A stretch of 64,000 nt of DNA from Myxococcales bacterium SG8_38. Lineage in GTDB: Bacteria > Myxococcota_A > Polyangia > Polyangiales > Houyiibacteriaceae. The stretch spans positions 1 to 64,000 of the forward strand of contig LJTN01000022.1 of the NCBI GenBank assembly GCA_001303415.1, written 5' to 3'. The notes under the pieces are model-generated. The model ran no database searches and had not been told where the DNA came from. It saw only the letters and a program-made list of their open reading frames with translations. This document shows, piece by piece, positions 1-64,000 of this stretch (its first letter is position 1; the number at the start of each line of letters is the position of its first letter). A program made the position numbers and the translations under genes.

Positions 1-538
1 TCATCGTTCGAAAAAGTATCGCGAGATCGATGCGAAGCGACAGGTTTTCGACGTACCAGACATCGAGCGCGAACTTCTCTTCCCAGGTGATCGCGTTTCG
101 GCCGTGGATTTGGGCCCAACCGGTGATGCCTGGCGCGACCTCGTGGCGGCGCCGCTGCTCCGGGGTGTAGCGCTCGAGGTACCGCACCAGCAAGGGCCGT
201 GGGCCGACCAGGCTCATGTCGCCACGGATGACGTTCCACAGCGTCGGAAGCTCGTCCAAGCTGGCTCGCCGCAGCCGTTCCCCGAAGGGCGTCAGCCGTT
301 GCTCGTCGGGAAGCAGGGCGCCGTTGGGGTCCCGCACATCCGTCATGGTCCGAAACTTGATGAGCTCGAAAATCCGGCCGTCGCGGCCCGGGCGCTCTTG
401 TCGGAACAAGACGGGGCTTCCGAGCTTGGCGCGAGCCAGCCCCGCGACCACGAGACCCACCGGCGCGAGCACGATGAGCGCAGGCACCGCCAGACCGAGG
501 TCGAGCGCCCGCTTTCCGACTCGCCGGTAGAACGTCAC
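1..538 (-). CDS. Bacterial sugar transferase (undecaprenyl-phosphate glycosyl-1-phosphate transferase), partial
   Basis: Reading the minus strand from a GTG at 538 gives about 179 residues that run off the left edge, so the ORF track does not list it. It has the bacterial sugar transferase pattern: an N-terminal membrane segment after KRALDLGL, then LFRQERPGRDG, IKFRTM and the signature SLDELPTLWNVIRGDMSLVG followed by PRPLL. Such enzymes load the first sugar phosphate onto undecaprenyl phosphate at the inner membrane to start exopolysaccharide or O-antigen synthesis. The GTG overlaps the stop of the upstream glycosyltransferase (GTGA), so the two are translationally coupled. Only the last residues of the domain appear to be missing. 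The family is clear; the sugar is not. Confidence 0.9.
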   Translation of the reverse strand, partial: MTFYRRVGKRALDLGLAVPALIVLAPVGLVVAGLARAKLGSPVLFRQERPGRDGRIFELIKFRTMTDVRDPNGALLPDEQRLTPFGERLRRASLDELPTLWNVIRGDMSLVGPRPLLVRYLERYTPEQRRRHEVAPGITGWAQIHGRNAITWEEKFALDVWYVENLSLRIDLAILFRTM

Positions 539-1704
539 GACAGGAGCCTTTCGTACTCGCCGAGCACCCGGTCGAACACTTTTTGCTCGTCGAAGCGCTC
601 CTCGGCCATGCGGCGGCCTGCCGCGCCCATCTCCGCCCGCCGCGCATCGTCGCGCAGCAGCTCGACGAGCGCGTTCGCCAGCGCATCACTGTCGCCGACC
701 GGGAACAAGAGCCCGTTGACCCCGTGCTCGACGGCCTCGCGGCAGCCCCGGATGTCGGTCACCACGGCCGGCACCCCCATTGCGGAGGCTTCCATGGGGG
801 CGCGCGGAAAGCCCTCGCGGTGCGACGGCAGCACCAGCACGTCCATCAGCGCGTAGAGCTCGGGCATGTCGTGCCGCATGCCGAGAAAATGGCACCTCTC
901 CTGCACGCCATAGCGCTCCGCGACGTCGGCTCGAAGCGCATCGGGTTTCTCCTCGTCGAACGGACCCACCACCAGGAGCTGCACGTCGGGGATCTCGCTC
1001 GACACCTTCCTCACGGCGTCGAGCAGCTCCAAAATGCCTTTTTCCTCGACCAGCCGGCCGACGAAGCCAACCACCGGTGCCTTCGCATCGAGGCCGATCT
1101 CCCTTCGCAGCGCATCGAGCGCTTCGCTCGACAGCCGCCGCCGGTCAAAGCGATGAATGTCGATTCCATTCCCGAGCCATTTGATGAAGCCGGGGGGTGC
1201 GATCCGCTCTGCGACTGCGGTGGCCATGTCTTCGCGGTTCTGAGAAAGGATCGTATCGGAGCACCTCGCGGCGATGCGCTCCATCCAAACATAGAACCGC
1301 CTCGGCGCGGGCTTCGTGCGATCGTGGAAATAGAATCCGTGCAGCGTGTTGACCACGACCGGCACGCCGCTCATCCGTGCCGCAAGCTGGCCCAGCAGCC
1401 CCGCTTTCGGTGTGTGGGTATGGACGACATCGAAGCGTTCCCGACGCATGAGGCGAACGAGCGACCACAGGGCCCGGAGGTCCGCCACCGGCGTGAAGCG
1501 GCGGGTCATTGGCACCGCAAAGTGCGGAATGCCGCTTGCTTCGAGCGCGGCGACGTCCGGCCCGTCGGCGCTGATGCCGAACACTTCATAGCCTTCGTCC
1601 CGAATCCGTTGCAGCTGGTTGAGCAGCAAGTAGCGGAGCGACAGATCGACGGTGGTGACGTGCGCCACCCGCGGCTTGCCCGGATGTCTTGCCGTGCCCG
1701 GCAT
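535..1704 (-). CDS. Glycosyltransferase family 4
   Basis: A 389-residue GT-B fold glycosyltransferase. The N-terminal half carries DVVHTHTPKAGLLGQLAA, and the C-terminal half has VGFVGRLVEEKG, LLVVGPFDEEKPDAL and the E-x7-E motif in EGFPRAPMEASAMG that binds the nucleotide-sugar donor. It most resembles capsule or exopolysaccharide glycosyltransferases. The ATG at 1704 is preferred over the GTG at 1719 because GGGGAG lies seven bases upstream of it. It is followed without a gap by a sugar transferase, so both belong to a polysaccharide repeat-unit locus that continues beyond the left edge. Donor and acceptor cannot be deduced. Confidence 0.9.
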   Translation of the reverse strand: MPGTARHPGKPRVAHVTTVDLSLRYLLLNQLQRIRDEGYEVFGISADGPDVAALEASGIPHFAVPMTRRFTPVADLRALWSLVRLMRRERFDVVHTHTPKAGLLGQLAARMSGVPVVVNTLHGFYFHDRTKPAPRRFYVWMERIAARCSDTILSQNREDMATAVAERIAPPGFIKWLGNGIDIHRFDRRRLSSEALDALRREIGLDAKAPVVGFVGRLVEEKGILELLDAVRKVSSEIPDVQLLVVGPFDEEKPDALRADVAERYGVQERCHFLGMRHDMPELYALMDVLVLPSHREGFPRAPMEASAMGVPAVVTDIRGCREAVEHGVNGLLFPVGDSDALANALVELLRDDARRAEMGAAGRRMAEERFDEQKVFDRVLGEYERLLS

Positions 1705-1821
1705 GTTCGCGCTCCCCACCTACCGCTCAGGTAGCACGGCCCGCCCCGGAATCTCAAGACGGCGCGCTGTCGCCGCAGATCATCTGGACACCCGATCTTC
1801 CCGACCTATGCTACCGGCCGC

Positions 1822-4032
1822 GTGGCTTGGTGGAAAAAAGGCTGCCTTTCGGTCGTTCTTGGGCTGGTCTTGTTGGTATTGGCTTTTTGGGTCGTGTACG
1901 GGGGCGCCAACGAGCAGGTCGATGGCGAGATCGTGCCAGTGCCCCTGGCGCCCGAGCACGTCACCGCCCGCGTGGCGGTTCAAAAGAAGACCGCTCCCAA
2001 CGAGAGCAACCGAATCTTGTTTGGCGACCTCCATGTCCACACGACGCTGTCGGTGGACGCCTTCATGTGGGGTCTGCCGTTGATGGGAGGGGAGGGGGTG
2101 CACCCGCCGGCCGACGCCTGTGACTTCGCCCGCTTCTGCTCGCAGCTCGATTTCTACGCGCTCACCGACCACGCTGAAGCGCTGAATCCCCGTACGTGGG
2201 AGGTGATCAAAGACTCGGTGCGCGAGTGCAACGCGGTAGCGAAAGGGAGCGAGCAGCCCGACTTGATCGCCTTCACCGGCTTCGAATGGTCGCAGGTCGG
2301 GCTGACCCCCGAAGAGCACTTCGGCCACAAGAACGTGATCTTCAAGCACGAGGACGAGGACCGACTCCCGGCTCGTCCGATTGCCGCGCCTGGCATTTCG
2401 GCTCGGGCATTTTCGAAGCTGAGCGCATTGTGGCCCTTGCTCACGATTCCCGTACGCGCCTTTCCGGATCAAGAGCCCTACCTCGATTTCGCCCGTCATA
2501 TCCGCGAGAACGCCCGCTATCCCTTCTGTCCCGAGGGGCGGAACAGCACCGAGCTGCCGCGAGACTGCCGGGAGCAGGCGGCGACCCCCGACGTCTTGTT
2601 CGACAAGCTCCACGACTGGGGCTTCGAAACGTTGGTCATTCCGCACGGGACGACTTGGGGCTTCTACACCCCCCTCGGCTACGCCTGGGACAAGCAGCTA
2701 CGCGCCGACCTCGACGACGAAAGCTTGCAGCGGCTCATCGAGGTCTTCTCCGGCCACGGCAACTCCGAAGAGTACCGAACCTTCCGCTCCGCCGTCGTGA
2801 CCGAGGACGGGCTCGCCTGTCCGGAGCCGACCGACGGCTACGAAGCATGTTGCTGGCGAGCCGGCGAAATGATTCGCGAGCGATGCGAGGACCCCGAATC
2901 GGAAACCTGTCAACGTCGCGTGGCGAAGGCACGAGCCGACTTCCTCCGCGTGGGCCTTGCCGGGCACGTGACGATTCCAGGCGAGGACGTGCCGGACTGG
3001 AAGAACTGTGGGCAGTGCCCGGACTGCTACTTGCCTGCCTATCAGTACCGCCCCGGCGGCGCGGTGCAGTACATCCTGGCCAAGGGCGACTTCGCGAACC
3101 CCGAATCGCCCCGACACGCGACCATGGGCTTCATCGCCTCGAGTGACAATCACTCTGCCCGTCCCGGCACCGGCTACAAGGAGCTCGCGCGCCTGCGGAT
3201 GACGGAGGCACGCGGCGCGCCTGACGAGTCGTGGCGCGCCATGATGTTCGGAGAGCGGGGCCGTCCCGAACCGGAGTCGATTACCTACACGATCGACGAC
3301 CTCATGGAGCGGCCGCCATTCGAGCTGATGTGGATGGAGCGGCAGGCGTCGTTTTTCATCACGGGGGGCCTGGTTGCGGTGCACGCGACCGAGCGCTCCC
3401 GCGAGGCGATCTGGGACGCATTGCACACTCGCAACGTCTACGGCACCTCGGGCGATCGGATTTTGCTCTGGTTCGACCTCTTGAACGGACCCGATGGTGT
3501 TCTTCCAATGGGAAGCGAGGTCGAGCTTTCGATTGCGCCCCGGTTTCAGGTGCGCGCTGCAGGCTCGTTCGAGCAGAAGCCGGGCTGTCCTCCGGATGTG
3601 ATTCGCGCGGTCGGCGAGGAGCGGCTCGACCGGATCTGCGCTGGCGAGTGCTACAACCCTGGCGACCGTCGCCGCCGCATCACGCGCATCGAGGTCATTC
3701 GCATCTTACGTCAGCTGAGCGAAGACGAGCCTGTCGAGGACCTCATCGAAGATCCTTGGAAGACGATCCCCTGTCCGGAGGGACAGGACCTATGCGTCGT
3801 CGAGTTCGACGATCCCTCGTATGCGGAGCTCGCCCGAAAAGCGCTCTACTACGTTCGGGCCATTCAAGAGCCCACGCCCACCGTGAACGGAGGCGGCCTT
3901 CGTTGCCAAGGTGAACGATGCAAGCCCTGCTACGGGAACTTCCGGACACCCACGGAGGACGACTGTCTGGTAGACACCGAAGAGCGCGCCTGGTCGTCGC
4001 CGATCTTCTTGCTGGCCGGTCCGAAGCCATGA
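1822..4032 (+). CDS. DUF3604 family membrane-anchored protein
   Basis: A 736-residue protein with one N-terminal membrane segment (about residues 7-25) and then a large exported domain. GDLHVHTTLSVDAFMWG, FYALTDHAEALNP and FIASSDNHSARPG are the His/Asp-rich motifs of the DUF3604 family, which resembles PHP-type metal-dependent phosphoesterases. Several Cys clusters (CGQCPDC; ACCW) suggest disulphides or metal sites outside the cytoplasm. The start is a GTG, since no in-frame ATG fits. The gene overlaps the next one at ATGA, and the three genes 1822-5944 form a coupled operon. Substrate unknown; the family itself lacks a firm biochemical function. Confidence 0.82.
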   Translation: MAWWKKGCLSVVLGLVLLVLAFWVVYGGANEQVDGEIVPVPLAPEHVTARVAVQKKTAPNESNRILFGDLHVHTTLSVDAFMWGLPLMGGEGVHPPADACDFARFCSQLDFYALTDHAEALNPRTWEVIKDSVRECNAVAKGSEQPDLIAFTGFEWSQVGLTPEEHFGHKNVIFKHEDEDRLPARPIAAPGISARAFSKLSALWPLLTIPVRAFPDQEPYLDFARHIRENARYPFCPEGRNSTELPRDCREQAATPDVLFDKLHDWGFETLVIPHGTTWGFYTPLGYAWDKQLRADLDDESLQRLIEVFSGHGNSEEYRTFRSAVVTEDGLACPEPTDGYEACCWRAGEMIRERCEDPESETCQRRVAKARADFLRVGLAGHVTIPGEDVPDWKNCGQCPDCYLPAYQYRPGGAVQYILAKGDFANPESPRHATMGFIASSDNHSARPGTGYKELARLRMTEARGAPDESWRAMMFGERGRPEPESITYTIDDLMERPPFELMWMERQASFFITGGLVAVHATERSREAIWDALHTRNVYGTSGDRILLWFDLLNGPDGVLPMGSEVELSIAPRFQVRAAGSFEQKPGCPPDVIRAVGEERLDRICAGECYNPGDRRRRITRIEVIRILRQLSEDEPVEDLIEDPWKTIPCPEGQDLCVVEFDDPSYAELARKALYYVRAIQEPTPTVNGGGLRCQGERCKPCYGNFRTPTEDDCLVDTEERAWSSPIFLLAGPKP

Positions 4033-4778
4033 GCCGGACTTGGCTCCTGCTCGGAGGGATGCTGCTTGGCGCGGGTCTCGCAATCTTCTACATCGTTCGC
4101 CTCCCGGAGACGGGCGACCCCACCACGGACGCGGTCGCCTGGGTGCACGATCGGCCCATTGCGCGGGCGTCCTACGAGAGCGCGCTGCAGGCCGTCGCTG
4201 CCGACCGCAAGGAAGGCGTGCTCCGGCCCGATGATCGAGAACGCGTCCTCCAGCGGCTGATCGACCAGGAGCTCTTGATCGACCGTGCCATCGAGCTCGG
4301 GCTTCACGAGCGCGATCCGCAGATTCGGAACCAGCTCGCCACTGCGATGATCGACTTCCTGGTGCGCCGTGCCGAGGACGAGGCGAGCGCCGCGAGCGAC
4401 TCGGAGCTCCGTGCGTTTTACGAAGAGCAGAGGTTTCGCTTCGAGCGCAGCTCGCAGTATCGAATCCGTGTGGAGGGCGGAGACGTGCCGGTGCCCCATG
4501 GCTTTCTGCTCGAAAAAGAGATCGAGCAGCGCCTCGGACCGAGCGCGGCACGCGAGGTGAGCTCGCTCGAGGTGGGTCAATCGGTACGCATCGGAGAGGG
4601 CCCTCAATCATACACGGTTCGCTTGCTGGAGAAGCGCGAGGGAGGCGCGGTGCCGTTCGAAGAGGCGCGCGAAGCGGTGGAGGCGGCCTACCTTCGAGCA
4701 CGGAGCGAGGCTGCGGTGCGTGATTTTCTCGAAACGGCCCGAACGCGAACCGACATCCGAATCGAGGTCGAGCCTTGA
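4029..4778 (+). CDS. SurA/parvulin-like peptidyl-prolyl isomerase, membrane anchored
   Basis: A 249-residue protein starting MSRTWLLLGGMLLGAGLAI, a signal anchor, followed by a helical SurA_N-like region (RVLQRLIDQELLIDRAIELGL; SELRAFYEEQRFRFERSS). The C-terminal part (about 155-235) has the length of a parvulin rotamase domain but matches it poorly, so isomerase activity is doubtful and a periplasmic chaperone role is equally possible. The ATG at 4029 overlaps the stop of the DUF3604 gene (ATGA); the longer ORF from 3918 would only read into that gene. Its stop overlaps the next start as TGATG. The coupling suggests it helps fold or insert its exported neighbours. Confidence 0.75.
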   Translation: MSRTWLLLGGMLLGAGLAIFYIVRLPETGDPTTDAVAWVHDRPIARASYESALQAVAADRKEGVLRPDDRERVLQRLIDQELLIDRAIELGLHERDPQIRNQLATAMIDFLVRRAEDEASAASDSELRAFYEEQRFRFERSSQYRIRVEGGDVPVPHGFLLEKEIEQRLGPSAAREVSSLEVGQSVRIGEGPQSYTVRLLEKREGGAVPFEEAREAVEAAYLRARSEAAVRDFLETARTRTDIRIEVEP

Positions 4779-5944
4779 TGCGGCTTTGTCTTCTGGCCGT
4801 CCTGCTCGGCCTTTGCTTCCCGGCTTCCTCTCGTGCGCATCAGAAGAGCGTCTCGTACTCCAAGTGGACGCTGGTCGAAGGCGGTGCGATCGCCGAGGCG
4901 CGCGTGCGCTGGCTCGAGCTCACCTCGCTTCCCCTCTTCGGCGATGAAGCCGGCACACCCTTCGATCGATCCGACGTGCTCTCGTACCTCCAAACGACCC
5001 TCACTCTCGAGAGCAACGGCGGAGCTTGTGAGGCCGTTCCGTCGAGCGCGACCTGGCTTCCGGCCGAGCCGGGTTGGGCCCGGGTCGAGTGGCGAGTTCG
5101 ATGTGGCGAGCCGCCCGTGCGCTTGCATAGCGAGCTGTTCGCCACCCTCACCAATCACGTGCACCTCGCGACGATTCTCGGCCCCGAGCCGCTCGACGTC
5201 GTGCTCTCCCGGAGCGCCCCGCGCGCCGCCATCGGCGCTTCGGAGCACCCTGCGGCAGGCGGGATCGGAAGCTATGTGCGCCTCGGCGTCGAGCACATCC
5301 TCAGCGGTTGGGACCACCTTGCATTCTTGCTTTTGCTGATCGTCGTAGCGGCCCGGCTTCGAGAGGTGGCTTTGCTCGTCACCGGGTTCACCGTCGGTCA
5401 TAGCGTGACCCTCGCAGCCGCCGCGCTCGGCGTCGTCATTCCACATGCGCGCGCCGTCGAAGCGACCATTGCTGCCTCCATCCTCATCGTCGCCTTGGAA
5501 AACATGGGGATGGAAGAGGCGCGCGGTGGCGCGTTCGTCATCGCCGCGGCGTTGATGCTCTTCGTCGCCGGCGCAGCCTTTGGTGGGTTGCCCGCCTTCT
5601 GGGGCGTCGCGCTGTTCACGGCCTGCTACTTTGCGCTCCTGCGAACCCTCGGCGGCGCCGGCCGTCTGCGATGGGCGATCGCGTGCCTATTCGGCTTCGT
5701 CCACGGGCTCGGATTTTCGGGCGTCTTGCTCGAACAGGAGCTCCCGCGCGGCCAGCTCGTGCAGGCGCTGTTTGGATTCAACGTCGGAGTGGAGCTCGGC
5801 CAGCTGGCCATCGTCGCCCTGCTTTGGCCCCTGCTTCAGTGGTTCCGCCGTCGTGTGCTGAGTCGGAGCGTAGTCCGTGCGACCTCGATCGCGGGCGCTG
5901 CCCTCGCGACGTTCGCGCTGATGGTCCGCGTGTTCGGCCCGTGA
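4778..5944 (+). CDS. HupE/UreJ-family integral membrane protein
   Basis: A 388-residue protein with a Sec signal peptide ending in SSRAH, a periplasmic domain of about 150 residues, then six or seven membrane helices. The membrane part opens with YVRLGVEHILSGWDHLAFLL, the HupE/UreJ_2 signature, and continues with FTVGHSVTLAAAALG and FGFVHGLGFSGVLLEQELP; its histidines could carry nickel or another metal. Long versions with a periplasmic domain occur outside hydrogenase and urease operons and have no proven substrate. ATG 4778 is chosen over TTG 4775 because it overlaps the upstream stop. It is the last gene of the DUF3604-PPIase operon and converges on the PhoX-like gene. Confidence 0.82.
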   Translation: MRLCLLAVLLGLCFPASSRAHQKSVSYSKWTLVEGGAIAEARVRWLELTSLPLFGDEAGTPFDRSDVLSYLQTTLTLESNGGACEAVPSSATWLPAEPGWARVEWRVRCGEPPVRLHSELFATLTNHVHLATILGPEPLDVVLSRSAPRAAIGASEHPAAGGIGSYVRLGVEHILSGWDHLAFLLLLIVVAARLREVALLVTGFTVGHSVTLAAAALGVVIPHARAVEATIAASILIVALENMGMEEARGGAFVIAAALMLFVAGAAFGGLPAFWGVALFTACYFALLRTLGGAGRLRWAIACLFGFVHGLGFSGVLLEQELPRGQLVQALFGFNVGVELGQLAIVALLWPLLQWFRRRVLSRSVVRATSIAGAALATFALMVRVFGP

Positions 5945-5945
5945 G

Positions 5946-7160
5946 CTAGACGAAGAAGGGGCCGGTCACCTCGTAGGTGATGCCGCTCTGGCCCAGCGGG
6001 TCGCCGCCATTCGGGCCCCGCTGCGAGCTGAAGTAGAGACGCTGAAGCGAGGGGTCGAAGGCCGGGCCGGTAATCTCGGACTCTTCGTGGCCGGTCACTT
6101 GCACGAGGGGCAGAAGCGTTCCCTCTGCCGTAATCGCGACGATTTCCATGTTGCCACCATCCTCGGCGACCAACACATCGCCGGCGGGTGACACCGTGAG
6201 GTTGTCCACACCGGTCAGGATCGGCGTGCTCGACGTCGCGGCGTCATAGAGGATGGTGAGCATCGCAGTCCCCGTGTCATAGGCCCAAATCCGATTGTCA
6301 CCCTTCGTCGAGAAATAGACGATGCCCTGGTGACACCAAATCCCTTCGCCGCCATCGAAAGGCGTGCTCGAGGGCACTTGAAGACGCGTATCGGTGTCCG
6401 CCGCGCTCGGGTCCGGCACCGTACGCCACTCCACCATTCCCTCCGGACCACCGCCCATCACCTCGGCGACTTGAAGCTCTCCTGCGCTGAGGTCGCCCGG
6501 CGCGTCGTACACGAAACGGTAGAACCTTCCATCACCGACGTCTTCGGTCATGTACGCGTGGCGGTTGGCTTCGTCGATCGCGACGGCTTCGTGCTGGAAG
6601 ACGCCCATCGAAGGACGCACCACGGCGCTGCTCTGACCGAGCGGGTCGCATTCCCACACTTGCCCCGTCGATAGCTCCTCACAGGAGAGCCAGGTGCCCC
6701 ATGGGGTGACTCCACCCGCGCAGTTCAGGTTGGTGCCCTCGAGGATGCGGTATGCGTCGACGATGTCGCCGTTCGATGCGAACCGCACCGCGCTCGCGCC
6801 GGCCCCGACGGTGGATACCGTTTCGGAGTTCGAGACGTAAATCCAACCGCCGTCGTCCGTGACGAACACTGCGCCGCCGTCGGGCGCGTTGTGCCAAACG
6901 TAGCCCGAGCTCTCCACCTCCATGCCCGACCTGGCGACCACCCTGCTGGTGAAGCCCTCCGGCAACCGAAGGCCGTTTTCGTCGGGGTCGCGCAGAGGCC
7001 CGAGATTGGCGATGTTGCTCGTCACGCTGCCGCCATTGCCGTCGCTGCTGCACCGGCTGAGCATCGTCCCTGCCATCATCCACCCCATTCCGGCAAAGCT
7101 CTTTTGAAGGAAGCGGCGGCGAGACGGATCGATGACGATGGAGTGATGCTTGACCGGCAC
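5946..7160 (-). CDS. PhoX-like (DUF839) secreted phosphatase or esterase
   Basis: A 404-residue protein starting at GTG 7160, which has GGAG five bases upstream; the 570-codon ORF start is far outside the gene. The N-terminus carries a twin-arginine signal (SRRRFLQKSFAGMGW) ending in a possible lipobox, LSRC. The body has PhoX/DUF839 motifs: LNCAGGVTPWGTWLSCEE, FQHEAVAIDEANRHAYMTED, and FSTKGDNRIWAYD near the end. PhoX enzymes are exported, folded, calcium- and iron-dependent alkaline phosphatases with a beta-propeller fold. At about 400 residues it is shorter than classical PhoX (about 600), so another phosphoesterase activity is possible. It is divergent from a PhoD-like gene with a Pho-box-like sequence between them. 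Confidence 0.8.
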   Translation of the reverse strand: MPVKHHSIVIDPSRRRFLQKSFAGMGWMMAGTMLSRCSSDGNGGSVTSNIANLGPLRDPDENGLRLPEGFTSRVVARSGMEVESSGYVWHNAPDGGAVFVTDDGGWIYVSNSETVSTVGAGASAVRFASNGDIVDAYRILEGTNLNCAGGVTPWGTWLSCEELSTGQVWECDPLGQSSAVVRPSMGVFQHEAVAIDEANRHAYMTEDVGDGRFYRFVYDAPGDLSAGELQVAEVMGGGPEGMVEWRTVPDPSAADTDTRLQVPSSTPFDGGEGIWCHQGIVYFSTKGDNRIWAYDTGTAMLTILYDAATSSTPILTGVDNLTVSPAGDVLVAEDGGNMEIVAITAEGTLLPLVQVTGHEESEITGPAFDPSLQRLYFSSQRGPNGGDPLGQSGITYEVTGPFFV

Positions 7161-7238
7161 GAGGGCTCCTTTTCGAGGCCACAACCGGTAGCATTTTTTG
7201 GCGAACCCGCATAGCCTCCGGCGCTCGGGTGTACGACT

Positions 7239-7256
7239 CTGTTGCGTGACCGTCAC
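7239..7256. promoter_or_regulatory. Candidate Pho box between phoX-like and phoD-like genes
   Basis: The 18-mer CTGTTGCGTGACCGTCAC matches the E. coli Pho-box consensus (two CTGTCA-type half sites separated by an A/T-rich stretch) at 11 of 18 positions by my count. The right half also forms the palindrome GTGAC-C-GTCAC. It lies 58 bases upstream of the PhoD-like start and 78 bases from the PhoX-like start, so one PhoB dimer could serve both genes. Myxobacterial Pho boxes are not something I can judge from this window. Confidence 0.35.
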
Positions 7257-7314
7257 ACCCGGAAAGACCACCTCATGAGAGAGTGGCGCGCTCCGAAGCT
7301 CGCGAGAGGAATAC

Positions 7315-8949
7315 ATGGGTTTCAGTCGTAGAGAGATTCTCAAGGGTATGGGCGCAGCGGGGCTCACTCCGCTGCTGGTCAGTGGTTGCGGCGACAGCGA
7401 TGCGAGCGGCCCTCCGCCGCTTCCCGAGCTGCCCGAGTACGAGCACACCGGCCCGCTCGGTCCGGAGAACTTGTTCGAGCACGGCGTGGCGAGCGGCGAC
7501 CCCCTGACCGACGGCGTCGTCATCTGGACGCGGGTCTCGCCCGAGTCGACCTCGGAGCCGCTCGAAGTGTGGTGGGAGATGGCGCTCGATGAGGGCTTCG
7601 AGCAGCGCACCGCCCAAGGAACGTTCACGACCGACATCTCGCGCGACTTCACCGTCAAGGTCGACGTGCCGGGCCTGGTGTGGGGACGAAACTACTACTA
7701 CCGGTTCGCGCTGCAAGGGCGCTGGAGCTCTATCGGACGAACCCGTCTCGCCCCGCTGCCGAACGAGGCCACCAAGCTCCGATTCGGCGTTTGCTCCTGT
7801 GCCAACTACGGCTTCGGCTACTTCTACGGCTTCGGTCACATGGCGGCGCGTTCCGACCTCGATGCGGTGTTGCACCTCGGCGATTACTTCTACGAGTACG
7901 GTAACGACAACTATCCGGACCCAGACGAGCAGCTGCCTCAGCGTCAGCTCGAGCCACCACACGAAACGGTTACCCTCGACGACTATCGCATCCGGTATGC
8001 GCTCTATCGGCGCGACCCGGACCTACAGGAATGCCACCGGCAGCATCCCTTCATCGTGGTGTGGGACGACCACGAGTCGGCCAACAATTCCTGGACCGGT
8101 GGCGCCGAAAACCATGACCCGGAGACCGAGGGCCCATGGGAGGACCGTCTCGCGGCTGCCCGCCAGGCGTTCTTCGAGTGGATCCCGATTCGCGACAACC
8201 CCGAGCGCGAGCTCTATCGCTCGTTCAGCTACGGTGACCTGGCCGATGTAATCATGCTCGATACGCGGGTGGAAGGCCGCGAGCAGCAATTTCCCTCCGT
8301 CGTTTTCGTCGAGGACGAGCCAGAGCTTCCGGAAAACATCATCAGTGCCGAGCAGGAAAGCTGGCTGAAGGATCAACTCGTCAACAGCACGGCCAAGTGG
8401 AAGATCATCGGCAACCAGGTGGTGATGAGCCTTTGGCAGTTCGGGTTGGATGATGGCAGCACGGCCACCGTCAATTCGGATCAATGGAACGGTTATCGAG
8501 TAGGCCGGGAGCGGCTTTTGACGTTCCTACGTACCAACGACATCCGCAATACTGTCGTGGTGACAGGCGATGTTCACTCCTCTTGGGCAATGGACGTGAC
8601 GATCGGGGACGGCAGCTACAATCCAGAAACCCGGGAGGGAGCCGTGGCGGTCGAGTTTGTCGCGCCGGGCATCACGTCGCCGTCGGATCTTCCGCAAAGC
8701 CTCATCGACTCCTTCGTCGCGGAAAGCCCCCACATCCGCTACGCAGAATCAGGCCGAAGGGGTTATTTCGTCCTCGACGTGCAAGCCGACAAGGTGCAGG
8801 CGGATTGGTACTTGCTCGATGGAATCGGCCCTGACCAGGGGACCGAGACGCTCGACGCAAGCTGGGCGGCTCTCGACGGTCAGAGCTACACCATGGAAAT
8901 GAGCGGGGCAGAGCTTCCCAACGAGGACGCACCGCCCCTCGCTTCGTGA
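7315..8949 (+). CDS. phoD: PhoD-family alkaline phosphatase/phosphodiesterase
   Basis: A 544-residue protein with a twin-arginine signal (SRREILKGMGAAGLTPLL) and a lipobox-like VSGC. PhoD hallmarks are present in order: EHGVASGDPLTDGVVIWTRV (N-terminal PhoD_N), CSCANYG, LDAVLHLGDYFYEYG, VVWDDHESANN, AENH and VVVTGDVHSSW, which together supply the metal-binding Asp, Asn, His and Cys residues. PhoD enzymes are exported folded and release phosphate from mono- and diesters, including teichoic-acid-like polymers. The ATG at 7315 follows GAGAGGAAT. Length is normal for the family. It is followed by superoxide dismutase after 56 bases, without obvious coupling. Confidence 0.92.
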   Translation: MGFSRREILKGMGAAGLTPLLVSGCGDSDASGPPPLPELPEYEHTGPLGPENLFEHGVASGDPLTDGVVIWTRVSPESTSEPLEVWWEMALDEGFEQRTAQGTFTTDISRDFTVKVDVPGLVWGRNYYYRFALQGRWSSIGRTRLAPLPNEATKLRFGVCSCANYGFGYFYGFGHMAARSDLDAVLHLGDYFYEYGNDNYPDPDEQLPQRQLEPPHETVTLDDYRIRYALYRRDPDLQECHRQHPFIVVWDDHESANNSWTGGAENHDPETEGPWEDRLAAARQAFFEWIPIRDNPERELYRSFSYGDLADVIMLDTRVEGREQQFPSVVFVEDEPELPENIISAEQESWLKDQLVNSTAKWKIIGNQVVMSLWQFGLDDGSTATVNSDQWNGYRVGRERLLTFLRTNDIRNTVVVTGDVHSSWAMDVTIGDGSYNPETREGAVAVEFVAPGITSPSDLPQSLIDSFVAESPHIRYAESGRRGYFVLDVQADKVQADWYLLDGIGPDQGTETLDASWAALDGQSYTMEMSGAELPNEDAPPLAS

Positions 8950-9005
8950 TTCTGGACATCGTACCGTCTCGCGCTAAGCGTTAACCAAGAAGGGAGAGTA
9001 CGACT

Positions 9006-9584
9006 ATGGCGATTGAACTGCCCGCGCTTCCATGGGCTAAAGACGCTCTGGCGCCCCACATCAGCGAAGAGACGATCGAGTATCACTACGGCAAGCACCA
9101 CGCAGGCTACGTGAACAAGCTCAATGCCGCGATCGAGGGCACCGAGCTCGCAAAGAAGTCCCTCGTCGACATCATCCGCGGGGGTGGTGCGACGTTCAAC
9201 AATGCGGCGCAGACCTGGAACCACACCTTCTATTGGCACAGCATGAAGCCCGGCGGTGGCGGTCAACCGACTGGCGCCATCGCGGACGCGATCAAGGGGA
9301 GCTTCGGCAGCTACGACAAGTTCCGCGAGGAGTTCTCGAACGCAGCCGCCACGCAGTTCGGCTCGGGCTGGGCCTGGCTGGTGGCCGAAGGCAACAAGCT
9401 CGCCGTCAAAAAGACCTTGAACGCCGAAACCCCGATCACCACGAGCGCCAAGCCGCTCTTGACGATCGACGTCTGGGAGCACGCCTATTACATCGACTAC
9501 CGGAACGCGCGACCGGACTACATACAGGTGTTCCTCGATTCGTTGGTCAACTGGGACTTCGCGAACCAGAACCTGAAGGGCTGA
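9006..9584 (+). CDS. sodB: Superoxide dismutase, Fe type
   Basis: A 192-residue protein, normal for SodB. Metal ligands can be seen at His27 (IEYHYGKHHAGYV), the His of TWNHTFYWHSM, and the Asp and His of DVWEHAYYIDYRNARPDYI. The AAQTWNH stretch with Gln in the N-terminal half is typical of iron enzymes rather than manganese ones. It converts superoxide to hydrogen peroxide and oxygen in the cytoplasm; no signal peptide is present. GAAGGGAGA lies upstream of the ATG. The next gene begins only 11 bases downstream, so they may share a transcript. Confidence 0.96.
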   Translation: MAIELPALPWAKDALAPHISEETIEYHYGKHHAGYVNKLNAAIEGTELAKKSLVDIIRGGGATFNNAAQTWNHTFYWHSMKPGGGGQPTGAIADAIKGSFGSYDKFREEFSNAAATQFGSGWAWLVAEGNKLAVKKTLNAETPITTSAKPLLTIDVWEHAYYIDYRNARPDYIQVFLDSLVNWDFANQNLKG

Positions 9585-9594
9585 GCTTGCTCAC

Positions 9595-10482
9595 ATGAAG
9601 GCGCCTCGCTGGAGCCGCCAGGCTTCGTTTGCTTGGGTGGCAGGCGCCTATGCGGCTGCGCTCGCCGCTGCCTCGGTGACGCTGATGCTGGTCCCAGAGG
9701 AGTGGAGCTCCTTTTGGGCGGTGGCCGCGGCCGACGTCGTCGCGACGCTGGTGGTCTTTGGGTTTTCTCGCGGGCTGAAATGCTCGAGCACGTACGATGC
9801 CTACTGGTCCGTCGCGCCCATCGTCATCGTCTTCTATTGGGTGTTCCAGGCGCAACAGGGGGTCAATCCCATCCGCGCGGGAGCCGTGCTCTTCCTCGTG
9901 ACCTGGTGGGGCGGGCGTCTCACGTACAACTGGGCCCGAAGCTGGCCTGGGCTCCATCACATCGATTGGCGCTACGAAGCGACGCGGCAGAAGGCGCCCA
10001 GGCTGTGGCTCTTGTCGGACCTATTCGGGATTCACCTGTTTCCGACCGTCGAGGTGTTGCTCGCGCTCAGTGGGGCGTGGGTGGCGCTGACGCAGCAAAG
10101 CCGTTCGCTTTCCTGGCTCGACCTCGTCGCGCTCGTCGTCACTGCCGGCGCGATTACGATCGAGACCATCGCCGACCAGCAGCTCCTTGCATTTTCGAGA
10201 GTGAAACGGCCCGGCGAGATCATGAAGACCGGGCTCTGGGCTTACTCCCGTCATCCGAACTATTTTGGAGAGCTTTCTTTTTGGTGGGGGCTCTACTTGT
10301 TTGGTCTCGCCGCCGATCCCACACGACTGTGGACCATCATCGGTCCGCTCATGATGAGCGGGATGTTCCTCGGCGTGTCGATCCCCTGGATGGATCGGCG
10401 AAGCTGTGAACGGCGTCCCGAGTACGCAGAGCACATGAAGCGGGTGAGCGCGCTCGTGCCCTGGTTCCCGAAGAAGACCTAG
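9595..10482 (+). CDS. DUF1295 membrane protein (steroid-reductase/ICMT fold)
   Basis: A 295-residue polytopic membrane protein with about seven helices. The C-terminal motif GLWAYSRHPNYFGELSFWWG and the ending YAEHMKRVSALVPWFP are those of DUF1295, a family sharing the fold of steroid 5-alpha-reductases and isoprenylcysteine methyltransferases. It could act as a small-molecule reductase or methyltransferase on lipids, but no substrate is known. A second, more typical 5-alpha-reductase is encoded at 51455-52249. The gene follows sodB closely and overlaps, tail to tail, the stop of the gene on the other strand by four bases. Confidence 0.85.
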   Translation: MKAPRWSRQASFAWVAGAYAAALAAASVTLMLVPEEWSSFWAVAAADVVATLVVFGFSRGLKCSSTYDAYWSVAPIVIVFYWVFQAQQGVNPIRAGAVLFLVTWWGGRLTYNWARSWPGLHHIDWRYEATRQKAPRLWLLSDLFGIHLFPTVEVLLALSGAWVALTQQSRSLSWLDLVALVVTAGAITIETIADQQLLAFSRVKRPGEIMKTGLWAYSRHPNYFGELSFWWGLYLFGLAADPTRLWTIIGPLMMSGMFLGVSIPWMDRRSCERRPEYAEHMKRVSALVPWFPKKT

Positions 10483-11009
10483 AAGAACTGCGGCCAGACG
10501 ATCGGGTCGAGAAATGCGGTCTGCAGGGCGAAGAGCAGCAAGCCCAACATCGCAAGCACCCCGGCCACCCCTTTCGCGCGCGGCCTCATCGTGAAGAGCG
10601 CAACCATCAGCCCAATCGAGCCCACGGCCACGCCCAGCAGATCGATTCGCACCGCAAGCCAAAGGCCCGGGGTGGGACTCTCGAGATGAGCGAAGGTCAG
10701 CGGCATCCAAAGCGCGGACGTGATCATGATGAGGGCGTAGAGCGCGTTGATCAGACCAAAGCCGAATCGGTCGCCGAAGCGCACCGTCTCGGCATCGGTC
10801 CGAAGCAAAAAGTAGTACGAAAAGAAGAAGTAACCGCCGGCGGCGAGCCACATGGTCACGCCGTAGACGGCCTTCAGCTCTTCGGGAATCGTCCCCCAAA
10901 GCGCGTTGCGCGTTTCGGGATGCGTGGCCAGCCCGTGGACGTAGCTACCCAGCACGGCCCCGCCACCCACCACGTTGATGGCGAACCATGCTTTCTTCTG
11001 GGCATGCAT
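10479..11009 (-). CDS. Small polytopic membrane protein, unknown
   Basis: A 176-residue protein with about five predicted membrane helices (for example FAINVVGGGAVLGSYVHGLA, LAAGGYFFFSYYFLL and AVGSIGLMVALFTM) and no family that I recognise. A GGAGTGAG Shine-Dalgarno sits over the stop of the upstream lipoprotein gene, three bases before the ATG region. The two genes therefore form an operon in which this product may help export, anchor or modify the lipoprotein. It ends in a four-base overlap with the DUF1295 gene. Confidence 0.7.
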   Translation of the reverse strand: MHAQKKAWFAINVVGGGAVLGSYVHGLATHPETRNALWGTIPEELKAVYGVTMWLAAGGYFFFSYYFLLRTDAETVRFGDRFGFGLINALYALIMITSALWMPLTFAHLESPTPGLWLAVRIDLLGVAVGSIGLMVALFTMRPRAKGVAGVLAMLGLLLFALQTAFLDPIVWPQFF

Positions 11010-11012
11010 GCC

Positions 11013-13049
11013 TCACTCCTGGGGTGGACGCGCTCCCGGAACGCAAAGAGCTTGCGTGTCGTCCTCGGTCTCGCCCATCGTGCATCCGCTGAGCGACGGA
11101 TAGCTGCAAACCCCCTCGGCGACGGCCTGATGCTCGTCACCATCGCCCGGCGCGCAGTGATTGGTGCCGGTGCCGTTCCGCAGGAACTCGTCGAGCTGCT
11201 TGCGCGCGGCTTCGCGGCGGCGAGGCCATTCGTGGGGATCGTCGCAAAGCCATTGCGGGATGTTGCAGGGTGGCTGGCCTGGCAGGCCGAAGTCGTATTC
11301 GGTGTAGAAGCTCCCGCTTTCGGTCGATTCGACCGGGGTGAGCCCCCAGATGCTCCGAAGCCCGGTAGTCAGGTGCGGCACCTTGAGCGTTCTCGCCATG
11401 AGGTGGCCAGCGTAGGTCGTGACCTGGTGATCGCCGATTGCAACCCTCGTCAAGACTTCCTTGGTGTTGGTTCCAGGGAGCGGGTTCTCGCGGATGTGGT
11501 GGGTGTATCCGTTTGGCTCCACTCGGTCCCACAGCATCTGAAAGAGCGCGACGAGGAACTGTTGAGCACGGAAATCGCCATATTTGGCCTTGATGATGTC
11601 GAGGAATGGACTGAAGTCGACGCTTCGGAACAGCAGGAAGCTATAGGGTTGCCCCATCACGCCGAGCGCCCCGCGTTCGACGTCGGGGCTCGTCGCCAGG
11701 ACCACCGAGCCCATGATGCCGCCCTGGCTAATCCCATAGTAATATGCCTCGTCGCCCTTGATGTACTGACCGTAGTTCTCGTCGTTGGCAAAGCTCGTCT
11801 TCATCATGCGTAGGAGCAGGACGTAGTTGAGAAAGCCCTGGTGCAAACGGTCGAACATCGTTTGCAGTCCGCTGATGTCTCCCTCAAACAGAGTCTGGAC
11901 GATGGTGTCGTAGTCCGAGCTCGACATGCCGATGAGATCGGTTCCGCAGAACGCGTAGTTGTACTCGTTCATGAAGCTGCGGAAATGACCCGACTCGATT
12001 TGACTCTTCGATCCGAGAAGGCCGTGGCCGTACTCGATGATCGCGGCGGGGTCCTCCGACGTCGCGCTGTTGGGGATCAGCACCTCGAAGGGCACGTCCA
12101 TCCACGGTGTGTCCTGGTTTACCGCTGGCAGACCGTCTTCGCCAAAGACCAGGAGCGAGCCAGCCTCGGTCGAGGTCATGAAGTTCGGTGCCCGGAACGT
12201 CCCAAGGATGCGGAAAGCGATGTTTGTCGGGTCGATCGCGCCCGGGTCTGCGCTCGTTTCGGCCGAGTCGATCGTGACCTCGAATCCGCCCCGATCGTCG
12301 ATGATCTGAAATGCCGTATCCCGCATGTGCACTAGCCACTGGGTGTTGTTCTGGTCGCTTGCGGTAGTGAAGTCCCAAGCGATTTGCACGTCCTCGCGCG
12401 CCCATCCCGCGTCGCTCAGGCGCTTGAAGATATCCGCGTAGAGGTCGCGTCGCGCTTCCACAGATTCGTCCTCGCTCGACATGCCATCGCGAAGGGCGGC
12501 GAAGGCCGGCGAGGGCTCGATGATGTCCCCGTCCTCGTTTCGCAAGTTGCGGAAGGCGACGACGTAGCGGGCGTTGTCGCGCAGGCGAACGACCGGGCGA
12601 ATCATCGTGGAGCGCTGCTCGGCGCTCGACGCGCGAATGTCGATCTCCGCAAAGTGCGGGACGAGCTCGCCGGTTTCCGTGTCGAGCACGATGCTTGGGG
12701 AGTCTTCCGCCAGCGAGGCATCGATGTCGTCCGGCCCTGCAAATTGTCCAAGCGCTATACCTGGCAAGAACGTCATCAGCGGAGAGCCAGCGGAGAACCC
12801 GTCGCTCTTTGCCCACGGCGCTGGGTCGTTTCCAAGCATGAACTCGGTTCCGAAAGACACGCGGCGACCTGTGGGTGTGGATGGGTCTTCCACGGCGTAG
12901 ACATTCGACGGAAACGGATAACCACAGAACTCGGGGACCAACGGGTCGCAGTCGAGCAGCGGATAGGTAATGTCGCCGGTGCCTTCGTTCGAGTCACTAC
13001 AGGCCGAGATCAGAAAGGCCGAGACGAAAATAAGCCAAGTACGTTTCAT
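11013..13049 (-). CDS. Lipoprotein with alpha/beta-hydrolase (lipase-like) domain
   Basis: A 678-residue protein with a short lipoprotein signal (MKRTWLIFVSAFLISACSDS). The N-terminal half begins CDPLVPEFCGYPFPSNVYAV, seen in large secreted hydrolases of myxobacteria. The C-terminal half contains GHGLLGSKSQIESGHF and the nucleophile elbow YYGISQGGIMGSVVLA, a clear G-x-S-x-G. It resembles the bacterial virulence-factor lipase group (Lipase_bact_N-like). A role as outer-membrane or secreted esterase is likely; its substrate is unknown. Start: GGAGG four bases before the ATG. The leader contains a strong hairpin whose 3' arm touches that Shine-Dalgarno. Confidence 0.75.
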   Translation of the reverse strand: MKRTWLIFVSAFLISACSDSNEGTGDITYPLLDCDPLVPEFCGYPFPSNVYAVEDPSTPTGRRVSFGTEFMLGNDPAPWAKSDGFSAGSPLMTFLPGIALGQFAGPDDIDASLAEDSPSIVLDTETGELVPHFAEIDIRASSAEQRSTMIRPVVRLRDNARYVVAFRNLRNEDGDIIEPSPAFAALRDGMSSEDESVEARRDLYADIFKRLSDAGWAREDVQIAWDFTTASDQNNTQWLVHMRDTAFQIIDDRGGFEVTIDSAETSADPGAIDPTNIAFRILGTFRAPNFMTSTEAGSLLVFGEDGLPAVNQDTPWMDVPFEVLIPNSATSEDPAAIIEYGHGLLGSKSQIESGHFRSFMNEYNYAFCGTDLIGMSSSDYDTIVQTLFEGDISGLQTMFDRLHQGFLNYVLLLRMMKTSFANDENYGQYIKGDEAYYYGISQGGIMGSVVLATSPDVERGALGVMGQPYSFLLFRSVDFSPFLDIIKAKYGDFRAQQFLVALFQMLWDRVEPNGYTHHIRENPLPGTNTKEVLTRVAIGDHQVTTYAGHLMARTLKVPHLTTGLRSIWGLTPVESTESGSFYTEYDFGLPGQPPCNIPQWLCDDPHEWPRRREAARKQLDEFLRNGTGTNHCAPGDGDEHQAVAEGVCSYPSLSGCTMGETEDDTQALCVPGARPPQE

Positions 13050-13056
13050 GGAACCT

Positions 13057-13081
13057 CCGGCGGTCGAAGCTAAACCGCCGG
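13057..13081 (-). promoter_or_regulatory. Hairpin next to the ribosome binding site of the lipase-like gene
   Basis: CCGGCGGT and ACCGCCGG are perfect 8-base inverted arms separated by nine bases. On the transcript of the minus-strand lipoprotein gene the second arm ends in CCGG, and its last two G residues are the first bases of the GGAGG Shine-Dalgarno. Folding could restrict ribosome access. Confidence 0.4.
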
Positions 13082-13130
13082 CGACGCAGGTTCAAGCGTG
13101 TCCTTGTCGCCCGGAAGGAGGCAGGTATTG

Positions 13131-13149
13131 CCGTCTTCAGGCAAGACGG
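13131..13149. repeat. 7-bp inverted repeat upstream of EthD-crotonase operon
   Basis: CCGTCTT and AAGACGG flank five bases (CAGGC), 14 bases before the ATG of the EthD gene. Its size and place fit a repressor operator or a short leader hairpin. No regulator gene is adjacent, so the assignment is tentative. Confidence 0.3.
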
Positions 13150-13162
13150 GTAGATCCGCCGC

Positions 13163-13849
13163 ATGGGCGAACGGAAGTTCATGTACGTGCTTCGCGGCCG
13201 CGATGAGAGCCATGCCGCGTGGAGTCGGCGCATGCGAAGCGAGGTGAGCCCACGGCTGCTCGCGCTAAGGCCCGCCAAGCTTCAGCTGACGGTAACCGAA
13301 TCGCAGCCCCCCAAGCCCTCGCTTTTTCCGTTCAAGCGCGAGCCGATCGCGATCTTCAACATCTACGATGACGATGCCGGCGATCCTTCCCGCTTCACCG
13401 AGATCCTTCGGGGAGCCGCTCCCTCGGTTTCCGGATACGAGGTCGAGGAGGCCTATCCCGTCACGTACGAAAAGACGTGGCGCGATGGCGAACCGACGCC
13501 ATCTCCCATCTTGTTGACCATGCTTTGCAAGAAGCCTGGAATCACCACCGACGAGTACATTCGCCGGTGGCACGGAGGGCACACGCCGCTCTCGCTCGAG
13601 GTGCACCCGCTTTGGTACTACCAGCGCAACGTCGTGCGAAAACCGATCACAGAAGGCGCCGAGCCGTTCGATGGCATCGTGCTCGAAGCCTGCCCGACTC
13701 GCGGGGACCTCTTGAACCCCGCGCGCTTCTTCGGAGGACCGCTCAAAATGCTGCCCAACATGCTCCGCGTCGCAAATGACATCAAAGGGTTTCTCGACAT
13801 GAAGAAAACCGAAAACTTCTACGCCACCGAGTACCACTTGCGGAGCTGA
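13163..13849 (+). CDS. EthD-domain protein
   Basis: A 228-residue protein built from two dimeric alpha/beta-barrel (EthD-like) halves. The first half opens KFMYVLRGRDESHAAWSRRM, and the second has LLTMLCKKPGITTDEYIRRW followed by HGGHTPL, the classic pattern in which a W-x-x-x-H end caps the first helix. EthD-type proteins occur in degradative pathways and often sit beside acyl-CoA enzymes; the catalytic role is usually unknown. The crotonase gene begins three bases after its stop, with its Shine-Dalgarno (GGAG) in this gene's last codons, so the two are co-expressed. Confidence 0.8.
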   Translation: MGERKFMYVLRGRDESHAAWSRRMRSEVSPRLLALRPAKLQLTVTESQPPKPSLFPFKREPIAIFNIYDDDAGDPSRFTEILRGAAPSVSGYEVEEAYPVTYEKTWRDGEPTPSPILLTMLCKKPGITTDEYIRRWHGGHTPLSLEVHPLWYYQRNVVRKPITEGAEPFDGIVLEACPTRGDLLNPARFFGGPLKMLPNMLRVANDIKGFLDMKKTENFYATEYHLRS

Positions 13850-13852
13850 TCG

Positions 13853-14611
13853 ATGACCGTTCGTTATGAAGTGGTGGGCCGCGTCGCAGTCGTGACCATC
13901 GACCGCCCGGAGGTACGTAATGCAGTCGACGTGCCCACTGCGCGTGCACTCGCGGATGCGTTTCGCCGCTTCGACGTCGACGAAGAAGCGCTGGTCGCCG
14001 TGCTGATCGGCGCTGGCGGTTGCTTCTGTGCGGGCGCTGATCTCAAGGCAGTCGCTGGTGGGGAGCAGCGCGACTTCTCGGCTGACGCCGACGGCCCGAT
14101 GGGCCCCACGCGAATGCGTTTGAGCAAGCCGGTGATTGCAGCCATCGAAGGGCACGCCGTCGCGGGAGGGCTGGAGCTTGCGCTTTGGTGCGACTTGCGG
14201 GTCGTCGCCGAAGATGCGGTGCTCGGGGTGTTCTGCCGGCGCTTCGGCGTTCCCCTCATCGACCTCGGCACCATTCGTCTACCACGGCTGATCGGCCACA
14301 GCCGAGCCATGGACCTCATCCTCACCGGTCGCGCGGTTCCGGCCAAAGAGGCTGCGTGGATGGGCCTTGCAAATCGCGTCGTTCCCACGGGAAAGGCCCT
14401 CGACGCGGCGATCGATCTCGCCGAAGAAATTGCGAGCCATCCGCAGCGCTGCATGCGAAGCGATCGCCGTTCCGCCATCGAGCAGTGGGACCTCCCCGAG
14501 GACGAGGCCATGCGAAACGAGCTGCGCTTGGGGATCGACACCATCGAAAGCGGAGAAACGCTCGCCGGCGCGGCACGCTTTCGAGACGGTGCGGGCCGGC
14601 ACGGCGCCTAG
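13853..14611 (+). CDS. Enoyl-CoA hydratase/isomerase (crotonase) family protein
   Basis: A 252-residue crotonase. It shows the two oxyanion-hole regions, GAGGCFCAGADLKAV and GHAVAGGLELALWCDLRV, and the typical FGVPLIDLGTIRLPRLIG and ILTGRAVPAKEAAWMGLANRVVP blocks. The fold handles CoA thioesters: hydration, isomerisation or hydrolysis. Catalytic glutamates of true hydratases are not obvious at the usual positions, so the exact reaction is open. GGAG lies seven bases before the ATG. It forms an operon with the EthD gene, which argues for a catabolic acyl-CoA pathway rather than fatty-acid synthesis. Confidence 0.9.
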   Translation: MTVRYEVVGRVAVVTIDRPEVRNAVDVPTARALADAFRRFDVDEEALVAVLIGAGGCFCAGADLKAVAGGEQRDFSADADGPMGPTRMRLSKPVIAAIEGHAVAGGLELALWCDLRVVAEDAVLGVFCRRFGVPLIDLGTIRLPRLIGHSRAMDLILTGRAVPAKEAAWMGLANRVVPTGKALDAAIDLAEEIASHPQRCMRSDRRSAIEQWDLPEDEAMRNELRLGIDTIESGETLAGAARFRDGAGRHGA

Positions 14612-14644
14612 CTCGGCTTCCCGTGGCTGTGGTACGGTCCGACC

Positions 14645-15886
14645 GTGTGCGACACGGTGGTAGTGGTCCCGGAGCAGGGGCCGGTTTGGTTCGCGAAGAA
14701 CAGTGATCGGGAGCCGAGCGAGGCGCAGCTCGTCGAATGCCACGACGGCTCGACCGAGCAGGGCGTTCCGGACGGCTTGCCTCTCGCACCGACTCGTTTT
14801 CGCACCATCGTGAGCCGCCCTGCATGGATGTGGGGTTGCGAGATGGGCGTCAACGAGCACGGCGTCGCGATTGGCAACGAAGCGGTCTTCACCAAAGTGC
14901 CGGTTCCCAAGTCCGGCTACACCGGCATGGACTTCCAGCGCGTGGCGTTGGCGACCAACCGCACCGCCGACGAGGCCCTCGAGCACGTCATCGAGCTCAC
15001 CGAACAGCTCACCCAGGGCGGCCGAATGGGCCATCGCCATCAGCGGTTCCGCTACCACAGCTCGTTCTTGATCGCCGATCCGACGACTGCTTGGGTGCTC
15101 GAGACCGCTGGTAACTTCTGGGCGGCCAAGCGCGTCCGCGGGGTGGCCACCATCTCCAACGCGTTGACCATCGAGGACGACTTCGACTTGATCCACAACG
15201 ACGCGTACCCGCTCGCTCGCGAGCGGGGATGGGTCAAGTCGGCAAACGGCTTCGGTTTCGCCAGCGCGTTTGCGAACCCGGCCATGTCCATGCTGGCCGG
15301 TGCCCGGATTCGCCGGGCCTGTACGGCGCGCTTCCTAGCCGCGGTTCGCGAGCCCCAGGTGCGCGACTTCATCGGAGCGCTCACCGACCACGGCGCGGTC
15401 GAGCCGACAAAGGGTCTCCGAAGCGAGTCTCCCTGCGCGCACGCCTCGTGGCTTCCCACCCGTACCTCGGCGCAAACGACTGGCTCCATCATCGCAAAGC
15501 TCGATGCCAAAGGCCCCACCATTTGGGCCACGGGCACTTCCTCCCCGTGTCTGAGCGTCTTCAAGCCGGCTCCGTTCGACGCGAGCCTGCTGCCGCCGCG
15601 GCCCATCGCGGACGCGGAGTTCGACGAGCGTGAGCTCTGGTGGGCGCATGAACGCCTTCACCGCGCTTGCCTCGCCAACTATCACGCGCGCCGCGTCACG
15701 TTCGCTGACGACCGGGAGCGCTTTCAGGACGACTGCCTATCGCCCGGGGGCGATCCTGCGCGGGCCTGGAAGGAGCACCGTGCACGAGCCGACGAATGGC
15801 TCGCCCGTGCGCTCGAGGTGGAGGCCTCGCGCCGTCCGCTGCTCACACGATGGTTCTGGTCCACGCAGTCGAGAAGCTTCGCATGA
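14645..15886 (+). CDS. C69/U34 family dipeptidase-like protein (secernin-like)
   Basis: A 413-residue Ntn-hydrolase. Translation starts at GTG and the second residue is Cys (MCDTVVVVPEQGPVWFAKNS), so removal of the initiator Met exposes the N-terminal cysteine nucleophile. NSDREPSEAQ, WGCEMGVNEHGVAIGNEAVF and LVLE-like segments match the C69 dipeptidase/secernin family. No signal peptide is present, suggesting a cytoplasmic aminopeptidase-like or acylase role. A weak ribosome binding site precedes the GTG, but the need for Cys2 strongly supports this start. Substrate unknown. Confidence 0.85.
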   Translation: MCDTVVVVPEQGPVWFAKNSDREPSEAQLVECHDGSTEQGVPDGLPLAPTRFRTIVSRPAWMWGCEMGVNEHGVAIGNEAVFTKVPVPKSGYTGMDFQRVALATNRTADEALEHVIELTEQLTQGGRMGHRHQRFRYHSSFLIADPTTAWVLETAGNFWAAKRVRGVATISNALTIEDDFDLIHNDAYPLARERGWVKSANGFGFASAFANPAMSMLAGARIRRACTARFLAAVREPQVRDFIGALTDHGAVEPTKGLRSESPCAHASWLPTRTSAQTTGSIIAKLDAKGPTIWATGTSSPCLSVFKPAPFDASLLPPRPIADAEFDERELWWAHERLHRACLANYHARRVTFADDRERFQDDCLSPGGDPARAWKEHRARADEWLARALEVEASRRPLLTRWFWSTQSRSFA

Positions 15887-15935
15887 GCCGCTTTGTGCCT
15901 GGATGCGATCGGGCAGACCGTATAAGCTCCGCATC

Positions 15936-16355
15936 ATGGCGGACACGATCTTCAGCAAGATTCTCCGCGGGGACATCCCGAGTCACAAAGTGTACGAAGA
16001 CGCCCTGGTCTACGCCTTTCTCGACATCGGCCCGTTGAGCTTTGGACATACCTTGGTGATCCCGAAGGAAGAGGCAGCTACGCTCGATCAGCTCTCGGAC
16101 GAAAGCGCAGCGGCAATCGGCCGCGTGCTTCCCCGCCTCTGCCGCGCCATCAAAGCGGTCACCGGCACCGAGCAATTCAACATCCTCCAGAACAACGGCC
16201 CGATGGCGCACCAGGCCGTGTTTCACGTTCATTTTCACATCATTCCCAAGCCGAGCGGCGATCAAGGCCTGGGCATCGAATGGAGGTCGACGAAGCTCGA
16301 CCCAAGCGAGGGCGGCAAGCTCGCGGCAGCGCTGCGCAAAGAGATGGGAGGCTGA
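15936..16355 (+). CDS. HIT family nucleotide hydrolase
   Basis: A 139-residue HIT protein: MADTIFSKILRGDIPSHKVY at the N-terminus and the H-x-H-x-H motif in FHVHFHIIPKPSGDQG, with QNNGPMAHQAV before it. It hydrolyses or transfers AMP from adenylated molecules (HinT-like). The ATG at 15936 is used; the ORF start at 15630 would run through the end of the peptidase gene. The MoaB-like gene starts two bases after the stop, so the two form an operon. Confidence 0.92.
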   Translation: MADTIFSKILRGDIPSHKVYEDALVYAFLDIGPLSFGHTLVIPKEEAATLDQLSDESAAAIGRVLPRLCRAIKAVTGTEQFNILQNNGPMAHQAVFHVHFHIIPKPSGDQGLGIEWRSTKLDPSEGGKLAAALRKEMGG

Positions 16356-16357
16356 TC

Positions 16358-16894
16358 GTGGCGGGTCCGAGGTTCGACGAGTCGATCCCCTTCAAGGGCC
16401 TGCGGATTGCGGTGATGACGGTCTCCGATACCCGTACCGAGGAGACCGACAAGTCGGGCGCCTATCTCGTCGAACGCGCCCTCGAAGCCGGCCACCACGT
16501 GATGGACAAGGTCATCGTTCCCGATGATCGCAAGCGCATCGAGGTGCAGCTCCGCCGTTGGATCAACGAGCCCAACGTCGAGGTGGTCATCGCGACCGGC
16601 GGCACGGGCGTCACCGGGCGAGACGTGACCCCCGAAGCATTCGAAGCGGTGTGGGAGAAGTCGATTCCCGGCTTCGGCGAGCTCTTTCGTTCGCTGAGCT
16701 ACGAGCACATCGGGACGTCGACGATTCAATCGCGCGCCTGTGCGGGCGTCGCGCGAAGCACGTATCTCTTTGCGCTACCGGGCTCGACCGGCGCCTGCAA
16801 AGACGCCTGGGAGGGCATCTTGCGTTACCAGCTCGACATCCGGTACCGCCCTTGCAACTTTGCCGAGCTGATCCCCCGGTTGCAGGAGGGCTAG
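16358..16894 (+). CDS. moaB: MoaB-like molybdopterin adenylyltransferase family protein
   Basis: A 178-residue MogA/MoaB domain: IAVMTVSDTRTEETDKSGAY, VVIATGGTGVTGRDVTPEA and YLFALPGSTGACKDAWEGIL are the molybdopterin-binding motifs. The family adenylylates molybdopterin or is a structural homologue with a less clear role (MoaB). The GTG at 16358 has GGGAGG six bases upstream and is preferred over the earlier ORF start, which would overlap the HIT gene. Its TAG stop abuts the stop of the convergent lipoprotein gene. No other molybdenum-cofactor gene is visible nearby. Confidence 0.92.
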   Translation: MAGPRFDESIPFKGLRIAVMTVSDTRTEETDKSGAYLVERALEAGHHVMDKVIVPDDRKRIEVQLRRWINEPNVEVVIATGGTGVTGRDVTPEAFEAVWEKSIPGFGELFRSLSYEHIGTSTIQSRACAGVARSTYLFALPGSTGACKDAWEGILRYQLDIRYRPCNFAELIPRLQEG

Positions 16895-18265
16895 CTAGGG
16901 AGCGAGCGCCTCGACCGGGAACGGCATGATGTTCCAGGTCATGCGAGACATCGGAATCTCTCGCGCTTGAATGACCTCGCGCTTGGGGCGGCCGCGCACC
17001 CACACGTAGCGGCGAAGCTCGCCTTGCATGTCCGCAGCGACATAGAGCTCGTCAGCGCCGTCTTCGTCGAGATCGGTCAGCAGGGCCGCGTGCTCGAAGC
17101 CGCCGGAGTCTCGGTCGATGCTTTCGACACCCCACTCTGAATTCGGATCTTTGCCGGGCCGGAGCAGCCAGAGGCCTTTGCTGAAGGAAGCCGCCACCAT
17201 TTCTTTTTTGCTGTCGCCATCGACGTCGCCCACCGTGAGGAAGCGGCACAGGCGGTCGGGAATGGTGGCGATGACGACCTTGGCATCCGGCTTCGTGCCC
17301 GCTTCGTATCGCCGGATTTCCACTGGCTCCACGATGTCGAGGCTCGCCCCGCGTCCCTTGGTCAGCGCTTCGACCGCGACGTAGAGCTCGTCTTTGCCAT
17401 CACCGTCGACGTCGCCCACGTAGATCTCTTTGGCGTGGCGATTGCCGAGGTCGGCCACGACGGCGGGCCCGCTGCCGGTTTTCGGCACGTAGCGCACCAC
17501 CTCTCCTTGCTGTGCTTCGGCGTCGAGCTTGTTGGGCTCGCTTGGGGTGGCGTAGACCTCCAAGGTGCCGTCTTGGTCGAGATCGCCGATTTCGATCTCG
17601 TGGACGAAGGTGTCTTTCTTCTTGTCGATGCGCTCGACTTTCCACTCGCCGTTACGTGGCCGAAGCACGGCGACGACTCCTTGGTCGTGCGTCGCCACCG
17701 CGATGGAGGGCGCGCCTTCTCCGTAGAGGTCCGCGACCTCGGCATCGCGCATGCGGTCGAACTTGCCTCCGAACTCCGCATGCCAGAGCGTCGTCGGCTC
17801 GAGCTTCTTCCCATCGCGTTTCCACAGCTTGACGTAGGCGCCCGTGCCCCCGAGCGTCAGTATTCCGGCAGGCTGCCCGGGCGGGCTCCACAGCATGGCC
17901 TTGTGAAAGACGTTGCTCTGTGGATCTTCGACGGTTTCCGTCTTCCATTCGCCGCCCTCGCGCATCAGGATGTCCAGACGGGCGGGGCCCGGCTTCGCCG
18001 TTGCTTTCCCGCCTTCCACCTCGAACTGCGAGTAGGCCAGCAAGAGCCCATTCGGAAGCGAGTCGGGCAGGGCGGCCCCCGGCTTCTTTTCGGAAGGCGG
18101 TTGTCGGGGCTCGGCGGGCGCCTGGTTTTCGGATGGGCTGACCGGAGCAGATTCTCGCGCTTCGGGGCCCGGCGCTTCGCTCGGAGGGGACTTCTCACAT
18201 CCGAGGCCCGCCACCGCGAAGAGCAGAGCCCAGGTTCCAAATCGAGTCACGGCTTGATGTGGCAT
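16895..18265 (-). CDS. FG-GAP/VCBS repeat lipoprotein
   Basis: A 456-residue lipoprotein: signal ending in AVAGLGCEKS, then a Pro/Glu/Ser-rich linker (about residues 25-65), then a beta-propeller-like domain. Repeated calcium-loop motifs are visible: GDLDQDGTLEVYA, GDVDGDGKDELYVA, GDVDGDSKKEMVAA and TDLDEDGADELYVAADM, typical of FG-GAP/VCBS repeats in cell-surface adhesins and binding proteins. It is likely attached to the outer membrane. Ligand unknown. It is divergently placed from the flippase-sulfatase fusion gene. Confidence 0.8.
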   Translation of the reverse strand: MPHQAVTRFGTWALLFAVAGLGCEKSPPSEAPGPEARESAPVSPSENQAPAEPRQPPSEKKPGAALPDSLPNGLLLAYSQFEVEGGKATAKPGPARLDILMREGGEWKTETVEDPQSNVFHKAMLWSPPGQPAGILTLGGTGAYVKLWKRDGKKLEPTTLWHAEFGGKFDRMRDAEVADLYGEGAPSIAVATHDQGVVAVLRPRNGEWKVERIDKKKDTFVHEIEIGDLDQDGTLEVYATPSEPNKLDAEAQQGEVVRYVPKTGSGPAVVADLGNRHAKEIYVGDVDGDGKDELYVAVEALTKGRGASLDIVEPVEIRRYEAGTKPDAKVVIATIPDRLCRFLTVGDVDGDSKKEMVAASFSKGLWLLRPGKDPNSEWGVESIDRDSGGFEHAALLTDLDEDGADELYVAADMQGELRRYVWVRGRPKREVIQAREIPMSRMTWNIMPFPVEALAP

Positions 18266-18378
18266 CTGCGCTCGCTACCAACCGGCGAGGGCTGGCGCAA
18301 CCGACCGGCCCGCCCGCGCGTCCTCCCATGACAATTTGACCCTTTAGCGTGCAACAGGTAGAGGAGCCCGAAGGCCCC

Positions 18379-21321
18379 GTGAACGCAAGCCCACGAAAGA
18401 TCGCTCTTTTCCTGCTCAAGCTCGTCTTCTCCATCGGCATGCTGGTGTTCATCTTTCGCAAGGTGCTCCGCCGGGATGGCGCCGAGGATCTGTTCGCACG
18501 GCTGAGCGAGCTGCACTGGGGCTGGGTGGTCGGCGCCGTGCTCATGCAGCTCGTCGCGATCGGTTTCAGCACCGTGCGCTGGCAGCGGCTGTTGGTCGGC
18601 CAGGGGATTTTCGCCCGATGGCGGTTCCTGGCCGGGTCGATCATGATCGCGCGCTTTTGGGGCGCGTTTACGCCAGGCGGCTTCACCGGCTTTGGCGGCT
18701 GGCGGATCTACGACGTCGCCAAGCACACCCGGAAGACCGCTCGCGCCACGGCCACCATCGGCGTCGAGATGATCCTCGGTCAGCTGGCCTTCGGGGTGGT
18801 GGTCATGCTGGGCAGCCTCTTCGGGATGCGCTTCATCGGCACCGACGGGGTCCTGTTGGTCAACGGGGTGTTCCTTTCGATCATCGTCGTGGGACTGGTG
18901 TTTCTCGCCCAGCCGCAGCTCTTCTTGTTCTTCACGCGCTTCGTGCCCGATGGCGTTCGTGCGCGCGTCCAGACGCTGATCGACGCGGTCGGGGCGTACC
19001 GGGGCAAGGCCGGGCTCCTGATCCAAGCTGCCGCGCTCGGCGTCGGCACCCACGCTTTCAACAATCTCATCTACGTCTGCGCGGCGAGAGCGCTGGGCGT
19101 CGAGCTCAGCCTCGGCGAGGTCTTTTTCGCCTCCTCGCTTCAGATCCTCGCCACGGTGATCCCTGCGTCGATCAACGGCATCGGCTTGCGCGAGGCCGCG
19201 GCAGTCGCGCTCTACACCTCGCCCGCCATCGGCCTGCCCTTGGCCGTGGCCGTTCTGATCCCGACGCTCGGCTTTGCTTGCGAGATGTTCGTCTCTGCCT
19301 TCGGCGGCCTGATCTTCCTTCTGCGCAAGACCGGCTACGACCCGGAGATCCGCGTGGAGGACCCCGACCGCGAGCGCTTGGTGGCCGAGGCGATTCCAAA
19401 GGCGCCGCGCGAAGCTTGGCCGCATCCGGTGCGCGGCCTGGTGGTTGGTTTCAGCGGAGGCGTCTTTGCGGGCGCCCTGGTCGGCATCGGCGAGGCGATC
19501 GTGATCGGCCTCTCGTCCGCAGGGGCCACCGGAGCGCGCGTGTTTCTGTACGGCCCGCTCGCATACGGCCTCTTCTGCAGCGTATTCGGCGCCGGCCTTG
19601 GTTTCGTCACCGCGCTGACCGGCCGTTGGATGAAGCGGTACGCGCTCCCTGAGCGCGAAGCCTTCGGATACTTTGCGGCGGCCATCGTCGGCATGTTCTC
19701 TTTTGCCCTCGGCGCGTTCCGCATTCGGCGCGACGTCTTTCACGAAGAGCTCGTCTGGAAGAGCGCGATCGGGCTCGGCGTCTTGTTGGGCTGCGCCATC
19801 GTCGCGGCGGGGGTGAGCGCTCTGCTCGCGTGGGGCCTTCGGTCGCTCGTGCAACGAAAGCCCTTCGATCGCCTGCCACGGGCGTCGACCGCGGTGGCTC
19901 TGCTGGCCATTCTCGGTGTCGGGCTTGCCGGCAACCTCGCCCTTGGAGCACGAAGCGCGCGCAAGGCCGAGGTCGGCGGCGGCGCTCCCGAAGAGGGTGC
20001 CAAGGGCAACGTCTTGTTCATCGTCGTCGATACCCTTCGCGCCGATCGTCTGTCGGTATACGGCTACGACCGCGGAAGCACGCCGAATCTGGATCGATTC
20101 GCGGGCGACGCGATCCGCTTCGATCAGGCGTTCACCAACTCGAGCTGGACCCGCCCGAGCTTTGCTTCGATTCTCACGGGGCGCCTGCCGTCGAGCCATG
20201 GCGTGATGGCCAAGAGCGATGCGCTACCCGATGCGGTCACCACCCTTCCGGAGGCGCTCAAGGACGCCGGGTACACCACGGTCGGCTACGCCACGAACTT
20301 CAACGTGGCGCCGTATTTCAACTTTCATCAGGGCTTCGATGAATACTTCTATCTCGAGCCGGAGTTCGTGCTGGGCGCCGACGACGCCAGCGCCAAGCTC
20401 TTGTTGATGCAGCTCGTCCGGCAACGCATCGAAAAGACCCGTGCCTCCGAAGGCGAGGTGTTGCCGGGCACCGCATACCAAGATGCCGCGACGGTCAACG
20501 CGCACCTGCTCGAATGGGTCGATCGGAAGCCGGAGGCACCTTGGTTCATGTTCGTCGGGTACATGGATCCCCACGATCCGTACTTCGTACATCCCTACGA
20601 CGGGAGCGGCTACGCGCGGGCTGCCCATCAGCATCCCGATCCGTCCGAAGCCGAGACGCTTTCGGCCCTGTATGACGGAGAGATCACCTACTGGGATGCC
20701 GAGCTCGGCAAGCTCCTCGAAGCGCTGAAGGAGCGGGGGCTCTACGACGGTCTCACCATCCTCATCACGAGCGACCACGGCGAGGAGTTCAACGAGCACG
20801 GCGGCTTTTGGCACGGCGCCACGCTCTACGACGAGCAAGTGCACGTCCCGCTGCTGGTGAAGCTGCCCGAGAGCCGGCGCGGCGGCACCACCGTTCGCCA
20901 CTGGGTGCAAAGCATCGACTTGATGCCGACGGTGCTGCGCCTACACGAGCTTCCCATTCCCGAAGGGGTGCAGGGCGGCGACATCTTCACGGGCACCGAC
21001 GTCATCTACGCCGAGGAAAGCCACGAAGGGAACGTGCTCGAATCGGTCCGGGAGCTCGATGGCACGGACGAGTACAAGCTGATCACCGCCAACCAGGGCA
21101 ACCCGCGCGGCCTCGAGCCGGTCGAGCTCTACCGCGTCGATCTGGATCCGGCCGAGCAACAGAATCTCGCGCCGTCGGCGCCGGACCAAGTGCGCATGGC
21201 CACCAAAGCGCTGATTCAGCAACGCGCGCGCGCGCAACGAGACGCGGTGGCCGCCGATTCCGTGGCGCTCGACGACGACGTGGCCGCCCACCTCGAAGCG
21301 CTCGGCTACGTGGAACGCTGA
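18379..21321 (+). CDS. Fusion of flippase-like membrane domain and sulfatase/phosphoglycerol-transferase-like domain
   Basis: About 980 residues. The N-terminal 330 residues form the LPG-synthase/flippase-like membrane region (MIARFWGAFTPGGFTGFGGWR, IPASINGIGLREAAAVALYT). Several more helices follow, and the last 430 residues form an alkaline-phosphatase-superfamily domain: NVLFIVVDTLRADRLSVYGY, SSWTRPSFASILTGR, SDHGEEFNEHGG. The nucleophile motif has Ser/Thr where true sulfatases carry Cys, so it is more likely a phospho- or phosphoethanolamine/glycerol-type transferase or a phosphodiesterase acting on the outer face of the membrane. GTG 18379 (AAGG four bases before) is preferred to GTG 18349, which lacks a ribosome binding site. 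The last 16 bases overlap the opposite gene. Confidence 0.85.
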   Translation: MNASPRKIALFLLKLVFSIGMLVFIFRKVLRRDGAEDLFARLSELHWGWVVGAVLMQLVAIGFSTVRWQRLLVGQGIFARWRFLAGSIMIARFWGAFTPGGFTGFGGWRIYDVAKHTRKTARATATIGVEMILGQLAFGVVVMLGSLFGMRFIGTDGVLLVNGVFLSIIVVGLVFLAQPQLFLFFTRFVPDGVRARVQTLIDAVGAYRGKAGLLIQAAALGVGTHAFNNLIYVCAARALGVELSLGEVFFASSLQILATVIPASINGIGLREAAAVALYTSPAIGLPLAVAVLIPTLGFACEMFVSAFGGLIFLLRKTGYDPEIRVEDPDRERLVAEAIPKAPREAWPHPVRGLVVGFSGGVFAGALVGIGEAIVIGLSSAGATGARVFLYGPLAYGLFCSVFGAGLGFVTALTGRWMKRYALPEREAFGYFAAAIVGMFSFALGAFRIRRDVFHEELVWKSAIGLGVLLGCAIVAAGVSALLAWGLRSLVQRKPFDRLPRASTAVALLAILGVGLAGNLALGARSARKAEVGGGAPEEGAKGNVLFIVVDTLRADRLSVYGYDRGSTPNLDRFAGDAIRFDQAFTNSSWTRPSFASILTGRLPSSHGVMAKSDALPDAVTTLPEALKDAGYTTVGYATNFNVAPYFNFHQGFDEYFYLEPEFVLGADDASAKLLLMQLVRQRIEKTRASEGEVLPGTAYQDAATVNAHLLEWVDRKPEAPWFMFVGYMDPHDPYFVHPYDGSGYARAAHQHPDPSEAETLSALYDGEITYWDAELGKLLEALKERGLYDGLTILITSDHGEEFNEHGGFWHGATLYDEQVHVPLLVKLPESRRGGTTVRHWVQSIDLMPTVLRLHELPIPEGVQGGDIFTGTDVIYAEESHEGNVLESVRELDGTDEYKLITANQGNPRGLEPVELYRVDLDPAEQQNLAPSAPDQVRMATKALIQQRARAQRDAVAADSVALDDDVAAHLEALGYVER

Positions 21322-21647
21322 GCGGCGGGCGAGACGGCGGGTGCGGAGGCGGTGCCGGCTTCCTTGATCGTTCGGTGGATCAAGTAGGCGAGGGCGCCGA
21401 TCGAGCCGGTCGTCAGCACTGCTACCACGTAGGGCCAGGCCGGAATTTGGCGCGCCCGGCTGTCCCCGAGCATCCATCCCGTAAACAGCACGAGCGCAAT
21501 ACACAGGTCGAAGAACACCTGCGCGCCCCATCCGCCAGCCGTCGCCAGCCCGAGGAAGGCGAAATACCCATGCTCCCACACGATTTCGGCGGTGTAGATC
21601 GTGAACGTGGCAAGCACGGCGATGAGCAAAAACAGTCGCAATTTCAT
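21306..21647 (-). CDS. Small DUF2834-like membrane protein
   Basis: A 113-residue protein with three membrane helices (LRLFLLIAVLATFTIYTAEI, GGWGAQVFFDLCIALVLFTG, YVVAVLTTGSIGALAYLIH). It resembles the short DUF2834-type proteins. An ideal GGAGG six bases before the ATG at 21647 fixes the start; the ORF-track start is upstream. It is divergent from an MmyB-type regulator only 100 bases away, which is the usual arrangement for such regulators and their target. Function unknown. Confidence 0.7.
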   Translation of the reverse strand: MKLRLFLLIAVLATFTIYTAEIVWEHGYFAFLGLATAGGWGAQVFFDLCIALVLFTGWMLGDSRARQIPAWPYVVAVLTTGSIGALAYLIHRTIKEAGTASAPAVSPAAQRST

Positions 21648-21747
21648 GGATGACCTCCTTGTGGCGAACAGTCTGGAGCCTCGGCTGCGCAGCAACCATT
21701 ACCTCGGAGGTCATCGGCAGGACGAAAGGAAGGGATACAATCCCCCC

Positions 21748-22572
21748 ATGTCGTCCTTAACCGCCGCCCCGGCCGGCTTTGGCCCGCTCCTTCGGCGATG
21801 GCGAGCCGCCCGCCGCATGAGCCAGCAGCAGCTGGCGATCGAATCCGAGGTTTCGACCCGGCACATCAGCTACATCGAAAACGGCAGGTCGGCGCCCAGC
21901 CGAGAGATGGTGTTGATCCTCGCGAGCGCGCTGGATCTGCCCCTGCGCGAGCGCAATGCGCTTCTGTCTTCGGCCGGCTTTGCGCCGGTCTATCGCGAGC
22001 GGAGCCTCTCGGCGCCGGAAATGCGTCCGGTGCGCCAAGCGCTCGAGATGATCCTGGAGCACCACGAGCCCTATCCGGCGACGGTGCTCACGCACGGATG
22101 GGACCTCGTGACCATGAACCGGTCCTTCGCGCGTCTGTTTTCATTCTTCATGACGCCGCCTCTCGAGCCAATCGTGGCGAAGAACGTCATGCATGCATTG
22201 TTCCACCCGCGAGGAGTCAGGTCGTATGTGACGAACTGGGAGCAGGTCGCGGGGTTTCTCATCGATCGTCTCTACCGCGAATCCATCCTCGAGCCCGAAA
22301 CCAGCGACAGCCGAAAATTGCTCGACGCGCTGTGTGCGTACCCGGACGTCCCTGCGCGAATACGCGAAATCGATCTTGCTGCCGCGCCGCAGGTTTGTAT
22401 CACGGTAACTCTCGAGAAGGACGGCACGCGCCTCGACTTGTTCTCGACTTTGACCACGCTTGGAACGCCGCTCGACGTGACCGCGCAAGAGCTCCGCATC
22501 GAGTCCTACTTTCCTGCAGATCAGCGTACGGCACAGTGGCTTCAGAATTCGGCAGCATCGGCGGCAAACTAG
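21748..22572 (+). CDS. XRE-family regulator with MmyB-like ligand-binding domain
   Basis: A 274-residue transcription factor. Residues 8-65 form an XRE helix-turn-helix (RMSQQQLAIESEVSTRHISYIENGR) and the rest matches the MmyB-like ligand-binding domain (HGWDLVTMNRSFARLFSFF), a PAS-like pocket that binds fatty-acid-like molecules in homologues. The start ATG has AGGAAGGG upstream. It sits divergently beside a small membrane protein that it probably controls, and 22 bases before the ppx gene. Confidence 0.9.
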   Translation: MSSLTAAPAGFGPLLRRWRAARRMSQQQLAIESEVSTRHISYIENGRSAPSREMVLILASALDLPLRERNALLSSAGFAPVYRERSLSAPEMRPVRQALEMILEHHEPYPATVLTHGWDLVTMNRSFARLFSFFMTPPLEPIVAKNVMHALFHPRGVRSYVTNWEQVAGFLIDRLYRESILEPETSDSRKLLDALCAYPDVPARIREIDLAAAPQVCITVTLEKDGTRLDLFSTLTTLGTPLDVTAQELRIESYFPADQRTAQWLQNSAASAAN

Positions 22573-22594
22573 GGTAAGTTAGCTGCGGGGGAGA

Positions 22595-24085
22595 ATGGAG
22601 TCGCTGGCGGCGGTAGACCTGGGGTCCAACAGCTTTCACATGGTGATTGCCCGGGTCGACCATGGGGGCGTCCAGATCGTCGATCGACTTCGCGAGCCGG
22701 TTCGACTCGCCGCCGGTCTGCGAGAGGATGGGTCGCTCGACGACGACTCCAAGGAGCGGGCCCTTCAGTGTCTGCGGCTCTTCGGTCAGCGGCTGCGTGA
22801 TTTTGGCGCAGAGCAAGTTCGCGCCGTTGGGACCAACACGCTGCGCAAGGCGCGCAACTCCTATCAATTCCTACACGACGCGAGCGAGGCGCTCGGCCAC
22901 CACATCGAAATCATCACCGGCCGCGAGGAAGCCCGGTTGATCTATCTCGGGGTATCACACGGGATCGCCGGCGCTCCTACGCGACGGCTCGTCGTCGACA
23001 TTGGCGGTGGCAGCACCGAATGCATCGTCGGCGATGGCTTCGAAGCGGTCGCCGTGCACAGCATGTACATGGGCTGCGTCGGGTTTACCCAGCAGTTCTT
23101 CCACGACGGCAAGATCAGTCGAAAGCGCATGCAGAGCGCCAAGCTCGCAGCGGGGCTCGAGCTCCAGCCGGTCGAGGCCAAGCTCCGCCAACAGGGATGG
23201 GATCGCGCCATCGGGGCTTCGGGCACGATTCGGTCCGTTGCGGACATCTTGAACGAGGCGGCCTGGGCCCACGGCACCATCACGGCCGATGGGCTCGCAA
23301 AGCTGGAGCAAGCCTTGGTCACCGCCGGCCGGTTGGAGCGGCTCGACCTCCCTGCGCTCGACGCGGATCGACGCCCCGTGTTTGCCGGCGGCGTCGCCAT
23401 CCTCAGCGCCACCTTCGAGCGGCTGGGCATCGACGAGATGTGGGTATCGCCCACCGCGCTTCGCGAAGGCCTCCTCTACGACATGCTCGGCCGAATCCAG
23501 GATGAAGATCCGCGCGACCGAACCATCCGTATGCTGTCGTCGCGCTACTCGATCGATCAGGCGCATGCCGATCGGGTCCAGGCGACGGCGCTGGGCCTGC
23601 TCGAGCAGGTGGCGAGAGATTGGGAGCTCGAGTCGGTCGACGCGACGCACGCGCTCGTGTGGGCGGCGCAGCTGCACGAGATCGGCCTGGCCGTGAACTA
23701 CACCGGCCATCACAAGCATGGCGCGTACCTCGTGGCCCAATCGGATCTTCCCGGCTTTTCACGGGACGAGCAGGCAATGGTCGCCGCGCTGATCCGCGGC
23801 CACCGCCGAAAGCTCGACGACTCTTATTTCGAGTCGCTTCCTCCCGAGCTCCGCACGACCGCCAAGCACTTGTGCGTCTTGCTTCGCCTCGCGGTGCTGC
23901 TCAACCGAAACCGCGATCCACAGGCCGTCACGCTCCCGGAGCTCCAAGCCAGCGGGAACAAGCTCAGGGTCCACTTCGACGAGGATTGGCTCACCGCGCA
24001 CCCGCTGGCCCGAGCCGACCTCGAGCGCGAGCAGCCGCTGCTCAAGGCTGCGGGTTTGAAGCTGAACGGTTTCGACACAGACTGA
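22595..24085 (+). CDS. ppx: Exopolyphosphatase / Ppx-GppA phosphatase
   Basis: A 496-residue Ppx/GppA protein. The N-terminal actin-like ATPase fold shows AAVDLGSNSFHMVIARVD, VRAVGTNTLRKARN, ITGREEARLIYLGVSHG and VVDIGGGSTECIVGDG, and the C-terminal third is the HD-like helical domain (HALVWAAQLHEIGLAVNYTGHHKHGAYLV). It removes terminal phosphates from inorganic polyphosphate, or converts pppGpp to ppGpp. The ATG follows GGGGGAGA. The sixA gene begins six bases after its stop, giving a two-gene phosphate operon. Confidence 0.95.
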   Translation: MESLAAVDLGSNSFHMVIARVDHGGVQIVDRLREPVRLAAGLREDGSLDDDSKERALQCLRLFGQRLRDFGAEQVRAVGTNTLRKARNSYQFLHDASEALGHHIEIITGREEARLIYLGVSHGIAGAPTRRLVVDIGGGSTECIVGDGFEAVAVHSMYMGCVGFTQQFFHDGKISRKRMQSAKLAAGLELQPVEAKLRQQGWDRAIGASGTIRSVADILNEAAWAHGTITADGLAKLEQALVTAGRLERLDLPALDADRRPVFAGGVAILSATFERLGIDEMWVSPTALREGLLYDMLGRIQDEDPRDRTIRMLSSRYSIDQAHADRVQATALGLLEQVARDWELESVDATHALVWAAQLHEIGLAVNYTGHHKHGAYLVAQSDLPGFSRDEQAMVAALIRGHRRKLDDSYFESLPPELRTTAKHLCVLLRLAVLLNRNRDPQAVTLPELQASGNKLRVHFDEDWLTAHPLARADLEREQPLLKAAGLKLNGFDTD

Positions 24086-24091
24086 GGACCG

Positions 24092-24544
24092 ATGGACCTG
24101 TTTCTGATTCGACACGCGATCGCCGAAGAGAGAAGGGCGGGTCTGCCCGATGCCGACCGTGCCCTCACCGAAAAAGGCCGCACCCGATTCGACAAGATGG
24201 TGCGGAGCCTCGACCAGGCCGGCTTCCGATTCGATCGCGTCTATCACAGCCCCTGGCTCCGTGCGGTCCAAACCGCAGAGCTGCTCGAGCCGATCGCCGA
24301 AGGTCCCCTAGTCGTCGCCGAAGGCCTCGCCCGCCCCCCCGAGCCCTCCTTCTTCGCGTCCCTCGAGGGAGAGCGCGTCGCCTGCGTAGGTCACGAGCCC
24401 TGGCTGAGCGACGCCGTCGCCCTACTCACCATCGGCACCCCCAACGGCTCCTGGCTCCACTTCAAAAAAGGCGCCGTCGCCTGGCTCCGCGGCACCCCCC
24501 GCCCCGCCTCCATGCAACTACGGGGACACTCTCCACCCCGCTAA
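24092..24544 (+). CDS. sixA: SixA-type phosphohistidine phosphatase
   Basis: A 150-residue histidine phosphatase: catalytic RHA in MDLFLIRHAIAEERRAG, DRALTEKGRTRFDKM, YHSPWLRAVQTAELLEP and the second His in VACVGHEPWLSDAVAL. SixA removes phosphate from phosphohistidine, for example in phosphorelay HPt domains or the nitrogen PTS. GAGG lies four bases before the ATG. It is coupled to ppx. The window contains several phosphorelay proteins with His-Asp-HPt domains that could be its targets, but this is only inference. Confidence 0.9.
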   Translation: MDLFLIRHAIAEERRAGLPDADRALTEKGRTRFDKMVRSLDQAGFRFDRVYHSPWLRAVQTAELLEPIAEGPLVVAEGLARPPEPSFFASLEGERVACVGHEPWLSDAVALLTIGTPNGSWLHFKKGAVAWLRGTPRPASMQLRGHSPPR

Positions 24545-24604
24545 CCCAGCGAAACCACCCCGTTCCCCCCGCAAAGATCGCGGCGCCAATTCACTCGGCT
24601 TTTC

Positions 24605-24625
24605 GACCACCCGCCAACGGTGGTC
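24605..24625. terminator. Possible hairpin terminator after sixA
   Basis: GACCACC and GGTGGTC pair over a seven-base loop, 60 bases after the sixA stop. No T-run follows, so it may be a Rho-dependent end, a processing site or chance. Nothing else is seen in the 140-base gap before the DUF1592 gene. Confidence 0.25.
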
Positions 24626-24684
24626 TGTCGTACTTAAGGGTGAAATTCCGTGGACTCCGGCGCGGGCGCTTGGAATAGTAAACC

Positions 24685-26313
24685 ATGTCCTCACGCCTCG
24701 CTGGGACCGCGGTGCTGGCGCTCCTGCTCGCCTGCAGCACCGGGCAGATTGGCCCCGACCGTGAGAGCGCTGGGGGACCTGATGGACCGCCGGCGGTCGA
24801 CCCGCTCATCGCCATACAAAGCGGCGCGCGCCGTCTTTCGCAAGCAGAGCTCGACAACACGCTTCGCGATTTGGTGGGAGAGGATACCGCGCCGGCTGCC
24901 CGTCTATTGAACGAAGACGAGTTCCGCCCGTTCGACAACGACTACACCATCCAACAAGCCTCGGCCGCCCTCATCACCTCGCTCGAGGCGCTTGCCGAGG
25001 AAGTCGCAGCCCGCGCAGTTGCCGACGGGGCCAGGCGTGCTGCGCTGGTTCCATGCACGCCCTCGAGCGCCGCAGACGAGGCGTGCTTCCGACAATTTCT
25101 CGAGAGCTATCTTCCGCGCGCGTTTCGAAGACCGGTTACCGGCGAAGACATCGACGCTTACGTCCCGCTACTGGCCTATGCTTCGGAGGACAATCCGGCG
25201 GTCGACAATGACTTCTACACTGCGGTCGAGCTCGCCGTGGCCGCCACGATTCAAGATCCCGAGCTCCTATACCGAATCGAGCGCGGCACCCCTGGGGACA
25301 CGCCCGGTCTCGTCGAGCTCGACGAGTACGAAATTGCCAATCGCATGTCGTATCTCCTGTGGGCGAGCATGCCCGACGACCAGCTCTTCGCAGCAGCCGG
25401 AGCCGGATCGCTCCAAAGCCCGCAAGGCCGCCGCGCCGAGGCTCTGCGCATGCTCGATGACCCGAAGGCTCGCACCCAGCTCCATCGCTTTCACGCCATG
25501 TGGCTTGGCTATCGTTCCATTCCGCACAGCCCCGACCTCGTTGCGGCGTTCAATCGCGAGACCTCGGCGCTCATCGACCGCGTCATCCTCGACGAGCCAG
25601 GTAGCTATCTTCGCCTCTTCACCATGGACGAAACCTTCGTCGATGATTCGCTGGCGGACCACTACGGCCTACCGCACCCGGCCGATGGAGAAGGCTGGGT
25701 CTCCTACGAGGGAACCGGACGAGCCGGGATTCTCGGTCACGGCAGCCTACTTGCCGCCTTCAGCAAGTTCGAAGACACGAGCCCGACCCAGCGCGGAATT
25801 CTGGTGCGCACCCGCCTGATGTGTGAGGAGGTTCCGCGGCCACCGCCTACCGTCGACACGGATCAGCCGCCGCAAGGCGCCATGGACGCGCTCTGCAAGT
25901 ACGAGCGGTACGCCGAGCACCGCGATCAGTCGAGCAGTTGTGCGGCCTGCCACAGCCTGGTCGACCCCATCGGCTTCGGCCTCGAGAACTACGACATCGC
26001 CGGCCGATATCGCGAGCACGACGACGGACTACCGGAATGCGTCATCGACGGCTCAGGTGAAATCGTCAACGTCGGTTCCTTCGCCGGTCCCGCGGAGCTC
26101 TCGCAGCTCTTGGTGGACAACGGCTACGCCGACTCCTGCGCCGTTCGACAGTTTCTCGCCTTCGCCCTAGGCCGGCCGACCACCTCATACGAAGCCGCTT
26201 TGGTCGAAGAAATAATTGAAGCCTTCAGGGCCGGGCAGCACGACTTCAAGGCGTTCGTCGTGGATTTCATCGCCTCCGAACGCTTCGCCCGCCGCGTGGA
26301 GGAAAGGCTCTAG
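24685..26313 (+). CDS. DUF1592 multidomain lipoprotein (cytochrome-like)
   Basis: A 542-residue lipoprotein (signal LALLLACSTG). Domains appear in the usual order: DUF1587-like (LSQAELDNTLRDLVGED), DUF1595 (LESYLPRAFRRPVTGED), DUF1592 (LDEYEIANRMSYLLWASMPDD), DUF1588 (GRAGILGHGSLLAAFSKFED and a cysteine-containing stretch) and DUF1585 (CAVRQFLAFALGRPTTSYEA). CAACH supplies one heme-c attachment site. Such proteins in myxobacteria and planctomycetes are always paired with DUF1552, as here, and are thought to act in the periplasm or on the surface, perhaps in polysaccharide breakdown. Precise function unknown. Confidence 0.9.
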   Translation: MSSRLAGTAVLALLLACSTGQIGPDRESAGGPDGPPAVDPLIAIQSGARRLSQAELDNTLRDLVGEDTAPAARLLNEDEFRPFDNDYTIQQASAALITSLEALAEEVAARAVADGARRAALVPCTPSSAADEACFRQFLESYLPRAFRRPVTGEDIDAYVPLLAYASEDNPAVDNDFYTAVELAVAATIQDPELLYRIERGTPGDTPGLVELDEYEIANRMSYLLWASMPDDQLFAAAGAGSLQSPQGRRAEALRMLDDPKARTQLHRFHAMWLGYRSIPHSPDLVAAFNRETSALIDRVILDEPGSYLRLFTMDETFVDDSLADHYGLPHPADGEGWVSYEGTGRAGILGHGSLLAAFSKFEDTSPTQRGILVRTRLMCEEVPRPPPTVDTDQPPQGAMDALCKYERYAEHRDQSSSCAACHSLVDPIGFGLENYDIAGRYREHDDGLPECVIDGSGEIVNVGSFAGPAELSQLLVDNGYADSCAVRQFLAFALGRPTTSYEAALVEEIIEAFRAGQHDFKAFVVDFIASERFARRVEERL

Positions 26314-26315
26314 TC

Positions 26316-27851
26316 ATGGCCATGAAGCTGAATCGCAGAGTGGTTCTTCGGGGCATGGCAGGCGCGGCGGTTTCCCTTCCGCTCCTCGAGTGCATGCTCC
26401 CGCCGAAACGCTCGTCGGCCCAAGCAGCGCCGGCGCGCTACGCGATTTTGTTCGCTGGCCAGGCTCTCGGCGGCGACAACTACCCGAAGAACCAGAGCCG
26501 CGTAGCCGGCCAAAACATCACAGAGGGCGGCCACTTCGTCGCCGACACCAGCTACGGCCGCGGGTTCGCGCTCACCACGCCGCTCCTGCCGCTGCAAGGC
26601 ATGGAAAACGACTTCAGCATGTTTTCCAACCTGGCCATTCCCTTCAACGCGAGCTCCGCAGATGGTGCGGCGGTCCCGCCAGCCGGTGCCTATCGCGACT
26701 TCCACGGTGGCGGCAGCAGCCCGTTGCTCTCGGGTACGCGCTCCACATCGCCCGAGTACGTCTGCAACGGCATCACCTCCGACCAAGTGATCGCTGAGCT
26801 CAATGCGGGCCAGACCACGCACAAGTCCCTGGTCGTGCGCGCGCAGCCCGCATTCTACGTGAGCGGTTACAGCTTTGCAGGACGTCAGTACATCTCCTAC
26901 GGGCCCGGGGGAGGGCGCAGCGCTCGTATCGAAGCGCAGGCCAGCCCCGAGGTCGCGTACCGCTCGCTCTTCAGCGGTTTCGTACCTGACGACGGCGAAG
27001 ATGCGGCGAGATTCGACTTCGCCCTGCGCAAGCGCCGAAGCGTGCTCGACCTCGTCCTCGAAAAACGCGCAAAGCTCGTCAGCAGCGTGGGACGTGCCGA
27101 CCAGGAGCGCCTCGAACGCCACTTCGACGAGATCCGCGACCTCGAAAATCGTCTGAGCGCCATACCGCCGATTGCAAGCGAAGGCTGTGCCGTTCCGCCC
27201 GATCCTGGCGCCGATCCGCCCATCGGCGGCGACCACGACGGAGGCGGCAGCGCGTCGGTCACGCCGGGGTCTGGCTATAGCGACGAGCACGCCCGGGCCC
27301 GCATCTTTGCGGACCTCATCCACATGGCGTTCGTGTGCGACCTGACCCGCGCCGCCTCGCTTCAGATCACCGCATTCCAATCACACATGAACGCGCGTCC
27401 CATCGCCGATGGCTTGGGAACGCTGCCCGGCACCACGCGCCCCTCTCGCTGGGCTTCCGTGGGTGGCGACTTGCACGAGGTCGGTCACAACGGCGACCCC
27501 GACAACCGCGGCCAAATCCCCTCTGCAGGGCTGCTTCAGTGGCACATCTCCCACTACGCGTACCTCATGGACAAATTGCGCAACACTCCCGAAGGCGACG
27601 GAAGCGTGCTCGACAACAGCATGCTCGTTTTCACGCCGGAGGCGGGACACGGGCTTCAGCTCAACGACGCAAGCTCACAAAACCAGACGCACTCCGTCGA
27701 GAACATGGTCGTGCTGCTCGCGGGCCGAGCGGGCGGTTTCAATCCTGGTGAGCACATCAACGGCAACCGGGCACATCCGGCCACCGTTCTCATTCGCGCC
27801 ATGCAGGCGGCAGGGTATCAGGGCAACAGCCTCGGCGAAGTTTCCCTTTAG
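26316..27851 (+). CDS. DUF1552 protein, Tat-exported
   Basis: A 511-residue protein with a twin-arginine signal (LNRRVVLRGMAGAAVSLPLL) and the DUF1552 pattern: ARYAILFAGQALGGDNYP, DLVLEKRAKLVSSVGRADQE and HFDEIRDLENRL, HISHYAYLMDKLRNTPEGDG near the end. It is exported in folded form. Start: ATG two bases after the DUF1592 stop, preceded by GAGGAAAG inside that gene, so the pair is translated together. The family is the constant partner of DUF1592 proteins; catalytic activity has not been proven. Confidence 0.92.
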   Translation: MAMKLNRRVVLRGMAGAAVSLPLLECMLPPKRSSAQAAPARYAILFAGQALGGDNYPKNQSRVAGQNITEGGHFVADTSYGRGFALTTPLLPLQGMENDFSMFSNLAIPFNASSADGAAVPPAGAYRDFHGGGSSPLLSGTRSTSPEYVCNGITSDQVIAELNAGQTTHKSLVVRAQPAFYVSGYSFAGRQYISYGPGGGRSARIEAQASPEVAYRSLFSGFVPDDGEDAARFDFALRKRRSVLDLVLEKRAKLVSSVGRADQERLERHFDEIRDLENRLSAIPPIASEGCAVPPDPGADPPIGGDHDGGGSASVTPGSGYSDEHARARIFADLIHMAFVCDLTRAASLQITAFQSHMNARPIADGLGTLPGTTRPSRWASVGGDLHEVGHNGDPDNRGQIPSAGLLQWHISHYAYLMDKLRNTPEGDGSVLDNSMLVFTPEAGHGLQLNDASSQNQTHSVENMVVLLAGRAGGFNPGEHINGNRAHPATVLIRAMQAAGYQGNSLGEVSL

Positions 27852-27901
27852 ACGGCAACCGGGGGATTGCGTGGTTTGTCGCCCAGACCCATATCCACTT
27901 C

Positions 27902-29134
27902 ATGCTCGGCACGATGTGGGATGTATGGCTCCAGCTCTCGCCTTGGCTTCTGTTAGGGGCCGCGGTCGCGGGGGTGCTCCACGTGCTGCTCCCACGCGAC
28001 TTCGCGCGACGCCAGTTCCGAGGGTTTGGGGGCGTTGGCAAGGCCGTGGTCTTGGGTGTGCCCCTGCCGCTTTGCTCCTGTGGCGTCATTCCAGCGGGGC
28101 TTGGCCTCAAGAAGGACGGCGCCAGTGACGGGGCCGCGGTCGGATTCCTGATCAGCACGCCGCAGACCGGCGTCGACTCGCTGCTGGTGAGCGCTTCGTT
28201 CCTCGGCTGGCCCTTCACCATCTTCAAGTGGGCCAGCGCGTTGGTCATGGGTCTGGCCGGTGGCGCGGTCACCGAGGCGCTGCACACCGATGCGCATGAC
28301 TTGCAGCGCGTCGAGGAACCAGCGGCGCCACGGTCCGCCATGGGTTTTTTTGAGCATATGCTCGACGTGATTCGGCCCATCTGGAAGTGGATCGTCTTTG
28401 GCGTCGTCGCATCGGCCGCCATCACCGTCTGGGTTCCACCCGGCGCGATGGCCGGCTGGTCGGGCATGCATGCAGCGCTTGCCGGTCTGATGGCGCTATT
28501 GATCGCGCTTCCGCTGTACGTCTGTGCGACGGCATCGGTGCCCATCGCTGCGGCGCTGATCGCGCAAGGCATGCCCACCGGCGCTGCGCTGGTCTTCTTG
28601 ATGGCCGGTCCCGCCACCAACGTGGCCACCATCGGCGCCGTCAAGCGAGCCTTCGGCGGGCGTATCCTCGCGGTCTATCTGGCCACGGTGATCATCGGAA
28701 GCGTCGGCTTCGCGTACATCTACGACGCGTTCATCCCGTTTGGCGCGCTGGGCACGATGATTCACGAGCACGGTTACCCATGGTGGGCATGGGCATCTGG
28801 CGTCGCGCTCGCGGGCCTCTTCGTGCACTTCGCGCTCGACGATCTGCGGAGCGCTTGGCATCGGCGCCGGGCCCGGACCGCCTCGGCTGCCGTGACACTC
28901 GAAGTCGAAGGCCTCACCTGCAACAACTGCGTGCGCAAGCTCGAGCGCGCGCTACGCGAAACCGAAGGCGTCACCTCGGCGACCGTCACGCTCGAGCCGA
29001 GCCGCGCCGTCGTCGAGGGCTTCGTCACGCCCTCGGAGCTCGAGGACGTGGTTCGCGCGACGGGCTACGCCGTCAGGAAAGAGGGGGCAGAGAAGGCCGT
29101 ACCCGGGGCTCGGCTCAGCGTCCCGAGCCGTTGA
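27902..29134 (+). CDS. SO_0444-type Cu/Zn efflux permease with C-terminal HMA domain
   Basis: A 410-residue membrane protein of the ArsP/DUF318 permease family. PLPLCSCGVIPAGLGLKKDG, VGFLISTPQTGVDSLLVSAS and FLMAGPATNVATIGAVKR are the family's Cys- and Thr/Asn-containing membrane motifs. The last 80 residues are a heavy-metal-associated domain (EVEGLTCNNCVRKLERALRE). This arrangement suits an SO_0444-like copper/zinc exporter, where the HMA domain collects the metal in the cytoplasm. No strong ribosome binding site precedes the ATG. Its final 20 bases overlap the convergent receiver-kinase gene. Confidence 0.85.
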   Translation: MLGTMWDVWLQLSPWLLLGAAVAGVLHVLLPRDFARRQFRGFGGVGKAVVLGVPLPLCSCGVIPAGLGLKKDGASDGAAVGFLISTPQTGVDSLLVSASFLGWPFTIFKWASALVMGLAGGAVTEALHTDAHDLQRVEEPAAPRSAMGFFEHMLDVIRPIWKWIVFGVVASAAITVWVPPGAMAGWSGMHAALAGLMALLIALPLYVCATASVPIAAALIAQGMPTGAALVFLMAGPATNVATIGAVKRAFGGRILAVYLATVIIGSVGFAYIYDAFIPFGALGTMIHEHGYPWWAWASGVALAGLFVHFALDDLRSAWHRRRARTASAAVTLEVEGLTCNNCVRKLERALRETEGVTSATVTLEPSRAVVEGFVTPSELEDVVRATGYAVRKEGAEKAVPGARLSVPSR

Positions 29135-30257
29135 TCGCAGCGGGCAAGGTCAGCCGAAAGCGCGTCTCTTTGTCGTCGGTGGCAGACACCTCGAGCTCCC
29201 CACCGAGCTCCTCGGCGATGCGCCTAGAAATCGCCAGGCCCACGCCCGCACCCTGAAGCCGCCCGCCCACGCCGAACGGCTTGAACACCGCCTCCGGGTC
29301 GCCGGTGATCGGGGGCCCGTTGTCCGAGACATCCAACACGGCCTTGCCGTCTTTCACGGCGGTCGACACTCGAACGACCCCTTGGCCGTCCTTGCGGTTC
29401 GCCGCCCGCTGAATCGCATTGGCCAGCAGGTTGAGCGCGATCTGCACCAGGTTCGTGCGCGTGGCCATCACCTTCGGCTCGACCCCGGTCGCGACCTCGA
29501 TCAGCGCGCGGCCCCGCAGGCCGCTGCCTTCGGCCTTTCGCAAAGCCACCCGCACTGCATCCGCGAGGTCGACGACCTCGGCCGGCGCTTCTTCGGGCGC
29601 TTTCGCCATCTCCTCGATCAGCTCGAGGATCCGCTTCACGCCATCGCGGGCATCGGTCACCGCGTTGGCGACCTGCGCCAGCGTGCCCCGCGCACGTGTC
29701 ACGTTCGGCGTCGCTTCTTCGAGCGCAGCCACCGCAGCATCGACAGACGTTTCGATCACCGTGAGGTTGTTGCGGATCCATCCCACCGGATTGCGCAGCT
29801 CCTCGGCAAGGCCGCCGGCCACCACGCTGAGCGAGTAAGCGCGCTCCGTTTCGAGCAACCGCTGCTCGAGCTCTCGCACCCGCGTGTTCAGATTGTAGAG
29901 ATCGATCGCATCGCGCAGCTCGGCCCGCAGCACCTCGGGCTCCCACGGCTTGCGCATGTAGCGCCGCACGTGGCCACGGTTGATTGCATCCTCGGCTGCT
30001 TGCAGATCCGAGTACGCGGTGATCAGCAAACGAATCGCATCCGGATGCTCTACCTCGACCTTTTCGAGGAGCTCGATGCCCGTCATACCCGGCATCCGCT
30101 GGTCGGTCAGCACGACCCCAACCTCGTGCTCCTCCATCAGCTCGAGCGCCACCCTGCCGCTCGAGGCAGTGAGCACCGGAAAGTCATCCCCGCACACTGC
30201 CTCGAAGACGACGAGGTTCGGTTCCTCATCATCGACGAACAACACGTGCGCGGTCAT
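29115..30257 (-). CDS. Receiver-kinase protein, PhcR-like, with Glu replacing the H-box His
   Basis: A 380-residue cytoplasmic protein. Residues 1-120 are a receiver domain with LFVDDEE, the phospho-acceptor LTDQRMPGMTG and the Lys of MRKPWEPEV. A coiled coil follows, then a dimerisation helix and an ATPase domain (N-box LLANAIQRAAN; LDVSDNGPP; GAGVGLAISRRIAEELGG). At the H-box it reads GGLAEELRNPVGWI: the His of the usual AHE-[IL]-RNP is Glu, so this kinase cannot autophosphorylate there. The receiver-plus-kinase layout is that of PhcR in Ralstonia. It is the last gene of the operon and overlaps the hybrid kinase gene by ATGA. Base composition matches the host (45 of 60 G+C at 29641), unlike the two upstream genes. 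Confidence 0.8.
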   Translation of the reverse strand: MTAHVLFVDDEEPNLVVFEAVCGDDFPVLTASSGRVALELMEEHEVGVVLTDQRMPGMTGIELLEKVEVEHPDAIRLLITAYSDLQAAEDAINRGHVRRYMRKPWEPEVLRAELRDAIDLYNLNTRVRELEQRLLETERAYSLSVVAGGLAEELRNPVGWIRNNLTVIETSVDAAVAALEEATPNVTRARGTLAQVANAVTDARDGVKRILELIEEMAKAPEEAPAEVVDLADAVRVALRKAEGSGLRGRALIEVATGVEPKVMATRTNLVQIALNLLANAIQRAANRKDGQGVVRVSTAVKDGKAVLDVSDNGPPITGDPEAVFKPFGVGGRLQGAGVGLAISRRIAEELGGELEVSATDDKETRFRLTLPAAINGSGR

Positions 30258-32860
30258 GCCGCCTTCTCCATCGCGGGAATCTCCATGACGAAACGGGCAC
30301 CCCCACCGGGCCTCGGCTCATATCTTAGCTCACCACCACACTCCCGCGCGATTCTTCGACTGAGGTGAAGGCCGAGCCCCGTCCCCTCGCCTTCCACTCT
30401 GGTTGTAAAGAACGGGTCGAAAATGCGGTGCACGACGTCGGGGTGAACCCCCGGTCCGTCGTCTGAAACTGCTACGGAGATCTTGTCGTTGGTCTGGCGA
30501 ACTTCGATCCAAATGTTGCCAGCCGCGGAGCGAATCGAGTTGTCGATCAGGTTGAGCAAAACCTGATTGAACGCCCGTGCAGGTGCGAATACGTCGCCCG
30601 TGGTTTGGTAGTCTTGATGAATTCTGACGCGGTCTTGGAGCTTGTGCGCCAACAGATTCAGCGTTGATTCGACCGCCTTTTCGATGTTGCAGGGAGCCAA
30701 ATCATCGCCGTCCGCGGGACGCGCGTGTGCATCGAGCGCGGAAATGATGGCGTCAATTCGCGCGAGTGCGTCAATCACCACGGACATCAGTCTCTCATTC
30801 GAGACCCGCGACGAACCCCCCTTTTCCAGCACTCTTACGGCATTCAGCGCTGCGTTGAGAGGATTCTTCACCTCGTGGGCGAGTCCCGCCGCGAGCGTCC
30901 CGGCAGAGGCAAGTCTCGCCTGGTCTGCAAGCTGCAGGCTGAGGGCCCGCATCTTCAGATGAGCGCCGATTCGGGCCTGCAAGACTTTGGTGTGGAAGGG
31001 TTTGGACACGAAGTCGTCAGCACCTGCGTCATAACCTTCGAGAGCGGCTTCGCTCTCCCCCCTTGCGGTAAGCAGAATTACAGGAATGTGACGCAAAGAG
31101 GGGTCTCCTTTGATCGCCCTGGTTACATCGAGGCCGCTCACCACCGGCATCATCACATCCGTTAGGACCAGGTCAGGTCTGTTTTCTTTTATCAAGTCTA
31201 GTGCAAGTGCCCCGTTGCTTGCGGCGTCAACTGTGTACGTTTCGTCGAGTATGCCCACGATGAAACCACGGAGGTCGTCCTCGTCTTCCGCAACCAGGAT
31301 TCGGGGCCGTCGACCACGATCGAGAAGAACTCGATCACGCGGAACCTGGCTTGGTCGCAGCTCCGCGCCGACGATTTGGGGAGCGTTCGTAGAGATCTCA
31401 TCCAGTCGATCTTCGGCACGTCGTCCGGGGTGTTCCTCAGTCTGGAGCTGTCTCCTTTCGACGATCTCCGTGTGAAAGTGCTCATTCCCCGATTTGAGGA
31501 AAAGGGTGAAGGTTGATCCCTTACCCGGCGTGCTTTCGACCGTGAGCGACCCACCATGAAGCTGTGCGAGTTCTCTAGCGAGGGCCAGTCCGATTCCAAC
31601 ACCACCCTGCTTGCGCCGTTCGGAGCCCTCTATCTGATGGAAACGTTCGAAGATACGATCCTGTTCTGCGCGCGAGATCCCCGGTCCCGTGTCCGTGACT
31701 TCGATGGATACACCAGCCGAATTGTGGAATGCGTTCACGTCGATGCGGCCTTTCGGTGGCGTGAACTTAATGGCGTTGCCGATCAGATTCGTCAGGATGA
31801 TTTCGATTCGGTGTGGATCGGCGAATACCCCTCTTCGTTCTCCCTCCGATGAAAACGTCAACTCGATGTCTTTTGCCTTTGCCGTGGGCCAAGCATTCCC
31901 GACCACCCGTTCCGCGAGCTTTGCGGTATCGATCCGCACGATGCGCAGGCGTAGGCCGCCCGCCTCGAGTCTTGCCAGATCGAGGAGGTCGTCAATCATC
32001 CGTAGGAGTCGAGCAGCGTTCCGTCGAACTACGCTCAGCGCGTCGCGCTCTGGGCTAGGAGCGAGCCGTGCGAGCAGGTCTTCAACCGGCGAAAGAATAA
32101 GAGTAAGCGGGGTCCTAAGTTCGTGGGAAATGTTTGCAAAGAACTCGCTCTTCAGGTGATCAACTTCCTGCGCACGCTCGAGGGCCTTCGCTAGCTCTAC
32201 TGCTCTGCGCTTTTCCGCCTCTCGGAGAAGTTCGGTCTTTTGTTGCTCTTGCTCTAGTCCCTTGCGGGCTCGAAACTCGCTGCGGATAAGTTGAAAACGG
32301 AACTGCGCGCTTACCGTGGCTAGGACCACTCCGGTGACTAGTACGAAGTACGCGGCGAAAAGATCTGGGACATGTCTGGGAGTGAGTGATATCGAGTATG
32401 CAGCAGGCACAAATATGGCACCAAGCACTGTAGAGGCGGACACTCCAGTCCAATACGGAAGCACGCCGACGCCCCAAAATACAATGAAAAGGCCAAGTAC
32501 GTACGCCAGGAACGCGTCACCAGTCTCCGGCAGCATGGGACACACAAAAATCCCCCAAACGAAAAACCAGAGCCAGAACGCTGGGACGCTGAATCGACGG
32601 AGGGATGGGGCCAGCACTACGGTCCCCACGATGATGGCATTCGCGGACGCCGCGATGATCCGGAGCGCCAGAAACTCTCGCCACTTGTCAGGCACCAAGA
32701 AGTAGTCGAAGAGCCCCCATAGCACGTAGATGATGCCGAAGATGATCGCGCTCCGAGTTAGGAGACGATAGTTTACCTCCTTCAGCTCGTTCCGAAGCTC
32801 CGAGGCAGTGCTCACCTCTGGCCGTGCAATGAGCGAATCGTCTGTCCCCCCTTTGAGCAC
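30254..32860 (-). CDS. Membrane hybrid histidine kinase, kinase-receiver-kinase (PhcS-like)
   Basis: An 868-residue protein: five or six N-terminal membrane helices (about 40-200), coiled coil, first HisKA with FANISHELRTPLTLILSP, first ATPase domain (DTGPGISRAEQDRIFERFHQ), a receiver (VAEDEDDLRGF; VLTDVMMPVVSG; FVSKPFHTKV), then a second HisKA with GTLAAGLAHEVKNPLNAALN and a second ATPase domain (VSDDGPGVHPDVVHRIFDPF; TGLGLHLSRRIAREC). Both H-boxes keep their His. It can be a sensor for a membrane-permeable signal made by the upstream methyltransferase. GTG start four bases from the previous stop. Its DNA is AT-richer than its surroundings (28 of 60 G+C at 31141). Confidence 0.85.
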   Translation of the reverse strand: MLKGGTDDSLIARPEVSTASELRNELKEVNYRLLTRSAIIFGIIYVLWGLFDYFLVPDKWREFLALRIIAASANAIIVGTVVLAPSLRRFSVPAFWLWFFVWGIFVCPMLPETGDAFLAYVLGLFIVFWGVGVLPYWTGVSASTVLGAIFVPAAYSISLTPRHVPDLFAAYFVLVTGVVLATVSAQFRFQLIRSEFRARKGLEQEQQKTELLREAEKRRAVELAKALERAQEVDHLKSEFFANISHELRTPLTLILSPVEDLLARLAPSPERDALSVVRRNAARLLRMIDDLLDLARLEAGGLRLRIVRIDTAKLAERVVGNAWPTAKAKDIELTFSSEGERRGVFADPHRIEIILTNLIGNAIKFTPPKGRIDVNAFHNSAGVSIEVTDTGPGISRAEQDRIFERFHQIEGSERRKQGGVGIGLALARELAQLHGGSLTVESTPGKGSTFTLFLKSGNEHFHTEIVERRQLQTEEHPGRRAEDRLDEISTNAPQIVGAELRPSQVPRDRVLLDRGRRPRILVAEDEDDLRGFIVGILDETYTVDAASNGALALDLIKENRPDLVLTDVMMPVVSGLDVTRAIKGDPSLRHIPVILLTARGESEAALEGYDAGADDFVSKPFHTKVLQARIGAHLKMRALSLQLADQARLASAGTLAAGLAHEVKNPLNAALNAVRVLEKGGSSRVSNERLMSVVIDALARIDAIISALDAHARPADGDDLAPCNIEKAVESTLNLLAHKLQDRVRIHQDYQTTGDVFAPARAFNQVLLNLIDNSIRSAAGNIWIEVRQTNDKISVAVSDDGPGVHPDVVHRIFDPFFTTRVEGEGTGLGLHLSRRIARECGGELRYEPRPGGGARFVMEIPAMEKAA

Positions 32861-32863
32861 GTC

Positions 32864-34453
32864 CTATCCGCTAGGGCGAACGACCCTCAGAAACAGGCAA
32901 CGCTGCGTCGAGTCTTTCTTGACACTCGCTGATTCGGGCCGAGGCTCGAGCTCGTCTGACAGGCGCAGCAAATCGCTTTCGGTTCGCCAAACAAGATGCC
33001 AGGCAAGCACGAAGTCCATGAGCCAAGTAGTGTTCGGTTCCGAATCTAGATTACCGACGAAAAGGGTTCCTCCGGGCTCCAAATGTCGATAGAGGAACAT
33101 CAAGAGCCGCTGCGCAACCAAACTTGGCAGATAGTCGAACAACCCCATCGAATACACCATATCAGCGCCGGCGAGCGCTTGCCGCCCAATTTGCTCCTCC
33201 TGGGCGTCGCTGGGCTTGAGGAGTTGCTTTACGGAGAGGTGAATGCCTTCAATGTGGGTTCGAGCCGTATCCCACTTGGACGCCAGAAGCTCACGGTGTA
33301 AGGCGTCGTAACTATAGGCTAGAGCCCCTTCGTCCTGGTCGATCAAGACGAACGTCACCTCTTGGTCGGGTGGTTCAGCTTCTCGCAGAACCCAACCAAT
33401 TTCGATAGCGGGCCCACTGGCGAGCGACACGATCTTGTTGGCTCCGCTACCAACTGCGCGTCGGATTTCGTCGGCTGCCGTCTTCTGGCGTGCCACAACG
33501 GTGCGACTGAGCGTGTGCTTCTTGCCGACGATGTCGAGGAACCGTTCGTACAAAGTGTCGCCGTTGGGCTCGTGCTGGTTGTAGATCAACATGATCTTGT
33601 AGTCGCCAGCGTAGCCTCTTGGCTTCGTAATCGCCCTCCGGTAGAGGGAGCCGGGATAATACAGAGGCACCAATTGCTGTTCTGCATAGATCCGACCGAG
33701 TTCCATCTGCTCTTCGTCCAAAGCGTGGGACAATGAGGTCAACTCGGTGATTTTTTGGAGATGGAGTGGAGACCAGCCCCTGGCCAGGTCACGCAAGATC
33801 TCATCTTTGACCGAGGTTGTAGGAGTGTTTGCGCTGGCCTTGGTAGTTTCCAGATCTTGGAGAAAGCTTCGCGCCGTCAAGAGAAGGTTGGCGAGATCTC
33901 CAACTGCGGCGCGCCATGCCGGACTTAGCCGCTCAAACTGCAGCTGCACAGTTTTGAGCCGCTTGTCGAGTCCGTCTTTTGCCATCGCATCCCTGAGCCC
34001 CAGTTGCTGTAGATCGAGCAGGCCGCTCAGCACGCGGATTCCGATGCGAGAGTTTGGTTCGGCGGTTTGGTAGACGATCCGACCTACACCCGAGAAGAAG
34101 ACCGTCTCCCCGTGCTTGAGGCTCAAAGAAGTGAGGATGGCTCCCTGGGCAGCCTGAAATTCCTCATCCTCAAGCCGAAGAGCGAATCCGGTCGGCGAAA
34201 GATCAAGAACGCGGCCAGTTCGTACATTTGGTTCGCCATCGACGACGAAGCTACATTTTAGCGGGAGATTCAGGCTTTCGCTGTGGATTCGTTCGGGTCG
34301 GTACCGGTGGCGAGCGATGGCCCCCTGAAGATCCGAGTGCACAGCACTGGCTTCGCTACGACTCGGGGGTGGGGGCTGACTAGAATCGGACGGGAAAACG
34401 GGTGGCATCGTGCTTCTCTCTTTGCTCCTAAGTTTTGGCTGACGGGGCATCAT
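32864..34453 (-). CDS. PilZ domain-methyltransferase fusion, PhcB-like (3-hydroxy fatty acid methyl ester synthase family)
   Basis: About 529 residues. Near residues 40-140 lies a PilZ-like domain with DLSPTGFALRLED (the D-x-S-x-x-G motif; the arginine motif is weak, RPERI), which in homologues binds cyclic di-GMP. The C-terminal 330 residues form a class I SAM methyltransferase with RRAITKPRGYAGDYKIM, IVSLASGPAIEIGW, VTFVLIDQDEGALAY and YSMGLFDYLPS. The KP-x-GYAGD block is characteristic of the extracellular-factor (3-hydroxypalmitic acid methyl ester) biosynthesis family that includes PhcB. The start is uncertain (TTG 34459, ATG 34453, ATG 34408); the first ATG is used. AT-rich (29 of 60 G+C at 34201). 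First gene of the three-gene operon. Confidence 0.72.
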   Translation of the reverse strand: MMPRQPKLRSKERSTMPPVFPSDSSQPPPPSRSEASAVHSDLQGAIARHRYRPERIHSESLNLPLKCSFVVDGEPNVRTGRVLDLSPTGFALRLEDEEFQAAQGAILTSLSLKHGETVFFSGVGRIVYQTAEPNSRIGIRVLSGLLDLQQLGLRDAMAKDGLDKRLKTVQLQFERLSPAWRAAVGDLANLLLTARSFLQDLETTKASANTPTTSVKDEILRDLARGWSPLHLQKITELTSLSHALDEEQMELGRIYAEQQLVPLYYPGSLYRRAITKPRGYAGDYKIMLIYNQHEPNGDTLYERFLDIVGKKHTLSRTVVARQKTAADEIRRAVGSGANKIVSLASGPAIEIGWVLREAEPPDQEVTFVLIDQDEGALAYSYDALHRELLASKWDTARTHIEGIHLSVKQLLKPSDAQEEQIGRQALAGADMVYSMGLFDYLPSLVAQRLLMFLYRHLEPGGTLFVGNLDSEPNTTWLMDFVLAWHLVWRTESDLLRLSDELEPRPESASVKKDSTQRCLFLRVVRPSG

Positions 34454-34533
34454 ACTCAAGTTTCAGCGCTCTCCAGGTGTTAATTTGATCAGGGTCTAGC
34501 GGAGAAATTCACATAGAACGGGCGGGACGATGA

Positions 34534-34692
34534 TTTTATGGAGCGCTTGAGCCCGAACGCATCCTCGAAGCTGAACAATGGTTTAGGCGGACGTCGCATG
34601 CGGGTGGTAGCGAAGCGATCTCAAGAACCGAAAACCTGGCTGGAGTTCTTGAGCAGTTCCACGCCTGGCTTCGGGAATCAACCGGCGCATGA
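34534..34692 (+). pseudogene. Possible C-terminal gene remnant
   Basis: Between the operon above and the lipoprotein operon below, a reading frame of about 52 codons is open from just after a stop at 34531 to TGA 34690. It reads like real protein (ALEPERILEAEQWFRRTSHA, then LAGVLEQFHAWLRESTGA) but has no start codon. It may be the tail of a gene cut off when the flanking segment was inserted or rearranged. The rest of the 250-base gap holds nothing I recognise. Chance cannot be excluded. Confidence 0.25.
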
Positions 34693-34705
34693 TCTGAAGC
34701 TACGG

Positions 34706-35653
34706 TCAACCGCCGCAGTAGTCTTCGTTTCCCGAGCCCGAAGAGCCGCAGGTGGAGCCGGGGTTAGGCGCTTGGTCGCACTGCGTTTCATCGGTACATC
34801 GGTAGGTGCATCGGAGGGGAAGTCCTCCCACACTGCGACAGAGCCCGTATAGCGGACAGTCCGTGTCTTCGCCGCTGGGACACGTATCATTTCCATCGAG
34901 TGCACGGACGGTCGGGCAGGTCGCGAGAGCCTCGACTATTCCGCAGTAAGCGCCTAGTTCCGGATCTGAGAGGCTTTCACGATCCGATATTCTGATGGCG
35001 TAGGGCTGGGCGCATTCGCCCGGCGCGAAGGTCTTCAAGCAAAACCCCGTCTGCTCGTCCTCGGGAAAGGGCTCGCCCTTGTAGAACATCGGCACGCAGC
35101 GGTGCTCCTCCGACGGGGCGCCGTCGAGGCCGCATTCGCTGTCGGCGACGCATGCTTCGCAGACGTCGAGGCTTCCGACGTCGGTACTGGTGCACTGGCG
35201 CGTGCGCGGGTCACAGCTCTTGCCTTCGGGGCAGGTGTCGGCTTCGAAGACCGGCGTACAGTCTACGCACAGGCCTTCGTCGCAGACGTTGGCATTGCTG
35301 GGGAGCTGGTCGATGCCGCTGCACTGGGCGTTGTCGTCGCACTCGGTGCACTCGAACCTCTCGCCATCGCAGCGCGCGGCAGAAGCGGTGGTGCATTGCG
35401 CATCGGTGAGGCAGGCCACGCACTCGAATGTCTCGGTATTGCAGACGAGCATTCGCTCGGTGCAGTAGGCGTCCTCGCCCTGCGTGCACTCGACGCATTC
35501 CATCTCTTCGTTGCAGATGGGCTTGCTTGCAGGGCACACGCCACATGGCCCCGCTTCCACGCCACCATCGAGGTCCGGGTCGATCGGCTTGTCCTCGAGG
35601 ACGCAGCCCGCCGACAGCGCCAAGACCCCAAGGAAGCAAGCGACCCCTCTCAT
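34706..35653 (-). CDS. Cysteine-rich lipoprotein
   Basis: A 315-residue lipoprotein with signal MRGVACFLGVLALSAGC. The mature part is full of paired cysteines in short repeats such as CGVCPASKPICNEEMECVEC, CDGERFECTECDDNAQC and CDEGLCVDCTP, a type common in myxobacterial surface proteins and probably disulphide-linked. No enzyme motif is seen. ATG 35653 has GAGGAAA upstream and gives a proper signal peptide, unlike the TTG at 35671. Last gene of a four-gene operon of envelope proteins. Confidence 0.8.
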   Translation of the reverse strand: MRGVACFLGVLALSAGCVLEDKPIDPDLDGGVEAGPCGVCPASKPICNEEMECVECTQGEDAYCTERMLVCNTETFECVACLTDAQCTTASAARCDGERFECTECDDNAQCSGIDQLPSNANVCDEGLCVDCTPVFEADTCPEGKSCDPRTRQCTSTDVGSLDVCEACVADSECGLDGAPSEEHRCVPMFYKGEPFPEDEQTGFCLKTFAPGECAQPYAIRISDRESLSDPELGAYCGIVEALATCPTVRALDGNDTCPSGEDTDCPLYGLCRSVGGLPLRCTYRCTDETQCDQAPNPGSTCGSSGSGNEDYCGG

Positions 35654-35667
35654 CTGTCTTTCCTCTT

Positions 35668-36375
35668 TCAAAACCGGAGCCTCAAGTCAATCCGAGCGGG
35701 TTGGAAGCCGACGGTAGCGCCTCGGGCGTCGTGCTGCGAATTCTCTGGGCGCCGCCGCTTCTTGCCGACGACCCACCACGCGATGCCGCCAGCGACGGCC
35801 GCCGCGCCGACGGCCGACCATGCCCCCACCGCGGCGCCGTCGAGCTGTTGGCCGTCGTCTTGGACGCCTGCCGCCACCCCGATCGCGACGAACGCCGCCG
35901 AGCCCGCTGCGATCAACACGATGGGGCCCGCCTTCCAAGCGTGGGGATGCGCCGCCTCGGAGGCCGCGGCGTCGGACCTATCCGGCCCCACCGACGATGC
36001 TGCCTGCCGCATCAAGAGCATGTCGACGAGCGCGGTCGCGGCTTGTGACGCGTCGGTGCCAAGCGCCGTGCTCACATTGAGGTTGCGCCCCGATCGCTGA
36101 ACCAGCGTCAACGTGAGCTCGGCCCCGCCGCGTTGTCGCGACCAGAAATCGACGACCGCTTGGCCCCATAGCTCTTCCCCGTCGGCAACCAAATGCCCCC
36201 GCGACCCCAGCGCCCGCCGCACGGCATTCGCGACCGGCTCGGCATGCGAAGCACCGAGCGCATCGCTGCCCTGCAGAGGCGCAAGCAACACCGAACCCGC
36301 TGAGGCCGACGCCGGGGCTGCCGTCAGCAGAACCCACGCAGCCACGCCCAGCCAGTCCCCCCGTGCGCCCATCAA
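35668..36375 (-). CDS. Exported protein with C-terminal membrane segments, unknown
   Basis: A 235-residue protein with a signal peptide (WLGVAAWVLLTAAPASASA), a domain starting VLLAPLQGSDALGASHAEP, and two C-terminal hydrophobic segments (GPIVLIAAGSAAFVAIGVAAG; AVGAAAVAGGIAWWVVGKKRRR). The start overlaps the end of the PEGA gene by four bases, so translation is coupled. The first domain resembles helper domains that assess a value from several inputs in myxobacterial PEGA proteins, but no family is certain. Confidence 0.6.
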   Translation of the reverse strand: MMGARGDWLGVAAWVLLTAAPASASAGSVLLAPLQGSDALGASHAEPVANAVRRALGSRGHLVADGEELWGQAVVDFWSRQRGGAELTLTLVQRSGRNLNVSTALGTDASQAATALVDMLLMRQAASSVGPDRSDAAASEAAHPHAWKAGPIVLIAAGSAAFVAIGVAAGVQDDGQQLDGAAVGAWSAVGAAAVAGGIAWWVVGKKRRRPENSQHDARGATVGFQPARIDLRLRF

Positions 36376-38174
36376 AACGCCTTGCCCACCTGAACCACCG
36401 CGCTCTGTCTAGTCACCGAAACCGACGGCGTCGCCCGCAGGGGGCGGAACAGGTACACCAGCGGCACGGTGAGGAGCGGTGCCGCCCCCGCGAGACCGAG
36501 CGAGAGACGTCCGGTGCCCTGGCCCCGACGCACGCACGACTGCACCGCCGCCTCGTCGGCGATGAACGGCTCGGGGCAGCCCGCGAGGGTAACGCCTTCG
36601 TAGATCGCGTAGCCCGTCAGCCCGAGCCCGAGGGCGCCGAGCGTCCAGGCCCACCAGGGCGGCCGCTCGTAGTCGGGCAGCAACAGCGGCATGGCCCCGC
36701 TTGCCGCCGCGCCACCGAACGCCGCGGTCGTCCAGACGCCGATGCGCGCGTCGCTCCACCGTTGCGCCGCGCTCAGGCTTGACGGCGCCTCGATGAACCG
36801 GTCGCCGAGGTCCCCGCGCCAGACGTGCAATCCGACGCTCGTGCCAATGCTCGCGACCCCGAGGCCAAAGAGGGACCAGCCTGCGATCCGGTGCTCACGC
36901 GGCCGCGGCGTTCCACGACGCGGCATTTCCCGCGGGTGTGGCTCCCCCGACTCGCTTGGGCCTACCGCCGCCGTCGCGGGGGTAGCGACCTCGGCCTCGA
37001 GCGCCTGGCCGTCGACACGCCAGCTCACACGGGCCATCGGATGCGGCCCGGTGAAATCGACGGACCGCCCTTCGAACAACGCGTTGATCCCGCGGCGCAC
37101 CTCGTCGGCGGCGAGCTGCCCATCTCGAGCGGCAAGCCACACCGACGCGGCCTCATGACCCTCTGCGCGGAGGTCGACGCGGACCTCTTGCGGTCCCACG
37201 GCCGTCACCGCGAGCACCTTCGCGCCGCCGAGGATGCTCGCCACCGTCGCCGCATGATCCATCCGCGAGCCCCATGCGGCTCGTGACGCGTATTGCAGGT
37301 GCAGAACGGGCCGCGTTCGCACCGCGCGCCCGAGCGCCGCGTCGAAAGCAAACGTGTTCGCGCCGCTTTCGATGGCGACGCGGTGGATACGCCCTCGCTG
37401 ACCCTCGTCGCACTCCACCTGCAGCCGGTATGTGCCCACTGGAAGCTCGACGCCCGTCAACGGCGTACGTCCGAACTCGACGCCGTTGATGCGCACCAAG
37501 CAATCCGCCGGCTCGCTCGTCACCCGCAGGTTGCCCGGGGCCTCCGCGGCCATCTCGGCGTCGACCTCCGCCAGAAGCTCGCGTACCTCCGGCGTATGAC
37601 GAAACGCGCTCGGCTCGACCCGGGGCACGAGCTGCCTGCACTCACGGGCCTGCCGCCGGGCTTCGGCGTGGTTCTTCGTCTCGACATACGCGCGGACCAT
37701 GAACAAGCAGGTGTCGAGCACCTGTTGAGCCCGGGCCGCTTCGCGGTTGAGCTCGGCGGCGGCCCGATCGGCTAGCTGCTGCGCCGCTTTGAGCTCGCGC
37801 CTTGCAGCCTTGTAATCTGCTCGCGCCAGGTATCGCACCGCCGCACGCGAGTGCTCGACCCATCGATCGATGTCGCTCTGGCTCACCTCCGGCGCCGGCG
37901 CCGACCCGACCACCTCGAAGCGCTCCGAGGCGCGATCCGCGCGCCACACCGATTCGCCCCGCACGCTGAGCTCGTACCGGAGAGCCTCGGCTTGCGCATG
38001 AAGCGCCTCGACGCGCATGGCATCGACGTCATCGCTTGCGACGAGCACCGGCAGCACCAACCAGCGCGCCGCGTCCGAGGGCAGGCTCGGGGGGCGGTCG
38101 GCCTGCGCCCGGGCTAGCGAGGAGCCGGTGACTGCCGCCAGCACTGCGGCCAATACCCAAGCGAGCCACCGCAT
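36372..38174 (-). CDS. PEGA-domain membrane protein
   Basis: A 600-residue protein: signal (WLAWVLAAVLAAVTGSSLARA), an alpha-helical middle (about 100-230, TPR-like, RAAVRYLARADYKAARRELK), a PEGA domain (GNLRVTSEPADCLVRINGVE, then FGRTPLTGVELPVG), a further domain, and two or three membrane segments at the C-terminus (WSLFGLGVASIGTSVGLHVW). PEGA domains are beta-sandwich surface domains that probably bind the cell wall. ATG 38174 lies seven bases after the previous stop with AGGGG in front; the longer ORF would overlap that gene. Same operon as its neighbours. Confidence 0.75.
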   Translation of the reverse strand: MRWLAWVLAAVLAAVTGSSLARAQADRPPSLPSDAARWLVLPVLVASDDVDAMRVEALHAQAEALRYELSVRGESVWRADRASERFEVVGSAPAPEVSQSDIDRWVEHSRAAVRYLARADYKAARRELKAAQQLADRAAAELNREAARAQQVLDTCLFMVRAYVETKNHAEARRQARECRQLVPRVEPSAFRHTPEVRELLAEVDAEMAAEAPGNLRVTSEPADCLVRINGVEFGRTPLTGVELPVGTYRLQVECDEGQRGRIHRVAIESGANTFAFDAALGRAVRTRPVLHLQYASRAAWGSRMDHAATVASILGGAKVLAVTAVGPQEVRVDLRAEGHEAASVWLAARDGQLAADEVRRGINALFEGRSVDFTGPHPMARVSWRVDGQALEAEVATPATAAVGPSESGEPHPREMPRRGTPRPREHRIAGWSLFGLGVASIGTSVGLHVWRGDLGDRFIEAPSSLSAAQRWSDARIGVWTTAAFGGAAASGAMPLLLPDYERPPWWAWTLGALGLGLTGYAIYEGVTLAGCPEPFIADEAAVQSCVRRGQGTGRLSLGLAGAAPLLTVPLVYLFRPLRATPSVSVTRQSAVVQVGKAF

Positions 38175-38181
38175 GCCACCC

Positions 38182-39603
38182 CTAGAAGCACCCCAGGAAG
38201 GTGAGGGCGGAGCCCCCGCTCGCCGACGCTTGGAGGACCGCTGCCGTGCCATCGCTCACCGCGACATCGAGCCGAGTAGGTGGGACGCCAAGCGCATCGA
38301 GCACCTTGGCCTCCTTGATGACCGGCATGTCGTCGCTCCGCCCCACGACCGCCAGCTCGCGGCCTGCGGCGACGAACCAGGTATCGGTCGCGTCGTCGTA
38401 GGCGAGGGCAGTCGGCCCGTCCTGCTTGGCAGCCAGCTCGGTTGCCTGGAGCTTCGCCTGACAGAACCGACCTTCATCGCATTGCAGGCTCAGCCCGCCA
38501 AGCTCGCTCAGATGCAGCGCGCCATCGTTCAGATATGCGATGCCAGGGCCGCCGTCGCGGATGCTGATCGACGGCGTGTGCCCTCGCCCCACGTCGATGT
38601 CGAGCGCCAGCATTCCATCGTCGAAAACCCAGCCTGCCCGAAGATTGTCGGCCTGCTCCCAGAGCACGAAAGGGCCTGCCGCATCGAAGGGTGTATAGGC
38701 CTGGATGGAAACGGGGGTCGGCTCTTCGCCTAGGCCCGAAAGGCCCGCATCATCGAGCGGGCTCAATGCGAACGTGAGCAGGTCCTGATACCCGATGAAG
38801 CGCGACGGCAAGGCTATCACGCGCGGGTGGTAGGGCGGATTGTAGACGCCCAAATCGATGCCCTGCCGCCAAGCCGCGTGGAGCTCGCGCGCTTCGACGA
38901 TGATCGGCACCAGGCGCGAATCGACGTCCACCTCGAGAACGTGGAACGCAAGCTTGCCGAGCGTCACCAGCACCCGCGTGGCCGAGGCGTCTGACTCCAT
39001 GAATGCGACCTCTCCGAAAGGCTTGTCGATGTCGTCGTGATGACCTGTCCTGTTGCCAAGCGCGTCGTACGTCTCGACGCGCACCTGGTCTGAGACGATT
39101 CGCGCGACCAGGAAACCACCCTCGACAGATGCGACGGTTGCATGCTCGAAAAACACCTCGCCCTTGACCGACAACACACCCTCGTCGATGACGCCGTCGC
39201 AGTCGTTGTCCCTGCCGTCGCACAGCTCGACGCTTGGCAGGACCGCCCCGTCGCACACGAGGCCGCGTCCATGGGGCGCGCACGCGTACACCCCCGCGAC
39301 GCATACGCCCACACCCGCCTCATCGCCGCAAGGCTCGCCAAGCGACGGCCAGTTTTCATCGATCGCGTCGTCCCCGTCGTTGTCGATGCCATCGCACCGC
39401 TCGACGTCGGGATACGCCTCGTCATTCGACGGGGGATCGTCAACAGGCTTCGGCTCGCCTTCGGGTTCCGGATCGAGCTTCTGGCAAGTCCCCTCGACTA
39501 CGCTCAACGGCTCCGGACAAGTCAGCTCACCACAACCGAAGATGCAGAGCAACGAGCCCACGGCCAGCAACACCCTCGCGCGGCAAGACACAGCGGGATG
39601 CAT
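38182..39603 (-). CDS. MopE-like lipoprotein with Asp-rich metal motifs
   Basis: About 473 residues with a lipoprotein signal (RARVLLAVGSLLCIFGC). The N-terminal part carries repeated CDGIDNDGDDAIDE and CDGRDNDCDGVIDEG motifs typical of the putative metal-binding MopE family, and the rest is a beta-rich, propeller-like domain. It is probably a surface protein. Starts at 39699 (GTG), 39636 and 39603 (ATG) are all possible; 39603 gives the tightest signal peptide. First gene of the operon 39603-34706; the leader contains three tandem hairpins. Confidence 0.72.
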   Translation of the reverse strand: MHPAVSCRARVLLAVGSLLCIFGCGELTCPEPLSVVEGTCQKLDPEPEGEPKPVDDPPSNDEAYPDVERCDGIDNDGDDAIDENWPSLGEPCGDEAGVGVCVAGVYACAPHGRGLVCDGAVLPSVELCDGRDNDCDGVIDEGVLSVKGEVFFEHATVASVEGGFLVARIVSDQVRVETYDALGNRTGHHDDIDKPFGEVAFMESDASATRVLVTLGKLAFHVLEVDVDSRLVPIIVEARELHAAWRQGIDLGVYNPPYHPRVIALPSRFIGYQDLLTFALSPLDDAGLSGLGEEPTPVSIQAYTPFDAAGPFVLWEQADNLRAGWVFDDGMLALDIDVGRGHTPSISIRDGGPGIAYLNDGALHLSELGGLSLQCDEGRFCQAKLQATELAAKQDGPTALAYDDATDTWFVAAGRELAVVGRSDDMPVIKEAKVLDALGVPPTRLDVAVSDGTAAVLQASASGGSALTFLGCF

Positions 39604-39653
39604 GCAAGCCAGGTGGGTTTGCAGGAATGAGAACATGTCGTTGCACTGATTAT

Positions 39654-39718
39654 CGACGCTTCGCGTCGGCCGTTGCGTCCGCTCGAAGCGGACGGACACC
39701 CTACCGGGTTTCGCCGGT
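39654..39718. repeat. Three tandem inverted repeats in the leader of the MopE-like operon
   Basis: CGACGC-TTC-GCGTCG (39654-39668), GTCCGC-TCGAA-GCGGAC (39677-39693) and ACCGG-GTTTCG-CCGGT (39703-39718) follow one another. They are short perfect hairpins in a region without an agreed start codon. They may form a structured leader, or stop transcription entering from the other side. Confidence 0.4.
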
Positions 39719-39835
39719 TTCTTGGCCGGAATTCTTCCCCAACCGACCGTCCGTCATGTGGCGCGGCTCCCGCCCTGACTCTCTTTCGCAGAAACCGACG
39801 GCGCTCGAGCCCGACAACCGGGTTGTGGCTGCGAC

Positions 39836-39867
39836 TTACACATGACATCACACATAGACACGTGTAA
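39836..39867. promoter_or_regulatory. Candidate operator of the VapBC module
   Basis: TTACAC at 39836 and GTGTAA at 39862 form an inverted repeat over 20 bases; the second half also lies in the perfect palindrome ACACGTGT (39858-39865). It sits 10 bases before the VapB ATG. VapB-VapC complexes usually repress by binding such palindromes. TATGAT at 39871 could be a -10 element, but it touches the start codon. Confidence 0.4.
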
Positions 39868-39877
39868 CAATATGATT

Positions 39878-40075
39878 ATGGCGACCAATTTGGCCCTCGA
39901 CGACAACCTCATTGCAGAGGCGCAGAAGCTCGGTGGGCACCGCACGAAGAAGGCTGCGGTGACGGCCGCGTTGGAGGAGTACGTGCGGCGGCGAAAGCAG
40001 CTCGAGCTTCGAAGGCTGTTCGGCACGATCGACTACGACGAGAGCTACGACCACAAGCGAGGCCGCAAGCGTTGA
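39878..40075 (+). CDS. vapB: VapB-family antitoxin
   Basis: A 65-residue protein: MATNLALDDNLIAEAQKLGG, HRTKKAAVTAALEEYVRRRK and the C-terminal GTIDYDESYDHKRG. The first two parts are the ribbon-helix-helix DNA-binding domain of VapB antitoxins, and the acidic tail would wrap the toxin. The Met at 39878 is chosen because homologues begin here; the ORF start at 39842 would put a poor leader in front. The stop overlaps the toxin start (TTGA), as in other VapBC pairs. Confidence 0.85.
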   Translation: MATNLALDDNLIAEAQKLGGHRTKKAAVTAALEEYVRRRKQLELRRLFGTIDYDESYDHKRGRKR

Positions 40076-40494
40076 ACGTGCTGGTCGATACCTCCGTATG
40101 GTCTCTTGCGCTTCGTCGTGAAGCCACGGGTCGATTGAGCGCGCTCCAGCAGAAGGTCGTGGCGGAGCTGTCTGCGCTCATCGACGAGGCTCGCGCGTGC
40201 ATGGCCGGCTGCATCCGTCAGGAGGTGCTGAGTGGCATCCCATCCCCCGCGCAGCTTGACAGGCTGCGCAACAAGTTGGCGGCTTTCGAAGACTTGCCCG
40301 CCGCGTCCCTCACGCACGTTCGAGCCGCTCGATTCTACAATCGCTGCCGTTCACGCGGCGTCCAAGGATCTCACATCGACTTTCTGATCTGTGCGCTTGC
40401 GGACGAGCACCGCGCGCCAGTCTTCACGCTCGATGCCGACTTCGAACGCTACGCAAGCATCTGCGGAATCGAGCTGCACCGCGCACGAGCTTAG
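40072..40494 (+). CDS. vapC: VapC-family PIN-domain toxin
   Basis: A 140-residue PIN-domain ribonuclease with the acidic catalytic residues visible: NVLVDTSVWSLALR, CIRQEVLSGIPS, GSHIDFLICALADEH and FTLDADFERYASIC. VapC toxins cleave tRNA or rRNA at single sites with magnesium. Translation begins with TTG overlapping the VapB stop (an in-frame GTG lies two codons on), so the toxin is made only after the antitoxin. It forms a toxin-antitoxin module with the preceding gene, in an accessory stretch that also holds a RES module. Confidence 0.9.
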   Translation: MNVLVDTSVWSLALRREATGRLSALQQKVVAELSALIDEARACMAGCIRQEVLSGIPSPAQLDRLRNKLAAFEDLPAASLTHVRAARFYNRCRSRGVQGSHIDFLICALADEHRAPVFTLDADFERYASICGIELHRARA

Positions 40495-40532
40495 GAATTC
40501 TGCGTTCAAGCCGGTCCTGGTATCCTGCAATC

Positions 40533-41489
40533 ATGACGTATCAGCTTGCGAAGCTCGCTCTGGTCGCCTTCGTACTCACGCTCACCCTGGCTGGCTGCAA
40601 GCGGGGCGCGTCGGATGATTCCGGCGAGGCACCGACGACGGGCTCAATCGAAACGGCCGATTCCGCCGAGCCGGCCACGCCGGAGGTTATCGATGCCGAT
40701 TGGGTGGCTTCGAAGTTTCAAGCGCCGCCGCCTCCGGAGACCAAGGACTGGGCTCGCGAGATTGAAATGGATCCCATCGCGGCGTTGAAGCAGATGGACC
40801 CGGGCGCGCTCCAACCGAAGCGGGACGTCTCTCCGCCGGGTCCCCGCGCCGATGACCCGAGCGTGGCGTCGACCGTGGCATCGAGCGCCCCGCGCGAAAA
40901 ACGCGCCGCCGCGTACAATCCGGATGCTCCGCTTCGCGGTTGGCCTCCGGCCGTCGGACAGCTCTATCCGAACATCGTGCTCAAGGATCAAACGGGGCAG
41001 GTGACGGCGCTCGGTGACTTTCTCGGCAAGGTCGTGCTGATCGAGGTGGTGGGGCTCACCTGCCGCGCCTGTCACGCGTTTTCGGGAGGCAACGAACCGG
41101 GCAAGCCGCGCTTTCGGGGCATCGCGCCACAACCGAACCTGTCTTCGATCGAACGCTACGTCAACGGGTACGCCAAGCTCTCGCTCGATCACCCGGACAT
41201 CGTGTTCGTGCAGCTCGTGCTCTACGGCATGGACGGGCAAAGCCCGCCGCGCGAGGAAGACGTCCGCGCATGGGCGCAGCACTTTGGTTTCGACCGGGCC
41301 AAGAACCAGGTCGTGCTGGTGGGCGACCAGCGCTTCATCAGCCCCGAGACGCGCCGCTTGATCCCAGGCTTCCACCTCATCGACCGCAATGGAATCCTGC
41401 GCGCCATGAGCAGCAACGATCCCCGTCATGATCCACTGCACTCCTCGTTGCTCCCAAAGCTCGGCGAGCTGGTGAATGGCGGAGGGTAG
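40533..41489 (+). CDS. Lipoprotein with thioredoxin-like domain
   Basis: A 318-residue protein with a lipobox (LTLTLAGC), a 110-residue Pro/Glu/Ala-rich linker, and a C-terminal thioredoxin/peroxiredoxin-like domain beginning GQLYPNIVLKDQTGQVTALG. The active-site region is VVGLTCRACHAFSGG, with a C-R-A-C pair where thiol-disulphide exchange proteins have C-x-x-C. It would act in the periplasm, perhaps as a thiol reductase or metallochaperone like Sco1. Followed 180 bases later by another lipoprotein; no operon is obvious. Confidence 0.7.
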   Translation: MTYQLAKLALVAFVLTLTLAGCKRGASDDSGEAPTTGSIETADSAEPATPEVIDADWVASKFQAPPPPETKDWAREIEMDPIAALKQMDPGALQPKRDVSPPGPRADDPSVASTVASSAPREKRAAAYNPDAPLRGWPPAVGQLYPNIVLKDQTGQVTALGDFLGKVVLIEVVGLTCRACHAFSGGNEPGKPRFRGIAPQPNLSSIERYVNGYAKLSLDHPDIVFVQLVLYGMDGQSPPREEDVRAWAQHFGFDRAKNQVVLVGDQRFISPETRRLIPGFHLIDRNGILRAMSSNDPRHDPLHSSLLPKLGELVNGGG

Positions 41490-41597
41490 CTCGGCCTTTC
41501 GGCGGCCACGTGGGCACATTGGAGCGATTCGTCATCCCATGGGGTGAGCCGCAGACCTCGATCGGCAACCGTCCACGGCCCGAGGGGCACATCGAGT

Positions 41598-41626
41598 TTG
41601 TAATCGCGGATACCTTGCTGTATCGA
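41598..41626 (+). promoter_or_regulatory. Candidate promoter upstream of the 41670 gene
   Basis: TTGTAA (41598-41603) and TATCGA (41621-41626) are 17 bases apart, the usual spacing for a sigma-70 type promoter, 44 bases before the ATG. The -10 match is moderate, so this is a weak call. Confidence 0.25.
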
Positions 41627-41669
41627 CCGAGGTGGTGCCGCCGAAGTGGTTGCGGTCGCGAAAGGAGCC

Positions 41670-43220
41670 ATGAAGAACATGCTGGCGAGTCGAGCGACTC
41701 TCGGGGCGGCTCTGGCCGCTTCGATCTTGGTGCTCGTGGGTTGTCGCGAGCTCGCCGAGCCCAAAGACGGCTACATCATCGTTCCGCACATCTTGTCGCC
41801 GGTCACCATTCGCACCAAGGGGCTCGAAGGGGAGGGCTGGCTCAAGGCCTATACGAACGCAAACGAGTGGGAAGTGATTCACGTCTCGCCCGCAGGCGCG
41901 TTCACGTACAAGCAGGTGCTACCCACGCGCGTTTGGCACTGCAACAAGCCGGATGGCAGCGAAGGATGCGTGGCCCTGCTGCAGGCGGGCGACGAAAAGG
42001 GCTATCTGAACGCATCCAAACGCGAGCAGGGCAAGTTTCACGTCTGCACCGAGAGCTATCTGCAGAGGATGGGGCGTAAGCACTGCGGCGAGCGCGCGCT
42101 GGAAAAGCTCGTGTTTCCAAACGCAACCGATCCGGTGGATCGCGTGGCACTGAGTCGCACGCAGACCGACGGCGTGCTTTCGCACGAGTACCCGACGCCA
42201 GGCGCCACCTATGCGTGGAAGGGTGATTCGTGGAGCCGTCTCGTGAGCGGCAGCATCTCATCCCCCGACCTCGACCGTTGGCACCCTCCTGCCGAGAACG
42301 GGCCGACTTCCACCTGGCGGGAACGGCAGTACGTGCCCGGGGGCCGAGCACTCGTCACTTCCGAAAGCGAAAACGTTTCGATCGACATCGGGGCATGCTC
42401 GATCTTCTTTCCATGGCAATGGGAGGATCGCATGCCAAACGACTTTTGGTCTCTCTTCATCGGCCTGCAAACGGAGCAGCGCGGCTTCGCCGAGGTCATG
42501 CTCGACGGGATCATCGAGCATGCCGAGCCGAGCACGAATCTCATGCTCGATGCGTTTCTCTACATGGACGCGCTCACCAATGTCGTCCAGCGTACGGACG
42601 TGAGCCCGGAGTTTCACGTCTCGGCGGGCAGCGGCGCGCGGGGCTCGCAGGGCGACAACGAGATACACATCTGCCTGCGCAACTATTTCACGGCGAGCAA
42701 TGACATCCGAGAACGCCCCGATGCCTGGTATCGCTGGGATCAAGCCATTCTGAGCGGCTTCACGAGCCTGTTCGGGATCGGCGACTGCAAAGCGCGTCCT
42801 GTGTCCGTGTTCTACTGTGGCGCCATCGACCTCGATTCGGACGGGCGGGGGCGCTTTCGGATCGATCCCGACGTTCGGGTCGCGATGGAGGGCTATTCCG
42901 TGTTCAAGCCCAGTTGCAACAACAAGTTCATCCCGGCTTTCAAAGAGAGCCTCAAGAAGGGCATCCGTACCGCCGGCGAACAGAACCTCTCGGATGCCAT
43001 CGACCAACTGGTTCGAGGGCTTCGCGACAGCCTCGGAGTCGAGGCTCGCGCGCTCGAGCCCTCGCCGACGGGCCTCTACATCGTCACGGCGCAGACGCTC
43101 GACGATCCGCAATACGGTATCGGCAACTGCCTGCCCGACCTCGAAGCGCAAGATGTCGTACCGGTCTTGCAGCCCTCCCTCATCAAAGAGTACACGGCCA
43201 GGGGCATCACCAGATTCTGA
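41670..43220 (+). CDS. Lipoprotein of unknown function
   Basis: A 516-residue lipoprotein: signal NMLASRATLGAALAASILVL ending in VGC. Cysteines in the mature part (WHCNKPDGSEGC; CTESYLQRMGRKHC; ACSIFF; FYCGAIDLDSDG) suggest disulphides. No domain is recognised, though the protein is long and well conserved in codon use. AAAGGAG lies two bases before ATG 41670, or eleven before ATG 41679. The position between a thioredoxin-like lipoprotein and a metallopeptidase-like lipoprotein hints at an envelope role, but that is only context. Confidence 0.55.
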   Translation: MKNMLASRATLGAALAASILVLVGCRELAEPKDGYIIVPHILSPVTIRTKGLEGEGWLKAYTNANEWEVIHVSPAGAFTYKQVLPTRVWHCNKPDGSEGCVALLQAGDEKGYLNASKREQGKFHVCTESYLQRMGRKHCGERALEKLVFPNATDPVDRVALSRTQTDGVLSHEYPTPGATYAWKGDSWSRLVSGSISSPDLDRWHPPAENGPTSTWRERQYVPGGRALVTSESENVSIDIGACSIFFPWQWEDRMPNDFWSLFIGLQTEQRGFAEVMLDGIIEHAEPSTNLMLDAFLYMDALTNVVQRTDVSPEFHVSAGSGARGSQGDNEIHICLRNYFTASNDIRERPDAWYRWDQAILSGFTSLFGIGDCKARPVSVFYCGAIDLDSDGRGRFRIDPDVRVAMEGYSVFKPSCNNKFIPAFKESLKKGIRTAGEQNLSDAIDQLVRGLRDSLGVEARALEPSPTGLYIVTAQTLDDPQYGIGNCLPDLEAQDVVPVLQPSLIKEYTARGITRF

Positions 43221-43304
43221 GGTGAGCCCGGAGCACATTGGCAGAGATCCGTGCCTTTTGCGTGAGTTTTGGCTCGCGGGGTCTTTTAGCCCCATATTGG
43301 ATGA

Positions 43305-44648
43305 ATGGGGCGTTCTTTCTTTCTCTGCCTGGCGCTCGTCGCCGTGGTTGGCTGTGGTGACGACTCCGGCGCCGAGGCGCCCCCAGCGGTCGTTCGAACC
43401 GATCTCCCCTACGAGCTCTACTGCGACATCGCGCGCAGCGATTGCCAGGGGACGATCTATGATTCGGTGGCCGCCATGCTCGGCGCGGAGGATGTTCCGC
43501 GGCCGTTCATTCGGACGATCTCGGTCGAGGAACACGAGCAGGAGGTGCGGCGCAGCCTCAATCTCGAAGACTTGACCGGCGAGGACGCCGCCTCCCGCGG
43601 GCTTCGGCTTCTCGGCTTCATTCCCGAGCAGTCGGATAGTCTCGCGGCTGCGCAGGCCGAATACTTCATCACGCAGATCGCGGCCTATTACAGCCGCAAC
43701 AGCCGATCGATCACGGTCATCGATCGTGACTACGACGAGATAAACGCGCAGACGCTGCTGGCGCACGAGCTGGTGCATGCCATTCAAGACAACCAGTTCG
43801 GCCTCAATGCCGTGACCGCCTCCGCCGACACCGAAGACGGCGTCATCGCGGTCCGAAGCGTGATCGAAGGCGATGCGATGCACAGCTCGTTCGCCTGGGC
43901 GTACGACAAGCTCGGCTACCCTCCCGACGAGATCGACTGGGAGGAAATGCACCAAGAGCGAACCCGCGCTGAGAGGGAGGTCGCGGCAGACACTGGGATC
44001 GCGCTCATCGATTCGGCATCGGGCTTTCCGTATTCGTATGGTTTTCGTTTCATGACCTCGGCTACCTTGTCCGGCGGGCTTGCGGGACGGGCGGCTGCCT
44101 TCGAGTCGCCGCCGGCGGCGTCGCTCGAGGTCATGGCGGGCTATGATGCCGCGGCCCCTGCGCTCGATTTTCCCGCGGCGGCACATCCCGCTCCGGTCGG
44201 GGGCTATGCGCTCGACGTCGAGAACCGCTTTGGCGCCTGGTACGTATACGGCTTTCTTCGCCGGCGGGGCCTTTCTGACGAGGTCGCCTGGCCCGTGGCG
44301 CTCGGCTGGCGCGGGGACGTGCTTGCAATCTACGAAAACGGCGCGGACGTGGTCGCGGTCTGGCGCGTGCAGCTCGACCATCCGCTGAGCGCGCTCCTTC
44401 TCGAAAACGAGGTCAACGGCGATGTCTCGCCAGGCGCGTGGTCGGCGATCGCGGTCGAGGACGAGGTCTTCGTGTTGGCGGCCGAGAGCGGCGAATCTCT
44501 CCTGGCGTGGGCCGAGCAACCGCTCGACACGATGACCGCCTCGATCCTTCCGAAGAGCGCACGTCGCTGGGGCGGCCCGGTCTCGCCTGGTAACTGCTTG
44601 CAATCAAAGACGTTTTCGCTTCAATGGCCGGCGACCTTGTTGCAATAG
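43305..44648 (+). CDS. Lipoprotein with HExxH metallopeptidase motif
   Basis: A 447-residue protein with a lipobox (LALVAVVGCGDD). At about residue 155, LLAHELVHAIQDNQFG holds an HExxH motif typical of zinc metallopeptidases; a further Glu needed as third ligand could be in IEGDAMHSSFAWA. The rest has no family that I know. It is probably an outer-membrane or periplasmic protease. The ATG at 43305 lies after TTGGATGA without a good ribosome binding site. Its last codons overlap the promoter region of the next gene. Confidence 0.6.
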   Translation: MGRSFFLCLALVAVVGCGDDSGAEAPPAVVRTDLPYELYCDIARSDCQGTIYDSVAAMLGAEDVPRPFIRTISVEEHEQEVRRSLNLEDLTGEDAASRGLRLLGFIPEQSDSLAAAQAEYFITQIAAYYSRNSRSITVIDRDYDEINAQTLLAHELVHAIQDNQFGLNAVTASADTEDGVIAVRSVIEGDAMHSSFAWAYDKLGYPPDEIDWEEMHQERTRAEREVAADTGIALIDSASGFPYSYGFRFMTSATLSGGLAGRAAAFESPPAASLEVMAGYDAAAPALDFPAAAHPAPVGGYALDVENRFGAWYVYGFLRRRGLSDEVAWPVALGWRGDVLAIYENGADVVAVWRVQLDHPLSALLLENEVNGDVSPGAWSAIAVEDEVFVLAAESGESLLAWAEQPLDTMTASILPKSARRWGGPVSPGNCLQSKTFSLQWPATLLQ

Positions 44649-44674
44649 CAAGATTTCAGTCCTATTCTTGCAAT
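44640..44674 (+). promoter_or_regulatory. Promoter and operator of the Xre-RES module
   Basis: TTGCAAT occurs at 44598-44604, 44640-44646 and 44668-44674, the last two around a promoter: TTGCAA (44640-44645) as -35 and TATTCT (44663-44668) as -10 with a 17-base spacer. TTGCAATAG at 44640 is nearly mirrored by CTATT-CT-TGCAA at 44662, giving an imperfect inverted repeat. The antitoxin-toxin complex could bind here and close the promoter. The gene starts 16 bases later. Confidence 0.55.
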
Positions 44675-44689
44675 TGAAAGGAGTCTGGC

Positions 44690-45070
44690 ATGTCCGTGGC
44701 AGCCGCCAAGACCACGCCCGACGCAGCCGATGTGGTGAGCAAGGCGCTGTTTCGCGCCGCCGAGTCATTGGGGCTCTCCTCGGCTGAGCTCGCGGAGATC
44801 ATCGGAACCAGCGAGTCGACGTTGTCGCGCATCCGAAACCGCAAGCGCGATCCGATTCCCCTGGGCAGCAAGGAAGGCGAGCTCGCGCTGTTGTTTCTGC
44901 GTGTCTTCCGGAGCCTCGATGCGCTGGTAGGGGGCAACGAGGCGCACGCCAAGGCCTGGTTGCACGCAAACAACCATCATCTGGGAGGAGCTCCGCTTCG
45001 GCGCATGAAGAAGATCGAGGGGCTGGTCGATGTCGCCGAATATCTGGACGCAATGCGCGGAACGATTTGA
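44690..45070 (+). CDS. Xre/MbcA/ParS-like antitoxin
   Basis: A 126-residue protein: an N-terminal helix-turn-helix (LGLSSAELAEIIGTSESTLS) and the C-terminal MbcA/ParS/Xre toxin-binding domain (LHANNHHLGGAPLRRMKKIE, ending EYLDAMRGTI). Together with the RES gene it forms a type II toxin-antitoxin module. GGAGTCTGGC lies before the ATG. The last 41 bases also encode the toxin start in another frame. Repeats of TTGCAAT upstream probably form its operator. Confidence 0.88.
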   Translation: MSVAAAKTTPDAADVVSKALFRAAESLGLSSAELAEIIGTSESTLSRIRNRKRDPIPLGSKEGELALLFLRVFRSLDALVGGNEAHAKAWLHANNHHLGGAPLRRMKKIEGLVDVAEYLDAMRGTI

Positions 45071-45797
45071 GCTCGTACGGATCGGCGGCACCCCATGGCG
45101 CGCCGTCGAATCGCAGCACGTGGCTTCGACCCGCAAGCTGGTCGATTCGGACGACGAGCAAGAGACGCTCGAAGCGTTGATCGACTCGGCCAAGCCGCCA
45201 TGGCCGAAGGGCCGCCGCTTCGTCGGCCTGCACTATCTATTGGCGACGCCTTTTCGGCATCCCCCGCTCCGGTACGGATCCCGCTTCGGCACCCGGCGCG
45301 AACGCGGCATTTTCTACGCGGCCGAGACGCATTCGACCGTGTTCGCCGAAAAGGCGTACTACGTATTGTTGTTCTTGGAGGGCACGGAGGCGGACATCAC
45401 CCCGTTGATGCGGCCCCTGACCGTGTTTCAGGTGCGCATCTCGACGAAGAAGGGCGCTGACCTCACGAGCCCACCCTTCGATGCGTTTCGCGCGCGGATC
45501 TCTTCACCGGTCAGCTATGGCGATTCGCAGCCGCTCGGCGCGGCGATGCGCGAGGCAGGTGTTGCGGGCTTTTGGTTCGTGTCGGCGCGCGACCCGCGCA
45601 GCGGTGTGAACGTCGGCTTGTTCGAGCCCGTATTCACGACGAAAAGGCCCCTCAATGCGGAGCAGTGGATCTGCACGGCGACGCGCACCCGTGTCGAGAT
45701 GCGGCCGGGGCCCGCCGTATTGCGTGAACGGACGAGCTTTGCTCGGAGCGTGTTCGAGATCGACGGCGTTTTGCCGGCTCCCAGCGCCTTGGCGTGA
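45030..45797 (+). CDS. RES-domain toxin
   Basis: A 255-residue RES domain protein. The conserved Arg, Glu and Ser of the family are visible in GTPWRAVESQH, GTRRERGIFYAAETHSTVFA and, later, FRARISSPVSYGDSQPLGAA. RES toxins degrade NAD+. The ATG at 45030 follows GAGGGG by seven bases and lies within the antitoxin gene, so toxin translation is coupled to it. Length is a little above typical RES toxins. It ends seven bases before the convergent membrane-protein gene. Confidence 0.88.
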   Translation: MSPNIWTQCAERFELVRIGGTPWRAVESQHVASTRKLVDSDDEQETLEALIDSAKPPWPKGRRFVGLHYLLATPFRHPPLRYGSRFGTRRERGIFYAAETHSTVFAEKAYYVLLFLEGTEADITPLMRPLTVFQVRISTKKGADLTSPPFDAFRARISSPVSYGDSQPLGAAMREAGVAGFWFVSARDPRSGVNVGLFEPVFTTKRPLNAEQWICTATRTRVEMRPGPAVLRERTSFARSVFEIDGVLPAPSALA

Positions 45798-45803
45798 CTG
45801 TCG

Positions 45804-47213
45804 TCAGGGCGCGTCGTGCCTCGATTTGACGCCCTCGGCTTTGGCATCCGAGCAGGCTTGGAGCGCGTCGATGCCAAGCTTCCTGGCTCGTTCGCGTTTT
45901 TCGGGATCGACTGCCATCGCGAAGGAAAACCGGAAATCCATCTCCGCGGCGCACGGAACTTCGTGCTTCATTCGCTCGACGCCGCGCAAGAAGTACACCT
46001 CCGCCGACGCTCGGCCGATGCGGATCTCCCGCGTCAGCATGGCCTCGAAGCTTTCATAGTCGGAGCGCGCCTCGACTGCGCTCCACGACCAGACCGCGAT
46101 CAATGCCGACACAATCACCGTTGCAACGACGGCCGCGGGGGTCGAGCGCTCGGCAGGCGGATTCCAGGCGCAGACGGCGGTGACCGGAATGAAGCTTACC
46201 GCCAAGTAGAAATAGCGATCGGGATCGACGAGGAAACCCACCTCGCTTTGACCGAAGAGCACTTGCGCTGCGGCGATGGTGCTCAGTGAGAGCGCGGGGA
46301 GCATGACGCGCGCCGGATGTCGCGCAGCCTGCCACGCATACCAGGCGGTGGCACCGAGCGCGATGCCGGCGACGAGCGTCAGGCCGTGAAGCGGTGCGCC
46401 GCCTGCTCGAAAGGCATCGCCGAGGCCGACCGACCGGACGATGGCTTCCCCGAAAGAAGCCGCGAGGGCGGTCCAATGAAGAGGCACGCTTTCCGGAATT
46501 TCCACGCCGGCCAACGATCGCGCGGTCCACCAGGCGGCGAGGGCGAGCGCGCCGACCAGGGCAGGCGCGCCGAGAGGCGGCCTCGCGGCATGGTGGTCGG
46601 CCTCCTCGGGCTCTGCAGGCGAGTAAGCCATCGTGAACAGCAAGGCGATCGAGCCGAAGAGCAAGGTCTCCTTCAGCAGCAGCGCCAGCACCCAAGCTCC
46701 GACTGCGCCGAGCCTTGCCGCAACGGAGTGTCGCGTCGCGAGCACCAAGGCCGCCAACAACGCGCTGCTTCCCATCACGTCGAGCAATCCCGACGCCCAA
46801 TAGATCGCCTCGGCGTGAATGGGCATGACGCTCCAAAGCGACGCCGCGATCAGCGAGCGCACCACGCTGAGGCCGAGGCCGGAGAGCCAGAAGGCTAGCA
46901 GGACGGTATTGAGGGCATGGAGCGCGACGGCGAGCACGCGGTAGGGGATGGGCGACGTCGTCCCGAGCCATCCCTTGAGCGTGGCCAGCAGCGCGATACC
47001 CACCGGCCGGTAGACCACCGGAGGCACGTCCTCGACACCCGCTGCCCGATAGGAGTCCTGTGTCCACGCCGACGCCCAGGTCGCCTGATTGTCCACGATC
47101 AAGACGATGTCATCGCCCATGAGCTCGGCGGGGCCGAGCCAGCCGAGGCCCCAGACGACCAGCGGAAGCAAGGCGCTCAGACCAAACCAGACCCGATCTC
47201 GCTTGCTCAGCAT
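45804..47213 (-). CDS. TMTC/PMT-like membrane glycosyltransferase
   Basis: A 469-residue membrane protein with about ten helices. Conserved features of the TMTC/PMT (GT-C) group are VVYRPVGIALLATLKGWLG, RVLAVALHALNTVLLAFWLS and LWSVMPIHAEAIYWASGLLD; the early GDDIVLI loop lies where the catalytic acid is in GT-C enzymes. It may transfer a sugar from a lipid carrier to an exported protein. Unlike eukaryotic TMTC there are no TPR repeats after the membrane part, but a short soluble tail. The start ATG at 47213 is followed by an ordinary signal-anchor. Confidence 0.65.
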   Translation of the reverse strand: MLSKRDRVWFGLSALLPLVVWGLGWLGPAELMGDDIVLIVDNQATWASAWTQDSYRAAGVEDVPPVVYRPVGIALLATLKGWLGTTSPIPYRVLAVALHALNTVLLAFWLSGLGLSVVRSLIAASLWSVMPIHAEAIYWASGLLDVMGSSALLAALVLATRHSVAARLGAVGAWVLALLLKETLLFGSIALLFTMAYSPAEPEEADHHAARPPLGAPALVGALALAAWWTARSLAGVEIPESVPLHWTALAASFGEAIVRSVGLGDAFRAGGAPLHGLTLVAGIALGATAWYAWQAARHPARVMLPALSLSTIAAAQVLFGQSEVGFLVDPDRYFYLAVSFIPVTAVCAWNPPAERSTPAAVVATVIVSALIAVWSWSAVEARSDYESFEAMLTREIRIGRASAEVYFLRGVERMKHEVPCAAEMDFRFSFAMAVDPEKRERARKLGIDALQACSDAKAEGVKSRHDAP

Positions 47214-47238
47214 GCAGAGCCGAGGCTACCACCGTTGA

Positions 47239-47700
47239 CCTTCGGAGCGCACCGCGGTCGAGGAGAAGAGCTCGATTTCTGCGAGCGGCATCTTGAATCC
47301 AGATCTCGCCGGGAATCCGGTTGCCGATTGGGATGTGGTGTATTTGCCGTACTGCGACGGGTCGCTCTTCGCAGGAGACGTCGATCGGATGTTGCGGGGA
47401 AGCCTGCTCAGCGGAGCCGGCGCCCCGAGCATGGGTTATCAACGCGGCCTACAGAACCTGACCGCAGCCCTCGACATTGCCGTCACGGAGTTTCCGAGCC
47501 CGAGCCGAATCCTGTTGACGGGCGTGAGCGGGGGCGCCTTCGGCACCTTGCTCCGCGAGACCTCCGAGGGCGGCGATCCGGGAGTCGAGCTCGGCAGCCT
47601 CGACACGGAGATCGACGGCGTCACCGTGCTCGATTGGCTCACGGCGATGATCGAGGGCACGGCCGCCTGGGACGACCTGGTCGATCCCAGCGTGCAATAG
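47239..47700 (+). pseudogene. Remnant of a pectinacetylesterase/Notum-family hydrolase
   Basis: The frame is open from a stop at 47236 to TAG 47700 (first start TTG 47293), yet it begins in the middle of a domain: DWDVVYLPYCDGSLFAGD, then GYQRGLQNLTAALDI and the nucleophile elbow LLTGVSGGAFGTLL, then directly the C-terminal DWLTAMIEGTAAWDDLVD. In pectinacetylesterases the WNYVFVPYCTGD-like block is preceded by a long N-terminal part, and about 100 residues separate the elbow from the end; both are missing. The gene has thus lost its start and an internal segment. Confidence 0.55.
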
Positions 47701-47762
47701 ACTCCATCGAGCCAGGCCGCCGCGGGTCGCTTTTTCGATTGACCGCAAGTGCACCCTCCGCC

Positions 47763-47784
47763 AAAATAGAACACGTTCTATTTT
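47763..47784. promoter_or_regulatory. 22-bp palindromic operator (TetR/KstR-like) upstream of the flavin oxidoreductase
   Basis: Arms AAAATAGAAC and GTTCTATTTT are perfect complements around AC, 12 bases before the ATG of the oxidoreductase. The core TAGAACACGTTCTA fits the TnnAACnnGTTnnA consensus known for the TetR-family sterol regulator KstR of mycobacteria; many TetR operators look similar. No TetR gene is in the window. Confidence 0.6.
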
Positions 47785-47795
47785 TAGGTGGTGGC

Positions 47796-48929
47796 ATGAA
47801 GACCGAGATCTGTAAGCGCTTGGGGATCGAGTTTCCGATTTTTGCGTTCAGCCATTGTCGCGACGTGGTTGCGGCGGTGAGCAGGGCCGGCGGCCTCGGG
47901 GTATTGGGGGCGGTGGCGTACAGCCCCGAGCAGCTCGAGCTCGAGCTCAAATGGATCGACGAGCACGTCGACGGCAAGCCTTACGGCGTCGACACCGTCA
48001 TCCCCGCCAAGTACATCGGCAAGGACCAGGGCGACATCACCAAGGATCAGCTCGAGCAGATGATCACGCCTGCGCACCGCAAGTGGATCAACGACCTGCT
48101 CGACCGGCACGGCGTGCCTCCGCTTCCAGACGACGTGCAACAGATCGACGGCCTGCTCGGCTGGTCCGCATCTGGCGGCCGCGCGCATTTCGAGGTCGCC
48201 ATGAAGCATCCGATTGCGCTGATCGCCAACGCGCTCGGGCCGCCTCCCGAGGACATCATCAGTCAGGCCCACGACCGGGGCGTGATGGTCGCCGCGCTGT
48301 GCGGCACCGTGGCGCAAGCGATCAAGCAAAAGAATGCAGGAGTCGACATCGTCATTGCTTCCGGCTACGAGGCGGGCGGCCACACCGGGGAGATCGGGTC
48401 GATGGTCCTCTTGCCGCAGGTCGTCGATGCGGTCGCTCCCACGCCGGTGCTTGCCGCCGGCGGTATCGGCTCGGGCCGCCAAATGGCCGCCGCCATGATC
48501 ATGGGAGCTGCAGGCGTCTGGACGGGCTCGATTTGGCTCACGACCGAGGAGTCCGATTCGATTCCCGCGCTCATCGACAAGCTGCTCGTCGCCGATTCGA
48601 CCGAAACGGTGCGGTCGCGCTGCATCAGCGGCAAGCCCGCCCGTCAGCTCAAGACCGAATATACCCGCGCATGGGAAGAAGACCCGGAGTGCCCCGGCTA
48701 CCTGCCGATGCCGCTTCAGTTCATGGCCACCGCCGAGGCGACGCAGCGAATCACCCGCTTCGCCCAGAGCGGCGCCGAAGGCTCGGCCGCGCTATTGGGG
48801 ACCCCGGTCGGCCAGGTCGTCGGTCAGATGAAGACCCGAAAGCCCGCGCGCCAGGTCGTCGAGGAGATGGTCAGCGACTACATCGATGCGGTCGAACGGG
48901 TCTCGAAGCTCTTGGCCGAGTCCGAATGA
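47796..48929 (+). CDS. Nitronate monooxygenase-like NAD(P)H-dependent flavin oxidoreductase
   Basis: A 377-residue FMN-binding TIM barrel: IFAFSHCRDVVAAVSRAGGL at the start, ALCGTVAQAIKQKNAGVDIV, ASGYEAGGHTGEIGSMVLLP and PVLAAGGIGSGRQMAAAMIM, the phosphate-binding block of the NMO family. The family oxidises nitronates or reduces enones and acyl-CoA-type substrates. ATG 47796 follows AGGTGGTGG; the 670-codon ORF would overrun a promoter and a pseudogene. It is preceded by a strong palindrome and ends 11 bases before a convergent TPR gene. Substrate unknown; the operator suggests a sterol or fatty-acid context. Confidence 0.85.
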   Translation: MKTEICKRLGIEFPIFAFSHCRDVVAAVSRAGGLGVLGAVAYSPEQLELELKWIDEHVDGKPYGVDTVIPAKYIGKDQGDITKDQLEQMITPAHRKWINDLLDRHGVPPLPDDVQQIDGLLGWSASGGRAHFEVAMKHPIALIANALGPPPEDIISQAHDRGVMVAALCGTVAQAIKQKNAGVDIVIASGYEAGGHTGEIGSMVLLPQVVDAVAPTPVLAAGGIGSGRQMAAAMIMGAAGVWTGSIWLTTEESDSIPALIDKLLVADSTETVRSRCISGKPARQLKTEYTRAWEEDPECPGYLPMPLQFMATAEATQRITRFAQSGAEGSAALLGTPVGQVVGQMKTRKPARQVVEEMVSDYIDAVERVSKLLAESE

Positions 48930-48939
48930 ACACGGCAGC

Positions 48940-51375
48940 TCACTTGCACTGCCGGTAGACGTCGCGCACACGGCTCGCAAGCCGGGTGCTGCGGTTCGCC
49001 TTCAAATATCGCGCCGCCATCTCGCAGCCTTCCTCCGTCGGGCCGAGCAGGGTCGCGAGGCGCCCGGCCGCCTCCGGCATCGGAATCGGCGCGTTGGCGG
49101 CCTTGCGAAGGGCTTCCTCGGGAGAACGCTCGCGGTCTTCTTCGATGTCGGCTTGGAGCAGGAACACATCGGGATCCTCGGGCAGAAGCCCTTCGGCGTC
49201 GTGTGCATAGCGAACGGCCAAGCCGCGCTTGTCATCGGCGAGCGCAACGCGCGCTTTGACGATGAGCTCCCAAACCTGCACCTGGGTGGTGGCGGGCAGG
49301 GCGTTGCCCTCGGCGTCGGTTGCCTCGTTGGCGCGCTCGAGTGACTTCTCGGCGCCGAGCTTGCGGCGGCTCAAGATCTGCGTGAGGGCGAGACCCGTCT
49401 CCGCGAGCCGCATGTCGGCGCCGTCCCGCTTGGCCTTCTGGAAGTACATGCCCGCCCGGCGATAGTCCTCCGCCTGCATGTAGACGCGCGCCCCTGCGAG
49501 CCGAAGCTCCGCGTTGCGGTTGTGGCGTCCCACCGCGTTGCGCATCGTCGTGACCCCGCTTTGCCCAGCTCCAGTGCGCACCAGGAACCGAACACGCTGC
49601 TGGTCGGCGCGAAGGTCGTAAACCTTCGCTTCATCCATTTGCTCGATGATCTTCTCGGCGCGCGCGAAGTCGCCGATGTCGATCAACAGGGCCACGAAAC
49701 CGGAAAGCGCGCGGGGCTCCCCGGGATCGAGCGCAAGCGCCTTTTCGTAGCTTGCCTTGGCGGACTCCACCGAGCCGACCGCGTGCGCCGCGTCCCCACG
49801 AAGCGCGTGGAGCCTCGCATCCTCCGGGCTGAGCTCGACGGCGCGGTCGAGCGCAGCCAGCGCCTCGCCGAGCCGACCCTTGGCGAGGAGCACGCGCGCG
49901 TGGCTTCCATGCGCCCAACCTTCGCCCTCGAAGGCTGCGAGGGCAGCCGAGGTCACCGCTTCCGCATCGTCGATCCGTTGCTCGCCGATGTACGCCTGCG
50001 CCGCCGTATCGACCAGCGTCAGGTGATTGGGATGCGCGGCGAGCCCCTCGGTGAGCGCGGCCAGCGCTTGCTCGGTGCTGCCTTCCTCGATGAGCATCGT
50101 GGCAATCGCTTCGGAGGCCGCCACGCCCCACTCGGAATCGGTCGCCGACTGGCGATAGAGCGCCTTGGCTCGCTCGCGGTCGGAGGAGCGACGCGAGCTC
50201 GCGAGCAGCTCGCCCAGGACCAAGGCTCGAAACCCTCGCTCAGCCTCTTTTTCAGGGCCGAAACCCGCGCCTTCGAGCGTGGCCAGCCCGGCCCGCATGT
50301 CCCCCGTCTGGGCGTACCACCACGCGATCACGTGGGTTCGAGTGAATAGATCCGCCGAGGGCCCGCTCGACAATCGTGTCAACAGCCGTTTGGCATCTCC
50401 CGTGCGTCCGAGCGCGAGAAAGAGCTGCGCCGTATCGAGCACCAGAATCTCGTCGACGCGAAGCTCAGGCTCGGCTGCCTTGCGCGCGTGCTCGTACGCC
50501 GCCCCAATCGCCCCCTTGCGGTATGCGAGCGCTGCCTGGACGAGGTGCGCCCATGCCTTCTGAGCCACCGAGGCGTCGTCGTCATCTTGCACTTCCTTGG
50601 CGAGCGTGATGGCTTGCTCGGCGTCGTTTTGAAGGAGCCCGACGATGCGCGCACGCGCGATCCGGGTGGCGGGAGTCGGGTCGGACACCTGATCGAGCAC
50701 GGCAAGCGCAGCCTCCGGTCCCTCGGTCCGAGCAGTGATGCGCGCAAGCAGCGCCGCAGGCTCCGGCGCCTGCGGACGGGATGCAGCCACGGTCCGGGCA
50801 TCCTCCAGTGCTTGGCTCCACTGACCGCGCGCCATCGCGGTCCTCGCCCGGGCAAGCAGGAACGCATCGGCTTGGTCGGTGTACTTCGCAGGCCGCTCCG
50901 CCTCACCATGTGCAGCGCGCGCATCACCCTCGGCGAGGAACGCGAAGATCCGTGCAATGCGTTGGTCGGGATCGTTCAGCTCTGCCGCGCTTTCGAGAAT
51001 GCGTTCGGCTTCCTCGAGGCTTTCCTGGTCCCCGCCTAGCGCGGCCGTCGCAAGAAGGCGCGCGCGGACCCCCGGCTTCGTATCGTCGCGGAGCAGGCCG
51101 AGCGCGGTCTGGATGGTGTCTGGGCTTGCGTCGTTGATGACCTCGTCGAGCGCCGCCTCGACACGTGCGTCATGGATCCAGCCGAGCGCGAGATTGATCA
51201 GGTAAAGGAAGATCAACGCGGCAATGGCCGCCGCGATGAACCGACGGATACGCCGCTTCAGCGCCTCCTCTGGAGGCAGGACGATCTTCTCGACCGGTGC
51301 GATCGAGGGTGTCGCCTCCTCGACCTTGAAGAGATCGGATCGTTCTTTGCGCGAGCTTGCGTGCTTGTCGGCCAC
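48940..51375 (-). CDS. Large membrane-anchored TPR protein
   Basis: An 811-residue protein with one membrane helix near residues 46-66 (RFIAAAIAALIFLYLINLAL), and after it some 20 helical hairpins of the TPR type (for example RLGEALAALDRAVELSPEDA, then LHALRGDAAHAVGSVESAK). Such scaffolds bind partner proteins at the membrane, in secretion, gliding or cell-envelope assembly. No enzymatic domain. No operon partner is evident: the 5-alpha-reductase gene behind it starts 80 bases upstream on the same strand. Confidence 0.85.
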   Translation of the reverse strand: MADKHASSRKERSDLFKVEEATPSIAPVEKIVLPPEEALKRRIRRFIAAAIAALIFLYLINLALGWIHDARVEAALDEVINDASPDTIQTALGLLRDDTKPGVRARLLATAALGGDQESLEEAERILESAAELNDPDQRIARIFAFLAEGDARAAHGEAERPAKYTDQADAFLLARARTAMARGQWSQALEDARTVAASRPQAPEPAALLARITARTEGPEAALAVLDQVSDPTPATRIARARIVGLLQNDAEQAITLAKEVQDDDDASVAQKAWAHLVQAALAYRKGAIGAAYEHARKAAEPELRVDEILVLDTAQLFLALGRTGDAKRLLTRLSSGPSADLFTRTHVIAWWYAQTGDMRAGLATLEGAGFGPEKEAERGFRALVLGELLASSRRSSDRERAKALYRQSATDSEWGVAASEAIATMLIEEGSTEQALAALTEGLAAHPNHLTLVDTAAQAYIGEQRIDDAEAVTSAALAAFEGEGWAHGSHARVLLAKGRLGEALAALDRAVELSPEDARLHALRGDAAHAVGSVESAKASYEKALALDPGEPRALSGFVALLIDIGDFARAEKIIEQMDEAKVYDLRADQQRVRFLVRTGAGQSGVTTMRNAVGRHNRNAELRLAGARVYMQAEDYRRAGMYFQKAKRDGADMRLAETGLALTQILSRRKLGAEKSLERANEATDAEGNALPATTQVQVWELIVKARVALADDKRGLAVRYAHDAEGLLPEDPDVFLLQADIEEDRERSPEEALRKAANAPIPMPEAAGRLATLLGPTEEGCEMAARYLKANRSTRLASRVRDVYRQCK

Positions 51376-51454
51376 CGTGCATCCCTCCCCGACGACGTAC
51401 GCCTTTGGCTAGTCATTGTCGCGTCAATCGGCGTGAGGATGCAAGTCTACGGAG

Positions 51455-52249
51455 CTACAGCACAAATGGAATGATCGCTCGGCGTTCTTTCGGGTAATCG
51501 CCGAAATGCTCCTGATACCAGCGATGGTTGGAAAATGCGCGCGGAACGAGATTCATGGCCGTAAACCAAGCGAAGACCGCGGCGGGCACGGTCCATGCCG
51601 CCAGGGCAAATCCCGTCCATTCGATGATTTCCCCGAAATAGTTTGGGCTCGAGACCCATCGGTAGAAGCCGCCGCAGGGGATCTTGTAGCCGCTTTCCCC
51701 CGGTTTTCGGAGGTTTCGCAGGATGGCGTCGGAGTGCTGATTGATGACGTAGCCGGTTGCGAACACCAGCATGCCCACGATGAAACGCGGGTCGGCCATC
51801 CAGCTCGTTTGCAACAAGTGAGGCGCGAGCTCGGTGATGGCGAACGCGTTCGTCGACCCGTTGGCCGTGTTGAATCCAAAGGCGAGGACACCCGTGATCA
51901 GCGGCTCTTGCTTGTGGCCGCCTCGCATCCGAAAGGGGTAGATGAACGAGCGATACACGTAGTGCAGCATGAACATGCCGAAGAGGATCAGAGGAATCAC
52001 GGCGAACGCGTTGTCCGACATGAAGTACACGACGGCGAACGAGATGGGAGACGGCGCCTCCATGATCACCCAAAGCGCTTTGGCGTTGAGCGTCGGGCCC
52101 CAACCGGGGCGGACGTGACGGCCGTAAGGCGCGGAGATGAACAAGAGAAGGAAGAAGCTCACGATGCCCAGCACGACCACGCCAAGCACGGTCCAGGTGT
52201 AGAGGGGATGGGCCCGCAGGGATTCGCTGAACGCTTCGGTGATGGGCAT
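51455..52249 (-). CDS. Steroid 5-alpha-reductase (SRD5A) family protein
   Basis: A 264-residue protein with seven membrane helices, normal for SRD5A. The C-terminal NADPH-binding core is close to the animal enzymes: HSDAILRNLRKPGESGYKIP, SSPNYFGEIIEWTGFALA and the ending GDYPKERRAIIPFVL; earlier, HYVYRSFIYPFRMRGG matches the substrate-side motif. The enzyme reduces the 4,5 double bond of 3-oxo-4-ene steroids with NADPH. Bacterial homologues are known from Proteobacteria. ATG 52249 is preferred over the 518-codon ORF in another frame. The window shows no other steroid gene apart from a possible KstR-like operator at 47763. Confidence 0.9.
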   Translation of the reverse strand: MPITEAFSESLRAHPLYTWTVLGVVVLGIVSFFLLLFISAPYGRHVRPGWGPTLNAKALWVIMEAPSPISFAVVYFMSDNAFAVIPLILFGMFMLHYVYRSFIYPFRMRGGHKQEPLITGVLAFGFNTANGSTNAFAITELAPHLLQTSWMADPRFIVGMLVFATGYVINQHSDAILRNLRKPGESGYKIPCGGFYRWVSSPNYFGEIIEWTGFALAAWTVPAAVFAWFTAMNLVPRAFSNHRWYQEHFGDYPKERRAIIPFVL

Positions 52250-52289
52250 GGGTCTCGCCGTGGGTTTCCGTTGGGCCTAGACTCGCCGC

Positions 52290-52838
52290 GTGACCCCTAA
52301 TTGGTTCATTGGGTTTCCCATGCAAGTGGAGGGACTTCGAATGCCTCCGGCTCCGGCGCGCGTGCGTGTCTTCGCGGCCTCGGATCTGCACGTCACCTTG
52401 GGCTTTCTCGGCACGGTGCAAGAGGCCGAGGCTCGAAAGGCCTGGGAGCTCATCGAAACCTTCTCGTGCTTTCGGACGGTGACCGGCTCTTTTGCGGGTG
52501 TGGTGCCCCTCGGGAACCCCCGAAAGCCCTCGGCTCTGTCCGCGATGGTCGACGCGGGCCGGGAGGCCTTCAGCGAAATGATTGCGCAAGCCCGGGGACC
52601 GATTCTCGCGGCAGCCGGGGCGCCCGAGGACACGCGGCCCCCGCTGCCTCATATGACCGTCGCCCGCATCCAGCGGCGTGCCAACGCCGTGGAGCGGCGC
52701 CGGGCGCTCCGCTGGGCAGAGGAGATCAAGCTCGAAGGCGCATCGTTCCGCTCGACGTCGGTGGCGCTCTACACCTGGTCCGACGATCGCCAAGCACGGC
52801 TGTTCCAGATCGTGGCCAAGCACGACTTCGGCTCCTGA
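52290..52838 (+). CDS. thpR: 2'-5' RNA ligase/RNA 2',3'-cyclic phosphodiesterase (ThpR/LigT)
   Basis: A 182-residue 2H phosphoesterase: LHVTLGFLG and PHMTVARI are the two H-x-T motifs, spaced as in ThpR. It opens 2',3'-cyclic phosphates of RNA ends, as in tRNA handling. The GTG start at 52290 lies 40 bases from the divergent 5-alpha-reductase gene; no strong ribosome binding site is seen. Family certain, in vivo substrate not. Confidence 0.9.
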   Translation: MTPNWFIGFPMQVEGLRMPPAPARVRVFAASDLHVTLGFLGTVQEAEARKAWELIETFSCFRTVTGSFAGVVPLGNPRKPSALSAMVDAGREAFSEMIAQARGPILAAAGAPEDTRPPLPHMTVARIQRRANAVERRRALRWAEEIKLEGASFRSTSVALYTWSDDRQARLFQIVAKHDFGS

Positions 52839-52977
52839 GCCCATCGAGAGCCACCCGATCGGGCGAGGACGGCGCGGTGATTTGTGCGCTGCCTCGCGTC
52901 CCTGCACGGAACGCATGGTCAGAACGTGGCATTTTTCGATCAAATCGAGTTCAATGCGGGCGATAGGCACATCGCGC

Positions 52978-53292
52978 ATGTGGAAGAAGGCAGTCTTTGG
53001 CACGGCTTCGGCAAGCTTCCTCGGCTATGTCGTCTGGGTCTCCTGTCTCAGCTCGGTCCGCCATCAAATCGAATGGGACGTCGCCACGCGAGTCGCATCG
53101 ACGCTAGAGCGGACTGGTTTAACCGAGGTAGTTCCCGTCGTCGATGGGCGAGACGTCGAGCTCCGAGGAAAGGTGCCGTCTGCATCGGAGGCGTGGCGCG
53201 CCGAACGCATCGTGCGCATGATTCGTGGGGTGCGCGTCGTGCGAACGGACATGCTCGTGGGGGATGACGGGCGCGGGGGAGGTGACACGTGA
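52978..53292 (+). CDS. Membrane-anchored BON-like domain protein
   Basis: A 104-residue protein: one membrane helix (AVFGTASASFLGYVVWVSCL) and a BON-like domain (WDVATRVASTLERTGLTEVV, LRGKVPSASEAWRAERIVR). The BON pattern is partial. Starts at 52915, 52954 and 52978 are all possible; 52978 is nearest to the signal-anchor. It overlaps the next gene by GTGA. These two are probably a single structural unit at the inner membrane. Confidence 0.6.
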   Translation: MWKKAVFGTASASFLGYVVWVSCLSSVRHQIEWDVATRVASTLERTGLTEVVPVVDGRDVELRGKVPSASEAWRAERIVRMIRGVRVVRTDMLVGDDGRGGGDT

Positions 53293-54098
53293 CGTATCTC
53301 GTGCTGCAGATGATCGGTGCACTGTTGATCTCGGCCGTGATAGGCGCGGCTTTGTTGTGGCTCGTGCAGTTGCTGTGGGGGCGGCTCGTGGCACCCAGTC
53401 GGGCCAGGGCGCTCGAGTACGAGCTCGAGGGGGCACGCGCGGATTTACTCGCGCAAGAGGAGCAAATTCGCGCGCTTCACAAGGAGCTCGAAGTATCGCG
53501 CGATCGGAACGATGCATTGCAGCGCGCAAAGCGACAGCTCACCGCCACGCTCGATGCTCGAAACCACACGTTGCGCGACGTCACGGCGAAGCTCGAAGCG
53601 CTACGGGCCGATGCCAAGCCCGGCCATCGCGAATCGGCGGAAGACTTGCGTAGGGAGCTTCGGATCGCGGTTCGAGAGCGCGACGAGGCGCAGAGCGCAA
53701 CGCGACAAGCCGAGACGCGGAGCGAACGCCTACGAGCCGAGCTCGAGGTGCTTCACGGCATTCACGAACGCATGTTGGACGACATCGAACGCTTGAAGGC
53801 ACGGCTTCGCGAGACGGAGCTCGGACTGAAGAGCAGCGGAGAGTCGCGCCCCCCGGCTTGGCTGATGATTCAGCCTTATGGGCCGCGCGATGATCTTCAA
53901 CGCCTGGAAGGCGTCGACCCGAGGCTCGAGCGCACCCTCAATCGATTGGGCATCTATCACTTCCATCAGATCGCGCGCTTCGAAGCGTCGGACGTGGAGT
54001 GGCTCGTCGAGCACATCGACGGCGTGCCGGAGCACACCATCCGCGACAGCTGGATCGCGGACGCATCGCGCCTTGCCGGCGCGCATCGGGACAACTGA
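53289..54098 (+). CDS. Membrane-anchored coiled-coil protein with C-terminal helix-hairpin-helix domain
   Basis: A 269-residue protein: a membrane helix at the N-terminus (LQMIGALLISAVIGAALLWL), a long coiled coil (about 35-180), and a C-terminal helix-hairpin-helix fold (DDLQRLEGVDPRLERTLNRL, GIYHFHQIARFEASDVEWL) of the kind often annotated as flap endonuclease-like or NADH-dehydrogenase chain E-like. The HHH part usually binds DNA or a partner without catalysis. The GTG start overlaps the upstream stop. It ends eight bases before the convergent kinase gene. Confidence 0.75.
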   Translation: MTYLVLQMIGALLISAVIGAALLWLVQLLWGRLVAPSRARALEYELEGARADLLAQEEQIRALHKELEVSRDRNDALQRAKRQLTATLDARNHTLRDVTAKLEALRADAKPGHRESAEDLRRELRIAVRERDEAQSATRQAETRSERLRAELEVLHGIHERMLDDIERLKARLRETELGLKSSGESRPPAWLMIQPYGPRDDLQRLEGVDPRLERTLNRLGIYHFHQIARFEASDVEWLVEHIDGVPEHTIRDSWIADASRLAGAHRDN

Positions 54099-54106
54099 GT
54101 CGAGGA

Positions 54107-56722
54107 TCACGACGCCGCGTCGAGCGCCTGATCCGCAAGACGCGTGAGCGCTTCGCGAGCTCCTTCGAGGTCCTGCTCCAGGTCCGACAGAATCGGGGTG
54201 GCATCGCGTGTGGACGCCGACTTCTCGAGCTTCAAGCAGGTCGCCCCGAAGCGCCTGGCCCCGAGCTGTTGGCTGCTTCCGCGAACCATGTGTGCCGCAG
54301 CGCGGAGCGCCTGGAGGTCTCCGGCCTCGATGGCCTCCCTGATTTGCGCGATGCTCAACTCGGCCGTCGTGAAGAAGCTGTCGATTACGTCGCAGAGAAA
54401 GCCGGGCTCTTCTTCTTCGAGCTCGAGAAGCTGGGAGGTGATGGTCGTGTCGAGCGCATCAGGCGGGGGCTCAGAAATGCTCGCCGAGGGTCGGACCGCC
54501 CAACGGGTGAGCGCTTTCTGAAGCTGCTTCTGCGTGAAGGGCTTGGAAAGATAGTCGTCCATCCCAGCGGCAAATGCGGTTCGCCGGTCCCCGGTCATGG
54601 CGTGGGCGGTCAGCGCGATGATCGGGACGCGTCGTCCCCCGAGGTCGGTCTCGCGGGCTCGCTGGATCCGAGTGGCTTCGTATCCGTCCATCCGCGGCAT
54701 CTGCCCGTCCATGATCACCGCTGCGTAGTCGTGATCGGCCTTCAGCGCTTCGAGGGCGGCGATTCCGTCGTGGACGAGGTCGACCTCGTACCCGAGCGCA
54801 CGGAGGTGCGCCTGGATCACCTTCTGATTGACCTCGTTGTCTTCGGCTACGAGGACTTTCATCCCGTTCGAGTCGAGCTCCCGGATGCGCGGAGCCGGCA
54901 GGGAAGGACGGTCGATCTCTTGCCGTCGCGAGCTGACCGAGGTCCTGCGGTTGAGGATCTCGAGCAGGGCCGCGATGATCTTCGCGCGACGGATCGGCTT
55001 TTCGACGTAGACGCTGATGCCGGCTTCGCCGAGCTCGCTGATTTCGTGCTTGTGTGAGCACATGGCGACGAGCGAGGCCCCCCGAGCGGCGGCCGCCTGG
55101 TTGAGCTCGACCGCGCGGCTCCGCCAGTCCTTGCCGAGGCTTCGAAGATCGACGAGCGCGACGTGCGGACAGGGCCCGTGCCGGTACTCCCGCATGGCGC
55201 TGTCGAAGTTGGTGGTTGCCGAGGCTTGCATGCCCCACGCCTGCAGTCGCGCGATGAGCGTCTCGCGCGCGCGGTTGTTGCCCTCGAGCACGAGCACTCG
55301 CATGCCAGCAAGCGCTTCGGTAACTGCCTTGAGGTCCTCGGTGAGCCGTTCCTCGAGCTCGAAGCGCGTCTCGAAAAAGAAGGTGCTGCCCCGACCCGGC
55401 GTGCTGCTCAGCTGGAGGTGACCGCCCATCAACTCCACGAGCTGCCGGCAGATCGGAAGCCCGAGACCCGTCCCGCCATACTCCCGGGTGGTCGAGGCAT
55501 CCGCCTGCGAGAAAGGCCGAAAGATGCTTTCCGCGCGATCGGCCGAGATCCCGACGCCAGTGTCCGAAACGCGAAACTCGAGATCGACGTGCCACGGCCC
55601 TCGGTCCCGCACTAGGACTTCGACGACGACTTCGCCCTCCTTGGTGAACTTCAGCGCGTTGTTGACGAGGTTGGAGATCACTTGGCGGAGCCGCAAGGGG
55701 TCGCCGCAGACCTCCGTTGGGACGGTGGGATCGATCTCGGTGAGCAGCTCGATCCCTTTGGCCTGCGCCGCGGAGGCATAGTTCACGGCGATCTCTTCCG
55801 TGATGGAGACGATGTCGAAAGGCACCGATTCGAGCCGCATCTCGCCGGCCTCGATCTTGGACAGATCCAGAAGATCGTTGACGATGGCGAGGAGTGAACG
55901 GGCCGACTTGTGGACCTCGACCAGGTAGTCGTCTTGTGGCGCCGGCAATGCCGAAGCGTCCACCATTTGCAGAAGCCCGAGAATGCCGTTGAGGGGCGTG
56001 CGAACCTCGTGGCTGACGTTCGCCAAGAATTGCCCTTTGGCCTGGGCCGATGCCAAGGCCGCATCACGAGCGCGCTCGAGGGATCGAGCCTGATCGGTCG
56101 CCAGCCGGCGCATCGCACCCGCCTCTTCCGCTTCCTCGTGGAGCGTGAGCATGAGCTGCCGCCGCGACCACAGCACCAAGCCGCCGACGACGGTTGCCGC
56201 CCAAAGATGAAACAGGCCGAGGCTCAGGGCGCCCCGCGCCGAGCCCCACGCCAATGGAATCCAGCCCACGAAGACGACGCCAACCATGACCGCATACATC
56301 GAGAAGCGGTAGAGAAGGGCGCCCGCGGCCACGACTGCAATGGCGAGGGTGGTGGTGTTGCTGAGCGAGCCGCTGACCGCGAACATGGTGAGCCCCATGC
56401 CGGCAGCGACGGAAATGGTGGCCACTGAAATCGGTGTGTCGAAGCGTGGGTCATCGGTGCGCATGCCCGCCCAAACCAAGAGCACGAATCCCGACGACAG
56501 CGCGCAGATCAAGACGTGCGGCTCGTTCGGGATGAACGGCGGGCTGATCACGAAGAGGGCGGCCGCTGCTGCGTAGATGACCGACAGCACGGGCAACATG
56601 TGCGAAAGCGCCCCGAGCGAACGAAGGCGCGTCTGCTCGTCACGACGGCGCCGGCGCTCCGCCTCGCGCCGAGCCGCTGCCTCGTCCCCACCGTCCGCGA
56701 GTGGCTGCCCTGATCGGTCCAT
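54107..56722 (-). CDS. Tripartite hybrid histidine kinase (BarA/ArcB-like)
   Basis: An 871-residue protein: about six N-terminal membrane helices (40-190), HisKA (LANVSHEVRTPLNGILGLLQ), ATPase (NNALKFTKEGEVV; VSDTGVGISADRAES; TGLGLPICRQLVELMGG), a first receiver-like domain that is incomplete (VLVLEGNNRAR lacks one acidic pocket residue though it keeps VALVDLRS), a full receiver (LVAEDNEVNQKVIQAHLRAL; VIMDGQMPRMDGYEA; DDYLSKPFTQKQLQ), and an HPt domain with AAHMVRGSSQQLGA. It can run a full His-Asp-His relay to an unknown regulator. SixA (24092) acts on this kind of HPt in other bacteria. Confidence 0.9.
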   Translation of the reverse strand: MDRSGQPLADGGDEAAARREAERRRRRDEQTRLRSLGALSHMLPVLSVIYAAAAALFVISPPFIPNEPHVLICALSSGFVLLVWAGMRTDDPRFDTPISVATISVAAGMGLTMFAVSGSLSNTTTLAIAVVAAGALLYRFSMYAVMVGVVFVGWIPLAWGSARGALSLGLFHLWAATVVGGLVLWSRRQLMLTLHEEAEEAGAMRRLATDQARSLERARDAALASAQAKGQFLANVSHEVRTPLNGILGLLQMVDASALPAPQDDYLVEVHKSARSLLAIVNDLLDLSKIEAGEMRLESVPFDIVSITEEIAVNYASAAQAKGIELLTEIDPTVPTEVCGDPLRLRQVISNLVNNALKFTKEGEVVVEVLVRDRGPWHVDLEFRVSDTGVGISADRAESIFRPFSQADASTTREYGGTGLGLPICRQLVELMGGHLQLSSTPGRGSTFFFETRFELEERLTEDLKAVTEALAGMRVLVLEGNNRARETLIARLQAWGMQASATTNFDSAMREYRHGPCPHVALVDLRSLGKDWRSRAVELNQAAAARGASLVAMCSHKHEISELGEAGISVYVEKPIRRAKIIAALLEILNRRTSVSSRRQEIDRPSLPAPRIRELDSNGMKVLVAEDNEVNQKVIQAHLRALGYEVDLVHDGIAALEALKADHDYAAVIMDGQMPRMDGYEATRIQRARETDLGGRRVPIIALTAHAMTGDRRTAFAAGMDDYLSKPFTQKQLQKALTRWAVRPSASISEPPPDALDTTITSQLLELEEEEPGFLCDVIDSFFTTAELSIAQIREAIEAGDLQALRAAAHMVRGSSQQLGARRFGATCLKLEKSASTRDATPILSDLEQDLEGAREALTRLADQALDAAS

Positions 56723-56829
56723 CCCCTCTACACAAGCTGCCTGAGCGGCGCGGCAATGTCACAACATCACCCCTAAAGACGAGACTTAATCCTCCAAAAA
56801 AGGCGCCGTCCGCTTTTGGAAGGGGCTAA

Positions 56830-58935
<2,106 letters not shown>

Positions 58936-60078
58936 TTAGAGCTCGGGGAGCGCTCGCGCCAAACGCCGAAGCCCCTCTTCGATTTGGTCTCGGGAGGTGG
59001 CGAAGCTGAAACGCACGAAGCCTTCCGCCGCTTCCCCGAAATCGCGTCCCGGTCCGAGCGCCACATGCGCCTTTTCGAGAATGTCGAACGACAAGGTGAG
59101 TGAGTCTCGCCCGAAGTGGCGCATGTCGACCAACACGTAGAAGGCGCCAGGCGGATCGATGGGAATCGAAAGACCCATCTTTCGTAGTTCGTCGACCATG
59201 ATGCGCCGCCTTGCGGCGTACTCCTGTCGCATGCGCTCGACGTGCTCGGCTCCATGCGCCAGCGCAGCAAGGCCCGCATGTTGCACGAACTCGGACGTGG
59301 AGATGAAGAAGCTCTGCATCAGGCTTTGCAGCGGCCGCATGGCGATCATAGGAGCGATGAGATAGCCCAAGCGAAACCCCGTCATCGCATAGCGTTTGGA
59401 GAAGCCATCGAGCACGTAGCACTGCTCGGTGAATTGCAGCGGCGATGTGACGCGTGCGCCGTCGTAGGTCAGCCCGTCGTAGATCTCGTCGGACAAGATC
59501 GGAATGCCGAGCTCGCTCAGTCCTTCGATCACCTCTTGCGGCTGTACGGCGCCCGTCGGGTTGGCGGGGGAAGCAAGCAGGATGGCCCGTGTGCGGGGCG
59601 TGACCGCAGCACGCACGCGTGAGACATCGATGACGAAGCCGTCCTCGGGCCCGGTAGGAACCAGAACCGGCTTGCCGCCGCAGACCGCGATCATGTTCGG
59701 ATAGCAGGGGTAGTGTGGCGTCGCGAGGATGACCTCGTCCCCTGTATCGACGAGCAAGTTCAGGCACAGCAAGATCGCAGGCGACGTCCCGCTGGTCACC
59801 ACGACTTGATCGGGGCTGACAGCAACGCCGCGGCGCGCTTCGCAGTCCTTTGCGATCGCTTCGCGCAGCGGAAACACGCCGCGGCTGTCGGTGTAGTGCG
59901 TTTCTCCGGACTGCAGCGAATCGACCGCGGCTCGCACCGCCTCGGGGGGCGCGTCGAAATCCGGCTCGCCGACGCCCAGTTGGACGATCGAAATCCCCTC
60001 TCGGGCCATGGCCATGCCCCTCTCCATGACTTCCATGGCGAGGAACGGCTCCACTTCCTGCGTGCGCTTCGCGAACAT
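58936..60078 (-). CDS. Pyridoxal-phosphate aminotransferase, class I/II
   Basis: A 380-residue fold-type I aminotransferase. QLGVGEPDFDAPPEAVRAAV is the substrate loop, ASPANPTGAV the Asn-binding stretch, LSDEIYDGLTYDGA the Asp, and DGFSKRYAMTGFRLGYL the catalytic Lys and nearby Arg; a C-terminal Arg is in VRFSFATSRDQIEEGLRRL. It is of the aspartate/alanine type; the amino acid is not certain. ATG 60078 matches homologues; the ORF start at 60144 adds an unsupported leader. Convergent with ligA, one base between stops. Confidence 0.9.
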   Translation of the reverse strand: MFAKRTQEVEPFLAMEVMERGMAMAREGISIVQLGVGEPDFDAPPEAVRAAVDSLQSGETHYTDSRGVFPLREAIAKDCEARRGVAVSPDQVVVTSGTSPAILLCLNLLVDTGDEVILATPHYPCYPNMIAVCGGKPVLVPTGPEDGFVIDVSRVRAAVTPRTRAILLASPANPTGAVQPQEVIEGLSELGIPILSDEIYDGLTYDGARVTSPLQFTEQCYVLDGFSKRYAMTGFRLGYLIAPMIAMRPLQSLMQSFFISTSEFVQHAGLAALAHGAEHVERMRQEYAARRRIMVDELRKMGLSIPIDPPGAFYVLVDMRHFGRDSLTLSFDILEKAHVALGPGRDFGEAAEGFVRFSFATSRDQIEEGLRRLARALPEL

Positions 60079-60217
60079 GGGGAGAGGCTCTACGGCCCTA
60101 ACTGTCCGAGATCTAGCCGGTTCCAGGCTAGAGGTCCGCCGCACCTCCGGTAGACTCCGCTCCTTCTGGGTAAAAAGCCTTTGAATCTCGCACGATTACG
60201 GGTATGGAACCTGTTCG

Positions 60218-60736
60218 ATGGAGTCGCTCGTCGTCACGGTGATTGGGAAGGATCGGCCTGGCCTCGTCGAGTCGATCTCGGCGGTCATCGAGGCGCACGG
60301 CGGAAGCTGGGTCGAAAGCCGGATGTCGCGGCTGGCGGGTCAATTCGCGGGGATTTTGCGCGCGAGCGTGCCGGCGGTGCGAGCAGACGCCCTGACGGAA
60401 GCCCTCGAGGCGCTGCGCTCCGGCGGCCTGCGCGTCGTGATCGAACGCGGCTTCGAGGAGGTGCCTCCCGAGGGGCACGTCATCCTGCTCGATCTAGTCG
60501 GGGGCGACCGTCCCGGCATCGTTCACAAGATTTCCGAAGCGCTGGCCGCGCGCGGCGTGAACGTCGACGAGCTCAACACCGAGTGCGAGGGAGCGCCGTG
60601 GTCCGGCGACACGCTGTTCAAGGCCAAGGCGCGTCTATGGGCGCCCCAGGCGCTAAGCCTCGATGACCTGCGAGAAAGCCTCGAGGCCATCGCCGGCGAC
60701 CTGATGGTCGACATCACCGTGGCCGAGCCCGAGTAG
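60218..60736 (+). CDS. Double ACT-domain regulator (GcvR-like)
   Basis: A 172-residue protein with two ACT domains in tandem: VVTVIGKDRPGLVESISAVI at the start and LLDLVGGDRPGIVHKISEAL at about residue 88. This is the layout of GcvR, the glycine-cleavage repressor accessory protein, and related amino-acid sensors. It is cytoplasmic. ATG 60218 has no clear ribosome binding site. Its last 84 bases overlap the convergent isoprenoid-synthase-like gene. Confidence 0.85.
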   Translation: MESLVVTVIGKDRPGLVESISAVIEAHGGSWVESRMSRLAGQFAGILRASVPAVRADALTEALEALRSGGLRVVIERGFEEVPPEGHVILLDLVGGDRPGIVHKISEALAARGVNVDELNTECEGAPWSGDTLFKAKARLWAPQALSLDDLRESLEAIAGDLMVDITVAEPE

Positions 60737-62518
60737 CGCGCTCGCTCGTGCGCGTGGGAATCGGCGAAGAAGCCGGCGGGCCGCACGAGCCTTTTCCTCG
60801 GCAGTCATCGACATTCGAAGCGTTGCAAAGCGATACATCGCGCGAACGTTTGGGAAGAGCGCCAGATGGATCTGCCAAGAGCCTTCATAGGCCGCCGCGT
60901 CGAGCGCAAACGCAAGCTGCTCGTCGTCGAGCACGAAGCTCGCATCCTCGTTTCGCATGAATTGCAGGGCACGAACGAGTCGGTCCACGGCGTGTTGGCC
61001 CGCGTCGCTGCGCGCATCATCGCCTGGGTTGAAGGAATTGCGCCGCTCGGTCCAACTCTTGCGCCAGCGCTGATCCCACGCGTACAAGAGCACGTTGTCG
61101 AAGTGAGCTAGGGCGATGAGCCTGCTCCAGCGCATGCACTGCTGCACCGTCCTGCGCGCACGAAAGCTCACCTCGGGAACCTCGTCCCGCGAGATGGGCG
61201 CCCGCAGCGGTCCGAATCGCGCTTCGATCCAGGCAAACTCTGGAGGAAAGTCGTTGGCCGCGATCTGAAGCGCGTAGCTCGGTTGTTTTCCGAGGTCCAT
61301 CGCGATGTCTTTCAGATCGTCGAAGATCTGGAACGAAGCAAGGAGATATCCCCAGCGGCGAATCGCGTCGGCATGGCGAGCGGGATCGAGCCCGAGAAGC
61401 CGCGCGCGCAGATCGAGCCACAACATCATCACCAGGTTGTTCTTTCGGTAGAAATGCCATGCCGCGTCTTGCAGGCGCATCCGATCGGCGCGACGGCCGC
61501 ATGCCGCTCGGCAAAGCGCAACCTCGTCGAGATACGTCTGAAAGCAATGATGCAGAAACAGGTGCGCCGCGCTCACGACGGCCGGCTCGGCGTCGGCGAG
61601 CAACGAGTCGATGGCTCGTCCGAGCTCGTCCAACACGTGGAACAGCTCCGATAGTGTCATGTCGAACTTCGTCGCTCGCCGATCCGGATCCACCCCGATC
61701 GCGCGAATGTGCCCCAGCGAGAGCTCACGAAGCGGTCTGTCGTCCGCGCCTTCGTGGTAGAGCGAGCGTACCAGCCGCCCGGCCGCGTCGTGTCCGCCTG
61801 TCGCCGCGGCCAGCTCGTCGAGAAGCTCGTCGGCGAGCTGCATGTAGAGGAACGCCACGTCGGCAAGCGCAACCGAGGTCGAATGCGGGATTCCCCCGGC
61901 GCCCTCGAACGCGAAGTTGTCGACCAGGGGACCGATCTGCTCGATGGCGAAAAAAGTCCGACGCACGGCGGGCCGAGCCAGCACGGTGCGGGGCAAGCGC
62001 GCTCGGATCCGCCTGCGCCGCGTCCAGTAGAAGGGCAGCATCGCTCCATGCCGAAAGAAGTCTCGGCTTTGCCGGCACTTCTGCACGAGGATCGCTCGCA
62101 CCGGACGTCTGCCACGCAGCCGTTCCCAACGTTCGATCGCCTCGGCCAGCTTCGTCGATACCGTGCCGGCCTCGTGCCCGGTTCCGGGCTCTGGGTGCAA
62201 TAGCAACAACGTTTCGTACCGGAGGGCCACCTCCTCCAGCCCCTCGCGGCCGGCGATCGCGAGCGCGAGCTGCCTCTCCCGACCGCGAAGCTTGCCGAGC
62301 AACGACGCGGCTTTGTCGTGCTCGGCCGGCACACCGTGGGTGTGCAGCCACGCAAGCCGCGTGCTCACGACGGCCTCGAGCTCCTTCGACGCCGCCTCGC
62401 ATGCACCGAGGTCCGCACGCATGTAGGGGTGCCGGCTCAGCGCCACTTCGAGATCCCGCACAATCGCAAGCTCGTCCTGGTCGAAACAGGGCAGGGTCAT
62501 GCGATCGCCGGATGCCAT
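60653..62518 (-). CDS. All-helical isoprenoid-synthase-like protein
   Basis: A 621-residue protein of mostly alpha-helix. LLASFQIFDDLKDIAMDLGK contains a D-D-x-x-D box, and nearby NNLVMMLWLDLRARLLGLDP and the earlier LADELLDELAAATGGHDAAG suit the class I isoprenoid synthase fold. It resembles the large class 1 isoprenoid biosynthesis-type proteins of myxobacteria, with unknown product. The start at 62518 (or 62500) replaces the 825-codon ORF start. Its 3' end overlaps the ACT gene by 84 bases, much for a convergent pair, so the C-terminus (or a frameshift) should be checked. Confidence 0.5.
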   Translation of the reverse strand: MASGDRMTLPCFDQDELAIVRDLEVALSRHPYMRADLGACEAASKELEAVVSTRLAWLHTHGVPAEHDKAASLLGKLRGRERQLALAIAGREGLEEVALRYETLLLLHPEPGTGHEAGTVSTKLAEAIERWERLRGRRPVRAILVQKCRQSRDFFRHGAMLPFYWTRRRRIRARLPRTVLARPAVRRTFFAIEQIGPLVDNFAFEGAGGIPHSTSVALADVAFLYMQLADELLDELAAATGGHDAAGRLVRSLYHEGADDRPLRELSLGHIRAIGVDPDRRATKFDMTLSELFHVLDELGRAIDSLLADAEPAVVSAAHLFLHHCFQTYLDEVALCRAACGRRADRMRLQDAAWHFYRKNNLVMMLWLDLRARLLGLDPARHADAIRRWGYLLASFQIFDDLKDIAMDLGKQPSYALQIAANDFPPEFAWIEARFGPLRAPISRDEVPEVSFRARRTVQQCMRWSRLIALAHFDNVLLYAWDQRWRKSWTERRNSFNPGDDARSDAGQHAVDRLVRALQFMRNEDASFVLDDEQLAFALDAAAYEGSWQIHLALFPNVRAMYRFATLRMSMTAEEKARAARRLLRRFPRARASALLGLGHGDVDHQVAGDGLEAFSQVIEA

Positions 62519-62596
62519 CGGGGACTTGGGTTGTGACACGGGATTCGCGCGCGCTCCAATTCCGAGGCGCTTGGTGCTAGGGTCGGTATTCGAACC

Positions 62597-64000
62597 ATGG
62601 CTACAACACCGCGAAAAGCAAGCTTGATCGCACCGTTCCGGCGCATTGCCATGGCCACCGAAAACGCGCTCGAGCTGGCCCGGCTCGGCCACTTCACCGA
62701 CCCCCAGCACGCCCCCTACAAGGTCGCGCATCAGATGCGCATTGCGCGCCTGCGCCGGTATGGAGGTGACGATCATCACCCGAGCGTGCCAGCGCCTCTT
62801 CTGTTGATTCCTCCGCTCATGGTGACTGCGGAGATTTACGACGTCGCGCCCGACATCAGCGGGGTCACGGCGCTCACGCGGATGGGCCTCGACGTGTGGG
62901 TGATCGACTTCGGCTCTCCGGAGCAAGAAGAGGGCGGCATGAAACGCACGCTCGACGATCACGTCAAGGCCGTGAGCCATGCGATCGACTTCGTCCGCGA
63001 CACGACCGGTCACGACGTCCATCTGCTCGGCTACTCGCAAGGCGGAATGTTCGCCTACCAAACTGCCGCCTACCGAGCGTCCGAAGGCATCGCCTCGTTG
63101 GTGACTTTTGGAAGCCCAGTCGACATTCACCGCAACCTACCGAAGATCGACGACACCATCGCCGGCCGGGTCTTCGAGCTCGCGCAGCAGGCCCTCGACG
63201 CGCCGCTCGACAAGCTGGAGGGCTTGCCGGGGTTTCTGACGAGCACGGGCTTCAAGCTCTTGGCGGTGCACAAAGAAGTCGGTCAGCTCCTCGACTTCGT
63301 GCGCAAGCTTCACGACCGACAGGCGCTCGAAAAGCGCGAGGCGCGACGTCGCTTCTTGGGCGGTGAGGGGTTCGTCGCTTGGCCAGGGCCGGCGCTCAAG
63401 AAGTTCATCGACGAGTTCGTGGTCCACAATCGGATGCTGTCGGGTGGCTTCGTCATCGACGGCCGCACGGTGACCCTCGCGGACATTCGCTGTCCGGTTT
63501 TGTTCTTCGTCGGCGAACGGGACACCATTGCCAACGAATCGGCCATCCGCGCCATTCGTGGCGCTGCGCCCAATGCCGAGCTTCACGAAGTCTCGATGCA
63601 CGCCGGACACTTCGGGCTCGTGGTCGGAAAGCAGGCCATGTCGTTCACGTGGCCGACCGTTGCCGCCTGGGTGCGCTGGCGCGAGGGCGTTGGCGAGCAG
63701 CCGAAGACGCTCGAGGCTCCGCCCCCGCTCGAGGAGCCCGAAGAAGCGGGGTTCGAGGAGGTGGATTTCGACGTCGAGCTCTTCTATCAGAGCCTGACCG
63801 GCGCCATCGGTGCGTTTTGGAGACGCTTCGGGCGCGCGGCAACCGACCTAGGCGAGGAGCTCGACAGCTTGCGATGGCAAGTTCCGCGGCTGGCAGTGCT
63901 GCAAAAGATGGAGCCGGAGACCCGCGTGAGCTTGGGGCTCGCGCTCTGCGAGCAAGCGACCTCGCATCCCGACAACACGTTCTTCTTGTGGCAGGGGCGT
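62597..64000 (+). CDS. PhaC-like alpha/beta hydrolase, probably fused to an acyl-CoA synthetase, partial
   Basis: At least 468 residues; the frame is open to the right edge and is missing from the ORF track. The hydrolase domain (about 60-370) resembles polyhydroxyalkanoate synthases: LLLIPPLMVTAEIYDVAPDI, LDVWVIDFGSPEQEEGGMKR, HLLGYSQGGMFAYQTAAYRA and MHAGHFGLVVGKQAM with the final His. The nucleophile is Ser (G-Y-S-Q-G-G) where PHA synthases have Cys. After an acidic linker, ALCEQATSHPDNTFFLWQGR looks like the first strand of an AMP-forming acyl-CoA synthetase. It may make or load long-chain acyl chains. Start ATG 62597, 78 bases from the divergent gene. Confidence 0.75.
   Translation, partial: MATTPRKASLIAPFRRIAMATENALELARLGHFTDPQHAPYKVAHQMRIARLRRYGGDDHHPSVPAPLLLIPPLMVTAEIYDVAPDISGVTALTRMGLDVWVIDFGSPEQEEGGMKRTLDDHVKAVSHAIDFVRDTTGHDVHLLGYSQGGMFAYQTAAYRASEGIASLVTFGSPVDIHRNLPKIDDTIAGRVFELAQQALDAPLDKLEGLPGFLTSTGFKLLAVHKEVGQLLDFVRKLHDRQALEKREARRRFLGGEGFVAWPGPALKKFIDEFVVHNRMLSGGFVIDGRTVTLADIRCPVLFFVGERDTIANESAIRAIRGAAPNAELHEVSMHAGHFGLVVGKQAMSFTWPTVAAWVRWREGVGEQPKTLEAPPPLEEPEEAGFEEVDFDVELFYQSLTGAIGAFWRRFGRAATDLGEELDSLRWQVPRLAVLQKMEPETRVSLGLALCEQATSHPDNTFFLWQGR

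Follow-up and report, generated by a model that had tools for sequence, protein, structure and literature searches.

A predicted KstR-type operator in front of an NMO-family flavoenzyme gene and of steroid-degradation genes in a Myxococcota genome

A 22-bp palindrome in a genome of the Myxococcota very probably serves as the binding site for a KstR-like repressor; judging from sequence, this repressor would control a flavin enzyme gene together with about 18 other promoters of steroid degradation. Earlier descriptions of the KstR control system come from mycobacteria and related actinobacteria. Computation reveals the site, its recurrence and conservation, the set of genes behind it and a KstR homologue. 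The palindrome lies in the window, the stretch of 64,000 nucleotides that we analysed, which sits on contig C75 of a 3.62-Mb draft genome (G000). The features around it, in window coordinates, are:

47739-47767, plus strand: sigma-70-like promoter TTGACC-17-CAAAAT (consensus match only; 1 found, shuffles mean 0.0)
47763-47784, no strand assigned: 22-bp inverted repeat AAAATAGAAC-AC-GTTCTATTTT (read from the sequence, palindrome count)
47767-47780, no strand assigned: predicted 14-bp KstR-type operator TAGAACACGTTCTA (motif match, genome recurrence, orthologue conservation)
47786-47791, plus strand: probable ribosome-binding site AGGTGG, 4 bp ahead of the ATG (inferred from the sequence)
47796-48929, plus strand: NMO/FabK-family FMN oxidoreductase of 377 aa, putative regulated gene (Pfam, NCBIfam, PDB, orthologues in relatives)

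The palindrome had been described in an earlier note, and re-reading the sequence returns it exactly as claimed, with perfect ten-base arms around a central AC (AAAATAGAACACGTTCTATTTT in full). Its 14-bp core fits the palindrome TnnAACnnGTTnnA with the core TAGAAC(N2)GTTCTA, by which the KstR operator is defined (PMC1995591), so the claimed match to the KstR consensus also stands. The assertion that the repeat is far beyond chance in 64 kb fails: with perfect arms of at least 10 bases and a loop of up to 10, one occurs in the window and 0-5 in dinucleotide shuffles, and with a loop of exactly 2 such repeats are present in 2 of 12 shuffles. Since shuffles produce equal palindromes, we dropped rarity as evidence; the significance of the site comes from the recurrence and conservation of its motif, not from palindromicity alone. 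A loose search of the window with TnnAACnnGTTnnA gives one further match, at 60205 (shuffles give 0.20). This match, TGGAACCTGTTCGA, where an ACT-domain gene begins, does not belong to the RR/YY class that the regulon sites form, and is taken as chance. The ATG of the NMO-family gene lies 16 bp past the core, and the -10 hexamer of the promoter overlaps the left end of the operator.

Genome-wide, the control yields 20 loose TnnAACnnGTTnnA matches where the genome has 33, so most of these are background, and we therefore used the stricter pattern TRRAACRYGTTYYA. It has 18 exact sites in the genome and none with the reversed-pattern control; the variant TAGAACAGGTTCTA at C24:5552 brings the total to 19. 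The site in the window is thus not unique: 18 further promoters carry the same sequence class, and the exact core TAGAACACGTTCTA is found one more time in the genome. None of the 19 sites is within an ORF, and each has a predicted start no more than 200 bp downstream of it; the distances are approximate because the starts come from a simple script. By contrast, 8 of the 10 loose-only matches are inside ORFs.

The genes behind the sites, named by Pfam and NCBIfam, constitute a predicted 9,10-seco steroid catabolic gene set. Four KshA_C Rieske oxygenase genes are among them, two as the first gene after a site (C10 and C15), one farther along the C10 run and one in a run on C73. Further members are a KshB-like reductase, a 3-ketosteroid dehydrogenase (KstD), a flavin reductase, an HsaA homologue (415 bits, below the cut-off of 450), an HsaC-related extradiol dioxygenase, and a hydratase, an aldolase and an acetaldehyde dehydrogenase of the HsaE/F/G type. 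SCP2, ChsH2, thiolases, FadD and a P450 are also among them. Sites also head genes of an aldehyde dehydrogenase, a GMC oxidoreductase, an enoyl-CoA hydratase, a CoA transferase and beta-oxidation enzymes, and an operon of the echA20-ipdA type (echA20/CoA-transferase). The motif hence recurs before sterol and lipid catabolic genes throughout the genome, as the suggestion of a lipid or sterol regulon including the NMO-family gene had implied. Some divergent neighbours, coding for a deformylase, PdxJ and Hsp70, are probably bystanders; the site at C68:2455 (L011) lies between the pdxJ gene and that of a PaaX-like regulator. A steroid 5-alpha-reductase homologue, to which the earlier note had drawn attention, is real (51455-52249, PF02544, 5.1e-50); it has no operator, and its place in the regulon is unsupported.

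Of 18 genus members, 17 keep the operator ahead of their orthologue of the NMO-family gene, with the same 14 bp in all 17 but differing flanks and at a distance of 0-77 bp to the start, and it also precedes the orthologue in G027. Counting against conservation, it is absent upstream of the orthologue in the genus member G003, and the orthologues of G022 and G046 have no site directly upstream of their own. In a scan of a genome collection, 38 of the 80 homologues listed (51-94% identity, mainly Actinomycetota) have an operator match within 250 bp upstream, and only 5 matches fall elsewhere in these loci. In Actinomadura and Streptosporangiales a spacing of about 31 bp between match and start is frequent. 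In many genus relatives (L046-L048, L055 and others), the stretch from the operator to the NMO start contains another inverted repeat, aaaaggggactgtcccctttt; absent from this place in the window genome, it looks like a dispersed repeat.

Among relatives, the number of operators per genome largely tracks the presence of an NMO orthologue. Genus members have 10-20 sites each, G022, G027 and G030 have 12-24, and G046 has 18; the other genomes have 0-4, mostly 0-1. Over the 284 Myxococcota genomes, operator-rich members are patchy and spread across several families. The association of operator and NMO gene requires at least 8 changes on a tree and has therefore been repeatedly gained or lost.

As the earlier note had supposed, a TetR-type regulator is encoded elsewhere in the genome. 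Among 22 TetR_N matches, the product of C73:46040-46687 (L034), outside the window, is by far the nearest to M. tuberculosis KstR, with an E-value of 5.9e-26 against 3.1e-13 for the next TetR; the KstR sequence used as query matches the PDB chain wherever the two align. Searches of the PDB with L034 are independent of that query and have M. tuberculosis KstR as top hits, at 1e-22 and, in a profile search, about 1e-31 (9e-32). The AlphaFold model of L034 (pLDDT 83) gives KstR chains, including complexes with DNA and with CoA ligands, as its first 17 Foldseek hits. KstR thus constitutes its closest solved relative over the full length. The gene ends a run SCP2-ChsH2-thiolases-FadD-KshA headed by the site at C73:52743, with kshA adjoining it.

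In other Myxococcota families, KstR homologues with an operator just before their own start are found twice in G046 and once in G047; in G046 kshA follows a kstR homologue, and the NMO orthologue stands beside the kstR-kshA pair. Three observations count against the assignment: no operator lies directly before the start of kstR in the genome studied here; family members with as few as 0-4 sites also encode KstR-like TetRs, 53-57% identical and with a very similar recognition helix; and no KstR homologue was found in the operator-bearing genomes G001, G009, G011, G013, G014 and G030, several of which are incomplete. In family relatives (L100, L101 and L222-L224; genomes G032, G026 and G023), KstR-like TetR genes adjoin KshA_C Rieske or FadL/TodX-like genes, and lone operators precede KshA_C Rieske genes. 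G023, which has a KstR-like TetR and no large regulon, carries a single perfect operator, TAGAACATGTTCTA (L074/L217), right before a sterol methyltransferase gene, where a squalene-hopene/oxidosqualene-cyclase-like gene ends.

The KstR idea of the earlier note is thus supported, the palindrome being neither unique in the genome nor unconserved upstream of orthologues. We consider it highly probable that the core in the window is an operator of the KstR-family TetR of C73, which would repress as a dimer, be released by a CoA thioester and co-regulate a sterol catabolic regulon; binding by this protein, the repression and the inducer are what we infer, as is the enzyme reaction discussed below. 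Without inducer, the dimer would sit on TAGAACACGTTCTA and cover the -10 region and the start of the NMO-gene promoter. Since the TTGACC-17-CAAAAT promoter ends inside the operator, a bound dimer would block transcription; the same block by bound KstR has been proposed for mycobacterial kstR itself (PMC1995591). A sterol side-chain intermediate, as its CoA thioester, would then free the promoter of its repressor, and the flavoenzyme would be made along with the rest of the regulon that shares the operator.

It is improbable, though worth weighing, that operator and steroid regulon are real and the repressor is a different protein, either another TetR or the PaaX-like regulator that has a site in its own promoter. 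The number of TetR_N matches, the position of the PaaX-like gene beside C68:2455, the missing operator directly before kstR and the persistence of KstR-like proteins in relatives nearly devoid of sites all leave room for it. Against this stand the gap in similarity between L034 and the next TetR, the KstR homologues directly beside operators in other families, and PDB searches with six other TetRs, none of which has KstR among its hits at E <= 1e-10. Far less credible still is a chance palindrome, or a terminator or hairpin of the upstream gene, with no regulatory role for the NMO-family gene. Chance alone would be expected to give the window palindromes of this length, but the same 14 bp precede 17 of 18 genus orthologues, motif matches precede homologues in distant phyla, and 18 other promoters, most of them of catabolic genes, have the site. 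Moreover, a search for a terminator-like site at 47600-48000 found none, and the palindrome is kept although the upstream gene is here an internally deleted remnant.

The flavin oxidoreductase that the earlier note had seen downstream belongs to the NMO family of flavoproteins (Pfam PF03060, 7.8e-48; 164 bits against a gathering cut-off of 28). Its best relatives in PDB and NCBIfam are FabK enoyl reductases, at 154.6 bits well under the FabK equivalog cut-off of 453.1. Its AlphaFold model (pLDDT 45) was left out of the analysis. The enzyme probably performs either an FMN-dependent redox step at a C=C bond of a steroid-derived CoA thioester, in the manner of IpdC and FabK, or, as a nitronate monooxygenase, the detoxification of by-products. 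The redox role is our preferred guess. IpdC is itself an NMO/FabK-like flavoprotein which, with IpdF, dehydrogenates a ring-D CoA thioester (PMC5380842), and a paralogue of IpdC type lies in the ipd run of this genome (C73:56795-57898), which argues that the NMO family serves ring-D dehydrogenation here. A true nitronate monooxygenase, acting on propionate 3-nitronate or the like as a protective member of the regulon, remains a live rival, somewhat less likely than not to be correct. The Pfam match favours it, as does the KstR target Rv1894c, described as an NMO in a title cited by PMC9323177; the FabK relatives, even though below the cut-off, and the ipd-run paralogue speak for the IpdC-like role.

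In vitro, a 29-bp stretch of Rv1894c/Rv1895 used as probe is bound by M. tuberculosis KstR (PMC1995591), which speaks for the proposed operator. Rv1894c and the gene in the window are both NMO-family genes with a KstR site, a predicted one in the window, likened by family and not by one-to-one orthology, and the gel shift is positive for Rv1894c. With the KstR regulon of M. tuberculosis and M. smegmatis (Kendall et al. 2007, PMC1995591), the genome shares the operator TAGAAC(N2)GTTCTA, including its TGAAAC and TAGAACAGG variants, a predicted TetR of KstR fold, and operator-headed kshA, kstD, hsa, chs-type and NMO genes. It differs in host phylum (Myxococcota here, Actinomycetota there), in that kstR ends an operator-headed operon instead of standing behind its own operator, and in that ring C/D genes are also under a KstR-type operator. 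In mycobacteria these belong to the KstR2 regulon, with motif AnCAAGnnCTTGnT (PMC3068626). The echA20, CoA-transferase, NMO-family IpdC-like, acyl-CoA dehydrogenase, FadA6-like and FadD3-like genes of that regulon (Kendall et al. 2010, PMC3068626; Crowe et al. 2017, PMC5380842) have counterparts here, whereas AnCAAGnnCTTGnT is at background (9 sites, 6 in the control), and it is a KstR-type site, TGAAACGCGTTTCA, that lies 29 bp from the start of the run of echA20 and ipdA-like CoA transferase. A site also precedes echA20 in G014, G030 and G046 (L088, L076, L103). KstR2 is absent from the PDB hits at E <= 1e-10 of the six other TetRs searched.

What differs from mycobacteria is the phylum, a new one, and the placing of ipd genes under a KstR-type site without an excess of KstR2 sites; a literature search combining KstR with Myxococc or Deltaproteobacteria found no relevant paper. 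By computation, the mycobacterial KstR operator, its regulon and an obscure NMO-family gene are a unit common to different phyla, which argues for a conserved role of the NMO gene in sterol catabolism and bears on Rv1894c, a KstR target reported as needed for M. tuberculosis virulence. For uncultured myxobacteria, this predicts a life of sterol degradation by the 9,10-seco route; in a metagenome survey of 2018, complete gene sets were found only in Proteobacteria, which then included the Deltaproteobacteria, and Actinobacteria (PMC5790920). Tentatively, and with rather less than even confidence, we suggest that in Myxococcota one KstR-family repressor serves the sterol pathway in full, from the side chain through rings A/B to rings C/D (the last in contrast to mycobacteria), and that in those family relatives that make sterols a close homologue of KstR may instead have sterol biosynthesis or uptake under its control. 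The latter reading comes from the operators before the sterol methyltransferase gene of G023 and the KshA_C Rieske genes of G026 and G032, and from the FadL-like or KshA_C neighbours of kstR. If true, the regulator would have switched between making and eating sterols.

Two minor observations concern the window itself. The remnant upstream of the operator (47293-47700, plus strand) lacks its N-terminal part and is internally deleted, the full-length protein in G012 having 416 aa; the operator downstream of it is retained. At 44690-45797 (plus strand), an Xre/MbcA-like antitoxin and a RES-domain protein form a probable toxin-antitoxin module.
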